Assembly (NCBI GenBank): GCA_036504895.1
Contig: DASXUJ010000087.1
Span: 1 to 48,099 of the forward strand
Direction: 5' to 3'
Length of the DNA: 48,099 nucleotides
From: Syntrophorhabdaceae bacterium
GTDB lineage: Bacteria > Desulfobacterota > Syntrophorhabdia > Syntrophorhabdales > Syntrophorhabdaceae
In this document: piece by piece, positions 1-48,099 of the stretch
How the letters are laid out: every line of letters begins with the position of its first letter
Numbering within the stretch: the first letter of the stretch is position 1
Notes under the pieces: generated by a model
What the model was told of the DNA's origin: nothing
Seen by the model: the letters and a program-made list of their open reading frames with translations, nothing else
Database searches by the model: none
Program-made: the position numbers and the translations under genes

Positions 1-3422
<3,422 letters not shown>

Positions 3423-3492
3423 TCGCCCGACCTCCTCCGGCCGCCCCTGAAGAGGGCGGAAGAAGGTCGACGGCATCGATTGGAGAAGGGCA

Positions 3493-4782
3493 TCATGAGT
3501 TGCCTTCTTCGATCCTTATATGAACGCTCTCGCCCTGTACGAACGGCAGACCGTCGATTTCGGATTTGGCCCTGTTGAGGTTCTCTTCAATCGCTTCGTG
3601 GGTGACGATCACCAGGGGCACGTGGCCCACTTCCCTTCTTCCCTTCTGGATCACCGAAGAAAGACTGATATTATATTGGGCGAGGATGCCCGAAATCTTC
3701 GAAAGAACGCCCGGCCTGTCTTCGACCGTAAACCGCATGTAGTAGGGAAAGGACGATTCTTCTGGTCTCCTCATGCGGCGTCCCTCTGCCTGAAAGGGCA
3801 TTATCGTCCTGGCGGCGCCCGCCCTGAACCTCGAGGCCATATCGACGATGTCGCTCACCACCGCGCTTCCCGTGGGGTCGCTGCCCGCGCCGCGGCCGTA
3901 ATAAAGGGTAGGCCCGACCCTGTCGCCCACTACATAGGTCGCATTGAAGACGCCGTTGACGTTGCTCATGGGATGGGCCGCCGGGATCATGGCCGGCTCT
4001 ACTCTGGCCTCGATCAGACCCTTTTCTTCCTTTGCCATTCCGAGCAATTTTATCCTGTATCCAAATTCTTTCGCGAACTGGATATCTATGGGATCGATCC
4101 TCGAGATGCCCGAGGTGGCCACATCCTTCATCTCCACCGGGTAGTGAAAGGCCAGGCGGGCCAGAATGCAGAGTTTATGCGCCGCGTCTATCCCTTCTAT
4201 ATCGAGGGTAGGGTCCTTCTCCGCAAAACCGAGACGCTGGGCTTCCGATAGGGCATTGCTGAAAGATATCCCCTCCTCCGTCATCCGGGAGAGTATGTAA
4301 TTGCATGTGCCGTTCAGGATACCGATGAGCGAAGTCAGCCGGTTCCCCACGAGGCCGTCTCGTATCGCCCTGATGACCGGGATGCCGCCGCATACGGAGG
4401 CCTCGAAGCCGATCTCCCCGTGCTGCTCCTCGGCGAGACGGAAAAGGTCGTCGCCCCTTTCGGCAAGAAGCGCCTTGTTCGCCGTTACCACCCACTTCTT
4501 TCTCTTCAATGCTTCCGATATGAAGTCGAATGCGAGGGTAGTTCCGCCCATAAGCTCGACCACGATATCGACCCGCTCGTCCTCGATAAGCTCCATGGCA
4601 TTGTTGACAAGGAGCCCCTTTTCAAGGGCAATGCCCCTGTCACTCGTAATATCCACGTCCGCGATCCTCACCACTTCCAATTCCGTCCCCGTCCTTAACC
4701 TTATAAGGGAGCCGTGGTCCCTGAGGATTTTGTACGTACCTACGCCTACGGTGCCTAAGCCTATTATACCTATTCCGATCAT
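3493..4782 (-). CDS. hom: Homoserine dehydrogenase with C-terminal ACT domain
   Basis: Reduces aspartate semialdehyde to homoserine on the way to threonine and methionine. The 429-residue protein has a Rossmann NAD(P)-binding N-terminus ([18 protein letters not shown]), the central catalytic domain with [14 protein letters not shown] and [19 protein letters not shown], and a C-terminal ACT domain from about residue 347 ([14 protein letters not shown]), expected to bind threonine for feedback inhibition. Length is typical for the monofunctional ACT-containing form. Its ATG shares the four bases ATGA with the stop of the upstream aminotransferase, and 70 bases separate it from apgM. Confidence 0.97.
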
Positions 4783-5963
4783 ATTTTTTTTGCTGAGTAA
4801 AGAAGGTTTTTTATCCCTTTTACCGCTTGTTTGATCCTGTGTTCATTCTCGATGAGGGCGAACCGTATATACCCCTCTCCATATTCCCCGAAACCGATAC
4901 CCGGCGATGTGGCAACCTTTGCCTCCCTCAGGAGAAGCTTTGAAAATTCGACCGAGCCCATCGATTCGAACTCTCCGGGTATTTTTGCCCAGACGAACAT
5001 AGTCGCCTTCGGTTTTTCCACAACCCAACCGAACCGGGAAAGCCCCTCACAAAGGACATCTCTCCTGCCCTTGTACCGGTCCACTATATTTAGAACCTCA
5101 TCATCGCATTCATTGAGGGCGATGATGGATGCAATCTGAATAGGCTGAAATACGCCGTAATCGAAATAACTCTTGATCCTGCTCAGGGCATTGATCATCT
5201 CCTTGTTTCCCACTGCAAAGCCTACCCTCCATCCGGGCATGCTGTAGCTTTTGGAGAGTGAATAGAATTCAACACCCACATCTTTCGCGCCTTTCGCCTG
5301 AAGGAAGCTCGGCGCCCGGTATCCGTCGAAGACGAGGTCCGCGTAGGCAAGATCGTGGACGACCATAAGATTGTGCTCCTTGGCAAAGGCAACTATTTTA
5401 TCAAAAAATTCCAAGTCCACCACTTCCGTGGTGGGGTTATTGGGAAAACTGATTATCAGCATCTTCGGCTGGGGCCAGGTGGTCTTGACCGCCATATTCA
5501 GCCGCTCGAAGAATTCTTCCCGGGGCATGAGCGGAATCGTCCGGAGATCTCCTCCCGCGATCACCACCGAATACGTGTGGATCGGATAGGCAGGTCCCGG
5601 AACAATGACCACTTCCCCCTGGCTTATGGTGGCGAGCACGAGGTGGCCGATCCCTTCCTTTGCCCCCATACAGACCACGACTTCCGAATCGGGATCTATC
5701 TCCACGTCATACTTTCTCTTATACCATTCCGACATGGCACTGCGCAGCTTATAAATGCCTTTCGTCACTGAATATCTGTGGTTTTTCGGGTTCCTCGCCG
5801 CCTCCACGAGTTTCGAGACGATGCACTTGGGAGTGGCCAGGTCAGGGTTGCCCATGCCGAGGTCGATAATGTCCTCTCCTCTTTTTCGTGCCTCTATGAG
5901 CAGGTCTCTTACGATTGCGAAGGTGTACGGGGGAAGCCTAGATATACGGTAAAAATCATCCAT
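4779..5963 (-). CDS. alaC: Class I/II pyridoxal-phosphate aminotransferase (AlaC-like)
   Basis: A fold-type I aminotransferase of 394 residues. The PLP lysine is in [16 protein letters not shown], and NNPTTE and the C-terminal FVWAKIP...RFALIE arginine region are present. The closest groups I recognise are the AlaC-type alanine/glutamate transaminases and LL-diaminopimelate or aspartate aminotransferases, so substrate is not certain; being translationally coupled to hom argues for aspartate-family or alanine metabolism. It is the first gene of the minus-strand operon (aminotransferase-hom-apgM-pyrG-kdsA). It starts at the ATG at 5963. Confidence 0.85.
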
Positions 5964-6061
5964 TTAGATGAAAAATACCATAGAACCGGCCGAACAATCA
6001 ACATCAAAAGAAACTTCTGAAATATTCGGGTATTAGCCTCTTTGGAGGTGATGTAGAACCC

Positions 6062-6544
6062 TTATAGCTTGTACCCGAACCTACGCAATAGGTCCTGCCG
6101 GGACCTCTTGTCTTCTGCGGCCTCGATGCCTTCCGGGCGGGCCCCGTCAATTACCCCGAGAATGCCGTTCCCATCCTGCCCCAGGGCCAGGACCACTTCC
6201 AGGGGGTTTGCAGTGGCACAGACAACATGACAGACTTCCTGGCAGGCTTTCACCGCATTGAGTATGTTTATGGGAAAACCCTCTTTGAGAAAGATGACGA
6301 AGGTATGGCCGGCGGAAAGGGCCATTGAGGTCTCACAGGCGAGTTTCATGAGAGCCTCGTCGTTCCCTTCATACCTCACCAGGCACGGCCCGCTCGCCTC
6401 GGAAAAGGCAATGCCGAATTTCAGGTGGGACGAGGAGCCCACGAGGATTTCATACATATCCTCCACAGTTTTCACGAAATGGGACTGGCCTATCACGATA
6501 TTCGCGCCTTCGGGGATGTCGATCTTTACCGTCTTTATCTCCAC
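6062..6544 (-). CDS. Adenosine-specific kinase (PF04008 family)
   Basis: A 160-residue protein of the adenosine-specific kinase family (structural prototype PAE2307). It is recognised by its compact length and by the segments FGIAFSEASGPCLVRYEGND, AGHTFVIFLKEGFPINIL and ATANPLEVVLALGQ, followed by a near C-terminal GVIDGARPEGIE. The family is thought to bind or phosphorylate adenosine, but its physiological role is poorly established. It precedes the radical SAM gene in map order but is transcribed leftward after it, with only 14 bases between the radical SAM stop and this ATG, so the two are probably co-transcribed. Confidence 0.9.
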   Translation of the reverse strand: MEIKTVKIDIPEGANIVIGQSHFVKTVEDMYEILVGSSSHLKFGIAFSEASGPCLVRYEGNDEALMKLACETSMALSAGHTFVIFLKEGFPINILNAVKACQEVCHVVCATANPLEVVLALGQDGNGILGVIDGARPEGIEAAEDKRSRQDLLRRFGYKL

Positions 6545-6558
6545 TGTTCAATCCTCCT

Positions 6559-7488
6559 TCATCCTTTTGTGCCGGTCCTCTCCTGGAAAGGCTTATCCTT
6601 TTTAAAATCGGGAACAAAGCAAGATGCGCTCTCCAACTCCTGAACGTACACGTTATGAAACCCGTATTGGTGCAAAAGCTCCAGAAGGGCGTTATATTCG
6701 TCCCTATTGATCTTCCGGTCGAGCATCGGATAGGTGCTTGCCTTATATAACGGGTTATACTGCGCCATGAGGCTCAGATAAGTCTGGGGCCCGAGGTTCT
6801 CCTTGATCCATGTGATGACCTCTTTGGAGCCCGCAAGGTTATTGGGCAGCACGAGGTGGCGGACGAGGAGCCCTTTTTTTGCAATCCCCTTTTCGACAAT
6901 CAGGTCGCCGACCTGGGACTTCATTTCGAGAATGGCGAATTTTGCCCATTTGGGATATTCATGGGCGTCGGAAAGGAGTTTTCCCATCTTCGGGTTCCCG
7001 TATTTGAAATCAGGGAGGTAGATATCGATAAGCCCCTTAAGAAGGCCCAGGGACTCCACATTCTCATAGGCATTCGTATTGTAAACGAAAGGCAGGGTGA
7101 ACCCCTTCCCCTTTGCCGCCCTGATCGCCGAAGCGATAAAGGAAATATAAGGGGTAGGACTTACAAGGTTGATATTATGGACCCCTTGTGCCGCAAGGGA
7201 AAAGAATAGGCTGACGAGGCCGTTCACATCGAGGCGCTCTCCCTCATGCTGTTGGCTGATCTGAAAATTCTGGCAATAGATGCACTTGAGGTTGCAGCCG
7301 CCGAAGAAGATATTCCCCGAACCCTTCTCGCCGGATATGGGAGGCTCTTCACCGAAATGAGGCCCGTAATGGGAGACGATGATCTCTTTGCCGACCCCGC
7401 AATACCCTTTCCTGTCCCTGGTCCTGCCCGCCTTACACCGCCGCGGGCAAAGCTCACACTTCACAAGATGGGAAAGAGCATTCTCCAT
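6559..7488 (-). CDS. Radical SAM protein, PflA-like (COG1313 type)
   Basis: A soluble protein of about 309 residues with an N-terminal zinc-like cysteine cluster (CELCPRRCKAGRTRDRKGYC) and the radical SAM [4Fe-4S] motif CNLKCIYCQNF. This layout is the one in PflA-homologous proteins annotated as putative pyruvate formate-lyase activating enzymes; the target is unknown. The frame is open to a TTG at 7503, but I prefer the ATG at 7488 because it begins at MENALSHLVKCELCP. No Shine-Dalgarno sequence precedes it. Instead TATAAT lies six bases before the ATG, which would place the transcription start at or next to the start codon (possible leaderless message). It is followed after 14 bases by the adenosine-specific kinase. 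Confidence 0.85.
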   Translation of the reverse strand: MENALSHLVKCELCPRRCKAGRTRDRKGYCGVGKEIIVSHYGPHFGEEPPISGEKGSGNIFFGGCNLKCIYCQNFQISQQHEGERLDVNGLVSLFFSLAAQGVHNINLVSPTPYISFIASAIRAAKGKGFTLPFVYNTNAYENVESLGLLKGLIDIYLPDFKYGNPKMGKLLSDAHEYPKWAKFAILEMKSQVGDLIVEKGIAKKGLLVRHLVLPNNLAGSKEVITWIKENLGPQTYLSLMAQYNPLYKASTYPMLDRKINRDEYNALLELLHQYGFHNVYVQELESASCFVPDFKKDKPFQERTGTKG

Positions 7489-7626
7489 ATCGATATTATA
7501 CAAAAATAACCGGCCGAAATAAAGCCCGGCCCAGTTTCAGGCCCAAGCTTCGTTCAAAAAACCGCTCAAACCCGGATCAGTCATGACACCGGAAACTCAG
7601 TCCACCTTCACACAAGCTATTCCTTT

Positions 7627-7799
7627 CCCCCGGCCTCTACAGTTTAAAAAGGCCGGGGTCGTGTGGAACGCGGATCGGGGTGGGGACTTCAGATTCGTCG
7701 TCTGGGGAGCATCGTGGACCGCAGCCGTATACTCATACGGCGAAGGGCTCGAGCGGACCCAGGCGGCGGATATGGAGTTCCCACCCCGATCCGCGTTCC
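7627..7799. repeat. Large imperfect palindrome in the 7504-7830 intergenic gap
   Basis: The 327-base gap has no convincing gene but is dominated by secondary structure. A first hairpin pairs CCCCGGCCT (7628-7636) with AGGCCGGGG (7650-7658). A second, much larger one has perfect 20-base arms at 7665-7684 and 7780-7799. Inside these arms 7685-7696 and 7697-7706 continue to pair with 7768-7779 and 7758-7767 if G-U pairs are allowed. The tip is GCCGTAT, four bases, ATACGGC at 7724-7741. The result would be a cruciform or RNA rod of about 135 bases. Both genes around it are transcribed leftward, so it could be a processing or stability element, a palindromic mobile repeat (REP/MITE-like), or a structured RNA. 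There is no T-run, so it is not a simple intrinsic terminator. Confidence 0.75.
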
Positions 7800-7830
7800 G
7801 TCCAAGCGCACTCAACGATAACGATAGCCC

Positions 7831-8325
7831 TCACTTCGATCCCGGATAATCGATCTCGGGCGTCTTCCACCTGCCATCGTCGGGTAGATCCTTCAGCTTG
7901 AGGAGGACCATTTTCGACAGGGGGTCGAGCTGCCTCACGGCATTTATCCCCTTTATCTCCATAATCACCGCCTCCATGACCAGGAACGTCTTCGCCGACT
8001 CCCTCAGGCACCCCATCTTCACGCTGTCCTTCTTGCCATACGCCCCGTGGAGGTGTATCCTCGGCTCATCCCCCTCCCAGAATATCGTGCCCGTACCCTG
8101 CATCTCATGACTCTCATTCAGCTCGCGCCACACCGGGACCGGCGGGGACTCATCTCTCTCTGGCCCTACCACGATCCTGCCTTCCGATATTCCACCCACC
8201 AGAAAAAAGACTGCCGCCCTGATCCCCTCCCCCCTTGCGATATCTTTAAGCCCCTCCAGCAGGTCGTCCCCGTCCTCGAATCTCGCCACGACGACCCTGC
8301 CTATATTTCCTGTCCGGTATTTCAT
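7831..8325 (-). CDS. PPC/DUF296-domain protein
   Basis: A protein of about 164 residues built from a single PPC (DUF296) domain, the bacterial stand-alone version of the domain found next to AT-hooks in plants. The family features seen are the start RVVVARFEDGDDLLEGL, the region GIRAAVFFLVGGISEGRIVVGP, the PRIHLHGAYG stretch with the conserved His residues, and an MEAVI strand near the end. Function in bacteria is unclear; DNA binding or small-ligand binding have been suggested. The frame opens seven codons earlier, but the ATG at 8325 is preceded by GGAGG at six bases, so I start there. Confidence 0.88.
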   Translation of the reverse strand: MKYRTGNIGRVVVARFEDGDDLLEGLKDIARGEGIRAAVFFLVGGISEGRIVVGPERDESPPVPVWRELNESHEMQGTGTIFWEGDEPRIHLHGAYGKKDSVKMGCLRESAKTFLVMEAVIMEIKGINAVRQLDPLSKMVLLKLKDLPDDGRWKTPEIDYPGSK

Positions 8326-8476
8326 ATCCTCCCTCCTTCGCGTCACGATTCTTATCTGTAAAGGTCTATTTTAGAACATTTATTTCGCCTTTCAAAGAAC
8401 CCTGTTCTTCAATTTAAGTCTTTACTTATACTCGTTTTTGTATTATCTTAAATTTGACTTTTAAAGAGAACGGTGC

Positions 8477-8505
8477 CCCAGGGCCTTTAAAAGCCCTGGG
8501 TTTTT
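8477..8505 (+). terminator. Intrinsic-terminator-like hairpin in the rpsU leader (possible attenuator)
   Basis: CCCAGGGC (8477-8484) pairs perfectly with GCCCTGGG (8493-8500) across an eight-base loop and is followed directly by TTTTT (8501-8505). In the plus direction no gene lies upstream, because the neighbouring PPC gene runs the other way. The only transcript it can affect is the one entering rpsU, 41 bases downstream. Read on the minus strand it lacks a T-run. It is therefore best seen as an attenuator or a brake on read-through into rpsU. Confidence 0.75.
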
Positions 8506-8546
8506 ACTTAAAGAATATAGTCTCGAAAAAGAAAGGGGTAAGAATA

Positions 8547-8741
8547 TTGGATATAAGGGTTCAAGGCGATAATATTGAGAAGGCGATTAAGGATCTGAAG
8601 CGCAAACTCCAGATGGAAGGGCTTTTCAAGGAAATCAAGAAGAGAAGCTTCTATGAAAAACCTTCGGAAAAGATCAGGAGAAAACAGCGCGAAGCGCAGA
8701 AGAGAAGGCTGAAATCCTTGAGGTCGAAAAGACACGCGTAG
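8547..8741 (+). CDS. rpsU: 30S ribosomal protein S21
   Basis: A 64-residue, very basic small-subunit protein that helps initiation. The sequence from DIRVQGDNIEKAIKDLKRKL onward, followed by the KRSFYEKPSEKIRRKQREA segment and a Lys/Arg-rich tail, is standard S21. The frame is open upstream to 8454, but the real start is almost certainly the TTG at 8547: AAGGGG lies eight bases before it and the protein then begins MDIRVQGDN as in other S21 proteins. The upstream extension is the leader hairpin translated by chance. A weak TTTACT / 17 bases / TATCTT pair at about 8429-8457 may be its promoter. The degenerate GH3 gene starts about 107 bases downstream and may be read with it. Confidence 0.93.
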   Translation: MDIRVQGDNIEKAIKDLKRKLQMEGLFKEIKKRSFYEKPSEKIRRKQREAQKRRLKSLRSKRHA

Positions 8742-8848
8742 TCGCCGGATGCCCCCTGCGGGAGGGACTGGAAAAGTCAGGCTCAACGGGGGTAACGATG
8801 GTTCTGCCTCTGCATCGAACGTTCTCGATCCGGTAAACTAAGCACTCA

Positions 8849-10198
8849 ATGCTGCTGAATCTTCTTTCCGGCCAGACTGCTCTCGAAAGAAAACTTTACG
8901 GCCTCGTCATCGCCCGGCTGGACGGCGACCGGATTCGTCACACCTCCTATGGCGAAGAAGTACTTTCCCTGATCAGAAAAGGAATAGGCGGGTTTCTGCT
9001 GCAAGGCGGGGAAAAGGACGAGATAAGGGCTTTCCTTACCCGCGCCCGGTCTCATGGGGACCGGCCTCTTTTGTTCGCCTCTTCCGTCGATAATGGTATG
9101 AGCGCGCCCATGAGGGGCGCCACGCATTTTCCCGGACCCATGGCCTTTGCCGCTGCCTTTGGTTCGGATGATCCCGGGGCTCCCCTTCTCATTACCCGTG
9201 CTTTGGCCGCAATGGCAGCCGAGGCTGCGGACCTGGGGATAAACATCCCCCTCATGCCCCAATTCCCTCAGCAAAATCCCGCTCCCCCTCCTGAAAAAAA
9301 CGATGAGCGCCCTTTGCTGCAGGCCGCTCTCTTCGACCGCCTGAATTGCGAATATGAGGCCGCATTTCTGAATGCGGATTTGACGCCGTGGAGGCCGGAG
9401 GCCCTTGCCCGCGGGGGTTTTCTTTATTCTCCCTGCCTTTCCGATCAGAATGACAAACCCTTTATTCATGCCCTGATAAGGGAAGATGATTCTGCAGCGA
9501 GTTTCGCATCTTGTATCGCGGCGGAAGGAGACCTCCTCATCGGCGCCGGGGAGCCGGAGGCCCTCGTGGGAGCTCTTGCCCATGCCTTCGAGACTGGTCT
9601 CGTCACCAAAGAGCGGCTCGACCAGGCTTTTCTCGGAGTTGAAGCGTTAAAGGTCAGGATCGGCCGCGAATATCCGGCCGCGGCAACTCCGGTCGATTAT
9701 GAGAGAAACAGTGAGCTCGCTCAGGAGATTGCCCAGAAGGCGGTGACCCTGGTAAAAGGAAGGGGCAGGTTTATGCCCGTAAGGGATTCGGACAGATTGC
9801 CCCTCATTTATGGGGGCGGGGAAGAACATTTTCTCCTTTCACACCTCAGATACTACGTTTCTCAGGCCTCGCACGTTAAGAAACCCCTTCCCACCCACGA
9901 GAGGCCGGTCGTATTCCTCCTCTTCGGCGGCCGGGAAAAAGGTAAAGGCGAAGAAATAGAGTTCGAGAAGGCGGAACAGATGGCAAGGTCGATCTCCCCG
10001 GCCATAGTCGTCTCCTTCGGCAGCCCGTGGCTGCTCGACCGGTTTAAAGAGGCGGAGATCCTTATTGCCGCCTATGACCCGTCGCCGGAAGCTGAGGAAG
10101 CAGTGTTCCGTTGCATCACGGGAGAGCGACCCTTCGAGGGACGGCTGCCCGTGAATTCCGTACTATCTGAAAAGGAAAGAAAAAGGACAGCCCCATGA
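8849..10198 (+). CDS. GH3-family (NagZ-like) protein, catalytically degenerate
   Basis: The 449-residue protein has the outline of a two-domain family 3 glycosidase. The N-terminal barrel is recognisable from KGIGGFLLQGG and HFPGPMAFAAA, and from a helix region ending LVTKERLDQAFLGVEALKVRIG. It is followed by a GH3 C-terminal sandwich (AQKAVTLVKG through EGRLPVN). The hallmarks of an active beta-N-acetylhexosaminidase are missing: no DQEGG motif (VDNGMSAPM stands there), no KHFPGHG loop with its His-Asp dyad, and no nucleophile Asp before a Met. It is shorter than active two-domain NagZ proteins, and the loss is in the catalytic loops. Its stop overlaps the start of ampG by four bases, so it is translationally coupled to the muropeptide permease. 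A binding or regulatory role in muropeptide recycling is an inference. Confidence 0.75.
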   Translation: MLLNLLSGQTALERKLYGLVIARLDGDRIRHTSYGEEVLSLIRKGIGGFLLQGGEKDEIRAFLTRARSHGDRPLLFASSVDNGMSAPMRGATHFPGPMAFAAAFGSDDPGAPLLITRALAAMAAEAADLGINIPLMPQFPQQNPAPPPEKNDERPLLQAALFDRLNCEYEAAFLNADLTPWRPEALARGGFLYSPCLSDQNDKPFIHALIREDDSAASFASCIAAEGDLLIGAGEPEALVGALAHAFETGLVTKERLDQAFLGVEALKVRIGREYPAAATPVDYERNSELAQEIAQKAVTLVKGRGRFMPVRDSDRLPLIYGGGEEHFLLSHLRYYVSQASHVKKPLPTHERPVVFLLFGGREKGKGEEIEFEKAEQMARSISPAIVVSFGSPWLLDRFKEAEILIAAYDPSPEAEEAVFRCITGERPFEGRLPVNSVLSEKERKRTAP

Positions 10199-11445
10199 TG
10201 CTCCGGATCGCCAATTTCATGAAAGTATATTGCAGCCGCCCCATGGCGGTCATGATGCTCCTCGGGTTCTCTTCGGGCCTTCCTCTTCCGCTCACGAGCG
10301 GCACCCTTCAGGGGTGGCTCACCATCGCGGGCGTCGATATCCGGACTATCGGGATTTTTTCTCTCGTGGGCATACCCTACACGATAAAATTCATATGGTC
10401 GCCCCTCATGGACCGGTTCGTGCCGCCCTGGCTCGGAAGGCGCCGCGGATGGGCGATATCCACACAGATCGTCCTCATGGCCGCCATAGCCTGGATGGCC
10501 TTTTCTTCACCCCAATACGCCCCTCTCTCATTGGCGCTCCTTGCCCTCATGGTTGCCTTCTCTTCCGCTTCCCAGGATATCGTGGTGGACGCCTATCGAA
10601 CGGATATACTGCCGGAAAAGGAACGAGGGACCGGCTCGGCCGCCTTCATCGTGGGATACAGGGTGGCCATGCTGACCGCCGGCGCCATCGCCCTTATCAT
10701 GTCGGACCGCATAGGGTGGCAGAACACCTACCTTATCATGGCGGGGCTTATGATAGTAGGCATGGTCGGCACCCTGATCGGGCGCGAGCCGGATGGAAAG
10801 ATCGTCCCTCCGAAAACCCTCAAGGAAGCGGTATGGGGACCTCTCAAGGATTTCTTTTACCGTCCCATGGCCCTCATCATCCTTCTGTTTATCATCCTCT
10901 ACAAGCTCGGCGACGCCTATGCGGGCAGCCTCACCACGACCTTTCTTTTGAGAGGCGTCGGCTTTACCCCGACGGACGTGGGCACCATCAATAAAGGCCT
11001 CGGTTTTGCCGCCACCATTGCGGGCGCCATGTACGGGGGAGGCATGATGATCAGGCTCGGCCTTTTCCGGTCCCTCATGATCTTCGGGATTCTTCAGATG
11101 GTCTCCAATCTCTCCTTCATGGCCCTCGCGTACACCGGCAAGAGCTACGGGATGATGATCTTCGCCGTGGCCTTCGAAAACATTGCGGGAGGCATGGGAA
11201 TGGCCGCATTCATGGCCTTTATCATGACCGTCTGCAATAAACGATACAGCGCTACCCAGTTCGCCCTCCTCTCATCTCTTTCCGCCCTGGGCCGGGTCTT
11301 CATCACCCCGACCTCGGGCTTTGTGGTGAAATACCTCGGGTGGGCCCCATTCTTTCTCATCACCACCCTGACCGCCCTTCCGGGTCTCCTCATGCTCTGG
11401 TGGCTCAAGGAAGAGATTGCCCGCCTCGGAAAAGAAGAGCCCTGA
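10195..11445 (+). CDS. ampG: AmpG-type muropeptide permease (MFS)
   Basis: A 416-residue major-facilitator protein of the inner membrane with about 12 hydrophobic segments. Near the N-terminus MMLLGFSSGLPLPLTSGTLQ is the AmpG signature, and SASQDIVVDAYRTDILPEKE at the end of the first bundle is also typical. AmpG imports GlcNAc-anhydroMurNAc muropeptides released by cell-wall turnover. The ATG at 10195 overlaps the stop of the GH3 gene, and a second ATG follows at once. Other recycling genes (amgK, murU) lie about 4 kb downstream on the other strand. Substrate is inferred from family, not shown. Confidence 0.88.
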   Translation: MMLRIANFMKVYCSRPMAVMMLLGFSSGLPLPLTSGTLQGWLTIAGVDIRTIGIFSLVGIPYTIKFIWSPLMDRFVPPWLGRRRGWAISTQIVLMAAIAWMAFSSPQYAPLSLALLALMVAFSSASQDIVVDAYRTDILPEKERGTGSAAFIVGYRVAMLTAGAIALIMSDRIGWQNTYLIMAGLMIVGMVGTLIGREPDGKIVPPKTLKEAVWGPLKDFFYRPMALIILLFIILYKLGDAYAGSLTTTFLLRGVGFTPTDVGTINKGLGFAATIAGAMYGGGMMIRLGLFRSLMIFGILQMVSNLSFMALAYTGKSYGMMIFAVAFENIAGGMGMAAFMAFIMTVCNKRYSATQFALLSSLSALGRVFITPTSGFVVKYLGWAPFFLITTLTALPGLLMLWWLKEEIARLGKEEP

Positions 11446-11459
11446 TTCCATTTTTAATT

Positions 11460-11551
11460 CAAAGCGCTCTCTTCGTTGCCTTCGTCATCTGCTCCTCGAT
11501 GTACTGGCAGTACACCTCCGTCGCGTCTTCCTCGTCGCCTCGATATCATCT
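11460..11551 (-). repeat. Dispersed repeat, copy 1
   Basis: Read on the minus strand this stretch matches copies at 24831-24922 and 33321-33406. Shared blocks are GATGATATCGAGGCG, GCGACG.AGGTGT, a small dyad GTACTG-C-CAGTAC in the middle, and GGCAACGAAGAGAGC. It lies directly 3' of ampG. The copies are diverged, intergenic, and sit immediately behind stop codons in two of three cases, like REP-type extragenic elements. Confidence 0.8.
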
Positions 11552-11634
11552 TTGACTTAGAAATGGAATAAGAAGCCTCGAATCTCTCATAATCTATTAT
11601 GATTATGCTTGGAGGATAAAAGATAGTCTGAGGA

Positions 11635-12504
11635 TTATTTCGCTTTTGCCGCGGAATCGGCGGCCCTTTGTTCCCTGGGAGCGCCCTTGCCTTTCTTCAT
11701 GTCGGCGTAGCGCTTCTGGATTTGCCGGATGCCCTGGCCCGCCCCTTCTCTCTGGGAAGGGGTGAGGAAAGTGGAGAGCTTTCTTTCGAGCTTATATACA
11801 TTTTTTTCCCGTGCGATCTCGACGACCCCTTCACTGATGATACTCTGGAGGTAAAGCTCCCTCTGGGTCTTCGAATAAATGCCTTCCGCGATGGGAATGA
11901 GGATAAAATAACTGATGATAATGGAGTAGAGGGTGGAGGTGAGGGCAAGGGGAATGGTCTTCAGGATGATCCCCGTGTCCCCCATGCCTACGAGCATCCC
12001 GATAAGGCCTATGATGCTTCCCGCCACTCCGAACGGCGGGGCAACGGCAGCCATGGTCCTGAACACCCTCTCCGATTGCTGCCGCCTCAGTCTGAAGAAG
12101 TGCATTTCCGTGCCGAGAATATCTTTGATCTCTTCCTCCGAATAGCCGTCGACCACCATGGCGAGGGCGTCCCTCAGGAACGATACGGTCAGCTGCTTCT
12201 CATAGCGCTCCAGGGAGAGTATACCGTCATATTTGGACCTCACCGCCATATCGAGGAGGAGGTTCACCACTTCGTCGGAATTGGAGATCACATCTTTTGT
12301 ATAGACGTTCTTTGCCACTTTAAAGGCGCTGCTCAGCCTGTTGAAGGGATGGCTCAGGAAGACGGCGCCGAGGGTGCCCGAAACCACCACCAGGAGGCTC
12401 ACGATATTGAGGTAGAAAACGACCGTGCCGCTTTCGCCCCAGAAGAAGCACCCTACAAAGATGAGGAAGCAGATGAAAGCCCCCACGAAATTATGTTTGA
12501 TCAT
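11635..12504 (-). CDS. motA: MotA-like flagellar stator / proton channel subunit
   Basis: A 289-residue inner-membrane protein of the MotA/TolQ/ExbB family. It has two N-terminal membrane segments, a large cytoplasmic loop (DEVVNLLLDMAVRSKYDGIL, then RDALAMVVDGYSEEEIKDIL), and two later segments starting AAVAPPFGVAGSIIGLIGML. With the OmpA-family partner it would form an ion-driven stator anchored to peptidoglycan. A charged C-terminal tail (KGKGAPREQRAADSAAKAK) follows. The partner motB is upstream by 17 bases, so the order is motB-motA, the reverse of the common arrangement. No other flagellar genes are in the window, so a non-flagellar role is possible. Confidence 0.87.
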   Translation of the reverse strand: MIKHNFVGAFICFLIFVGCFFWGESGTVVFYLNIVSLLVVVSGTLGAVFLSHPFNRLSSAFKVAKNVYTKDVISNSDEVVNLLLDMAVRSKYDGILSLERYEKQLTVSFLRDALAMVVDGYSEEEIKDILGTEMHFFRLRRQQSERVFRTMAAVAPPFGVAGSIIGLIGMLVGMGDTGIILKTIPLALTSTLYSIIISYFILIPIAEGIYSKTQRELYLQSIISEGVVEIAREKNVYKLERKLSTFLTPSQREGAGQGIRQIQKRYADMKKGKGAPREQRAADSAAKAK

Positions 12505-12521
12505 AGCTTCCTATTTCTCCC

Positions 12522-13262
12522 CTACTCTATCTTCTCTTTGGTGATCACGATCTCTACTCTCCGGTTCTTCGCCTTATTGGCAGCCGAAGTATTCGGCGCC
12601 ACGGGCTTATACATGGAGTAGCCGACCACGCTGAAGCGCTCCGGCTCAAGACCCCCGTCTTCGATAAGAAAGCGGGCGACCTTCACCGCCCTTCCCGCGG
12701 AGAGCTCCCAGTTCGTGGTGAAACCCGCGCTATGGACAGGGAAAGAATCGGTATGGCCTTCGACCACCACTTTGTACTTCGTCGCCACTATCCGGTCGGC
12801 GAGCTCTCTCAGGAACTGCATCGATCCGGGCTTAAGCTCCGCCCGTCCGAGATCGAACATCAGGGGCTCTCCCACGCTGACCTTTATGGTCTTATCCTTC
12901 TCCAGCGCCACGGTCACGTCTTCCAGTTTCGAGACTTTCACGGTAGTCCGGAGCGCCTCGAAAAGGTCTTCCATGGCCGCTCCCCCGGCTTCCCCTGTGC
13001 CGGGTGCCGGATTTAGTGAGGGGGCCGCGCCCGGGGCTTTTGACCCTTCCCGGATCGCTGATCGTTGAGCCGCGCCCTTGGCCGGTTTCTTTAATGCATC
13101 GCCGAAATCCCTGTGGGAGAGGACGTAGGAATAGAGAACGGCGAAGAGCACGAAGGCGACCATCATGAGGTCCGACCATGGGACCGCCCAATGGCCGCTG
13201 GGCATCGGTTCTTCATCATAGTCGAAAGAGGGTCTCTCCCGAAAGTCTCGTCTGAATGTCAC
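12522..13262 (-). CDS. motB: MotB-like OmpA-domain stator protein
   Basis: A 246-residue protein: a short basic N-terminus, one membrane helix with the conserved ion-carrying aspartate (PWSDLMMVAFVLFAVLY, Asp near residue 31), a Pro/Ala/Gly linker (about residues 55-90), and a C-terminal OmpA-like peptidoglycan-binding domain (VVEGHTDSFPVHSAGF, NWELSAGRAVKVARFL, NRRVEIVIT). The start is GTG at 13262. There is no good ribosome binding site, but an extended minus-10 (TGGTATACT) lies just upstream, so the message may begin at or near the start codon. It forms an operon with motA. Its position among cell-wall recycling genes fits a wall-anchored complex. Confidence 0.87.
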   Translation of the reverse strand: MTFRRDFRERPSFDYDEEPMPSGHWAVPWSDLMMVAFVLFAVLYSYVLSHRDFGDALKKPAKGAAQRSAIREGSKAPGAAPSLNPAPGTGEAGGAAMEDLFEALRTTVKVSKLEDVTVALEKDKTIKVSVGEPLMFDLGRAELKPGSMQFLRELADRIVATKYKVVVEGHTDSFPVHSAGFTTNWELSAGRAVKVARFLIEDGGLEPERFSVVGYSMYKPVAPNTSAANKAKNRRVEIVITKEKIE

Positions 13263-13444
13263 GGCTCAAGTATACCACACGCTCGCCCTCGCAGCCACCC
13301 GCGTCTCCCGCAATAGACTTTATTGCTCCGAACCGGGCCCTGTGCTGAAAGTCAGGATTATGGTATAAGGACTGAAGAGGCGATGGCTCATATTTCCGGC
13401 GCCACGGGGGTGGCATACCGGACCACGGACAGGGAGGGCTTGGA

Positions 13445-13993
13445 ATGGAACAACCATTAAATCCGGTGCAGGGGGAGCTGGAGAAGCTTCCGAAAGAGAC
13501 GCTCATCGAGCTCATCAGGATGTATTCCTTAAACTGGCATACCTGTGACGGGCTCTGGTTTTCCGGGGTCGAAGACCGGTATGGTACGGCGAGTGCCCTC
13601 GAGATCGATGTGCACATGTGGGATGTCTCATCGAGGGTGGAGGCGCGCAGAATCAAGGAGATTCTCCGGATCTCCGATAATGGGGGAATCGACGCGGTGC
13701 TCCGGACGATTAACTTCATGAGCTGGGCCGGAAAGTGCGCCTACGGAATCGAGAGGAATAGCAGCGGAAGCGCCTTTCTCACGGTCACCTCCTGTCCTCC
13801 CCAGGAGGCGCGGCTTAAGTCCGGCAAAGGGCTTTTCGCCTGCCGCCCCACGTTCGAAACAGGCTTCAAAAATGTAGCTTCCACGATAGACCCAAGGGTA
13901 TTGGTATCGTGCGTCTACTGCCCTCCCGGTCTCCATCCGGAGGGAAGCTGGTGTAGATGGGAATTCAGAACCCCTATGGAAGGCCTTTTTTAG
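13445..13993 (+). CDS. Conserved cysteine-containing protein of unknown function (DUF6125-like)
   Basis: A soluble protein of 182 residues. I do not recognise a characterised function; it resembles the small DUF6125-type proteins seen in anaerobic syntrophs, but that assignment is weak. It has an acidic N-terminal helical part (LPKETLIELIRMYSLNWHTCDGLWF, given here as two blocks LPKETLIELI and RMYSLNWHTC), then an alpha/beta part with several cysteines (GKCAYGIE, TSCPPQEAR, FACRPTFE, VSCVYCPPG, WCRWEF). The pairs CVYC and the spread of Cys residues suggest metal or cluster binding. The ATG is preceded by GGGAGGG at six bases. It is divergent from motB and followed by the CRP-like palindrome at 14019. 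Confidence 0.7.
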   Translation: MEQPLNPVQGELEKLPKETLIELIRMYSLNWHTCDGLWFSGVEDRYGTASALEIDVHMWDVSSRVEARRIKEILRISDNGGIDAVLRTINFMSWAGKCAYGIERNSSGSAFLTVTSCPPQEARLKSGKGLFACRPTFETGFKNVASTIDPRVLVSCVYCPPGLHPEGSWCRWEFRTPMEGLF

Positions 13994-14018
13994 ACAGATT
14001 CCGGCAATCGACAGCCGG

Positions 14019-14065
14019 AAGTGTGATCAAGATCACACTTCCCCCGAGGGACCCTGTGCTATAAT
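14019..14065 (+). promoter_or_regulatory. CRP/FNR-family palindrome with a class II promoter
   Basis: AAGTGTGATC (14019-14028), two A's, and GATCACACTT (14031-14040) form a perfect 22-base palindrome containing TGTGA-N6-TCACA, the E. coli CRP consensus. TATAAT follows at 14060-14065. With a transcription start near 14072, the palindrome centre would be at about -42, the class II activator position. There is no clear minus-35 element, as expected for an activator-dependent promoter. The predicted product is the small ORF starting at 14073. Confidence 0.7.
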
Positions 14066-14072
14066 TTTCTTA

Positions 14073-14240
14073 ATGGAACGGGACATACGTGAAATGGGCC
14101 TCGATATGAACCTCATTTATGTGAAGAGACCGGGATTCAATAGTGAGGGCCGTCCCGGAGCCTCGGAGGACGGAACGGTAATAGACCTCCAGCGGTACAA
14201 GATCCTGAGGACCATGCGAATGGTCCTGAACGGACGATAG
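14073..14240 (+). CDS. Small hypothetical protein (55 aa), possibly leaderless
   Basis: An open frame of 55 codons starting with ATG seven bases after the TATAAT of the CRP-type promoter, so the transcript may start at or one base before the ATG. The product is charged, begins MERDIREMGLDMNLIYVKRP and ends in the basic stretch LQRYKILRTMRMVLNGR. I do not recognise the family. Support comes from the promoter geometry and position rather than homology; there is no ribosome binding site. The minus-strand frame over the same bases is a shadow. Confidence 0.4.
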   Translation: MERDIREMGLDMNLIYVKRPGFNSEGRPGASEDGTVIDLQRYKILRTMRMVLNGR

Positions 14241-14308
14241 AACTACTCTCCCTTTTCCGCTTACGCGGGGCTCGCCGCGCACACGGTATGCCATCCCTTT
14301 ATACCGTC

Positions 14309-15328
14309 TCACGATAATGAATGCATCGAACCCCATTTCTTGAGACATTTTCCCGTGAGCTCCCTAAGGCACGGCAGGGATACGGCCTTCGCCGCTGCCA
14401 TGTCGAGGTTCGCCAGCGCCGCCGGGATGTGGCCGAGGAAGGAGGTCAGGCCCTTTTTGTAGCCGAGGAAGCCGTATGCGCCCAATGCCTGCATGAGACG
14501 CTGGGCCGAGGCGTCCCAGAAAAGCCCCTGGAACACGTCCCATTCCATCTCCTTATTTCCCATACCATAGTAGACAAGAAGAAGGTCTTCGATCTCCGTG
14601 AAGGAGAATCTGACATAGGGATCGCAGAGAAGAGAGGCGAGGTCGTAAAAGGGGCTTCCGAAACGCATCCCCTGATAATCGATAAGAAAAGGCATGCGGT
14701 CGCGGATCATGATGTTTTGCGACTGCAGGTCTCTATGAACAAGGCATTGACGGGTATCTGAAAGCCTCTTCGCGAGGCCGGCAAGCTCTCCCTCCAGGCG
14801 CTTCGCGCAGGAAGGCTCGATGGTAAGGCCCAGGGATCCTTGCATGAAGTGCTCCTTGAAATATTCCCTCTCCCATTGATAGAGCTCCGGGCCGAATCTC
14901 TCCATAAGTCTCACGCCATACCGGGGAAAATCCTCTATATCAAAGGAGTGAAGGCAATGGACCGCTTCAAGGGTCTTTACGTAAAGATCGCGCCGCCCCT
15001 CCCAAAGATCTTCCCTGTAATACCATAGGTCCCGTTCCCCCATATCTTCCATGAGAAGGAGGCATTGCCCGGGATCGTGCGCGATGAGCCGGGGCGCCGG
15101 CACCCCTATGGCGGCGAGAAATTGCGTGATCTCGGCGTAGTATCCGTTCTCGGTCCTGACCGGGTTATAATGAACGAGAATGCAGCTCTTCCCTTCCCCC
15201 CACGTGATCCGGTAAAAAGTTCTATCCGATCCCCTGGCGGAAAGAGGAGCCCCTTCGATTGGGAGCGGTCTGTCGAGCCCCAGCGCCTCACGCGCGAAAT
15301 CGATTATAAATTCACCGGCCAAACTCAT
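14309..15328 (-). CDS. amgK: Aminoglycoside-phosphotransferase-family sugar kinase (AmgK-like)
   Basis: A 339-residue kinase of the APH fold. Motifs: LLLMEDMGERDLW for the hinge region, the catalytic loop LVHRDLQSQNIMIRD (Asp near residue 200, Asn near 205) and the metal-binding FLIDYQG. In the AmgK-MurU route, AmgK phosphorylates MurNAc (and GlcNAc) at the anomeric carbon and MurU activates it to UDP-MurNAc, bypassing de novo synthesis. Here the gene overlaps the stop of a murU-like nucleotidyltransferase by 17 bases, which is the argument for AmgK rather than an antibiotic kinase. It is the last gene of spoIID-murU-amgK. Substrate is inferred. Confidence 0.8.
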   Translation of the reverse strand: MSLAGEFIIDFAREALGLDRPLPIEGAPLSARGSDRTFYRITWGEGKSCILVHYNPVRTENGYYAEITQFLAAIGVPAPRLIAHDPGQCLLLMEDMGERDLWYYREDLWEGRRDLYVKTLEAVHCLHSFDIEDFPRYGVRLMERFGPELYQWEREYFKEHFMQGSLGLTIEPSCAKRLEGELAGLAKRLSDTRQCLVHRDLQSQNIMIRDRMPFLIDYQGMRFGSPFYDLASLLCDPYVRFSFTEIEDLLLVYYGMGNKEMEWDVFQGLFWDASAQRLMQALGAYGFLGYKKGLTSFLGHIPAALANLDMAAAKAVSLPCLRELTGKCLKKWGSMHSLS

Positions 15329-16037
15329 GCCGATCCCCCTTTAGCCGCTCGTATTCCTCTACGGTGCCTATGTCATTCCAGGAGCCGTCGTCCATGATCA
15401 CGCCCATGATCGATCCCGGTCTCGTGGCGATCCTCCTCAGGAAGGCCGGAATGACCGATTCCACCCTTCCCTCCTCAAGGTTTTGCAGGAATGATGTCTC
15501 AAGGGCATAGACGCCGCTGAATTGGCAGCTCTTCACCCCTCTTTGCCCGAAGGTATGCCTGAGATCGCAGACCTCGCCCCTCTCGTCTATATCCACGTTT
15601 AAAAGAGGTCCGGTGCTTCTGAGGGCAAGGGTCACCTCCGCCTTTTTTTCCTCGTGGAAACGGGCAAGACGCAACAGGTCCGGTTCCCAGAACACATCGC
15701 CGTTGTAGCAGAATATGCTTTGGTCGTCTTCGAGAAGGTCCTCGATATTCTTGAGCCCTCCTCCTGTATCCAGGAGAACCGGCTCGTGGCGGAATGTAAT
15801 GGTCGCGCCGCGCCATGACCTGTCGGGGAATTTCTCCTCATACACTTCGGGAAGATGATGGGTGTTCACGATGAGCCTGTCCACTCCTGCCTCGATCAGG
15901 CGATCCATGGCATAAGTTATGACGGGACGTCCTTCCACCGGGAGGAGCGGCTTGGGACACCGTTCCGTCAGGGGCCTGAGCCTAGTTCCCAGACCTGCAC
16001 CCAATATGAAGGCGGTCTTGAATCGCCGCCGCGTCAT
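15312..16037 (-). CDS. murU: Sugar-1-phosphate nucleotidyltransferase (MurU-like)
   Basis: A 241-residue nucleotidyltransferase with the signature AFILGAGLGTRLRPLTERC followed by PKPLLPVEGRP (residues about 10-37), then TGGGLKNIEDLL and the metal Asp in FCYNGDVFWEP. The short length, with no C-terminal acyltransferase or helix repeats, fits MurU-type alpha-1-phosphate uridylyltransferases. Coupled to the downstream kinase by a 17-base overlap, it would turn MurNAc-1-phosphate into UDP-MurNAc in the cytoplasm. The alternative is a generic mannose- or glucose-1-phosphate transferase; context favours MurU. Confidence 0.8.
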   Translation of the reverse strand: MTRRRFKTAFILGAGLGTRLRPLTERCPKPLLPVEGRPVITYAMDRLIEAGVDRLIVNTHHLPEVYEEKFPDRSWRGATITFRHEPVLLDTGGGLKNIEDLLEDDQSIFCYNGDVFWEPDLLRLARFHEEKKAEVTLALRSTGPLLNVDIDERGEVCDLRHTFGQRGVKSCQFSGVYALETSFLQNLEEGRVESVIPAFLRRIATRPGSIMGVIMDDGSWNDIGTVEEYERLKGDRHEFGR

Positions 16038-16059
16038 GGCTCCATGCTCCGGATCTTCT

Positions 16060-17424
16060 TCAATAGATTTTCCGTACCTCCGTTCCCGGGAAATAATGGC
16101 TCAAAATCTCCTCCGCTTTAAAACCAGTTGTTGCCATTACCGCCGCTCCAATCTGACAAAGACCGACTCCGTGGCCCCAACCTGCGCCGTGGAAAATGAA
16201 TTTTTCTATTTCCCCGGCGGGGGACGCTATGGTTTCCACAATGAATGCGCTGCTGAAAAGGTGGGTGGGAGAGAGCCAGCGTCTTATCTCGAGCTCTTTC
16301 CCGACTATCATGCTTCCCCCGGAGCCCGTGATCTTCAGCCGGGAGATGCGGCCCGACGGGCCTCTTCGGAGGGGAATTATCTCCCGTAAGACGCCGAAAT
16401 CGATGCCGGACTTCTCTTTCATGATCGCCTCGAGCTCATCTCTTTCATATTCCGTCTTCCACCGGAAAAATTCCTTTGTCTCCCTGTCGAAATCGGGAAG
16501 AATTCCCGCCAAAATTGCCGGGTCATCCACATTGCAGTATGCCTGCGGCTTCGAAATAATCCAGCGATGCGCTTCTTCTTCGGTGATTATGGGAGGATAT
16601 ACGTGTTCCGAGTCGGAGACGGCAATGAGATAAGGCACATCTTTCTCCTCCCACGCGGTCCTGAAGGTTTCGGTAATTCCTCCGCAGGCCTTCGAATAGC
16701 GGGCATCGCAAATCACTCCGCGAAAGGCGATTACCTTTCCCTCTGTTTCCTTTACTGCGCGGGCGGCATCGGGCGAGACGATCTTCGTGACGCCCTGGTA
16801 CCTCTGGCAATGGTCGTCGGCACACACGTCGAAGAGGTCGTGTTCTTCCTGCTCGTACCACCGCACCATCTCTCCCGCACCCTGAAGCCCCTCACTCACC
16901 TTTGCCGAAGTCCCGCATTTCTTCTGTTTTCTGTCAAGGGCGGCGAGGAGCCAGCTACGGGACAGGATGGAGTGGACCTTGAGAAATTCCATGGGCGCCG
17001 TGGCCTTCATTTCCGACGAGATGACGCTCCGAAGGTACTCCTCTATGGGTATCTCATTGATTACGGCCATGACGCCGCTGCCGCGGCTGAGGAGGATGAG
17101 ATTACCCTCGAAAGTCTGCTCCTCGGCCCTTTCCCAATGAAAGTTTTTACCTATAGTGACGTTGAGAAGGGTGAATGTCGATCCCGGTCTCCCTTCCAAC
17201 CTTATCCGCGAGGACCGGACCGTCTCGCGACCGTCTCCTTCGGTGATGAGGATTGCCTGCCCTTCGGTCCGGGCGGTGAATGCACCCGATAGCCCATCTC
17301 CTTCTTCACAGGTAAATTCACCGTTCAGACGGACTGATACCTCTCTCCGGAGGTCCATCACGCCCACAGCCACGACAGGCTGAGCGCGCTCCGGAACGCC
17401 TTCTTCTTCCCGATCGAAATTCAT
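16060..17424 (-). CDS. SpoIID/LytB-domain protein (lytic transglycosylase family), no signal peptide
   Basis: A 454-residue protein of the SpoIID family, which cleaves denuded glycan strands of peptidoglycan. The family pattern is clear: an N-terminal VAVGVMDLRREVSVRLNG strand pair, NEIPIEEYLRSVISSEM with the catalytic-type Glu, ARYSKACGGITE, and the C-terminal FHGAGWGHGVGLCQIGA. Homologues usually have an N-terminal membrane anchor or signal sequence; this one starts MNFDREEEGVPERAQPVV and has none, and the in-frame sequence upstream is basic rather than hydrophobic. GGAG lies five bases before the ATG. It is first in an apparent operon with murU and amgK (22-base gap). An 18-codon Arg-rich frame (17427-17483) ends two bases before its ATG. 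Confidence 0.83.
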   Translation of the reverse strand: MNFDREEEGVPERAQPVVAVGVMDLRREVSVRLNGEFTCEEGDGLSGAFTARTEGQAILITEGDGRETVRSSRIRLEGRPGSTFTLLNVTIGKNFHWERAEEQTFEGNLILLSRGSGVMAVINEIPIEEYLRSVISSEMKATAPMEFLKVHSILSRSWLLAALDRKQKKCGTSAKVSEGLQGAGEMVRWYEQEEHDLFDVCADDHCQRYQGVTKIVSPDAARAVKETEGKVIAFRGVICDARYSKACGGITETFRTAWEEKDVPYLIAVSDSEHVYPPIITEEEAHRWIISKPQAYCNVDDPAILAGILPDFDRETKEFFRWKTEYERDELEAIMKEKSGIDFGVLREIIPLRRGPSGRISRLKITGSGGSMIVGKELEIRRWLSPTHLFSSAFIVETIASPAGEIEKFIFHGAGWGHGVGLCQIGAAVMATTGFKAEEILSHYFPGTEVRKIY

Positions 17425-17665
17425 CCTTACTCCCTGTCCGGCTTTCCGCCTCTTCTTCTCCGGCGGCCTTTTCTTCGGACCATCTCTTTTCCGTTACCCG
17501 GCCGTGATCCTAAAATTATTACTTTTTCCACTCTTCTGTCAAATGAAGTCCATAAAAGGAGGGCGCAGCGCAGGAGGTTCCCTCCCGAAACCCGGCCGGT
17601 CTGATAAATAGACCATTTTTTTTCGTGAAAAGGTGGAATTACCTGATACTATTGGTAAAATTACC

Positions 17666-17693
17666 TTGACAGAATGAATAAGTTATATAAAAT
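17666..17693 (+). promoter_or_regulatory. Sigma-70-type promoter of the H1-like gene
   Basis: TTGACA at 17666-17671, 16 bases, TAAAAT at 17688-17693. It lies in an A/T-rich stretch 44 bases before the ATG of the gene at 17738 and just after a small dyad GGTAA-AA-TTACC (17654-17665), which could be an operator. Confidence 0.65.
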
Positions 17694-17737
17694 TAAGATA
17701 TAGGTTACAAAATCTCATTAAAAAAAGGGGGTACGGT

Positions 17738-18073
17738 ATGGCGACTAAAAAAACTGAGGGCGCTGACAAGGCGGTGAAGGCCAAAGCCGCGCCAAAGAAA
17801 GAGCCGGAAAAGAAGAGCGCGGCCAAGGGAAAACCGGTTGCGCCCGCTGCCAAAAGAGCCGGCGCTCCCAAAAAGGCTGAGGCGCCTAAAACTGCCGCCG
17901 CCACAGCCAAATCCGTGAAGAGCGTCAAAGCGAAGGCTCCGAAGAACGGCGCCGTAAAGAAGGGATCGAAATTCGAATGTGCGGAATGCGGAATGGTCGT
18001 CGTAGTTGACGAAGCCTGCTCCTGCCCTGCATGCGATCTCATCTGCTGTGGGGAAAGCATGGAATTGTGCTGA
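17738..18073 (+). CDS. Histone-H1-like Lys/Ala/Pro-rich protein with C-terminal zinc-ribbon-like motif
   Basis: A 111-residue protein in two parts. Residues 1 to about 78 are low-complexity and strongly basic (repeats of AKAAPKK, KSAAKGK, APKKAEAPK), like bacterial H1-type DNA-binding tails. The last 33 residues are different: FECAECGMVVVVDEACSCPA continuing to CDLICCGESMELC, with pairs CAEC, CSCPAC and CC that suggest a small zinc ribbon or rubredoxin-like knot. AGGGGG lies six bases before the ATG, a good promoter is upstream and an intrinsic terminator follows, so it is a single-gene unit. A nucleoid-associated or DNA-bound metal-sensing role is inference. Confidence 0.8.
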   Translation: MATKKTEGADKAVKAKAAPKKEPEKKSAAKGKPVAPAAKRAGAPKKAEAPKTAAATAKSVKSVKAKAPKNGAVKKGSKFECAECGMVVVVDEACSCPACDLICCGESMELC

Positions 18074-18115
18074 CAATCGGGAAACCGCGCTTGTCATATC
18101 TTGCCGATGTAACTG

Positions 18116-18150
18116 AAGGAAGGGCCTTTTAGGGGCCCTTCCTTTTCTTT
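18116..18150 (+). terminator. Intrinsic terminator after the H1-like gene
   Basis: AAGGAAGGGCC (18116-18126) pairs perfectly with GGCCCTTCCTT (18134-18144) across a seven-base loop, followed by a T-rich tail (TTCTTTA). It separates the H1-like gene from the Nudix gene. Confidence 0.85.
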
Positions 18151-18219
18151 ATTTCCTTTCCCCTTTCTTCCCGGTTGAAAATGGCCGATATCCTGTGGTA
18201 ACTTCTTCTTCCGAAAGCC

Positions 18220-18768
18220 ATGTTAAAAGACTGGAAACTCATAGATTCCAATGTAGACCGGGACTACAAGATCTTCCGGATAAAAATAGAACAGGCCCTC
18301 TCTCCCAGAACCAACGAAGAAGGTCGTTTTTATGTGATCGACACGAATGACTGGGTCAATGTCATCCCCGTCACGGAAGACGGAAAGATCGTGATGATCC
18401 GCCAGTGGCGGCATGGCTCAAAGGAGATCACCCTCGAGATACCGGGCGGTCTTGTCGACGAGTCCGATCCTATGGAGGCCGCCGAGCGAGAGCTTCTGGA
18501 GGAGACGGGCTATAAGGGAGAGCGCGTTTCATTCCTCGGCTCCATCAATCCGAATCCGGCCATATTCAACAACCTCTGCCATACCTATCTCATAGAAGGG
18601 GCAAGAAAGGTGGGGGAGACTAATTTCGATGCCGACGAGGACATCGAAGTGGAGCTTCTCCCCATATCGGAGGTAGCTTCGCTGATCGAAAAAGGCGCGA
18701 TAAACCATGCCCTCGTTATCGTAGCCTTTCACCACTACTTTCGTAAATTTCCCGATCATTTGAAGTAG
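18220..18768 (+). CDS. Nudix hydrolase, ADP-ribose pyrophosphatase type
   Basis: A 182-residue Nudix protein. The box reads GGLVDESDPMEAAERELLEE followed by TGY: the metal-binding REL.EE core is intact, while the first conserved Glu position is occupied by Ser. The surrounding SINPNPAIFNNLCHTYLIEG segment is typical of the ADP-ribose/NDP-sugar pyrophosphatase subgroup (NudF/YffH-like). Likely cleaves ADP-ribose or a related nucleoside diphosphate derivative in the cytoplasm. It stands alone between the terminator at 18150 and the convergent lpxC fusion. Ribosome binding site is weak (GAAAG). Confidence 0.88.
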   Translation: MLKDWKLIDSNVDRDYKIFRIKIEQALSPRTNEEGRFYVIDTNDWVNVIPVTEDGKIVMIRQWRHGSKEITLEIPGGLVDESDPMEAAERELLEETGYKGERVSFLGSINPNPAIFNNLCHTYLIEGARKVGETNFDADEDIEVELLPISEVASLIEKGAINHALVIVAFHHYFRKFPDHLK

Positions 18769-18886
18769 AGGCGTTTGCGTGTGATGCGTGTGAAGCGTGT
18801 GAAGCGTTAAGAGCGGAAAACGGAAAACGTGTAATCGGAAATCGGGAGGTTAAAGCGGAATCCGGAGGATCAAGACAGGGGCAGTC
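18769..18886. repeat. Low-complexity intergenic stretch with short tandem units
   Basis: About 118 bases between the convergent Nudix and lpxC-fusion genes. It contains degenerate tandem units of GCGTGTGA (18775-18808) and repeats of CGGAAAACG and CGGAAATCG. No gene or clear terminator is seen. Confidence 0.5.
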
Positions 18887-20140
18887 TTAACTGTATAGCT
18901 TCTTGAGCTCTTTCATGAGGGCTATGTTTTCCAGGTGCCCTGTCTGTTTTGCGGTTATTTTGCCGATCACGGGCCTGTTGAGGAGGTAGGTGTCTCCGAT
19001 CACGTCCAGGATCTTGTGGCGCACAAATTCGTCCTCGAATCTGAGTTTCGTATTTACCACCCCTTCATCGCTCAGGATGATGACATTCATCATCACATTA
19101 TCGATTCTTCCACCCTGTCCCATTCTGGCGAGCCGCTCGAAATCCTTTATGAAGCCGAATGTCCTCGCGGGGGCGATCTCATTGATGAAAGAATCTTTAT
19201 CAGCCTTGAAATGGTATCTCTGGGCGCCGATGGGTTTTCCGTGCTCCAGCACGTAATCTATCTCGAACCCGTCCGACGGCTCTATGGAGAGATACTGGGA
19301 ATCATTGAGGTTTTTGAGGACCACCTTTTCCGTTATTTTCAGGGGCTCGATCCCTTCTCTCTGCTCCAGCACACCCGCTTCTTCGATCTTCATGCATATC
19401 TCTTTTGCCGAGCCGTCAAAGATAGGCACCTCTTCGCTCACCTTCACGAGAAGGTTGGTTATGCCGTACATATGAAGGGTGGCAAGAAGATGCTCTATGG
19501 TCCTCACGATGCAGGTCTTTCCTTTTACCGATGAGGAATAGCCTACGGAATAGACGTAATCGATAAACGCGGGAATGCGCTCGCCGTCCGGAATATGCTC
19601 GAAGACTATACCCGAACCCTCGGGCATGGGCAGCAGTATCATGCCTGTCTTCACACCAGAGAACAGGCCCGCCCCATATACGACGATGCTCTTCCCTATG
19701 GTCTTCTGGGTGCGAATGCTCTGCCCCCGGGACATTCCTATTTTCACATCTTCCACGGGTTCGGAGCGCTTCGCATCGCCCGCCAGATACCTCTGGATCA
19801 CTTCGAGTACCTTATCGATGGAAAGGGGCTTCTCAAGGAAATCATAGGCCCCCAGCTTCACCGCCTCTACGGCGGTAGAGATGGTCCCATGGCCGGACAT
19901 GACGATTACGATGGCGTCTTTATCCTTCTCTCTTATCTTCTTGAGCACCTGAAGCCCATCCATCTCGGGCATCCAAATGTCTAAGAGGACCACTTCCGGT
20001 GCTTCTCTTTCGAATATGGCAAGACCTTCCTGGCCGTCGCCCGCCTCGAGCACGTGGAACCCCTCGTCTCCCAATATTGAAGAGAGGGCGTGGACTATAT
20101 TTTTCTCGTCGTCTATGATGAGTACCTTATGCACGGTCAT
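18887..20140 (-). CDS. lpxC: Response-regulator receiver domain fused to UDP-3-O-acyl-GlcNAc deacetylase (LpxC)
   Basis: A 417-residue fusion. Residues 1-120 are a complete receiver domain: acidic pocket D10-D11, phospho-acceptor D54 in VVLLDIWMPEMDG, S82 and K104 in FLEKP, most like NtrC/NtrX-type receivers. After a short linker, residues 141-417 are LpxC, the committed and normally tightly regulated step of lipid A synthesis. Zinc and catalytic residues are present: E216-H217 in RTIEHLLATL, H375 and D379 in DEFVRHKILDVIGD, H402 in TGHLENIAL, plus PIFDGSA. One departure: the GLHSG motif reads GLFSG (F160), the position altered in the E. coli envA1 mutant. LpxC alone is about 300 residues. 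No cognate kinase is adjacent. It diverges from the phoH promoter. Confidence 0.95.
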   Translation of the reverse strand: MTVHKVLIIDDEKNIVHALSSILGDEGFHVLEAGDGQEGLAIFEREAPEVVLLDIWMPEMDGLQVLKKIREKDKDAIVIVMSGHGTISTAVEAVKLGAYDFLEKPLSIDKVLEVIQRYLAGDAKRSEPVEDVKIGMSRGQSIRTQKTIGKSIVVYGAGLFSGVKTGMILLPMPEGSGIVFEHIPDGERIPAFIDYVYSVGYSSSVKGKTCIVRTIEHLLATLHMYGITNLLVKVSEEVPIFDGSAKEICMKIEEAGVLEQREGIEPLKITEKVVLKNLNDSQYLSIEPSDGFEIDYVLEHGKPIGAQRYHFKADKDSFINEIAPARTFGFIKDFERLARMGQGGRIDNVMMNVIILSDEGVVNTKLRFEDEFVRHKILDVIGDTYLLNRPVIGKITAKQTGHLENIALMKELKKLYS

Positions 20141-20180
20141 AGTTTACCCGAAACGCACCGATTATACAAATGGTAACCAC

Positions 20181-20207
20181 TTGCAAAGGAGCGTTTTATG
20201 GTATAAT
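20181..20207 (+). promoter_or_regulatory. Extended minus-10 promoter of the phoH operon
   Basis: TATAAT at 20202-20207 preceded by TGG, an extended minus-10, with TTGCAA at 20181-20186 (15-base spacing, slightly short). The start would fall near 20214, about 20 bases before the phoH ATG. It lies in the divergent gap with the lpxC fusion. Confidence 0.65.
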
Positions 20208-20233
20208 ATTCGTACTGATTCAAAAACCGTTGC

Positions 20234-21250
20234 ATGGAGGTATTCAAAGTTTTATTGGAAGACAGAAGGAATGAAGAGGGGCATCTCAAGTTGTCCTTTG
20301 ACGACACAAATGTAGCGCGTAATCTTTTTGGTCCACAAGACGAGAATATCAAATATCTACGGAAGTACTTCAATGTAAAAACAAGCATTAGAGGAAACCA
20401 CCTCACCATTATAGGGGAAAAGAAAGAGGTCGAGAATACCAATAAAGTAATCGGCGAGCTCCAGGGCATCATCAGGAAGGGTTTCGTGGTCAGTTGTTCC
20501 GATATCGACCATGCGGTCCGGTACGTCGCCCATACACAGAACGCGGTGGACGAGCTTTATAAAGACCAGATCTATATATTCCCCTCGAAAAAGGTAATCA
20601 CACCCAAGTCGGCAAATCAGAAAGCGTACATTGAGGCTATAAAAACACACGACATGGTCATAGGCGTAGGACCGGCGGGAACAGGTAAAACCTACCTTGC
20701 CATGGCAATGGCCCTTTCCGCATATTACAGGAAGGAGGTCTCGAGGATCATTCTCACGAGACCCGCCATAGAGGCCGGTGAAAAATTGGGATACCTGCCC
20801 GGGACCCTGTACGACAAAGTAAACCCTTATCTCAGGCCTCTTTATGATGCCCTTTATGATATGGTCGATATGGAGAGGGGTACAAGACTCCTGGAAAAGG
20901 GCGTGATCGAGATCGCGCCCCTGGCGTTCATGCGGGGCCGAACGCTCAACGACGCGTTCATCATCCTCGATGAAGCCCAGAATACGGCATCGGAGCAGAT
21001 GAAGATGTTTCTCACGAGGCTGGGCTTCTCATCCAAGACCGTAATTACGGGGGACGTGACGCAGATCGACCTCCCCGACAAGAGATCGAGCGGCCTGGTA
21101 GAGATCCAGACCATATTGAAGGGTATAAAAGGGATTCATTTCGTCAATTTCAGCGGAACAGACGTGGTACGCCATCCTCTCGTCCGGAAGATTATAAAAG
21201 CATATGAGAAGAAAGGCGCGGAGGGGGGAAATAAACATGCAGAACGGTAA
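20234..21250 (+). CDS. phoH: PhoH-family ATPase
   Basis: A 338-residue cytoplasmic P-loop protein of the PhoH/YbeZ group. An N-terminal KH-like region (about residues 15-75) precedes the ATPase core with Walker A GVGPAGTGKTYLA and Walker B AFIILDEAQNT, then LTRLGFSSKTVITGD and the arginine region. PhoL-type proteins work with YbeY in RNA and ribosome metabolism, and here ybeY is two genes downstream. I use the ATG at 20234; the ribosome binding site there is not evident (GGAGG lies just inside the coding sequence). First gene of phoH-pgpH-ybeY-lnt. Confidence 0.95.
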   Translation: MEVFKVLLEDRRNEEGHLKLSFDDTNVARNLFGPQDENIKYLRKYFNVKTSIRGNHLTIIGEKKEVENTNKVIGELQGIIRKGFVVSCSDIDHAVRYVAHTQNAVDELYKDQIYIFPSKKVITPKSANQKAYIEAIKTHDMVIGVGPAGTGKTYLAMAMALSAYYRKEVSRIILTRPAIEAGEKLGYLPGTLYDKVNPYLRPLYDALYDMVDMERGTRLLEKGVIEIAPLAFMRGRTLNDAFIILDEAQNTASEQMKMFLTRLGFSSKTVITGDVTQIDLPDKRSSGLVEIQTILKGIKGIHFVNFSGTDVVRHPLVRKIIKAYEKKGAEGGNKHAER

Positions 21251-22955
21251 GGACAAGAAAGAGAAACCTCCCTCGTATCCCGATTTAAAAAGAGTTCTTG
21301 TTTTTGCGGTCTTCGCCCTTTGCCTTACCCTCGTTATCCATGCGGCATATCCGCTCCTGATACCCGCCTACCAATACGGAGACATAGCCGGCGGCAATAT
21401 CAAATCACCCGTGGAGTTTCGCATTCCTACCACCGGCGAGATGGTGAAGAAAGGCGAGATCATCGTGCGCGAGGGGGAGCGGATCACCGATTACCATGTG
21501 GCCGTGCTCTCCGCCCTGAAGGAGGCTGAAAAGGCGGAAACCCTAAACGTCCGGAAATTCCTTGCCATCTTTATTCTCCTCCTCCTTTCCGTAACGATCA
21601 TCTACGAGTATGCCAACAGAAATATCAAGAAATTCGTGGTTTCGGAGAAAGACCTTATTTTCGGGCTTCTTCTTATCCTCTTCACCGTCTCCTTCGTAAA
21701 AAGCTGCTTCCTTATTTTCGGTCATTTTGCCCGGGACAATATGTCCGACCTGATCTACGTGATCCCCATTTTTCTCTTCGGGATCATCGTCAGGATCGTA
21801 CTTTTTTCCGAAGCGGCTCTCGCATTCTCCCTGATCTATGCCATTGCCATGGGGCTCGCGTTTCAGAGCAGCCTCCAGGTCTTTCTCTACACCCTTCTTG
21901 CAAATATCGCTGCTTCATATTTTTCGGGTAAGTGCGAGAACAGGAACACCATACTGAAAGCGGGGATCTATACGGCTTTTATCATGAGCTTCGTGATGAT
22001 CCTCTTTCACGTGCTCTTTAACGACCCTGCCTCCAATATCCCCACTAAAATCGCCCTAATTTTGTTGTCCGGCATCGGCAGCAGCTTCATCGCCCTCGGC
22101 CTTCTCCCCGTGATAGAGCACCTTTTCGGCTATACGACCGACATAAAGCTCCTCGAGCTCGCGAACCTGGAACATCCGCTCCTCGAACAGATGATGATCG
22201 AGGCGCCGGGCACGTACCACCATAGCATTGTGGTGGGGAACCTTGCCAAGGCGGCGGCGGAGAGCATCGGGGCCCATCCGCTCCTTACCAGGGTTTCGTC
22301 CTATTATCACGATATAGGAAAATTGAAGCTCCCCCATTATTTCATCGAAAACCGGACCGATTTCGATGACGCCCACAAGACCCTCACCCCGAATATGAGC
22401 GCCCTCATCATCCTCTCCCATGTCAAGGAGGGAATCGAGCTGGCTGAAAAATACAAGCTCGGAAAGAAGATCACCGATACCGTGCGACAGCACCATGGGA
22501 CGAGCCTTGTGCACTATTTTTACAACAGAGCAAAAGAGCTGGAGGACCCCAAGCTCCACCTGGTGGATGAAAAGGAATTCAGGTACGCCGGGCCAAGGCC
22601 CCAGACAAAGGAAGCCGGCATCCTCATGCTCGCCGACGCGGTGGAGGCGGCCTCGCGAATCCTCGCAGAACCGACGCCGAAAAGAATCGAGACCCACGTG
22701 CAGAATATTATCGAGCAGATATTCTTAGATGGTCAGCTCGACGAATGTGAGCTGACGCTCAAGGACCTCCATGCGATCCAGAAAAGCTTCATCGCCATTC
22801 TTATCGGCACATTCCACCACCGCATTCAATATCCGGAAAGGACGACGCCCCATGACGGCACTGATAAAAGATACCCAAAAGCTGTTGAAGACGGACAAAA
22901 AGCGCATACGAGAGATAACGGGAAACCTTCTCACGTATTTAAAGCTACCGGATAG
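21237..22955 (+). CDS. 7TM-HD domain protein, PgpH-type cyclic-di-AMP phosphodiesterase
   Basis: A membrane protein of 572 residues: one N-terminal helix, a reduced extracytoplasmic region of about 100 residues (GNIKSPVEFRIPTTGEMVKK...), seven predicted membrane segments, and a cytoplasmic HDIG domain (APGTYHHSIVVGNLAKAAAE, then YYHDIGKL with His-Asp near residues 358-359, and LMLADAVEAASR). The family hydrolyses c-di-AMP; the outer domain is shorter than in Firmicute PgpH. The frame is open from 21204, but the ATG at 21237 has GGAGGGGGG just upstream and overlaps the phoH stop by 14 bases. Its last 34 codons or so overlap ybeY by 104 bases in another frame, which is unusually long. Confidence 0.9.
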   Translation: MQNGKDKKEKPPSYPDLKRVLVFAVFALCLTLVIHAAYPLLIPAYQYGDIAGGNIKSPVEFRIPTTGEMVKKGEIIVREGERITDYHVAVLSALKEAEKAETLNVRKFLAIFILLLLSVTIIYEYANRNIKKFVVSEKDLIFGLLLILFTVSFVKSCFLIFGHFARDNMSDLIYVIPIFLFGIIVRIVLFSEAALAFSLIYAIAMGLAFQSSLQVFLYTLLANIAASYFSGKCENRNTILKAGIYTAFIMSFVMILFHVLFNDPASNIPTKIALILLSGIGSSFIALGLLPVIEHLFGYTTDIKLLELANLEHPLLEQMMIEAPGTYHHSIVVGNLAKAAAESIGAHPLLTRVSSYYHDIGKLKLPHYFIENRTDFDDAHKTLTPNMSALIILSHVKEGIELAEKYKLGKKITDTVRQHHGTSLVHYFYNRAKELEDPKLHLVDEKEFRYAGPRPQTKEAGILMLADAVEAASRILAEPTPKRIETHVQNIIEQIFLDGQLDECELTLKDLHAIQKSFIAILIGTFHHRIQYPERTTPHDGTDKRYPKAVEDGQKAHTRDNGKPSHVFKATG

Positions 22956-23334
22956 GGATGTAAGTATCCTGTTTGTCGACAACAGACAGATACGGAAGCT
23001 GAACAAGCAATTCTTCGGTAAAGATAAGCCGACAAACGTAATCTCCTTTTCCTATATTGAGGAGGAGACCGTGCCCCGGAGCTCGGGCGGGGAAATGCCT
23101 TGTGAAATGATCGGCGATATTGTAATCTCTCTTGAAAAGGCCCGGGAAGAAGCGGACTCCCTGGAGATCCCCTTTTACGAGAGGCTTTTCACCCTCATAA
23201 TTCATGGATTGCTCCATATCCTGGGCTTTCACCATGAGAAAGGGGGGAATGAACTGAGAAGAATGAGGTACAGAGAGAAAAAGCTCCTCGCCTATGTCAC
23301 ATCTGATAGAATCTATAAAGAAATCACCCTTTAG
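22852..23334 (+). CDS. ybeY: Endoribonuclease / rRNA maturation factor YbeY
   Basis: A single-strand-specific RNase needed for 16S rRNA 3'-end maturation and ribosome quality control. About 160 residues from the ATG at 22852 (MTALIKDTQKLL), with the zinc motif HGLLHILGFHHEK and the preceding NVISFSY strand. The frame is open 27 codons upstream, but those residues lie in the C-terminal part of pgpH; an AAAGGA about seven bases before 22852 supports that start. It overlaps both neighbours (104 bases with pgpH, 41 with lnt), so the operon is translationally coupled. Confidence 0.93.
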   Translation: MTALIKDTQKLLKTDKKRIREITGNLLTYLKLPDRDVSILFVDNRQIRKLNKQFFGKDKPTNVISFSYIEEETVPRSSGGEMPCEMIGDIVISLEKAREEADSLEIPFYERLFTLIIHGLLHILGFHHEKGGNELRRMRYREKKLLAYVTSDRIYKEITL

Positions 23335-24829
23335 CCCGGCGGTCGCCTCAGGTCTCCTCCTCGTCCTCATCCAGCCGCCGATCTCGCTGTCGTTCCTTGC
23401 CTTTTTTGCGCTCATTCCGCTGCTTTATTCGATTGACCGTGAGAACCTGGGGAGAAGTTTCATGGCGGGATGCGCGACCGGCATCGTCTCTTTTCTTGGG
23501 CTCCTTTACTGGATCATCGTGGCGGTCCACAAATACGGAAAGATCAACATATACCTGGCCTTTCTCATCCTCATGCTCCTCATCTGTTATCTCGCCCTCT
23601 ACACAGGGTGTTTTGCCCTTGCCGTGGCCTTTTGCGAGAAGCGGTTGTCCATTCCCTTTTACCTCTGTGCTCCGGCCCTTTGGGTGCTCTTCGAATATGG
23701 GAGGGGCAGCCTCCTGACCGGGTTCCCGTGGAGCTTTCTCGCCCATTCCCAGCACAATTTCCTCCCTCTCATCCAGGTAATATCACTCACGGGGGCCTAT
23801 TTCATATCCTTTCTCATCGTGGCGGTGAACTGCATCCTCTATGGATTGTGGAGGCGCCAAAGGGTCTCCCCGATCTTCATAGGAATTACCGCCCTTCTTT
23901 TTGCAGGGTCGATCGGGTATGGATTTATCAGGATGCAGGGAGCTGGAGAGGGAACGCTGAAGGCGGTGATCGTTCAGGGCAACATAAAGCAGGACGTAAA
24001 ATGGGATGAGGCCTTTAAGCTCAACACCATAAGGACCTATTATCAGGCGACGGTCGGCGCGGGGATGGGGGCGGACCTCGTGGTCTGGCCCGAGACCGCC
24101 ATGCCTCTTATCTTCGATGCAGAGCCTTATGTGAAGAGCCATATCGGGACCCTTCCCGTGCTTACGGGCGCACGGCTCCTCTTCGGCGCGATCTCGAGGG
24201 ACGACGGCGGCAGGTATTATAATTCCGCCTATGTTCTGGGCAAAAACGGTCAGGAAGACGGGATATACAGCAAGGGCCACCTCGTCCCTTTCGGCGAATA
24301 TACGCCTCTCAGGAATTACCTCCCTTTTCTCGAGAAACTGAGTGTCCAGATCGGGGAATTCTTCGGCGGCGCCTCGCACGGCCCTATACGGTCGGGGATG
24401 GGCAACGTGGGGGTCCTCATCTGTTACGAGGGCATATTTCCTTATATCACGAGGGAGGCGGTGGAGCAGGGCGCCCAGGTACTCGTCAACATCACCAACG
24501 ATGCCTGGTATGACCGGACTTCAGCCCCTTATCAGCACCTCGCGTTTTACGTGTTCAGGGCGATAGAATCGGACAGGTTTGTACTTCGGGCCGCGAATAC
24601 GGGTATAAGCGGCGTAATCGACCCCCGGGGCCGCATTCACGGAAGGACATCCCTGTTCGAGCCTGCCGTAGTGACTCAAGGGTTCGACCTCAGGGACAGC
24701 AAGACCTTTTACGTCCGTTACGGGGATTATTTCGTGATCATCACGGCCTTGTTTCTCGCTTGTGCCGTTGCCGCCCGTCTGATAATGCGTAGAAAGCGCC
24801 CGGGCCCAGCTTATTCCGGTTCCAAATGA
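23294..24829 (+). CDS. lnt: Apolipoprotein N-acyltransferase
   Basis: Adds the third acyl chain to lipoproteins in the inner membrane of Gram-negative bacteria. 511 residues: several N-terminal membrane helices, then a nitrilase-fold periplasmic domain with the complete triad Glu267 (WPETAMP), Lys327 (SKGHLVPFGEYTP) and Cys377 (VLICYEGIFP), and a final C-terminal helix. The gene begins inside ybeY. Directly after its TGA comes a copy of the dispersed repeat. Confidence 0.95.
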   Translation: MSHLIESIKKSPFSPAVASGLLLVLIQPPISLSFLAFFALIPLLYSIDRENLGRSFMAGCATGIVSFLGLLYWIIVAVHKYGKINIYLAFLILMLLICYLALYTGCFALAVAFCEKRLSIPFYLCAPALWVLFEYGRGSLLTGFPWSFLAHSQHNFLPLIQVISLTGAYFISFLIVAVNCILYGLWRRQRVSPIFIGITALLFAGSIGYGFIRMQGAGEGTLKAVIVQGNIKQDVKWDEAFKLNTIRTYYQATVGAGMGADLVVWPETAMPLIFDAEPYVKSHIGTLPVLTGARLLFGAISRDDGGRYYNSAYVLGKNGQEDGIYSKGHLVPFGEYTPLRNYLPFLEKLSVQIGEFFGGASHGPIRSGMGNVGVLICYEGIFPYITREAVEQGAQVLVNITNDAWYDRTSAPYQHLAFYVFRAIESDRFVLRAANTGISGVIDPRGRIHGRTSLFEPAVVTQGFDLRDSKTFYVRYGDYFVIITALFLACAVAARLIMRRKRPGPAYSGSK

Positions 24830-24830
24830 A

Positions 24831-24922
24831 AGATGATATCGAGGCGCTAAGGAAGGAGCGACGCAGGTGTGCTTTGCAGTATACCGAGCTACGGATGAGG
24901 AGGGCAACGAAGAGAGCACTTT
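24831..24922 (+). repeat. Dispersed repeat, copy 2
   Basis: Begins two bases after the lnt stop codon. It shares AGATGATATCGAGGCG, AGGAAG, GCGACGCAGGTGT, CAGTA and GGCAACGAAGAGAGC with copy 1 (11460-11551, inverted) and the core with copy 3 (33321-33406). The central dyad is decayed in this copy. Confidence 0.8.
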
Positions 24923-24937
24923 GAGTTGGAATTGGAA

Positions 24938-25291
24938 TTAAAGGGGAAGGCGCTCTTCAAGGAACTCCTTCAGAACCACTGCATTATTATGCTCCTCGTC
25001 CTTTGCGGCATAGAGAAGGACCACATCGCCGCGGCCTGCTTTATCCATGATTTCATCCACCGCCGGCCGGTTATGCTCCAGCTCTTCGAGATACCGCTGC
25101 CGAAAGGATCTCCAATTCGCAGGGTCGTGGCCGAATTCACGCCGAAGCGTCTCACTCGGCGCCACGTCCTTGATCCAGAGGGCGTTCTTCAGCTTCTCTT
25201 TCGCCACCCCCCGCGGCCAGAGCCTATCCACAAGGATCAATGTGCCTCCCCCTCCATCTAAAGATCCATAGACCCGTTTAGTCTTTATCAT
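24938..25291 (-). CDS. DUF488-family protein
   Basis: A soluble protein of about 117 residues. The family marks are VDRLWPRGVAKEKL near the N-terminus, APSETLRREFGHDPANW, and DVVLLYAAKDEEHNNAVVLK near the end. DUF488 proteins have no settled function. The start is taken at the ATG at 25291 (MIKTKRVYGSLDG), which has GGAGG five bases upstream; a TTG four codons earlier overlaps that ribosome binding site. It converges on lnt. Confidence 0.88.
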   Translation of the reverse strand: MIKTKRVYGSLDGGGGTLILVDRLWPRGVAKEKLKNALWIKDVAPSETLRREFGHDPANWRSFRQRYLEELEHNRPAVDEIMDKAGRGDVVLLYAAKDEEHNNAVVLKEFLEERLPL

Positions 25292-25303
25292 GGGCGCCTC
25301 CAA

Positions 25304-25595
25304 AAAAGGTGAAGAGTTATGATTTCAAGTGGTTTGAATGGCGACCCCGTAGGGCCGGCGCCCCGGTTTCCCGGGACGGCTGGTGCGGGTCACGTGGAGG
25401 GAGACATGAATCCGTTTTTTCGCATTGCCCTGAATATATATGTAATCTCTCCCTCTTTAGGGGGAACCCCTCCCTCCCCTGTCAAATACCACCTCGGAGA
25501 GCAAGGAGGAAAAAGGCAGGGGGGCCGAAGCCGAAGGGAGGGGTGAGGGGGAGTTAACACCAAATTTATCTGACCTTCTTCACCTCCCGATAATT
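25304..25595. other. Intergenic region with no convincing gene
   Basis: About 290 bases. The only structure noticed is a G/C-rich patch around 25365-25385 (CCGGTTTCCCGG) and purine/pyrimidine-rich tracts near 25460-25550. Short frames on both strands look like chance. Confidence 0.4.
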
Positions 25596-26516
25596 CTATA
25601 CCGGCCACCGGGAACTGCATAGCGGGATACTCGTCCCCATGACCGAATCCGGAAGGGGTATGGGCTCCGCCACCGCACGGCCTCTTTCGACAAGGGGCAA
25701 TCGTATCTTTATTGAACTCCCTTCGCCCGGCGCGCTCACCACTTCTATAACGCCCGCGTGTTGCTTCACTATTCCATACACCTTCGATAGACCGAGACCC
25801 ATGTTGGTTCCGGGTCCCTTGGTCGTGAAGAAAGGCTCGAATACCTTTTCCCGGGTCCCTTCATCCATTCCCGATCCCGTATCCGTTACCGACAGGCTTA
25901 CGAATGCGGGTTCAGCGCCGCAGGCAAGCCCCTCGTCCGTGAATACCGGTTCGGTCCGAATCGTCAGCGTGCCGCCGGAAGGCATGGCATCGCGCGCATT
26001 TTCAATGAGGTTGGCCAGGACTTCTTCCATCCTCACCACGTCGGCCATAATGAAAAGGCTGCTCTCGTGGAGCTCGACCTTTGTCTTTATTCTCTCTTTT
26101 TCGAATGCGAGGAACCTCCCCGCTCTCTTCACTACCCTGTTAAGGTCCACTTGTCTGAGCCGGCTCTTCTCGTCCCCTGTGAAGAGCAGAAGACTTCTCA
26201 CCAGATCGTGGGCCCTTAGCGACGATGCGAGCATCTTCTCCACAAAGACCAGAGAAGGGTCGTCTTTCTCCATCTTCGACTTGAGAAGTCCCCCATAGCC
26301 CGACATTACGGAAAGAATATTATTGAAGTGATGGGCAATCTGGGATGCAAACTGCATTATCCCCGCCATATCCGTGTCATCGGGGGATGGCTCGTGGCCT
26401 GTAACCATCTTGACGTCTTGCTGCCCCCCTCCCGTCAGTTCCCGGCCGCTCCAGCGGATAAGCCTTTTTGCGACTTCATCCTGAAAATTACCCGTGTGAG
26501 TTTCGGAATTGATCAT
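25596..26516 (-). CDS. Soluble histidine kinase
   Basis: A kinase of about 306 residues with no membrane segment and no recognisable PAS or GAF sensor. Residues 1-50 are low-information, then a dimerisation/phosphoacceptor helix (ASQIAHHFNNILSVMSGYGG), the N-box NLIENARDAMP, and G-boxes VTDTGSGMDEG, FEPFFTTKGPG and GLGLSKVYGIV. The ATG at 26516 is preceded by GGAGG at five bases and is preferred over the ATG at 26528, which overlaps that site. It is the last gene of the sigma-54-driven unit that starts at 27246; the receiver partner could be the sigma-54 activator at 27472-28893. Confidence 0.9.
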   Translation of the reverse strand: MINSETHTGNFQDEVAKRLIRWSGRELTGGGQQDVKMVTGHEPSPDDTDMAGIMQFASQIAHHFNNILSVMSGYGGLLKSKMEKDDPSLVFVEKMLASSLRAHDLVRSLLLFTGDEKSRLRQVDLNRVVKRAGRFLAFEKERIKTKVELHESSLFIMADVVRMEEVLANLIENARDAMPSGGTLTIRTEPVFTDEGLACGAEPAFVSLSVTDTGSGMDEGTREKVFEPFFTTKGPGTNMGLGLSKVYGIVKQHAGVIEVVSAPGEGSSIKIRLPLVERGRAVAEPIPLPDSVMGTSIPLCSSRWPV

Positions 26517-26546
26517 CTGCTCCTCCATTAAAACTAAACCTGCCTT

Positions 26547-26786
26547 TCAGGAGCCGATTCCGGATTCCTGAGCATAAGAGACTACCCGGTCATCCTCCCG
26601 GCCGTCAAAAGGCCGTGTGATTCTGTCATAGAAGAAGAGAGAGAGCGTGAGAATCGAGTAAAGGTTATTCATGAGCAACGGGTCCTGAGCTCCGTGTGGT
26701 GTCGTCTCGAACCCTGGTATACCATTTCCCCCGTCAATGACGCCCTTTACTTCCGCCGGGTTCCATTCCTGTCGAATCGTATGCAT
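26547..26786 (-). CDS. Small hypothetical protein (79 aa)
   Basis: I do not recognise this family. It begins MHTIRQEWNPAEVKGVIDGG and has a hydrophobic patch NLYSILTLSLFFYD in the middle. A strong GGAGG lies eight bases before the ATG, and it sits 13 bases after the stop of the pseudo-receiver gene and about 30 bases before the kinase, so it is very likely translated as part of that unit. A docking or sensing partner of the kinase is possible. Confidence 0.6.
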   Translation of the reverse strand: MHTIRQEWNPAEVKGVIDGGNGIPGFETTPHGAQDPLLMNNLYSILTLSLFFYDRITRPFDGREDDRVVSYAQESGIGS

Positions 26787-26799
26787 ATCCTAAACCTCC

Positions 26800-27246
26800 T
26801 TATCCAACATTGGACTTCACATTATGGTCTTCAAGCATCTTGTTCAATACTGCCGTAACTTTCAGAAAACCGTCCTCCGCGTTGCTTACAAAGCGGGGTC
26901 CCAGGCTATGAGCCAGAGAAATGGTCTCCTCATCCCCGTCCGATAGCACCACTATGGTCCGCAGGCCCCAGAGGAACGGGCGCAGGGCTGCAATTTCCCG
27001 AAGCTCTTCCTTATCGGATGCCACAATGACCGCAATCGCGCAATCGAAAGCCGCCCTGCGAAGTGCTTCGCCCATTGACCCGACTGTGTAATACCGCTCG
27101 ACCCTGGCATTCGGCATGACCTCCGCGGTTGCGCGCTGCAGCGTATCGAGTACGAGAGAACTTTTCGAGTAGAGCGCCACGTAAGGCATTCTACAGGAGT
27201 TTTCACGGTCTTGATCCCTTTCGTCGTAATTTATCGATTTCGCCAT
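26800..27246 (-). CDS. Receiver-like protein lacking the phospho-acceptor (pseudo-receiver)
   Basis: About 148 residues, starting MAKSINYDERDQDREN. From PYVALYSKSSLVLDTLQRA on, the strand-helix alternation resembles a CheY-like receiver, including AFDCAIAVIVASDKEE at the place of the phospho-acceptor strand and LRTIVVLSDGDEETI afterwards. The acidic pocket and the acceptor Asp are not recognisable, so I read it as a pseudo-receiver; that fold assignment is an inference. The longer frame beginning at 27294 cannot be right, since those codons are the sigma-54 promoter itself. GAGGA lies four bases before the ATG at 27246. First gene of the unit pseudo-receiver, 79-aa protein, kinase. Confidence 0.7.
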   Translation of the reverse strand: MAKSINYDERDQDRENSCRMPYVALYSKSSLVLDTLQRATAEVMPNARVERYYTVGSMGEALRRAAFDCAIAVIVASDKEELREIAALRPFLWGLRTIVVLSDGDEETISLAHSLGPRFVSNAEDGFLKVTAVLNKMLEDHNVKSNVG

Positions 27247-27278
27247 GTTATCCTCTGTCCTGCACATCATCCTATAAC

Positions 27279-27293
27279 GCAAGATGCGTGCCA
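27279..27293 (-). promoter_or_regulatory. Sigma-54 (-24/-12) promoter
   Basis: On the minus strand the sequence is TGGCACGCATCTTGC, matching TGGCAC-N5-TTGC with correct GG/GC spacing. Transcription would start near 27267, about 20 bases before the ATG at 27246. An AAA+ sigma-54 activator is encoded immediately upstream (27472-28893), and candidate enhancer sites lie between the two. Confidence 0.85.
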
Positions 27294-27390
27294 TTAGGGC
27301 ACAACTCCCCCGTTCTCTGTTTTTCCCTTATTTTACGCGGAAAAGGAGGTAAATGGGTCTTCCGGAGGGGGATGGGGCTGTCTTGCGGTC

Positions 27391-27439
27391 TGAGACAAAG
27401 TTCTCGTGGGTCAAGACGTTCTGTCTCACCCCGGGAGAC
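27391..27439. promoter_or_regulatory. Candidate enhancer-binding sites (GAGAC/GTCTC motifs)
   Basis: TGAGACA (27391-27397) and TGTCTCA (27422-27428) form an inverted repeat, and a further GTCTC / GAGAC pair (27423-27427 with 27435-27439) adjoins it. They lie about 125-170 bases upstream of the predicted sigma-54 start, the usual distance for an enhancer-binding activator. Their use by the adjacent activator is inference. Confidence 0.5.
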
Positions 27440-27471
27440 TGGGCAAAAGAAAGGGCTGAGCTTTTATCTGC

Positions 27472-28893
27472 CTATTCTTCCGATTCTCTCTTGAGGTTCT
27501 TGAGGTTATACTGCTTGAGGAGGGCATAGAGACGCGGCCTGGAGAGGCCGGATATTCGGCATGCTTCTTTTATATTACCCGCGGAAAGGCGGATCAGGTC
27601 TTCAAGGTATCCTTTCTCCGCCCGTGCCACCGCGGCGTCACGGAATTCCTTGAGCGGCTGAAGAGGCAACCTGGAAGAAGCCGGTTTTGTATCGTATTCC
27701 TGGGGAGACTCTTTGAAAACCGACGCCCTGGCGAGACTCACCCTGATCTCGGTCGGGAGGTGTTTCGGAAACAGGGTAGGCTCGTGGTATGACGCGGAGA
27801 TTGCCCGTTCAAGGGCGTTGATCAGCTCTCGCACATTGCCGGGCCAGTCATAGGTCATGAGGGCCTCCAGAAAATCGGCCGAGAATCCCTTGATCCCCGT
27901 TCCGTAGCGCTCGCATATCTTCGTGACGAAATGAATGGCAAGCTCTTTAATATCTTCCTTGTGGGTCCTCAATGGGGGCAGCTCGACGCCTAAAGTACGC
28001 AGGCGGAAGAGCAGATCTTCCCGGAAGATCCCCCTGGATGCCAGATCCACCAGGTCTTTATTGGTGGCGGAGATGAGCCTGAACTGACTCTCTATCTCCT
28101 GCTTACCCCCTACGGTTCGGAAGCGGTGCTCCTGGAGGACGCGGAGGAAAGTCTTTTGAATCGATGCAGGGAGCTCTCCTATCTCGTCAAGGAAGAGCGT
28201 CCCGCCGTGGGCCTGCTTTATGAGCCCGTCCTGAGCTTTGTCGGCCCCTGTAAAAGCCCCCCTTTCATGGCCGAAAAGTATGCTTTCCACGAGGGTTTCG
28301 GGAAAAGATGCGCAATCCACCACCACGAAATTCCGGTGGGCCCGCATGCTGTTGTCATGGATGGCCCGGGCGAAAAGCTCCTTGCCTGTCCCCGTCTCTC
28401 CGAAAATGAAGGCATTGGCGTCGCTGTTGGCGGTCTGGGCGAGAAAATCGAGGCATGCCTGCATCTGGGGCGAGCTTCCGATAATGCCTTCCCTTTTCAG
28501 GGAGACAGGGGGCATCTTCGAGCGTTTTTCCTGCCTGTACTGGATTGCCCGGACAAAAGGAAGCTCCATCTCCTTGATGGAGGAAGATTTTTCGATATAA
28601 TCCCATGCGCCGTTCTTTATGGCAAGCTCGGCGCCGTCAGGATCTCCGTAACCGGTAATGATGATTATCTCAGGCGACGACGGCACCTCCCGGAGCACGG
28701 GCAGCACATCGAGGCCGCTGCCGTCGGGGAGTCTTATATCGAGAAAAACCACGTCGAAAGAGTCGCCCCGGGCTTTATCCACCCCATCCTGCAGGGTAGC
28801 CGCGGTTTCCGGATGATGTCCCCAAATGGAAACCATATCGGAGAGCATTTCCGAAATGATCTCGTCGTCGTCGATAATCAGAACATTTGCCAT
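27472..28893 (-). CDS. Sigma-54-dependent response regulator (NtrC family)
   Basis: A 473-residue activator with three domains: receiver (D8-D10, acceptor D52 in VVFLDIRLPDGSG), AAA+ ATPase from about residue 140 (Walker A FGETGTGKELFA, the sigma-54 contact loop ERGAFTGADKAQ, Walker B LFLDEIGEL) and a Fis-type helix-turn-helix at the C-terminus (NIKEACRISGLSRPRLYALL). In the AAA+ domain the arginine region is normal, so it should be active. It lies just upstream of a sigma-54 promoter driving a histidine kinase. An orphan TRAP binding-protein gene lies 58 bases upstream on the same strand. Confidence 0.95.
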   Translation of the reverse strand: MANVLIIDDDEIISEMLSDMVSIWGHHPETAATLQDGVDKARGDSFDVVFLDIRLPDGSGLDVLPVLREVPSSPEIIIITGYGDPDGAELAIKNGAWDYIEKSSSIKEMELPFVRAIQYRQEKRSKMPPVSLKREGIIGSSPQMQACLDFLAQTANSDANAFIFGETGTGKELFARAIHDNSMRAHRNFVVVDCASFPETLVESILFGHERGAFTGADKAQDGLIKQAHGGTLFLDEIGELPASIQKTFLRVLQEHRFRTVGGKQEIESQFRLISATNKDLVDLASRGIFREDLLFRLRTLGVELPPLRTHKEDIKELAIHFVTKICERYGTGIKGFSADFLEALMTYDWPGNVRELINALERAISASYHEPTLFPKHLPTEIRVSLARASVFKESPQEYDTKPASSRLPLQPLKEFRDAAVARAEKGYLEDLIRLSAGNIKEACRISGLSRPRLYALLKQYNLKNLKRESEE

Positions 28894-28951
28894 TTCTGTT
28901 TCGCTTTATTGGGCCGCAGCGGTTTCCCTTTGAATCCGGCCCCTCTTTTTG

Positions 28952-29923
28952 TTATCTCTTACCCTGATAGAATTCGATTTTTTTGATAAAAAAATCGTAC
29001 CATTCCGCTCCATAGGCAGACCTGTATTTGTCATGTACCGGTTTGAGGGCTGCCCTGAAACCTTCCCTTTCCGCCGGTGTAAGCAAGGTCATCTCCACTC
29101 TTCGGGCCTTTGCCTGCTCCAGGGCCAGGGCCCTCAGCTTCGCATTTCCTTCCCTGTTTATCCTCGCCTGGACCTCGCCGGCGCCTCTGAAGATCGTCTT
29201 CTGCTCCGGCGACAGGGTTTCCCAGAATGACTTGCTCACCATCAGGGGGCATTCCACCAGGATGTGATCCGTCATGGTCGCAAACCGGTTCACTTCAATA
29301 AAATTCATCGAGACCGCAAGAGAAAGGGAGAACTCCTGCCCGTCGATCAGCTTCCGCTCAAGAGCGCTGTAGACCTCCGGCAGAGGAAGAAAAACAGGTT
29401 CCGCCCCCAGGGCCCTGAACATATCCATATAGATGGGACCTTCCGCCACCCTTACCCTTAATCCCCTAAAATCCCCTGGCTTCCTTACGGGCCCTTTCCA
29501 ATTGGTGAAGTCCCTCGCCTCGTTCTCTCCATACCCGATAAGGACGAGACCTTTTTGTTCGGTAAATCCCGAGAGCCGCTCCATCACCTCTTTATCATCA
29601 AGGACCTTATAGGCGGTCTCGAGGTCGGGGTAGACAAAAGGCAGTCCTATAACCCCTGCTTCCTTTACGTAATTCGCCAGGACGATCGCGCTCACGGCCG
29701 TAATGTGGAGCGTTCCCGTCCGGACCTGTTCGAGCATGGGCCGCTCACCGCCAAGCTGGCCGAAGGGAAATACCCTGACCTCGATCTCTCCCCTGCTTCG
29801 CTCCGTTACGTATTTCGCGAAGGCAACGGCGCCCAGGTGCTGGGGATGATCGACCGGCCCCGTGTGCCCGTACCTCACTACCATTTTCGCTTCCGCGGAG
29901 CAAAAAATAAAAGGTGCGCTCAA
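28952..29923 (-). CDS. dctP: TRAP transporter solute-binding protein, DctP family
   Basis: A periplasmic binding protein of the DctP/TAXI-unrelated TRAP type. It has YGHTGPVDHPQHLGAVAFAK at the mature N-terminus, PGDFRGLRVRVAEGPIYMDM containing the conserved substrate-contact arginine, and QEFSLSLAVSMNF later. No DctQ or DctM gene is present, so it is an orphan; it could feed a remote transporter or act in sensing with the neighbouring regulators. The first usual in-frame start is TTG at 29923, in the middle of the signal peptide. The codons before it read KKIIVFTLLLLLSAPFIFC, an excellent signal sequence. The nearest ATG (29968-29966) is one base out of frame at a run of seven A's, so the 5' end may carry an indel or use CTG. 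Confidence 0.88.
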   Translation of the reverse strand: MSAPFIFCSAEAKMVVRYGHTGPVDHPQHLGAVAFAKYVTERSRGEIEVRVFPFGQLGGERPMLEQVRTGTLHITAVSAIVLANYVKEAGVIGLPFVYPDLETAYKVLDDKEVMERLSGFTEQKGLVLIGYGENEARDFTNWKGPVRKPGDFRGLRVRVAEGPIYMDMFRALGAEPVFLPLPEVYSALERKLIDGQEFSLSLAVSMNFIEVNRFATMTDHILVECPLMVSKSFWETLSPEQKTIFRGAGEVQARINREGNAKLRALALEQAKARRVEMTLLTPAEREGFRAALKPVHDKYRSAYGAEWYDFFIKKIEFYQGKR

Positions 29924-30061
29924 TAACAGGAGGAGCGTAAAGACGATAATTTTTTTGACCAGACCATGCCTCCATTCATTGCATTCGATCTTATGGGAAG
30001 ATTCTGATACAAAAACCCCCTTTTGTCAAATAAATTGCATGGGGAGGGCCGGTGAGGTCCT

Positions 30062-32032
30062 TCAGGGGCGGGAGCCCCGGGGGCCGGAAGCGAGAAGGGC
30101 TTCGAGCTCCTTCACGTTGGCGACGGGCTCCAGACATACTTCTGCCCGGCACGGGGAGACGTTCCCCAGGTCGGGACCATATTTGATGGCCTGATAGGGA
30201 GCGAAGATCGACCGCGCCGCCCTCGCATACTCCCCGTCAGGAGAGAGGTTGAAGGTAAGCTCCCACATATTGAAGTAGGCGTCGAGGGCGCAGAGGTAAT
30301 AGGCGCCGTGGGCCCCCATGTATTGCGCCTGAAGAGAGAACGCCTGGAGCGCCTTCACGGCGGCGGTCCTGTACCTTTGGTCGTCCCGCATAAAACCGAG
30401 TTTCATAAGAACGGGGATGGCGACCGCATTGGCGGAGGGATGAGGAATATCCTCCACCCCCTTGAGCCGTATGCCCAATACCTCCCCGGCTGTGTCGAAA
30501 AATCCTCCCCCCACCTCATCGCCGCATTCGGCAATGGCAGCCTCCATGAAATGGGCGGCCCTGTCGAGATACTCCTTCCGCCCCGTAGCCTCGTAGGCTT
30601 CTATCAGACCCCAGGAGAAGAAGACGTAATCATCGAGGAGGGCCGGCACGCCCTCGCAGTGGAGAAGGCGCCCGTCGTGAACGTTCTTTTCAAGAACCCT
30701 GTCTATGCTTTTGAAGGCGAAATCCGCCGCATCCCCGATATTGAGAAATCTGTAAGCTTTTATGAAGGCGGCTATGGCGAGACCGTTAAGAGACGTATAA
30801 AGGGCGGTGTCCACGTAAGGCCTGCTCCTTCCATTACGGGCTTCCAGGAGCTTTTTCTTTCCCCTTTCCACGATCTTTTCCACGGATGGTGAGGGGAGAC
30901 CGAGGGCCTTTCCTATTTCCGTTACGGTCCTCGCGACGTAGAGGACATGCTTCGCCCTGTCATGGTGCATTCGTCCTTTCGGGCCGGCAAGCCGTAGCGA
31001 CAGGACCTTATACTCCTCGTCGTCCAGGACCGCTTTCAATTCATCGTCGGTCCAGGTGAAGAAGCCCCCCTCGTCTTCGGGGGTCACGTCCGCGTCCTGG
31101 CTTGCATAGAACCCGCCCCGGGGATCGGAAAGGTCGGAAAGGAACCACCCCACGATGCCGGCTGCCACTTCCTTAAAATAAGGCTCTTGAAAGACCGCAT
31201 AGGCGTCGGCATAATTCCTGAGTAGCCATGCATTGTCATCCGCCATTTTTTCAAAATGGGGAATGATCCATGCTTCGTCGGTAGAATACCGGTGGAACCC
31301 TCCTCCCAACTGGTCGTGCATGCCTCCCTGGGCCATGTTGAAAAGCGTCTCCCTGGCCACGGCCCCATAGGATGCGTCACGGGTAAGAAAGAATCTGTTG
31401 AGGAGCAGCTCAAGAGCCCCGGACATGGGGAACTTCGGCGCACCCCCAAACCCTCCGTGGGTGCTGTCATACCCCGAGACTATAAGACCGACGCCCTCTT
31501 CCACTGCCGATTCCTTTATCTCGCCGAGAGCGGGGGGTTTTTCCTTCAGGAGATCGAGGAGTTTTGCACTCTGGGCGAGAATCTCCTCTTTTTTCTCTCT
31601 GTAAAGATTACTCAGGGTCAGGAGAATGGTTTTGAATCCGGGTCTTCCGTATGCTTCTTCGGGAGGAAAATAAGTACCCCCATAGAATGGCTTCTTGTCG
31701 GGCGTGAGAAAGACGCTGAGAGGCCATCCTCCGCCGAGGCCCATGGCCGCCACAGCCCGCTGGTATCTCTTGTCTACGTCGGGCCTCTCGTCCCGGTCGA
31801 GCTTTATCGCGATGTAACGCTCGTTAAGGAGGGCCGCCACCTCTTCATTATCAAAGCACTCACGGGCCATCACGTGGCACCAGTGGCACCACTGGGCGCC
31901 GGAGCTCAGGAATACGGGCTTATCCTGAAGGCGGGCCTCTTCGAAGGCCTCTTCGCTCCAGGGGCGCCAGTCAATCTCCTGGTCCTTCGCATGGCGGAGA
32001 TAGGCCGATCTTTCGTTCGCCAGTCTGTTCAA
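30062..32032 (-). CDS. DUF255 thioredoxin-fold protein (YyaL/SPATA20 family)
   Basis: 656 residues. The N-terminal thioredoxin-like domain has CHWCHVM (Cys near residues 49 and 52) after SSGAQW, then IAIKLDRDERPDVDKRY and GWPLSVFLTPDKKPFYGGTY. The long C-terminal part is an alpha/alpha barrel like that of N-acylglucosamine 2-epimerases (HFEKMADDNAWLL, FYASQDADVTPEDEGGFFTW split by the family's usual spacing). This is the standard architecture for the family. The biochemical role is unknown; a redox or sugar-related function has been proposed. It stands alone, behind the terminator at 32054. Confidence 0.9.
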   Translation of the reverse strand: MNRLANERSAYLRHAKDQEIDWRPWSEEAFEEARLQDKPVFLSSGAQWCHWCHVMARECFDNEEVAALLNERYIAIKLDRDERPDVDKRYQRAVAAMGLGGGWPLSVFLTPDKKPFYGGTYFPPEEAYGRPGFKTILLTLSNLYREKKEEILAQSAKLLDLLKEKPPALGEIKESAVEEGVGLIVSGYDSTHGGFGGAPKFPMSGALELLLNRFFLTRDASYGAVARETLFNMAQGGMHDQLGGGFHRYSTDEAWIIPHFEKMADDNAWLLRNYADAYAVFQEPYFKEVAAGIVGWFLSDLSDPRGGFYASQDADVTPEDEGGFFTWTDDELKAVLDDEEYKVLSLRLAGPKGRMHHDRAKHVLYVARTVTEIGKALGLPSPSVEKIVERGKKKLLEARNGRSRPYVDTALYTSLNGLAIAAFIKAYRFLNIGDAADFAFKSIDRVLEKNVHDGRLLHCEGVPALLDDYVFFSWGLIEAYEATGRKEYLDRAAHFMEAAIAECGDEVGGGFFDTAGEVLGIRLKGVEDIPHPSANAVAIPVLMKLGFMRDDQRYRTAAVKALQAFSLQAQYMGAHGAYYLCALDAYFNMWELTFNLSPDGEYARAARSIFAPYQAIKYGPDLGNVSPCRAEVCLEPVANVKELEALLASGPRGSRP

Positions 32033-32053
32033 GGGTTACTCCTTTCTCGGACT

Positions 32054-32084
32054 AAAAAGCCGGGAGGCACTCGGCTCTCCCGGC
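32054..32084 (-). terminator. Intrinsic terminator after uspA (first paralogue)
   Basis: On the minus strand GCCGGGAG pairs with CTCCCGGC (32077-32084 with 32059-32066 in plus coordinates), followed by five T's (plus-strand A's at 32054-32058). It separates the UspA gene from the DUF255 gene. Confidence 0.85.
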
Positions 32085-32111
32085 TCGATTCAGTCATAGT
32101 CGCCGTCGGAC

Positions 32112-32558
32112 CTACCGTATGACGAGCACGGCACAGTGGGCGCCCTTTATCACGTTCTGCGCCACGCTCCCCATGAGATATTTCATTATCCCCGTTTTAC
32201 CCAGGGAGGCGATCACGATAAGATCGATCTCCTTTTCCTTTTGCTCTTCCAGTATGGCCTCGTAAGGTATGCCTTTTTTTACGTCGAGGGAGATCTCGAC
32301 CCCGACTGCTTCCGGGAATTTGGCCACCTGTTTCCGAAGATCCTCGGCGGCGCCTTGCAAAAGCTGGTCCTTATACTTCTCCATCTGGTCTTCGGGGATG
32401 CAGTAATCGGCCGCGCACCTGTGCATCTCTTCGTGGATCACGTGAAGGACATGAACCCCGGCGTCATATTGGTTCGCAATATCGAGGGCCTGGGCCAGGG
32501 CCTTGTCCGAAAATTCCGAAAAATCGGTGGGTACGAGTATTCTTTGAGGTTTAAACAT
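32112..32558 (-). CDS. Universal stress protein (UspA family), paralogue 1
   Basis: A 148-residue single-domain Usp: RILVPTDFSEFSDKALAQAL at the N-terminus, GIPYEAILEEQKEKEIDLIV, and the nucleotide-binding-type ASLGKTGIMKYLMGSVAQNV near the end (A-2x-G-9x-GS, with Ala for the first Gly of the ATP-binding pattern). It is a clear paralogue of the next gene (same length, most positions identical), arising by tandem duplication. Likely a cytoplasmic dimer involved in stress survival. Confidence 0.93.
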   Translation of the reverse strand: MFKPQRILVPTDFSEFSDKALAQALDIANQYDAGVHVLHVIHEEMHRCAADYCIPEDQMEKYKDQLLQGAAEDLRKQVAKFPEAVGVEISLDVKKGIPYEAILEEQKEKEIDLIVIASLGKTGIMKYLMGSVAQNVIKGAHCAVLVIR

Positions 32559-32633
32559 GGGAGCCTCCGGTTCGTATGATTTTTCTCTCTCTTTTCTTTT
32601 GTGGAAAGCGCCGCGTCACAAAAAGGTCCGTGA

Positions 32634-33083
32634 TTATTTCGTCAAAAGGACCGGACATTTCGCCCCTTTCAGGACATTCCTGGCCACGCTGCCGATCAGG
32701 TATTTCGCAATGCCTGTCCTTCCTAAAGAGGCGATCACGATGAGGTCGATCCCCTTCTCCTTTTCCTCTTCAAGAATAGCCTCGTAAGGCACGCCCAGTT
32801 TCACGTCCGGGACCACTTCCACTTCACCGGCCGCCTGGGGAAACTTCGCCAGCTGCTTTTCGAGGCTCGCCCGCGATTCATTCATCATCTGCTCTTTCAC
32901 CGCGGTGAGCTGCTGGTCGGTAATGCAATAATCGACTACACACTGGTGCACCTCCTCATGGATCACATGAAAGAGGAATACTTTCGCGCCATACTGTTTC
33001 GCGATATCGAGCGCCTGCTTCAAGGCCTTGTCCGAATATTCGGAGAAATCGGTAGGTACGAGTATTTTGGTTGGTTTCAACAT
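32634..33083 (-). CDS. Universal stress protein (UspA family), paralogue 2
   Basis: A 149-residue Usp with KILVPTDFSEYSDKALKQAL, GVPYEAILEEEKEKGIDLIV and ASLGRTGIAKYLIGSVARNV. Both paralogues share a CvxDYCI-type segment (HQCVVDYCI here, HRCAADYCI in paralogue 1) that is not a general Usp feature. AGGAGG lies a few bases before the ATG. The 75-base gap to paralogue 1 has no obvious terminator, so they may be co-transcribed. Confidence 0.93.
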   Translation of the reverse strand: MLKPTKILVPTDFSEYSDKALKQALDIAKQYGAKVFLFHVIHEEVHQCVVDYCITDQQLTAVKEQMMNESRASLEKQLAKFPQAAGEVEVVPDVKLGVPYEAILEEEKEKGIDLIVIASLGRTGIAKYLIGSVARNVLKGAKCPVLLTK

Positions 33084-33192
33084 GGTAACCTCCTAGAGAA
33101 TAGTGTCCGATCAGCCCAAGTGCGCGAACCTAAGAGATAATAAAAGCATCGCCGAGGAGGATGTCAATTGATGAAAAAGCAGAAACCGTCGA

Positions 33193-33220
33193 TAGTCGTT
33201 AGTCGTTAGTCGTTAGTCGT
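33193..33220. repeat. Tandem repeat TAGTCGT x4
   Basis: Four exact copies of the 7-mer TAGTCGT, in the 350-base gap between uspA paralogue 2 and ahbD. Apart from this and the dispersed repeat downstream I see no gene in the gap. Confidence 0.85.
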
Positions 33221-33320
33221 TAGCAAAGACAAAATATGAAAGATCTAAAGCGCACAGGAAGTAATTCTTTCAGATTTTGGAAGATTGATGAACCTGCCAT
33301 GGCGGGTCGATTTTTTTCGC

Positions 33321-33406
33321 AGATTGAGGCGGCTAGGAGGAGCCGACGCAGGCGTACCTTGAGGTACGTCGAGGAGAGAGACGACGCGGACAACGAAGAT
33401 ATGCGG
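33321..33406 (+). repeat. Dispersed repeat, copy 3
   Basis: Shares ATTGAGGCGGCTAGGAGGA, CCGACGCAGGCGTAC and GACAACGAAGA with copies 1 and 2. Its centre is a perfect dyad CGTACCT-TG-AGGTACG (33353-33368), corresponding to the GTACTG-C-CAGTAC dyad of copy 1; the bases of the dyad differ but pairing is kept. Confidence 0.75.
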
Positions 33407-33436
33407 AAAAAGGCGGCACCCCACCCCAAACCCCGC

Positions 33437-34447
33437 TCAACCCGGGGTGTAACTACAATAGGGTTCTTGTTGGAGCAGGTCCCCTGTCCCCTCATACGCT
33501 CTGGCCCGGCAGCCGCCGCATATTTTCAGGTATTTGCATCCGCCGCACTTGCCTTTGTAATTGGTGAGGGTCCTGAGCCCGGTGAATACTTCCGATTCTT
33601 CCCATACTTTTTTCACTCCCCGGTTCCTCACGTCCCCCGAGGGCACTTCGAGGTAACCGCAGGGCTGGGCTATGCCCTGGTGGGATATGAACATGAAGCT
33701 TTTGCCTGCGAGGCATCCCGCGCTTTTGGGGGTGTCCCCCTTTTCCTTCACTATGCGGTAGTAATGGGGGGCGCAGGTCACCTTGAGCTCCATCTCGTTT
33801 CTCTGCTCCATTGCGTAAAGCTCTTCTAAGGTGGCCTCGTACATGGCCGTATTCAGCTCTTCGCCCTTGAGGCCTTCGCCGCGTCCGACGGGCACGAGGA
33901 GAAATACGTGCCACCCCACTGCTCCGATGGCTTGCACCCTTTCATAAATAGAGGGAAGATCGGCCACATTAAGCCTCGTCACGGTGGTGTTGATCTGAAA
34001 GGGCATATCCACCGCGCGGAGAATCCCGGCCCCTTTCATGACCGCGTCGAAAGAGCCCGAAACCCCCCGGAACCTGTCGTGAGACTCCCTGTCCGTGCCG
34101 TCGAGACTCATGCTCACCCGTTTTATGCCCGCCTGCTTGAGTTTGATTGCCTTTTCTTCATCCAGCAATGTCCCGTTTACGGCAATGACCATGCGGAGCC
34201 CTTTTCCGGCGCCATAGGATATGATGTCGAAGATATCGTCCCTCAGGAGGGGCTCTCCCCCGGTAAGGATGATGGTGGGGTCGGAAAATGAGCGTATCTC
34301 GTCGAGTATCCGGGTACACTCAGTGAATGAGAGCTCGCCCGTATAGGGGCCGCCCGTTGCGGATGCCCTGCAGTGGACGCAGCTCAGGTTACAATTCCGC
34401 GTCACCTCCCAGGCGACCATCCTCAGAGGGTATTCTCTTTGGACCAT
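33437..34447 (-). CDS. ahbD: Radical SAM heme synthase AhbD (Fe-coproporphyrin III decarboxylase)
   Basis: 336 residues. WEVTRNCNLSCVHCRASA carries the radical SAM cysteines (C19, C23, C26), and the C-terminal SPASM-like part has CAPHYYR, GIAQPCGYLEVP and the cluster CGGCKYLKICGGCRARAYEG. This pattern and the coupling to hemB identify AhbD, which performs the last step of the siroheme-dependent pathway, oxidative decarboxylation of two propionates of Fe-coproporphyrin III. The ATG at 34447 overlaps hemB by 25 bases; another ATG lies nine codons in. Expected in anaerobes lacking the protoporphyrin route. Confidence 0.9.
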   Translation of the reverse strand: MVQREYPLRMVAWEVTRNCNLSCVHCRASATGGPYTGELSFTECTRILDEIRSFSDPTIILTGGEPLLRDDIFDIISYGAGKGLRMVIAVNGTLLDEEKAIKLKQAGIKRVSMSLDGTDRESHDRFRGVSGSFDAVMKGAGILRAVDMPFQINTTVTRLNVADLPSIYERVQAIGAVGWHVFLLVPVGRGEGLKGEELNTAMYEATLEELYAMEQRNEMELKVTCAPHYYRIVKEKGDTPKSAGCLAGKSFMFISHQGIAQPCGYLEVPSGDVRNRGVKKVWEESEVFTGLRTLTNYKGKCGGCKYLKICGGCRARAYEGTGDLLQQEPYCSYTPG

Positions 34448-35412
34448 CTCGCCAAATCCTTTGCAAAATAGGTAATGATGATGTCGGCGCCCGCCCGGCG
34501 TATGCTTAGGGTCGATTCAAGCACCGCCCTCTTGAGGTCGAGGTACCCCTTCGAAGCGGTGATTTTGATCATCGAATATTCGCCGCTCACCGAATAGGCG
34601 GCGATGGGGCGGTCGAAGAGGCGCCTCGCTTCCGAGATTACATCGAGGTAGAAGAGGGCCGGTTTGACCATGACGATGTCGGCGCCTTCCTCTATATCGA
34701 GGGCTATTTCCCGGAGGGCCTCCCTTTGGTTGGGAGGGTCCATCTGATAGCCCCTGCGGTCGCCGAATTGAGGGGCCGATTCCGCGGCGTCGCGGAAGGG
34801 CCCGTAGAGGCTGGAGGCATATTTTGCCGCATAACTCATGATAGGAATCGTGGAGAACCCGTTTTGGTCGAGGGTCTCCCGTATGGCCCTCACCCTTCCG
34901 TCCATCATGTCAGATGGGGCGACCATGTCGGCCCCGGCCGCTACATGGCTTAAGGCGCTCGCTGCGAGGAGCTTGCACGACTCGTCGTTGTCGACCTCGC
35001 CGTCCTTTATCACTCCGCAATGGCCGTGGCTCGTATATTCGCACATGCACACATCGGTAATCACGAGAATATCGTCTCCGAAGAGCTTCTTGATCGCCCT
35101 CACCGCGCGCTGGACGATCCCTTTTTCATCGAAGGCGCCGCTGCCCGTCTCGTCTTTCTCCTCCGGTATCCCGAAGAGCATGATCGCCGGCACACCGACG
35201 TCCACCAACTCTTCTATCTCCCTCATCAGTCCTTCGACCGAAAACTGGTCGATACCAGGCATGGAAGGCACGGGAACCTTGTCCTCGGCCATCTCCTTCA
35301 CAAAAAGGGGATAGACCAGATGGTCCAAAGAGATCTCCGTCTCGCGGACCATGGCGCGGATTTTTTCATTCTTTCTCAGTCTTCTGGGTCGATAGGCGGG
35401 AAAGGTTGACAT
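34423..35412 (-). CDS. hemB: Delta-aminolevulinic acid dehydratase (porphobilinogen synthase)
   Basis: 329 residues. Condenses two 5-aminolevulinates to porphobilinogen. Seen: RPRRLRKNEKIRAMVRET at the N-terminus, a zinc-type cysteine set in VITDVCMCEYTSHGHCG, the active-site lysine regions SYAAKYASSLYGPFR and VMVKPALFYLD. It sits between ahbC (10-base gap) and ahbD (25-base overlap), so the early and late steps of the same tetrapyrrole route share a transcript. Confidence 0.97.
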   Translation of the reverse strand: MSTFPAYRPRRLRKNEKIRAMVRETEISLDHLVYPLFVKEMAEDKVPVPSMPGIDQFSVEGLMREIEELVDVGVPAIMLFGIPEEKDETGSGAFDEKGIVQRAVRAIKKLFGDDILVITDVCMCEYTSHGHCGVIKDGEVDNDESCKLLAASALSHVAAGADMVAPSDMMDGRVRAIRETLDQNGFSTIPIMSYAAKYASSLYGPFRDAAESAPQFGDRRGYQMDPPNQREALREIALDIEEGADIVMVKPALFYLDVISEARRLFDRPIAAYSVSGEYSMIKITASKGYLDLKRAVLESTLSIRRAGADIIITYFAKDLARWSKENTL

Positions 35413-35422
35413 GGTCGGCTCC

Positions 35423-36607
35423 TTATGGGGTGATCTCTGCTTCAGTAAGATAGCACTGGGGGTCTTCGGCCCAAAGGTCTCCGGTCTTTGCCTCTGCCCT
35501 TACCCGGAAATTGCCCCCGCACACGGAAAGCCACCGGCACCGGGCGCACCTGCCTTTCACGAACCGCTTTTTTTCCTTGAGTCGCGCCATGAGCGGGTCG
35601 GCGGTATCCATCCATATCTCGCTGAAGGGCCTCTGCCTCACGTTCCCAAAGGTGTGGTGGCGCCAGAACTGGTCGGCGTGGACATTCCCCGCCTCGTCGA
35701 CGCAGCCGATCCCCACTCCCGAGGAATTGCCTTCGTTCATCGTGAGAAGCGCATAGACCTCTTCAGCCCGCTTCGGATCTTCTTTTAGAAGCTTCAGATA
35801 GATATAGGGTCCGTCCCCATGGTTATCCACAGTGAGCACTTCCAGCGGATGCCCCTTGTCGAAAAAACCCTTTGTCCGCTCGAGGATGTAATCGACCGCC
35901 TTCCTCGCCTCTTCGTGGGAAAGGTCCTCATCGATCAATTTGGACCCCCGTCCCGCATAAACGAGATGGTAGAAGCAGACCCGCTCGATCTTCTCCTTTT
36001 CGATAAGGTCGAACACCGCGGGTATCTCCTTGTAATTCCTTTTATTGATCGTGAACCGGAGGCCGACCTTTATGCCCGCCGCCTTCGCGTTCCTGATTCC
36101 GGCGACAGCCTTGTCAAAGGCCCCCTTCACGCCCCTGAATGCGTCGTTCACCTCGCCTATGCCGTCGATGCTCACCCCGATATAGGAAAGAGAGTATTTC
36201 GAGAAAATCCGGGCCTTCTCCTCGGTGATAAGGGTGCCGTTCGTAGAGATCACCGCCCTCATGCCCTTCTTCACCGCGTAATCGATCAGCTCCGGGAGGT
36301 CCTCCCTGAGCAGCGGCTCGCCGCCCGAAAAAAGGATGACCGGCGCGCCGAAGCGGGCGAGGTCGTCAATCAGTTTCTTGCCCTCTTCCGTGGTCAGCTC
36401 CCCCTTACGCTCCCCCTCGCCTTCTGCGAAGGCATAGCAGTGCACGCACTTGAGATTGCACCTTTTGGTCGTATTCCAGACCACCACGGGCTTCTTGTCC
36501 TTGGAGAACTGAAGAAGGTGGGAAGGAAGCTTCCCCGACTCCCTGCCGTACCGCAAAGGGTCCGAGGCCTCAACCGCGCCGCAATAAAGTTTCGATATAC
36601 CGATCAT
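35423..36607 (-). CDS. ahbC: Radical SAM protein AhbC (12,18-didecarboxysiroheme deacetylase)
   Basis: 394 residues. Radical SAM cysteines in CNLKCVHCYAF (C50, C54, C57) after NTTKR, ILFSGGEPLLREDL, and C-terminal clusters GIGCVDEAGNVHADQFWRHH (an AhbC-typical stretch), CARCRWLSVCGGNFRVRAE and a final CYLTEAEITP. AhbC removes the acetate groups of didecarboxysiroheme to give Fe-coproporphyrin III, which AhbD then finishes. It is the first gene of ahbC-hemB-ahbD. Confidence 0.92.
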   Translation of the reverse strand: MIGISKLYCGAVEASDPLRYGRESGKLPSHLLQFSKDKKPVVVWNTTKRCNLKCVHCYAFAEGEGERKGELTTEEGKKLIDDLARFGAPVILFSGGEPLLREDLPELIDYAVKKGMRAVISTNGTLITEEKARIFSKYSLSYIGVSIDGIGEVNDAFRGVKGAFDKAVAGIRNAKAAGIKVGLRFTINKRNYKEIPAVFDLIEKEKIERVCFYHLVYAGRGSKLIDEDLSHEEARKAVDYILERTKGFFDKGHPLEVLTVDNHGDGPYIYLKLLKEDPKRAEEVYALLTMNEGNSSGVGIGCVDEAGNVHADQFWRHHTFGNVRQRPFSEIWMDTADPLMARLKEKKRFVKGRCARCRWLSVCGGNFRVRAEAKTGDLWAEDPQCYLTEAEITP

Positions 36608-36681
36608 GGGAATATTGTTGCCTCAAGAGGCCCAAAAAGTCAATGGCGGCGCTTCATGGAAGCGTTTCATTCTGCAGCGCT

Positions 36682-36918
36682 TCATTCCTCCCCGCCATCT
36701 TCTTCCCCTTCTTCCCCTTCACCAGGCTCGTCCCCTTCCTCTTTCCCATTCTCCTTCGTGAACAAGCCACGCCTTTCCCCGCCATCTTTATGGGAATCAA
36801 TCGACAGGCCAGGTCTTTTATTTAATCCCGGTGAATCGGCGGGAGACCTGCCGCATCCGTAACTCATTATCATCACGAGCGCCACTACCCCTATGATCGT
36901 TATCTTTTTCCAGTCCAT
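36682..36918 (-). CDS. Small predicted lipoprotein with acidic tail
   Basis: About 78 residues from the ATG at 36918: a signal peptide MDWKKITIIGVVALVMIM ending in the lipobox SYGC, a short polar segment, then a strongly acidic Gly/Glu tail (DEPGEGEEGEEDGGEE). The frame is open to 37014, but that extension has no start support and would bury the signal peptide. Function unknown; lipidation at the Cys and export are inferred from the lipobox. Stands alone between the heme operon and tRNA-Pro. Confidence 0.6.
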   Translation of the reverse strand: MDWKKITIIGVVALVMIMSYGCGRSPADSPGLNKRPGLSIDSHKDGGERRGLFTKENGKEEGDEPGEGEEGEEDGGEE

Positions 36919-37048
36919 ATTTATCCAGTTTTTCACCTTCTGGCCCTCATTTGCAAGAGAATAATGGAAAAGCCGAAACGATCCCCGGGCCCTGATTCGA
37001 CGTTGATATTGCAAATCAACGCTTTTCTATGCTAACGTTTCACCGGAA

Positions 37049-37126
37049 CGGGGCGTAGCGCAGCATGGTTAGCGCGCTTGCCTTGGGAGCAAGAGGTCGC
37101 TGGTTCAAATCCAGTCGCCCCGACCA
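37049..37126 (+). tRNA. tRNA-Pro (anticodon UGG)
   Basis: Acceptor CGGGGCG (37049-37055) pairs with CGCCCCG (37116-37122); the anticodon arm is CTTGC-CTTGGGA-GCAAG giving anticodon TGG; the T arm is CTGG-TTCAAAT-CCAG. The CCA end is encoded (37124-37126). Its last 30 bases recur at 37329-37358. Confidence 0.97.
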
Positions 37127-37178
37127 TATTCAACCATTGGGGCTCACGTCGCACAGTTAACGGGGCTCACGTCGCCCC

Positions 37179-37201
37179 CTCGCTTGGCAAAGCCAAGCGA
37201 G
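37179..37201. repeat. Perfect hairpin and flanking 14-base direct repeat downstream of tRNA-Pro
   Basis: CTCGCTTGGC (37179-37188) pairs with GCCAAGCGAG (37192-37201) over a three-base loop AAA. Just before it GGGGCTCACGTCGC occurs twice, near 37139-37152 and 37162-37175. No T-run follows. This is within a 371-base gap (37127-37497) without a gene. Confidence 0.75.
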
Positions 37202-37328
37202 CCTTCCCCTCTCGCGCGCCGTGCGCGCTACATCACACAGCATGGGCTTACGGGATTCCATGGATCACGACTGACGCTTATTCTCATCGGGTCGAGTAGA
37301 CCTTTTGTCGGCTTCGCTTATATGAGAA

Positions 37329-37358
37329 TCGCTGGTTCATATGCAGTCGCCCCGACCA
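37329..37358 (+). repeat. Duplicated 3' end of tRNA-Pro (att-like)
   Basis: Thirty bases matching 28 of 30 with the 3' end of the tRNA (37097-37126), including the T arm region, acceptor 3' strand and CCA. No 5' half of a tRNA precedes it. Integrases that use tRNA genes leave exactly this kind of direct repeat, so the 200-odd bases between are probably the scar of a lost element. Confidence 0.75.
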
Positions 37359-37497
37359 GAAGCCGGATGGTTCGTACTTCCGAGATGTACTTCCCGTAGG
37401 CAGTCGAAAGTCCTCCGGTTCCGCTCTTCCCCGCCCCTTGTCCATGACTGAAAACTTACCATGGTGACTACGGGTCCTTCATGGGCGACTTCTTAAT

Positions 37498-39303
37498 CTA
37501 TTCCCTTGGCGGCCCGTTCTTGTCGAGTACCCGCCGGATTGCCTCTGCCAGGTCGCGTTTGGCGAGGGGTTTCAAGAGGAATTCTTTAATCCCCGCTTCC
37601 GTCGCCATCTCCGGAGATGCAGTTTCGCTGTACCCCGTGCAGAGGATAACCGGGATATCCGGCCTTACCTTCACGAGTTCCTTTGCGAGATCTAATCCGG
37701 TCAGGGCAGGCATCGTATGATCCGTAATGACGACATCGAACTTGCCGGGATTATCCATGAATATGCGAAGTGCGTCCAGGCTGTCCGTTACCCCGACAAC
37801 TTTGTACCCGAGACGCCTGAGAGTCGTCCGGCCCCACTCCACAAGGGCCTCATCGTCATCGACGAAGAGGATAAGTCCGGTCCCGTGCGGGATTTCATCC
37901 AGGGCGATTTCATCCGATTGAACGGCTGGTTCAGCTTGAGGGATGAAGATTTTGAAAGTAGTGCCTTTTCCCGGTACGCTCCTGACGGTAATGTCGCCGT
38001 GGATGCTCTTCACAATACCGTACGTGACCGCAAGGCCCATGCCCGTACCCTGGCCCGGTTCCTTTGTGGTAAAAAAGGGATCGAAGATCCTTTTTATTAC
38101 CTCAGACTTCAGGCCTGTGCCGGTGTCTTTTACGCTGAAAAGCAAGTAGGGCCCTGGTTCCAGACCGGCAGGCAGCGTCGAATGAGACAAGCCCGCATCA
38201 CGGACCGTTATCGTGAGTCTACCCCCTCCCGTGGCCCGCATGGCGAAGCCGGCATTGGTGCATAAATTCATGATCACTTGTTGCATCTGCGACGGATCGG
38301 CAAGGACCGTGTCCGACGTGGTCTTTATCTTCACATCAATCTCAACGGTGGAAGGGAGCGAGGCCCTCAGGAGCTTGACCGTCTCCTTGATAAGGGGGGT
38401 CAGTTGGAGGGGGACGACGTCCGGATAGCTTTTCCGGCTGAAGGCAAGGATCTGATTTACGAGGTCCCTCCCCCTGAAGGCTGCTTTCAGGACATGATCA
38501 TGGGCACGGGCTACGGCGCTGTTGCCGGGTTCGCTGTCATCGATCGCCATCTCGGTAAATCCTATGACCGCAGCCAGCATATTGTTGAAATCGTGCGCGA
38601 TCCCACCGGCTAAAGTGCCGACAGCCTCCATCTTTTCCGACTGGCGCAGCCTTTCCTCCATCTCCTCCCGCGTGGCCACCTCCGCTTTGAGCCTGTCGTG
38701 TGCTTCTTTCAGATCGGCGGTACGCTCCTGAACCCGCTGTTCCAGTTCCTCGTGGGCCGTTTTGAGCGCCTTCTCTGCCCGCATGCGCTCATTGATATCG
38801 GTGAGGGCGGCACGCACTATATTCTGTCCATTAATGCTTACCCCGACGCTGTCCAGTTGGACATGGATTGCTGCGCCGTCATGCCGCTTGAGCGCCAGTT
38901 CGCAGGTCTGCTTTGTGAAGGACCTGAACGCCTCCCGAATGTGAAGATAGAATGTGTCCTGAAAGTCACGATCGAGAAAGCGGGAAAAGGGCCTGTTGAT
39001 AAGAGATTTCCGTTCAACACCCAGAAACCCTGCCGCGGTGAGGTTAAGTTCGGTGATCAAGCCCTTCTCACTCAAGGTAAGGTAACCGACCGGGGCGAGG
39101 TCGTAAAGCTCGAAATACTTCTCCCTTGATTTTTCAATCTCAAGCTGGGATGCCCGAAGCTCTTCGTTCTGCATCTCCAGTTCGATCTGGTGGACCTCAA
39201 GCTGATGGGTAAGTGAACCTGCGTCAAGGGGCGGTTCTTTCCCCGTCCTCACAGACAGGGTCTTCTCTGCTTCTTCCCAGAGCGTGTCCTGTTTGAAGCC
39301 CAT
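37498..39303 (-). CDS. Hybrid sensor histidine kinase with PAS domain
   Basis: 601 residues, soluble. Order: N-terminal coiled region with LTHQLEVHQIELEMQNEELR (a common lead-in to PAS kinases), PAS domain from about residue 60 (YDLAPVGYLTLSEKGLI), a coiled coil (about 175-225), HisKA with GTLAGGIAHDFNNMLAAVIG, HATPase with NLCTNAGFAM, VKDTGTGLKSEV and GTGMGLAVTYGIV, and a C-terminal receiver with the acceptor Asp in VVITDHTMPALTG. It is a single gene downstream of the tRNA scar and shares no strand partner; the signal is unknown. Confidence 0.93.
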   Translation of the reverse strand: MGFKQDTLWEEAEKTLSVRTGKEPPLDAGSLTHQLEVHQIELEMQNEELRASQLEIEKSREKYFELYDLAPVGYLTLSEKGLITELNLTAAGFLGVERKSLINRPFSRFLDRDFQDTFYLHIREAFRSFTKQTCELALKRHDGAAIHVQLDSVGVSINGQNIVRAALTDINERMRAEKALKTAHEELEQRVQERTADLKEAHDRLKAEVATREEMEERLRQSEKMEAVGTLAGGIAHDFNNMLAAVIGFTEMAIDDSEPGNSAVARAHDHVLKAAFRGRDLVNQILAFSRKSYPDVVPLQLTPLIKETVKLLRASLPSTVEIDVKIKTTSDTVLADPSQMQQVIMNLCTNAGFAMRATGGGRLTITVRDAGLSHSTLPAGLEPGPYLLFSVKDTGTGLKSEVIKRIFDPFFTTKEPGQGTGMGLAVTYGIVKSIHGDITVRSVPGKGTTFKIFIPQAEPAVQSDEIALDEIPHGTGLILFVDDDEALVEWGRTTLRRLGYKVVGVTDSLDALRIFMDNPGKFDVVITDHTMPALTGLDLAKELVKVRPDIPVILCTGYSETASPEMATEAGIKEFLLKPLAKRDLAEAIRRVLDKNGPPRE

Positions 39304-39426
39304 AAAAATAGCCTTATTGTTTATTGGAGTGTCTGGCAGTCACCCTTAGCCTCCGATGGCCTTTCAGGATAACAAATAACCGCGGGACGTAAGAGAATTG
39401 GTGATCAGTCGCAATGTGATGTACTC

Positions 39427-39435
39427 ATTATAACA
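39427..39435 (-). promoter_or_regulatory. Possible extended minus-10 promoter of the hybrid kinase
   Basis: On the minus strand TGTTATAAT (extended minus-10) is centred near 39430, about 125 bases upstream of the kinase ATG. No good minus-35 is seen. Confidence 0.35.
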
Positions 39436-39576
39436 CAACCGCTGTGGCAATGATAGCTACGGGGAGAGTCGACCGGGGAATGGTTTCCACTCGGACCGCG
39501 AGCAGCGCACCATCGAGCGCACTGACTGCTTGGCTCAGATTGAACCTACCGGTGAAACGACGCAATCCCGCCTCAT

Positions 39577-39615
39577 AAAAAAGCCCTTCGTCCCGGGCAG
39601 GATGGACGAAGGGCT
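39577..39615 (-). terminator. Intrinsic terminator of the hcr-like operon
   Basis: Eleven-base perfect stem AGCCCTTCGTC / GACGAAGGGCT (39582-39592 with 39605-39615), a 12-base loop, and on the minus strand six T's (plus-strand A's 39577-39582). It lies 75 bases past the hcrB-like stop. Confidence 0.9.
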
Positions 39616-39689
39616 GCCCAAATGGCCATATTTCGCACCCCTTCCCTAAACCGCTTCTCTAATCGTGGGGAAACTTTTCCCTCTGTCCC

Positions 39690-40662
39690 TTAAGACGTTA
39701 TCGCCCTTTTCACGAGGGTCTTGACGATCTCGACTTTATAGGCATTTCCGCTTAAGGGCTTTGCCCCCTCCACGGCCAACCGGGCGGCCTCCTCTGCCAC
39801 CGCGTTGTCGATCATTCGCCCGGTGAGAAATTCCTCTGCTGCCGTCGGCCGAAAAGGCCCCGGGGCCACCGCGCCAAGGGCAATGCGGGCTTTGGAACAG
39901 ACGCCTTTTTCCGTGGTCAGGACGGCTGCAACGCTTGCAATGGCGAAATCTATCGGTATTCGCAGGGTAAACTTGAGAAATACCTGCTGCGCCTGATCTG
40001 CTATTTCTGGAATTTCAATCTCTCTTACCATCTCGTGTGTTACAAGAGCATTGCCGAGGGGAGCATAAAAGTCTGAGATGGCCACCCTTCTATCCCCGGT
40101 CGGTCCTGCGATTACCACCTGCCCTTCCAGAGCGGCAACAGCCACGGCAACATCCGAAGGGCAGACGGCAAAACATTTCTTTCCGCCTATTATCGCATGG
40201 TATCGGTTGTCGCCGCGCACGGCAAGGCATGTCCCTTTCCCTTTGCGCAGACAGTCCATAGGACCGCCGACTTGTCGAGGGTATCGGTAATACCAGCATC
40301 GCACGTCCTGACAGAGATTGCCGCCTAATGTGGCAGCGTTACGGATCTGGGGCGTAGCCACCGAATGAGCGGCGAGGGCGAGGGCCTCGAACTTCTTGCG
40401 GAGAAGGGGTGATTTTGCCATGTCGGCGAGCTTCGCGAGGGCCCCTATTTTCAGCGTACCCTTTTTCCTCTCTTATGTAGTCGAAATCGGCGATAGTCTT
40501 TATATTGATGATTGTTTCAGGGTAAAGGGGAAGAAATTCATCTTTCAGCATGCCGAAAAGATCGGTGCCGCCCGCGATGAGACGGGCCTTCCCTTCATAA
40601 TCTTTCATGGCAGCGAGGGCGGCCTCTATTGTGGGAACACTGATGTGGGCAAAAGATCTCAT
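39690..40662 (-). pseudogene. hcrB: FAD-binding subunit of a 4-hydroxybenzoyl-CoA-reductase-like molybdenum hydroxylase, frameshifted
   Basis: Two overlapping frames together make one normal-length FAD subunit (about 323 residues). The first (from ATG 40662) runs MRSFAHISVPTIEAALAA, ARLIAGGTDLFGMLKDEFLP, and IREEKG; it then goes out of frame at an A5G3 run (plus 40459-40466). The other frame resumes TLKIGALAKLADMAKS, TPQIRNAATLGGNLCQDVRC and a cysteine-rich insertion (CWYYRYP, MDCLRKGKGTCL, GGKKCFAVCPSD) like the extra [4Fe-4S] loop of HcrB, then the C-terminal domain. Removing one base from the A/G run restores EEKGTLKIGA. So this is either a recent frameshift or a sequencing indel. The ATG overlaps the hcrA stop (ATGA). 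Confidence 0.85.
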
Positions 40663-42956
40663 AAAGCACCTCCTTTACGGCCGGAGGGAATCTTCCCGAG
40701 GGCCCTCAAAATCTTGTCCGGCGTGAGGGGGTATTCGTGCAGCCATGTGCCGACGGCGTTCGAGGCAGCGATGAGGACTGCAGTCGGGCCGGGCGCTGTC
40801 GCAACCTCTCCGGCCCCCACCGCGTGAAAACGATGGGTGGGAAAAGGGGTTTCAAGGACCACATTGTCGATCTGGGGCAATTCGGAGAAGCTTCGCCATT
40901 TGTAGTCGATCATATTCGCATTAAGTATGTGCCCGGTGGAACGGTCAAGCACTATCTCTTCGAAGAGTGCGCTGTCGATCCCTCCCGAACCGAGACACCC
41001 GTTGAGCTGGCCTTCGAGACCCTGGGGGTCTATGATCCGGCCCACATCCGTGGCATTCACGACACGCACCAGATCCACCTTCCCGGTCTCCGTATCGACC
41101 TCTACCTCGACAAAGGTGGTCATGCAGTTGGACATGGTATAGTCTGCCTCAAAACGCCCCAAACCGGTTACGGTGCGGTCGGCCCCTATCACCCTCCAGG
41201 GTATTTTCCTTTCAGGATTGGAACGGGCAAAGACCATCCCGTCCATGGTGTCCAGGTCGTCCGGCCCTGCCTGAAGCTCGGGGGCGATTATCTCGAAAAG
41301 CTTCTTCCTCGCATCCTCTGCCGCAGCGATCATGGCGCTTCCGATCGCGTAGGTGCCTCTGGACCCTGCGGGCCCGAACTCGTAGGGGTTAAAGAGCGTA
41401 TCTGACGGCGTCATCGTCACCCGGTCCAGGGGCAATTGCAGGACTTCCGCCACCATCTTCTGGAAGTTGCTCCACTGTCCTGTTCCATGCTCCGTCACGT
41501 TCGAATTGATGAGCGCCGTCCCGTCCGGACGAAGATGGACGTGCACTTCCGAAGAATCCTCTCCCACGTCCGCGTTTCCGTGTGAGGCCACACCCACCCC
41601 CCTTCGCGTGACGCCCTTTACCGAGGAAGGCTTAAGCCATCCCTTCCATTTTTCCTTCCAGCCAAAGCGCTCGGCGCCCCGGTCCATGGCCTTGCGGTAA
41701 TCAGCTCCCCTGTAGGTATACCAGATACCGTCTCTCCAAAAATAACCCTCACCCGGTTTTACGAAGTTCTTCTTGAAAAACTCCAGCGGGTCGACGTCAG
41801 CCTTCTGCATGGCGAGGGAGAGAAGGGGGATGAGGGCGCATTTGAGCTCCTGGCCGCCGAAGCCACGCACCGGCCCTGACGCGTTGCGGTTGGTGCAGAC
41901 GATCACGGGTTTTAGATTCCAGTTGGGGCACCGGGCCATAATCTGCGCCTCCCCTGATCCGACCGCAACCATGAACTGGGTACTGTAGGAGTAATATCCG
42001 GTATTGACAAACCATTTGCCCGACACTGCGGTGAGAGTCCCGTCCTTCTTCATGCCCACTTTCGCTCGCATCCGCGAGCCAAGCCTGATAGTAAACGTGG
42101 CGAGGTGTTCCTCCTTGGTCAAGATCAGTTTTACGGGTCGGCCTGTAGCTCTGCTCAGGGCTGTTGCGTAGGCTTCCACCTGCCACGACATAGTCCGTGA
42201 TCCGTAACTCCCTCCGCAGGGACCGCCATGGACCCTTACATCTACTTTTCTGCCAAAGGTAAAATAAAGGGTGATCTTATCGAGGTAGGGGAACTGATTT
42301 ACGACCCAAAGATCGACTTTGTTCGGTTCCTCCCACAGAGCAACTACGCCGGGAGGCTCGGGAGGCATGGGGTTTGGCGTTCCCTCGTATCCGAAGGTTC
42401 CCTCGGTGATCACGTCGGCTTCCTCGAAGCCCTTCTCCACATCCCCTATGACGATTTCGGTCAGCCCTTTCGGTCCCAGGAGAGTGTGTCCCGGCGTTAC
42501 GACGTTGCCTGGAAGTTCTTCATACAATTGGGGAGCATCAGGTTTGAGGGCCTCTTCCACGTCATAGACAGCGGGCAGGATTTCATACTCCACATCGATA
42601 ATACCGAGCGCTTCCCTGGCTACCTCCTCGCTGGTAGCCGCGATCAGCGCGACCGCATCGCCCACATAGCGGACCTTACGGTCAAGGATGCGCACTATAC
42701 GCGGCGTGCCTGCCTTCCAATCGGGAACATCCTCCCAGGTAAGGACCGCTTTCACTCCCTTCAGCTTGAGGGCCCGTGCCTTATCGACCTTTTTAATGAG
42801 GGCGTGGGGATGGGGGCTTCGGAGCACCTTTCCGTAAAGCATGTCGGGGAATCTGATCTGTTTGATGTCGTTGAGGAATTTTGTTCCTCCCGTGACAATA
42901 TCCGTAGCATCTCTCCTGGGTGCTGTCTTACCTATATATCTGTATGTGTGTGCCAT
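40659..42956 (-). CDS. hcrA: Molybdopterin-binding large subunit, 4-hydroxybenzoyl-CoA reductase alpha-like
   Basis: 765 residues of the xanthine-dehydrogenase family. N-terminal domain YIGKTAPRRDATDIVTGGTK and VRYVGDAVALIAATSEEVA; molybdenum-cofactor loops HGGPCGGSYGSRTMSW (in place of GGGFGGK), SGPVRGFGGQELK, NVTEHGTGQWSNFQ; and the catalytic Glu in FHAVGAGEVATAPGPTA. With the FAD and 2Fe-2S subunits it forms the heterotrimer. In anaerobic aromatic degraders HCR removes the para-hydroxyl of 4-hydroxybenzoyl-CoA to give benzoyl-CoA. The HcrB-like cysteine insertion in the partner favours this over a generic hydroxylase; the substrate remains an inference. Confidence 0.85.
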   Translation of the reverse strand: MAHTYRYIGKTAPRRDATDIVTGGTKFLNDIKQIRFPDMLYGKVLRSPHPHALIKKVDKARALKLKGVKAVLTWEDVPDWKAGTPRIVRILDRKVRYVGDAVALIAATSEEVAREALGIIDVEYEILPAVYDVEEALKPDAPQLYEELPGNVVTPGHTLLGPKGLTEIVIGDVEKGFEEADVITEGTFGYEGTPNPMPPEPPGVVALWEEPNKVDLWVVNQFPYLDKITLYFTFGRKVDVRVHGGPCGGSYGSRTMSWQVEAYATALSRATGRPVKLILTKEEHLATFTIRLGSRMRAKVGMKKDGTLTAVSGKWFVNTGYYSYSTQFMVAVGSGEAQIMARCPNWNLKPVIVCTNRNASGPVRGFGGQELKCALIPLLSLAMQKADVDPLEFFKKNFVKPGEGYFWRDGIWYTYRGADYRKAMDRGAERFGWKEKWKGWLKPSSVKGVTRRGVGVASHGNADVGEDSSEVHVHLRPDGTALINSNVTEHGTGQWSNFQKMVAEVLQLPLDRVTMTPSDTLFNPYEFGPAGSRGTYAIGSAMIAAAEDARKKLFEIIAPELQAGPDDLDTMDGMVFARSNPERKIPWRVIGADRTVTGLGRFEADYTMSNCMTTFVEVEVDTETGKVDLVRVVNATDVGRIIDPQGLEGQLNGCLGSGGIDSALFEEIVLDRSTGHILNANMIDYKWRSFSELPQIDNVVLETPFPTHRFHAVGAGEVATAPGPTAVLIAASNAVGTWLHEYPLTPDKILRALGKIPSGRKGGAL

Positions 42957-42960
42957 TGCG

Positions 42961-43491
42961 TCACCTCGTCATTTCTGAAGCCGCGATGACGGCTTTGACT
43001 ACCTGGTAATGGCTGATGCATCGACAGAAATTCCCGGAGAGCGCTTCCTTCACCTCGTCCTCAGTGGGGCGGGGGTTTTCATTGAGAAGGGCTTTTGCGC
43101 TCATGAGGATGCCGGGGGTGCAGTACCCGCACTGGAATGCAGTATGATCTATAAATGCTTGTTGAAGAGGATCGAGAACGCCGGATACAGGGTCTCTGAG
43201 GCCCTCGATCGTCTGTATCTTCTTTCCATCGCACTCCACCGTGAGGGTCATACAGGAAAGGAGGGCCTTTCCCTCGATGAGTACCGTGCAGCACCCGCAT
43301 GCACCATTGTCGCAGGCGACCTTGGTGCCCACAAGTCCCAGTGTCTCCCTCAGGGTATGGGCCAGGGTCGCGGAGGCTTCGACTTTTTCGGCGCCTTCCC
43401 CCACCTCCAGTTCATAGGTTCTGCCGTTCACTACGAGCGTGATGAGAGAAGACTCAAAAGACGCCTCCCCGGTTCGTTCTGTTCTTTCCAT
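42961..43491 (-). CDS. hcrC: [2Fe-2S] subunit, 4-hydroxybenzoyl-CoA reductase gamma-like
   Basis: 176 residues with both clusters of the family: the plant-type ferredoxin-like motif KVACDNGACGCCTVLIEGKA with the following SC, and the helical-domain motif FQCGYCTPGILMSAKALL ... GNFCRCISHYQ. AGGAGG lies seven bases before the ATG at 43491. First gene of the operon hcrC-hcrA-hcrB, with a four-base gap to hcrA. Promoter and operators are just upstream. Confidence 0.93.
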   Translation of the reverse strand: MERTERTGEASFESSLITLVVNGRTYELEVGEGAEKVEASATLAHTLRETLGLVGTKVACDNGACGCCTVLIEGKALLSCMTLTVECDGKKIQTIEGLRDPVSGVLDPLQQAFIDHTAFQCGYCTPGILMSAKALLNENPRPTEDEVKEALSGNFCRCISHYQVVKAVIAASEMTR

Positions 43492-43560
43492 TTCAATCCT
43501 CCTATCTGATATCTATTGCGTGGCCCATCCCATCGTGAGCACCTTTACACAGATCACAAT

Positions 43561-43602
43561 TTACATACATGTAAGTTTAATTATACTTTACACATGTGTC
43601 AA
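43561..43602 (-). promoter_or_regulatory. hcr operon promoter with two palindromic operator candidates
   Basis: Two related palindromes: TTACAT-AC-ATGTAA (43561-43574) and TTACACATGTGTCAA (43588-43602), centres 27 bases apart. On the minus strand TTGACA (43602-43597), 17 bases, TAAACT (43579-43574) forms the promoter, so one palindrome covers the minus-35/spacer and the other begins at the minus-10. This is the layout expected for repression by the divergent TetR-family protein. Confidence 0.7.
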
Positions 43603-43656
43603 CTACTATTTGTCTTATAACCTAATATCATGATGTTAGATGGCATTAACTGAAGT

Positions 43657-43685
43657 TTGACAAAGTCCGTTGGCAGTGGTAAAAT
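43657..43685 (+). promoter_or_regulatory. Sigma-70 promoter of the tetR gene
   Basis: TTGACA (43657-43662), 17 bases, TAAAAT (43680-43685): near-consensus. The start would fall near 43692, so the true start codon should lie close downstream (ATG at 43700, 43703 or 43719). Confidence 0.75.
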
Positions 43686-43800
43686 AAATTTACCTATCCA
43701 TGATGCCAATTTCAGCAGATGACGGGGGTGCAAAATCAAGAAAGAAAATCAACAAGGCCTGACGAGGGACAGGATTATCCAGGCAACGCGGAAAGTCCTT

Positions 43801-44364
43801 GTGAAGAAGGGAAACGCCGCTTCCGTTTCGACAATCGACATCTGCGCTGCGGCAAAGATTACCAGGCCAACCCTCTACAGTTACTTCCGCGGTAAACGCG
43901 AACTTCTCATGGCTGTCCACGGGGCGGCCATGGAGCGGGATCTGAAACCCTACATCGAAAAAGCCGCCTCTATCGGGGACCCGGTGGAAAGGCTTACCTA
44001 CATGGTGCGCACCTATACCAAAGAGATCATCTGTGTCCACCCCGAACTCCGGGTCCTCATACACGATACCCTGACCGTCAAGGATAAATATTTCCGTGAT
44101 GTGAAAACAGAGTGGAAGAAACACTATTTTCTTCTTCGAGACACCATAGGACAAATCCAGTCGGAAGGCAGAATAAGCCCGACCATCGACCCTTCCCTCA
44201 CCGCCCTCTTTTTACTCGGGATGTTGACATGGACCACATACTGGTTCGACTTTGACCATAAGAGCGGCATCGATAAGGTCGCCAATCTGGCGGAGCAACT
44301 GGTTTTCAACGCTCTCGGCCTCAAGAACCAGACGTCCAAGCCCGATCATTCCGCCGGCTTCTAA
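43801..44364 (+). CDS. TetR/AcrR-family transcriptional regulator, 5' end disturbed
   Basis: The recognition part of the helix-turn-helix is VSTIDICAAAKITRPTLYSYF followed by RGKRELLMAVHG (first block is 20 residues plus F), and a ligand-binding domain follows. GTG at 43801 is the first usual start in this frame, but the frame continues upstream with perfect TetR helix 1 (LTRDRIIQATRKVLVKKG), so the start must be earlier. The upstream ATGs are out of frame: removing one G of the G5 run at 43724-43728 joins the ATG at 43719, or adding one base near 43758 joins the ATG at 43700. An indel or a rare start codon is therefore likely. Divergent from the hcr operon, probably its repressor and its own. 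Confidence 0.88.
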   Translation: MKKGNAASVSTIDICAAAKITRPTLYSYFRGKRELLMAVHGAAMERDLKPYIEKAASIGDPVERLTYMVRTYTKEIICVHPELRVLIHDTLTVKDKYFRDVKTEWKKHYFLLRDTIGQIQSEGRISPTIDPSLTALFLLGMLTWTTYWFDFDHKSGIDKVANLAEQLVFNALGLKNQTSKPDHSAGF

Positions 44365-44707
44365 TCGCCCGGTACCATCAAGGAAAGCCGCATCGTCCCC
44401 TCAGAGGGCAATCTTTTGAGCAGAAAGGGGCCGTCCTTGATATATATTGATATTTGATACTTTCAACCCCTCCCTTCAAAGGGCATCATGCTCCTCAATC
44501 TCTTCCTTTTCTTCAATTATAGGGCTTCATTCAATGCTCCGGATGACGAGATCAGGAAGCGCGCCGGTCAGGTCTATAAAATCCCCTTCTTGTAAACCCG
44601 TTAATGCGTTAATGCGTGAAAGCGTTGATGCGTTAAAGACACGCAAGTCGTCTCAAATTCGACCGAATCCGACCGCGTCGTTCTGGGCGGGGAGGATGTC
44701 GATAAAC
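44365..44707. other. Intergenic region with degenerate tandem units
   Basis: About 340 bases between tetR and the HigA gene. It contains degenerate repeats of GCGTTAAT/GCGTTGAT at 44600-44638. On the minus strand an open stretch reads RINALTGLQEGDFIDLTGAL, then PDLVIRSIE and a stop; it lacks a start and is probably a decayed fragment or chance. No gene is supported. Confidence 0.4.
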
Positions 44708-45022
44708 TTATGCGGCGGGTAGGCGCACGATACGCTCAATCTCCTCCTTGTGCCGCGTCCCGGCTTCCCACAAATCAAAAGCCTGCTGGGCGTTTAACCA
44801 AAACTCCGGGCTATTGCCGAAGAGGCGAGCGAGCTTCAATGCCATGGTTGAAGTCATAGCGCGCCGCTCCCGAAGTAATTCATTGACTGTCTGCCGGGAT
44901 GTCCCGAGGGCTGCGGCAAGGGAGGCGACGGTTAAGCCATAGTCAGGCATAAAGTCCTCTCGAAGCATCTCTCCGGGGTGTGTCGGCTTTATTTTCCTCA
45001 TGCCTTCATTTTTGATACTCAT
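44708..45022 (-). CDS. higA: HigA-family antitoxin
   Basis: 104 residues, with the HigA pattern KPTHPGEMLREDFMPDYGL, the Cro/C1 helix-turn-helix TVASLAAALGTSRQTVNELL, and FGNSPEFWLNAQQAFDLWEA. It neutralises the toxin encoded directly upstream and represses the operon. GAGGTG lies four bases before the ATG at 45022; a second ATG seven codons in is also possible. The toxin-first order is typical of higBA. Confidence 0.93.
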   Translation of the reverse strand: MSIKNEGMRKIKPTHPGEMLREDFMPDYGLTVASLAAALGTSRQTVNELLRERRAMTSTMALKLARLFGNSPEFWLNAQQAFDLWEAGTRHKEEIERIVRLPAA

Positions 45023-45032
45023 TGAACACCTC

Positions 45033-45314
45033 TTAATGATAATCTGTTATTTCAACATCATACGCATCTCCGTCGGCAAATCTGAAACAGATACGCCACT
45101 GATCATTTATGGAAATAGCGTACGTTCCTTCCCGATCTCCCTTCAATCCGTGAAGACGATTGCTCGGGGGCACTCTCAAATCATCGATGCATGTCGCCAG
45201 GTCAACATACTCCAACCTCCGTACGGCTCTCCTGATGATGTCAGGTTGCAGCCGTTTCGATTTCCCCGCCGTGAATAACTCCTTAGTATGTTTATCAGCA
45301 AAGGTCTTTATCAC
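45033..45314 (-). CDS. higB: HigB-family toxin (RelE superfamily mRNA interferase)
   Basis: 93 residues: IKTFADKHTKELFTAG, IIRRAVRRLEYVDLATCIDD, LRVPPSNRLHGLKGDREGTY, and the C-terminal INDQWRICFRF...VEITDYH, the standard HigB core with its basic and aromatic residues. HigB-type toxins cut mRNA on the ribosome. Stop and higA start are 10 bases apart. It marks the left side of accessory DNA. Confidence 0.93.
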   Translation of the reverse strand: MIKTFADKHTKELFTAGKSKRLQPDIIRRAVRRLEYVDLATCIDDLRVPPSNRLHGLKGDREGTYAISINDQWRICFRFADGDAYDVEITDYH

Positions 45315-45446
45315 TATCTATGTGTAACACGTCACGTGACACACGTCAAGGGAACGTTTTCAAACTGTTCTGCAGATTTTAACGAGGGGAAAGCAAGTCA
45401 TGCACCGTTTCCGCGGAAAAGCCCTTTTGGGGGCTCCATGGGGGGC

Positions 45447-45824
45447 ATAGCTGACAAACGTGACAATGTATATCTGCCAATTCCGCAGGCCGTCCGTTCG
45501 GCTCCTTTAGGTAGTTAGTCACTCCTTAAGGCTTTTTACGTCCGTGGAAAGACGGAGCGTACCACGACGCGATGCCTTTCTCTTCGTAACCTTGTTTGCT
45601 CAACACGGGGCAATGTGTCCTCGTCGGATCGGTACAGTTCACCCTCTTTGCCCTTTTTGGTGGAGCGGCAGGTTTTACCGGGGTTTGGCGCTCAGGAGGA
45701 ATAACTTCGGCTTATGGGGTGAAGGGGCCCTAGGGGTAGTTGACCAGCGTGACAACGTATATCTGCCAATTCCGCAGGCCGTCCATTTGGTTCCTTTAGG
45801 CAGTTAGTCAAGTTTGTCAACTAC
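45447..45824. repeat. Repeat block: ~75-bp direct repeat with terminal inverted repeats
   Basis: The 711-base gap 45315-46025 has no supported gene. Two copies (45447-45520 and 45735-45809) share GTATATCTGCCAATTCCGCA followed by GGCCGTCC and TTTAGG.AGTTAGTCA. The left end of copy 1 (TAGCTGACAAACGTGAC) and the right end after copy 2, read on the minus strand (TAGTTGACAAACTTGAC), are inverted repeats with two mismatches, bounding about 378 bases. Copy 2 also has a perfect nine-base inverted pair GTAGTTGAC / GTCAACTAC (45736-45744 with 45816-45824). This looks like a MITE or a remnant of an insertion. Confidence 0.7.
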
Positions 45825-45950
45825 GTCCCCCACAGTATTACTTGGGCTTGTTCCGCCCAACTATTCTGCTCGCCCGAGTATTTTTAGCTTGAAATTTTGT
45901 AAGATATGGAACACAATAGAATCCAAGCAATAGATACTCAATAAAAGATG

Positions 45951-45977
45951 GGTTCGCTCCGTCTGTAAGAGCGAACC
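45951..45977 (+). promoter_or_regulatory. Perfect hairpin in the leader of the HD-domain gene
   Basis: GGTTCGCTC (45951-45959) and GAGCGAACC (45969-45977) with a nine-base spacer, 48 bases before the GTG start at 46026. No T-run follows (CGCTTCATC), so it is more likely an operator or a leader RNA structure than a terminator. Confidence 0.55.
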
Positions 45978-46025
45978 GCTTCATCACTTCATGATGTTTT
46001 AATTTGAATTAATTTAGGAACTCCT

Positions 46026-47597
46026 GTGTCTAACCGTTATCTGTATGACAAGCTTACACAAATGAATCCTGCTCTTGCGGGTGAATTGGATAACATTTAT
46101 AAAGAAACGCTCAAGATGTGGGCTGAGCAAGCCTTCCGACTATATACGGCGCACGGGCAACCACACATTGAGCAAGTAGAGCAGAATCTCGATAATTTAA
46201 CGCGCCCTCTTATGGAATCCGCGATGCCATTGGAGCCGGAAGAGATTTATGTTCTGTTAGCAGCTTGCTGTTTGCATGATATCGGGATGCAGCTCGATGA
46301 GCCTGATGCAAGAGAAAAACATGCGCAATATGCCTACGATCTTATTCTTTATTCTTCGGCCCAGATAGGCCCGGAAGTAAGGCGAATCACTCTACCAATC
46401 ACCGATACTAACCAGCGCCAAGCTATAGCTCTTATCGCCAGAGCGCACTGGACAGATTTTGCTCTAGCGCTTGATTCGGAAGATTACATTTTCAACAATC
46501 GACGGGGGCGACTCCGGCTTTTAGGGACACTGCTTGCACTGGCAGACCTATTAGATATTTCTCCGGTTCGCGCACGGTATTTTCGAACCATTCACCGCCT
46601 TTACGATTTAAACCCCGTATCTGAGTTGCACCAGGTTAAGCATGCCCTCGTCAAGGGATTTCAAATCGTAACGCCTAATCCGATGCTTAGAAACGAGCTA
46701 CAGTTTCAACTTTCTTGGCATAAGGACGACGATATCGTACGCGATATGGCGGATTGGATCATGCAGTGGTTTAATTCGCAGTGGAGACAGTTGAGCCCAG
46801 AGATCTATGAAATGTCCCGCGGTACTATTGGTTGGGCAAAACCGTGGGCAAAAGTTGCGTTCAACGCTCAAAAAGGGCCGTTGCCGGATTTGAAAGTTGA
46901 TGCTCTTAACATACTTAAGGCGGAAAGAGCTGAACAACGCCGTATCGATCGGGATCTAATTGTTGCAAGATTCAGGGGGGCAATTCAAAACGGAGAAACG
47001 AAGCTTTTCTTGTTTTCAAAAGACCCTGATTTTGATGGACGTGAGCTCACAAGATGGTGCGAGGCAGATGCAAGTCTGCAGAACGGATGTTTAGTTGCAC
47101 GCGCTGATATTCAGGCGAATATCCCATTGGATTTAGCGAGTATTGTTTCGCAGCTTATGGAACAATTCGGCAGACACATGGCGCAAAGCTCAGATATTGA
47201 CGCCTTGGAAGAGCTTCGAGCCTTCGCATCAACAACTGAAAAACCAATCGTCAGTATCATTATTACAGATCAATATCGAAGCGATATTATAAATCGACTG
47301 CTCAGGACTCTTGCCCTGCGGCCTGATACAAATCCTCCTGTTGCTAGGGTTTGTTTGTATCTCTCGACTGGAGCAAGGGGGCCGAAAGAACTTCTCGGGG
47401 TTGAAATTGAAGACTTTGCTGGCTCCTTTTTCACTCGTGAAGATGTAGAAAAGCATTTGAAAACGAATTGGGGTTACACTGATAATGAGGCATGCGAAAT
47501 ATGCGATAAAATGTCTGGAATAGGCATCGATAGAGAACCGGGAAAAATCTATAATTATATTAATTGGCATTGCGGGATTTCGTCGCTTTACGAGTAA
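46026..47597 (+). CDS. HD-domain protein with C-terminal STAND-like module
   Basis: 523 residues from a GTG (AGGA six bases upstream). The N-terminal half is an HD phosphohydrolase-type domain with all metal positions: H47 (GQPHIEQV), H84-D85 (LLAACCLHDIGMQ), H141 (LIARAHWTDF) and D174 (LLALADLLDISPVR). It resembles the HD-CE group found in predicted conflict systems. The C-terminal half (about 312-500) has strand patterns like a STAND NTPase core (ETKLFLFSKDPDFDG, CLVARADIQANIPLDLASIV, PIVSIIITDQYRSD) but no P-loop, suggesting an inactive nucleotide-binding fold. Base composition is visibly more A/T-rich than the rest of the window. A second gene of the locus follows after 69 bases. Function unknown; defence is inference. 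Confidence 0.75.
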   Translation: MSNRYLYDKLTQMNPALAGELDNIYKETLKMWAEQAFRLYTAHGQPHIEQVEQNLDNLTRPLMESAMPLEPEEIYVLLAACCLHDIGMQLDEPDAREKHAQYAYDLILYSSAQIGPEVRRITLPITDTNQRQAIALIARAHWTDFALALDSEDYIFNNRRGRLRLLGTLLALADLLDISPVRARYFRTIHRLYDLNPVSELHQVKHALVKGFQIVTPNPMLRNELQFQLSWHKDDDIVRDMADWIMQWFNSQWRQLSPEIYEMSRGTIGWAKPWAKVAFNAQKGPLPDLKVDALNILKAERAEQRRIDRDLIVARFRGAIQNGETKLFLFSKDPDFDGRELTRWCEADASLQNGCLVARADIQANIPLDLASIVSQLMEQFGRHMAQSSDIDALEELRAFASTTEKPIVSIIITDQYRSDIINRLLRTLALRPDTNPPVARVCLYLSTGARGPKELLGVEIEDFAGSFFTREDVEKHLKTNWGYTDNEACEICDKMSGIGIDREPGKIYNYINWHCGISSLYE

Positions 47598-47666
47598 ATT
47601 AGGACATGGTGAAGCCGTGCAGTTGTATTTATCAAAACACGATGATAAAATATAGATAAGCAGGAT

Positions 47667-48099
47667 ATGAGCATGCCTCAATCAGCAGTTTCGGAATATA
47701 TTGATCTGCTCTCAGGTGATGAAAAAGCTAAACGCGCGCTTTTCGCCTGTTCAGCAGCGCTTTCGCTTAATGATGCGATAGCCCGACAAGCGATAGGCTT
47801 AGTGACCCAGAGCGATGGTTCAACGGAAAGCCTCCTTCGACGTGTAAAGAGTTTAGGCTGTGTATGGACGCAATGGGACGGTACTTGGTATATTGCTGAA
47901 GATATCCGTCCTCACTTATTAGAGCATTTATCTGAAAATGTACCGGTAGAGACTCAACTCCTTCTTCGCAAACGTCTGTTGGAACTGGCAGAAAATAGTG
48001 CGCAAGCCTATTCTTCGGATGGGCAAATAACCGCTTTCAGAAAGCACCGTGCAAAATTTGAAGCCGCTTATCAACGTACGCTCATTCCTGATCAAACTG
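47667..48099 (+). CDS. Hypothetical protein, cut by window end (winged-helix-like N-terminus)
   Basis: The frame from ATG 47667 is open for 144 codons to the window edge. It begins MSMPQSAVSEYIDLLSGDEK; the next 70 residues (ALFACSAALSLNDAIARQAI, ESLLRRVKSLGCV, WDGTWYIAEDIRPHLLEHL) look like a winged-helix module of the type that follows STAND NTPase cores, and the following ETQLLLRKRLLELAENSAQA helices could begin a TPR-like array. An alternative start is the ATG at 47673. Same A/T-rich composition as the HD gene and only 69 bases after it, so likely one operon. What lies beyond cannot be seen. Confidence 0.6.
   Translation, partial: MSMPQSAVSEYIDLLSGDEKAKRALFACSAALSLNDAIARQAIGLVTQSDGSTESLLRRVKSLGCVWTQWDGTWYIAEDIRPHLLEHLSENVPVETQLLLRKRLLELAENSAQAYSSDGQITAFRKHRAKFEAAYQRTLIPDQT

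Follow-up and report, generated by a model that had tools for sequence, protein, structure and literature searches.

A receiver-LpxC fusion with an NtrX-type receiver, and its likely control by an NtrY-family kinase, in Syntrophorhabdaceae and related bacteria

Introduction

LpxC is the committed enzyme of lipid A synthesis, and in E. coli it is controlled by proteolysis. How lipid A is balanced outside the enteric bacteria is an open question, on which a gene of a Syntrophorhabdaceae bacterium (assembly GCA_036504895.1) bears. This gene encodes LpxC behind the receiver domain of a response regulator and raises the question of what the receiver does for the enzyme, where it came from and which kinase it answers to. 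It lies on contig DASXUJ010000087.1, of which positions 1 to 48,099 (48,099 nucleotides, the whole stretch analysed) are referred to here as the window.

Enzymatic response regulators and control of lpxC transcription by NtrYX are both already known. In R. sphaeroides without NtrYX, lpxC mRNA is increased 8.8-fold and the amount of LPS is doubled; an NtrX site at lpxC was not found in this organism (PMC7240162), and the effect of NtrYX there is therefore apparently indirect. In D. vulgaris, lpxC is the only mapped target of the regulator DVU2934, and S. fumaroxidans carries lpxC immediately upstream of the operon that encodes the orthologous regulator (PMC3333781). DVU2934 is presumably the local NtrX. 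The means of control listed in a 2025 review of lipid A regulation are proteolysis, regulation of transcription and a small number of partner proteins; direct two-component control of LpxC activity is not among them, and the review makes no mention of a receiver-LpxC fusion (PMC12444477).

Architecture of the fusion protein

The window gene (18887-20140, minus strand) encodes a protein of 417 amino acids without an internal stop (Table 1). Pfam models matched a receiver (Response_reg, PF00072) at residues 6-115 (E = 3e-31, 108.3 bits) and LpxC (PF03331) at residues 145-413 (E = 1.3e-72, 245 bits against a cut-off of 27), and the protein also passed the curated cut-off of TIGR00325 (205.4 against 187.25). 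The receiver contains D10, D11, D54, S82 and K104, that is, the two acidic residues, the acceptor aspartate, the Ser/Thr and the lysine expected of a receiver. The zinc and catalytic residues of the LpxC domain are complete (E216, H217, H375, D379, D383 and H402), and the protein keeps what we take to be the equivalents of E78, H79, T191, F192, H238, K239, D242, D246 and H265 of E. coli LpxC. The intact receiver and complete LpxC domain described in a first-pass annotation of this DNA were thus confirmed. In an AlphaFold2 model built with 26 family members (mean pLDDT 85.4, pTM 0.85) the receiver fold is present, whereas the linker at residues 122-140 has pLDDT below 50 and is predicted to be disordered. 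The top Foldseek matches of the model are solved LpxC structures, the best being A. aeolicus LpxC. The C-terminus, KELKKLYS, differs from what we take to be the tail of E. coli LpxC. An internal start that would yield free LpxC was considered at M136 and at a nearby GTG and was rejected, as neither is conserved in the alignment.

A single PF03331 match, the fusion itself, was found in the window genome (4.35 Mb, 138 contigs, completeness 100). A second, normal lpxC, which the first-pass annotation had named, together with loss of activity in the fusion, as evidence that would count against its proposal, is thus missing from this genome. LpxA was found, so the lipid A pathway is likely to be active.

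Table 1. Coordinates of the fusion gene, its parts, its neighbours and the ntrY gene of the same genome
Feature	Position	Strand	Basis or remark
Receiver-LpxC fusion gene, 417 aa, the only lpxC of the genome	18887..20140	-	ORF, Pfam, genome-wide PF03331 search
Receiver domain, residues 6-115, NtrX-type	19796..20125	-	PF00072; closer to NtrX than to other NtrC-type receivers
D54 codon, predicted phospho-acceptor	19979..19981	-	Kept in 64/65 fusions
Linker, residues 122-140, predicted disordered	19721..19777	-	AlphaFold2 pLDDT <50
LpxC deacetylase domain, residues 145-413	18902..19708	-	Zinc/catalytic residues complete; Foldseek
F160 codon, position of the His in GLHSG	19661..19663	-	Phe in 4/65, His in 61/65 fusions
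phoH, divergent neighbour (context only)	20234..21250	+	Pfam PF02562; adjoins the fusion in most of 15 named Syntrophorhabdia-type contigs
NUDIX hydrolase, convergent neighbour (context only)	18220..18768	+	Pfam, locus comparison
Single ntrY of the window genome	G000:C100:8607-10730		Profile score; on another contig than the fusion

The fusion gene is monocistronic and is placed between the divergent phoH gene and the convergent NUDIX gene, a context common to most of the named Syntrophorhabdia-type contigs. Three other plus-strand genes of the window were also noted. The gene at 17738-18073 encodes an Ala/Lys-rich protein of 111 amino acids with a cysteine cluster at its C-terminus and no Pfam match. 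The gene at 21204-22955 encodes a 7TM-HD (PgpH-type) protein in which the extracellular 7TMR-HDED model is matched over its last 27 positions only, so that the outer domain seems to be mostly missing. The gene at 46026-47597 encodes an HD-CE domain protein; clear genes are otherwise sparse in this part of the window.

Distribution and conservation of the fusion

A GTDB genome scan identified the same architecture on 26 further named contigs, which belong to Syntrophorhabdus and related bins, Binatia and Oligoflexia. In an evenly drawn sample of 198 genomes of the phylum, the fusion was verified in at least 43. The search for this architecture across genomes, which had been suggested with the first annotation, yielded 65 distinct fusions in all. 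Their origin in independent assemblies excludes a missed stop in the stretch from residue 121 to residue 140, and an artefact or chimera was likewise ruled out.

The equivalents of D10, D11, D54 and K104 and a Ser/Thr at position 82 are kept in 64 of the 65 fusions, the exception (L127) having a garbled N-terminus. Substitutions of the LpxC catalytic residues were found in none of the 65, one partial sequence being without the last His position. Receiver identity between fusions drops to 39%, and the conservation of these residues is therefore not due to recent copying. The residue F160 had been read as a change at the envA1 position that may lower basal activity. The phenylalanine is real, but the family as a whole does not bear this reading out, since His occupies the position in 61 of the 65 fusions and Phe in four.

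In a quick tree with 54 solo LpxC domains, a single branch (support 99) has every fused LpxC domain on the same side of it, which fits a single fusion event. As judged by these comparisons, the fusion marks a whole branch of mostly uncultured bacteria. It is the sole LpxC in nearly all of the sampled genomes that carry it. The exception is G047, which contains both fused and solo LpxC (L153, L226, L089), the solo copy lying beside the only NtrY of the genome; this genome is binned, with 5% contamination, and may be a mixture. Family f28 includes genomes with fused LpxC (L116, L137) and with solo LpxC (L271, L274-L276), so that it may show the fusion being lost or transferred.

Origin of the receiver

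All 64 fusion receivers compared scored better with NtrX receivers than with any of the remaining NtrC-type receivers of the set; none of 25 NtrC-type control receivers did so. The receiver of the window protein scored 136 bits to NtrX and 106 bits to the best other NtrC-type receiver. These scores indicate that the fusion receiver descends from NtrX.

Ten longer relatives in the set have a whole NtrX-like protein ahead of LpxC. One of them, L160, gives E = 8.5e-103 with the NtrX model NF051870 over positions 3-452, although its score is lower than 600 bits, the curated cut-off. The GAFTGA loop is required for sigma-54 activation. This loop is gone in all nine long NtrX-LpxC proteins that could be compared, whereas it is kept in 8/8 free NtrX proteins. 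The AAA+ and DNA-binding parts are absent from the remaining fusions, the window protein included. The window protein is therefore a derivative of NtrX rather than an NtrX. In L160, L161 and L142-L147, the Walker A motif of the AAA+ domain is kept despite the loss of GAFTGA, and the ATPase of these proteins may have a new role.

A separate NtrX was found in none of the eight fusion genomes searched, in which the best such protein scored 366-416 bits, the level of other NtrC-type regulators. All eight solo-LpxC genomes searched contain a separate NtrX with 500-527 bits.

Gene fusions can persist neutrally, and the receiver could on that ground be a vestigial or structural leftover of a chance fusion. 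The phosphorylation residues are, however, kept in 64 of 65 fusions across one broad clade, and the AAA+ loop and the DNA-binding part have decayed in the same proteins in which the receiver was kept, which makes an inert receiver unlikely. We consider this explanation highly improbable.

NtrY as the likely kinase

In 23 loci the fusion is directly preceded by a gene for an NtrY-type histidine kinase, often with overlapping ends. These NtrY-like kinases contain HAMP, PAS, HisKA and HATPase domains, and NtrY_N was detected in two of the three that were scanned. Unlike these 23 loci, the window genome has ntrY and the fusion on different contigs. It contains one full-length NtrY, which scored 592.6 bits against 145.4 for the next kinase. 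A single full-length NtrY was also found in all six Syntrophorhabdia relatives and in the other fusion genomes searched. No receiver gene was found beside the separately encoded ntrY in any of 23 cases in fusion genomes, within the available flanks (mostly about 1.5 kb). In the window genome the ntrY contig stops 220 bases past the gene, so its downstream neighbour is known by way of the relatives only; in the relatives, ntrY is followed by smpB (named by eye) or other genes, and not by a receiver gene.

The solo-LpxC genomes of the same phylum have a different arrangement. A receiver gene directly follows ntrY in 17 of the 21 that could be assessed, and lpxC is often located just upstream. 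The order of lpxC and regulator reported for S. fumaroxidans (PMC3333781) matches these loci. Of the four exceptions, three have a waaA-like gene (Kdo transferase, read by eye) after ntrY, with lpxC and a DUF4390 gene upstream of ntrY where the sequence reaches. A waaA-like gene after ntrY and no adjoining receiver gene are seen in L224, L225 and L228, which are thus cases of a lone NtrY without a fusion. In the genomes compared, a receiver on LpxC goes together with the loss of NtrX and the retention of NtrY.

The kinase of the fused receiver is likely to be NtrY. Neither this partner nor the origin from NtrX appeared in the first-pass annotation. The receiver could instead be controlled by another kinase or by acetyl phosphate, as the window genome contains 125 stretches that match histidine kinases, and two kinase genes are encoded in the window itself (25596-26528 and 37498-39303). 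Such control is quite unlikely given that NtrY is operonic with the fusion in 23 loci, is elsewhere single-copy without a neighbouring receiver, and has lost its free NtrX. Contact residues of kinase and receiver are both changed in Syntrophorhabdia; these changes represent one event on one branch, and the covariation was therefore not counted as evidence.

Long open frames in three genomes suggested hybrid kinase-receiver-LpxC proteins of 1000-1400 amino acids. This suggestion was rejected. L158 and L159 have an NtrY gene in an overlapping frame just upstream instead, and the scanned part of the long frame of L157 contains receiver and LpxC only.

Proposed mechanism

The window gene would encode a response regulator with LpxC as its output domain. 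An NtrY-family membrane histidine kinase, in the window genome its single NtrY, would phosphorylate D54, and the phosphorylation state of the receiver would set LpxC output on protein that already exists. This could take place by contact or dimerisation that alters the enzyme, by a change in LpxC stability, or by a change in its place in the cell. The ancestral state would have been an NtrYX operon adjoining lpxC and probably regulating its transcription. One fusion would then have joined NtrX to LpxC, after which the sigma-54-activating loop and later the whole AAA+ and DNA-binding part would have been lost. We assign a probability of about 0.72 to the account as a whole, namely an NtrX-derived receiver, phosphorylation of D54 by NtrY, a phosphorylation state that sets LpxC output, and a single fusion. 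The narrower claim, that a single ancient fusion made NtrX a post-translational regulator and that throughout the clade NtrY, through the phosphorylated receiver, has direct control of the catalytic output of the sole LpxC, is favoured by a small degree over its negation.

The earlier proposal that LpxC is the output of a two-component system therefore stands in outline, with strong comparative support within one clade (receiver residues kept in 64/65, descent from NtrX, an NtrY that is either operonic with the fusion or single-copy without a neighbouring receiver, and loss of free NtrX). The step from this pattern to phosphotransfer by NtrY, and to the direction and manner in which LpxC would respond, is our inference.

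Two further explanations concern the mode of action. The receiver may be a docking or localisation module, with LpxC drawn to the inner membrane through binding to NtrY and with phosphorylation acting on this binding rather than on catalysis. NtrY is a membrane kinase with an extended N-terminal part that gives NtrY_N and HAMP matches in relatives, the disordered linker would suit a tether, and LpxC of N. meningitidis is recruited by the membrane partner Ght (PMC12444477). A pure tether would need no full phosphorylation site, yet the site is kept in 64 of 65 fusions, and we regard docking as an unlikely explanation. Alternatively, the receiver may set the amount of LpxC by phosphorylation-dependent proteolysis, replacing the FtsH/LapB route of E. 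coli, where LpxC is controlled by proteolysis. No separate LapB was seen in the window genome by a search that does not discriminate well: the lone zinc-ribbon match lies in a frame of 476 amino acids, which we take from its size to be RadA, and unfused relatives were likewise without a clear LapB in the same test. We regard control by proteolysis as improbable too. Under the preferred account, in which NtrY acts on LpxC output through D54, a membrane kinase probably controls outer-membrane production directly by phosphorylation in this branch.

Comparison with known systems

The NtrY-NtrX systems of R. sphaeroides and C. crescentus share with the fusion an NtrX-type receiver, an NtrY-family kinase and a link to lpxC and the LPS level (PMC7240162, PMC12444477). 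In those systems NtrX binds DNA and lpxC mRNA changes, apparently indirectly, whereas the receiver described here is covalently joined to LpxC, and free NtrX has disappeared. DVU2931/DVU2934 of D. vulgaris likewise ties a response regulator to lpxC, but by transcriptional control of a separate lpxC gene. E. coli LpxC with FtsH/LapB represents the same enzyme and the same need to limit the committed step, met there by proteolysis and here by a receiver built into the enzyme. CheB and the GGDEF, EAL and HD-GYP regulators also have an N-terminal receiver that switches an enzyme; the open-access literature searched yielded no receiver whose output is a biosynthetic enzyme of lipid A. The LpxC-FabZ fusion (NF009667) is another fusion of LpxC, but its partner is a fatty-acid dehydratase and not a signalling domain. 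The same open-access literature gave no description of a receiver-LpxC fusion, of its origin from NtrX or of its pairing with a lone NtrY, which does not imply that none exists elsewhere.

Significance

The fusion explains why these genomes keep NtrY but have no NtrX, and it points to a link between NtrYX and LpxC in the ancestor. It also extends the known outputs of response regulators to a biosynthetic enzyme. With regulator and target united in one protein by evolution, genome sequences can show which kinase limits lipid A, and two purified proteins suffice to test the pairing. A natural on/off control of LpxC, which is an antibiotic target, is therefore of wider interest. If the proposed mechanism is true, a two-component system in a large clade of bacteria would have lipid A synthesis as its immediate enzymatic output.

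Follow-up and report, generated by a model that had tools for sequence, protein, structure and literature searches.

A rare HD-CE and TPR gene pair as a candidate immunity system with a putative STAND core lacking Walker A

The gene pair and its surroundings in the window

The window, i.e. the whole stretch of DNA analysed here (48,099 bases), is an entire contig (C87) of a genome of 4.35 Mb in 138 contigs. The gene pair under study, p1 and p2, and the features upstream of it are located as follows.

44592-44636: short stretch with an 8-nt period
44708-45022, minus strand: HTH antitoxin
45033-45314, minus strand: HigB-like toxin
45448-45521 and 45737-45810: direct repeat of 74 nt in two copies (89% alike, 289 nt apart), between HigBA and p1
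46026-47597, plus strand: p1, ORF of 523 aa with an HD-CE domain and a candidate P-loop-less STAND/AAA+-like half, of similar length at four related loci (L043, L046, L047 and L049)
46134-46781, plus strand: HD-CE domain of p1 (Pfam, aa 37-252), metal site H47, H84, D85, H99, H141 and D174
47667-48098, plus strand: N-terminal part of p2, 144 aa, with a family-specific N-terminus; open frame truncated by the contig end

Both open reading frames of the original prediction were borne out, the second one being open from 47667 to the end of the window; sequence past position 48099 was sought, and the contig holds none, as it ends there. The p1 gene starts with GTG, with AGGA 6 nt upstream, and is separated from p2 by 69 nt. 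The pair is A/T-rich, as had been predicted, with a GC content of 45.8% in p1 and 46.3% in p2 versus 54.5% in positions 1-44000, and the toxin-antitoxin pair expected next to it was recovered on the minus strand. The repeat block that had been noted as well consists of the two 74-nt copies and the 8-nt-period stretch. No Rfam family matched the window between 43400 and 48099; with two copies only and no such match, the repeats were rejected as CRISPR or a known RNA element. At the 3' edge of the second repeat, matches of 28-30 nt are found at two sites on another contig of the genome (C10).

The Pfam family HD-CE (PF24391) was assigned to p1 with an E-value of 1.5e-27 (97.4 bits, curated cut-off 27), while the same scan gave nothing credible on the remainder of p1 or on p2. 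All six metal-site residues were invariant in an alignment of p1 with 12 HD-CE proteins from the same phylum sample and also across the five-member family described below (the window and the four related loci), in agreement with the complete metal site originally predicted. Since these residues are invariant, the HD domain is likely to be catalytically competent, a prediction made from sequence. NCBIfam and PHROGs gave weak matches only on the pair. With PADLOC, a partial match to RT_UG24 was obtained in the HD part of p1 (E 2.8e-8, profile positions 820-910 of 1036) and a weaker one at L043, and generic TPR models were matched as well; beyond these, no PADLOC defence model was assigned to p1 or p2.

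Related loci, their neighbours and distribution

Searches with p1 alone (tblastn and peptide scans, including genome contigs) gave nothing useful. Relatives were found by scanning with an HD alignment of three rows, which led to 15 loci. The two-gene layout recurs in four of them, each with an HD-CE protein of approx 520 aa followed by a p2 of 456 to 551 aa, and the junction between both genes ranges from a 4-nt overlap to a 1-nt gap.

L043, Agromyces sp. H66: p1 523 aa, p2 471 aa, 1-nt overlap
L046, Nitrospinota MAG: p1 513 aa (from the ATG used here; 522 aa from the listed TTG), p2 456 aa, 4-nt overlap
L047, Mycobacterium sp. URHD0025: p1 544 aa, p2 479 aa, 1-nt gap
L049, Ca. Electronema: p1 533 aa, p2 551 aa, zero gap

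Membership was assessed by leave-one-out comparisons, in which a profile was built from four members and the fifth served as the target, with E-values calculated for one target and 200 shuffled sequences for comparison. The N-terminus of p2 was recognised in all five members (window 1e-10, L043 8.8e-10, L046 9.2e-7, L047 9.2e-12, L049 6.8e-9), and none of the 200 shuffles scored as well as the window p2. For the C-terminus of p1, the window (E 8.8e-7, 0 of 200 shuffles as good), L043 (5.4e-14) and L047 (1.8e-6) were recovered, while L046 (0.0079, 3 of 200 shuffles as good) and L049 (0.031, 12 of 200) failed. These results indicate that the pair is conserved and that the C-terminal half of p1 is fast-evolving. 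The partnership of p1 and p2 put forward in the original prediction is strongly supported, as the layout is shared by four other loci and the window matches them by leave-one-out.

In a first tree of the HD domains, the window was grouped with L020, a placement that was discarded, the L020 branch being 5.18 long; the tree was therefore rebuilt after 12 of the 26 rows had been dropped. The rebuilt tree places the five pairs together with a further locus, L075, on one side of a branch with a support of 91/90. Forcing the five pairs together alone costs 5.6 log units (p-AU 0.11), so that such a clade is neither shown nor rejected.

Toxin-type or restriction-type genes are neighbours of the pair at four of the five loci. 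At the Agromyces locus, a DNA methylase, a GmrSD_N protein and an unknown gene are encoded on the same strand just upstream of the pair (4591-7717), which is possibly a restriction-type cluster; the GmrSD_N protein was labelled NsnA by PADLOC (7.4e-34), and HipA is encoded 1.1 kb beyond the pair. An OloB-like protein (1.2e-8) is encoded 1.7 kb downstream of the Mycobacterium pair, and in the Nitrospinota MAG a PIN-domain gene overlaps p2. The labels NsnA and OloB (Olokun) are those of PADLOC, and a literature search on both returned nothing relevant. The Electronema pair is surrounded by housekeeping genes, with no defence gene among its neighbours, which include a HhH-GPD/endonuclease fusion, hemerythrin and gyrA. 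The fusion is labelled as a nicking endonuclease by PADLOC; we take it to be a repair enzyme. No MoxR or vWA domain was present among 20 neighbour proteins scanned with Pfam, which for the window cover the upstream side. None of the four loci outside the window is a metabolic operon, a setting that would have counted against the original prediction had it been the only one.

The distribution of the family is sporadic. Full-length members were found by profile search (thresholds of 1e-10 or 1e-20) in the respective seed genome alone in each of six genome sets, some of which are samples.

Own phylum: 1 of 395 genomes, further matches in HD only
Class of Agromyces: 1 of 345
Genus of L043: 1 of 60
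Phylum of L046: 1 of 77, plus G844
Genus of L047: 1 of 138
Family of L049: 1 of 73

The HD-CE domain as such exceeded the Pfam cut-off in 26 of the 395 genomes of the own phylum sample, and a phmmer search that used the p1 C-terminal half as query found none of the HD-CE proteins fetched from it. Viral scans gave no relative, nor did tblastn against plasmids and phages, in which one chance-level match (E=6) was seen. As no further full member turned up, the family stays at five loci; p1 and p2 constitute a conserved, rare two-gene module.

Among the other 11 loci, three code for single chains in which HD-CE is fused to an intact STAND NTPase with intact P-loops.

L045: HD-CE, NACHT and FGE-sulfatase
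L048, 96-3230, in a MAG: HD-CE, nSTAND_NTPase5 and TPR
L051, 7989-10997, in a Methanophagales archaeon: HD-CE, nSTAND3 and TPR

The remaining ones have other or unassigned C-termini, are cut or are doubtful. Left out of this count of architectures were L050, which from its sequence we take to be a Ppx/GppA phosphatase, and L052, rejected because the longest frame overlapping it does not make a credible gene; L054 was left unclassed, and L044 runs off its contig. At L075 (genome G844, 2276-5476), an HD-CE frame is followed by one in-frame TAA and a STAND-TPR-SEC-C frame with an intact P-loop (GLGGFGKT), adjoining an Eco57I-type methylase.

The C-terminal half of p1 and the p2 protein

Following the HD-CE domain, these features were assigned to the C-terminal half of p1, the fragment modelled here starting at aa 253.

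46944-47420, plus strand: aa about 307-465, putative core of AAA+/STAND-like type (residues 55-213 of the fragment in VIA-align; low-confidence model)
47019-47045, plus strand: degenerate Walker A place, aa 332-340, ending in DFDGRE; aligned to GKTAL of ORC5
47247-47267, plus strand: aa 408-414 with the SIIITD region, putative strand where Walker B would lie (strand at residues 156-161 in the model of the fragment; alignment)
47421-47594, plus strand: aa 466-523, C-terminal helices that may form a reduced lid (model helices, low confidence)

The Walker A pattern G....GK[ST] is absent from all five p1 proteins; by eye, the alignments have DGRE at its place in the window and in L043, DRD in L046, DGQT in L047 and GNG in L049. 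The structure of the p1 C-terminus was predicted from five rows with a mean pLDDT of 44, for which reason the fold matches may be flattered. With this model, Foldseek gave no match at E <=0.001 (best 1.1e-3), and all 50 rows listed contain AAA+ or STAND domains by title (ORC/Cdc6, plant NLRs, Dark and other AAA+ proteins). The same is true for all 50 rows listed by VIA-align, with the best Z-score of 11.0 for Cdc6/Orc1 (rmsd 3.3 A over 150 residues), followed by ORC5 (10.9) and the NLR NRC2 (10.4). A single-sequence AF2 model of full p1 (pLDDT 36.9), used as a loose control, gave matches for the most part to designed helical or repeat proteins, with E-values of 0.1 and worse; differing in length and content, it says only that low confidence by itself gives no AAA+ matches.

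A sequence profile of the family matched ORC5 (4xgc_E) with an E-value of 0.012, DGREL of p1 being aligned with GKTAL of ORC5, and a profile of the p1 C-terminus alone misses ORC5. Pfam models for STAND, NACHT and NB-ARC gave no match in any of the five p1 proteins at the limits used. The p1 C-terminus was also compared with four intact HD-CE STAND proteins by hhalign and hmmsearch and stayed within the range of decoys and shuffles; the p2 N-terminus (both programs) and the two regions jointly (hmmsearch) did no better. Because of these negative comparisons, a STAND/ORC-type AAA+ core without Walker A is a likely, not a proven, assignment for the C-terminal half of p1, and the model and sequence evidence lends moderate support to a STAND-type fold. 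The missing Walker A, the AAA+/STAND fold matches and the ORC5 alignment favour this part of the original prediction, while the profile searches against the intact HD-CE STAND proteins do not; an unrelated fold was not found for this half, the rows listed by the fold searches being AAA+/STAND-containing entries.

TPR repeats are present in all four complete p2 proteins. The N-terminal 100 residues of p2 are family-specific and lie where a winged helix would be expected in a STAND protein; the winged-helix-like N-terminus that had been suggested was named by no search. The p2 of the window probably continues on contig C27 of the same genome, where a low-GC frame of 310 aa, open at the 5' end of the contig and oriented as expected, is located at 1-930. 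In a search of this genome with the p2 profile, it was the best match after p2 itself (E 6.1e-10); it is also the best match there to p2 of the Nitrospinota MAG (E 1.8e-24) and is not among the matches listed for p2 of L043, L047 or L049. Its GC content is 45.4%, similar to p1 and p2, versus 52.8% in C27 1001-8000. Since the ends of C87 and C27 have no common suffix of 12 bases or more, the join is one that we infer, and the joined p2 would measure about 455-475 aa. Neither the p2 proteins nor the C27 frame contain G....GK[ST]. The genes past this frame on C27, recognised by eye, are presumably rpsB, tsf, pyrH and frr.

A possible immune-type switch, alternatives and related systems

STAND receptors are thought to run on an ATP/ADP switch. 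For p1 and p2, we propose with a probability of roughly 0.5 a two-protein switch of the immune type, in which a STAND receptor is split after a P-loop-less NTPase and the TPR protein p2 gates the HD effector. The effector would be the HD-CE metal-dependent phosphohydrolase of p1, joined in one chain to an AAA+ core of the STAND/ORC clade in which Walker A is lost. The remaining receptor would be provided by p2, namely an N-terminal adaptor at the winged-helix position and a TPR superstructure. Both proteins would form an inactive complex as long as no trigger is present. The TPR half of p2 might bind an invader ligand and thereby alter how p2 contacts the dead NTPase core, or allow p1 to multimerise, a switch that would be independent of ATP hydrolysis; the freed HD site may then cleave nucleic acid or nucleotides. 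The neighbours at four of the five loci, the sporadic distribution and the low GC content are circumstantial evidence and fit a conflict or defence system. Still more tentative is the idea of a further way to build a bacterial NLR-like receptor, with a cut between dead NTPase and sensor, in which the TPR protein would gate the HD effector via a nucleotide-independent protein or nucleic-acid switch. If true, the pair would offer a natural way to examine how far receptor control requires nucleotide, and HD-CE would be one more effector coupled to a dead STAND module. At L043, L046, L047 and L049, the two-gene operons are short and complete and can be cloned in laboratory strains.

HD domains serve in signalling too, and a regulatory role of the HD phosphohydrolase and its TPR partner, in stress or nucleotide signalling and not in defence, with the C-terminal half of p1 as a scaffold domain, would agree with the Electronema pair between housekeeping genes and with the lack of phage-linked copies in the viral and phage searches. 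Housekeeping signalling would, however, hardly be expected to show such extreme patchiness (1 of 138 and 1 of 60 genomes in two genera) or a low GC content together with neighbours of toxin or restriction type at four of the five loci, and we regard this explanation as rather unlikely. The pair might also be an accessory to neighbouring restriction or toxin modules, such as the methylase/NsnA-like cluster of Agromyces just upstream on the same strand, and depend on an active ATPase from elsewhere, as with iSTAND proteins, which are found beside MoxR and vWA in the available excerpts of PMC7159879. The neighbours vary from locus to locus, though, p1 and p2 alone recurring, and neither MoxR nor vWA was among those scanned, which makes this accessory role quite unlikely. 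Decay of a single HD-STAND-TPR gene into p1 and p2, for which the two frames of L075 parted by a stop codon could serve as a model, is highly improbable: the P-loop of L075 is intact and its frames are interrupted ahead of the NTPase, whereas the five pairs break after it, have open frames throughout and possess an own start for each gene.

The reading of p1 and p2 as a split STAND receptor has counterparts among known systems. According to the available excerpts of the respective papers, inactive STAND modules act as sensors, fused to effectors, in MoxR-vWA systems (PMC7159879, PMC8195603) and likewise in BREX (PMC12839542), and a two-gene operon codes for an inactive STAND module fused to GT4 or HEPN beside a second STAND module (PMC8195603). 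The iSTAND and iSTAND2 proteins of MoxR-vWA systems would share with p1 an inactive STAND core and an N-terminal signalling or effector module and are proposed sensors; no MoxR or vWA gene was among the scanned neighbours of the pair, and these excerpts describe no HD-CE fusion for iSTAND. The GT4/HEPN operon is, as the pair would be, a mobile two-gene operon with an inactive STAND module on the effector, but its partner is a second STAND module instead of a TPR protein without Walker A. With BrxB/PglW iSTAND of BREX, the pair would have in common a STAND module lacking the P-loop, either fused to an effector or paired with one, and rapid evolution, as far as the excerpts of PMC12839542 go, while no BREX core gene was among its scanned neighbours. 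Neither HD-CE nor an NTPase-less TPR partner is named in the available excerpts of these three papers. In the single chains of L045, L048 and L051, HD-CE is N-terminal to a STAND NTPase, as it would be in p1, and two of the three have TPR; they keep Walker A intact on one chain, whereas the pair lacks Walker A and has its putative sensor half in a second gene. If the fold holds, the pair would thus belong to the effector-plus-inactive-STAND kind in a new layout and is a candidate immunity system. Literature searches on HD-CE, PF24391 and the pairing of HD with STAND found no description, which is not a claim of absence from print.

HD-CE is also shared with fusions to an HSP90-like ATPase (L006, L011), in which a GHKL ATPase replaces the STAND-like core; PMC3710099 contains nothing on HD domains with HSP90-like ATPases. 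One of these fusions, L006, is a second HD-CE protein of the genome that contains the window, encoded in a frame of 1192 aa on the minus strand (G000:C40, about 3287-3988). Fusions of HD-CE to an IF-2B-like domain are encoded at L041 (7923-10772) and L053 (4300-6315).
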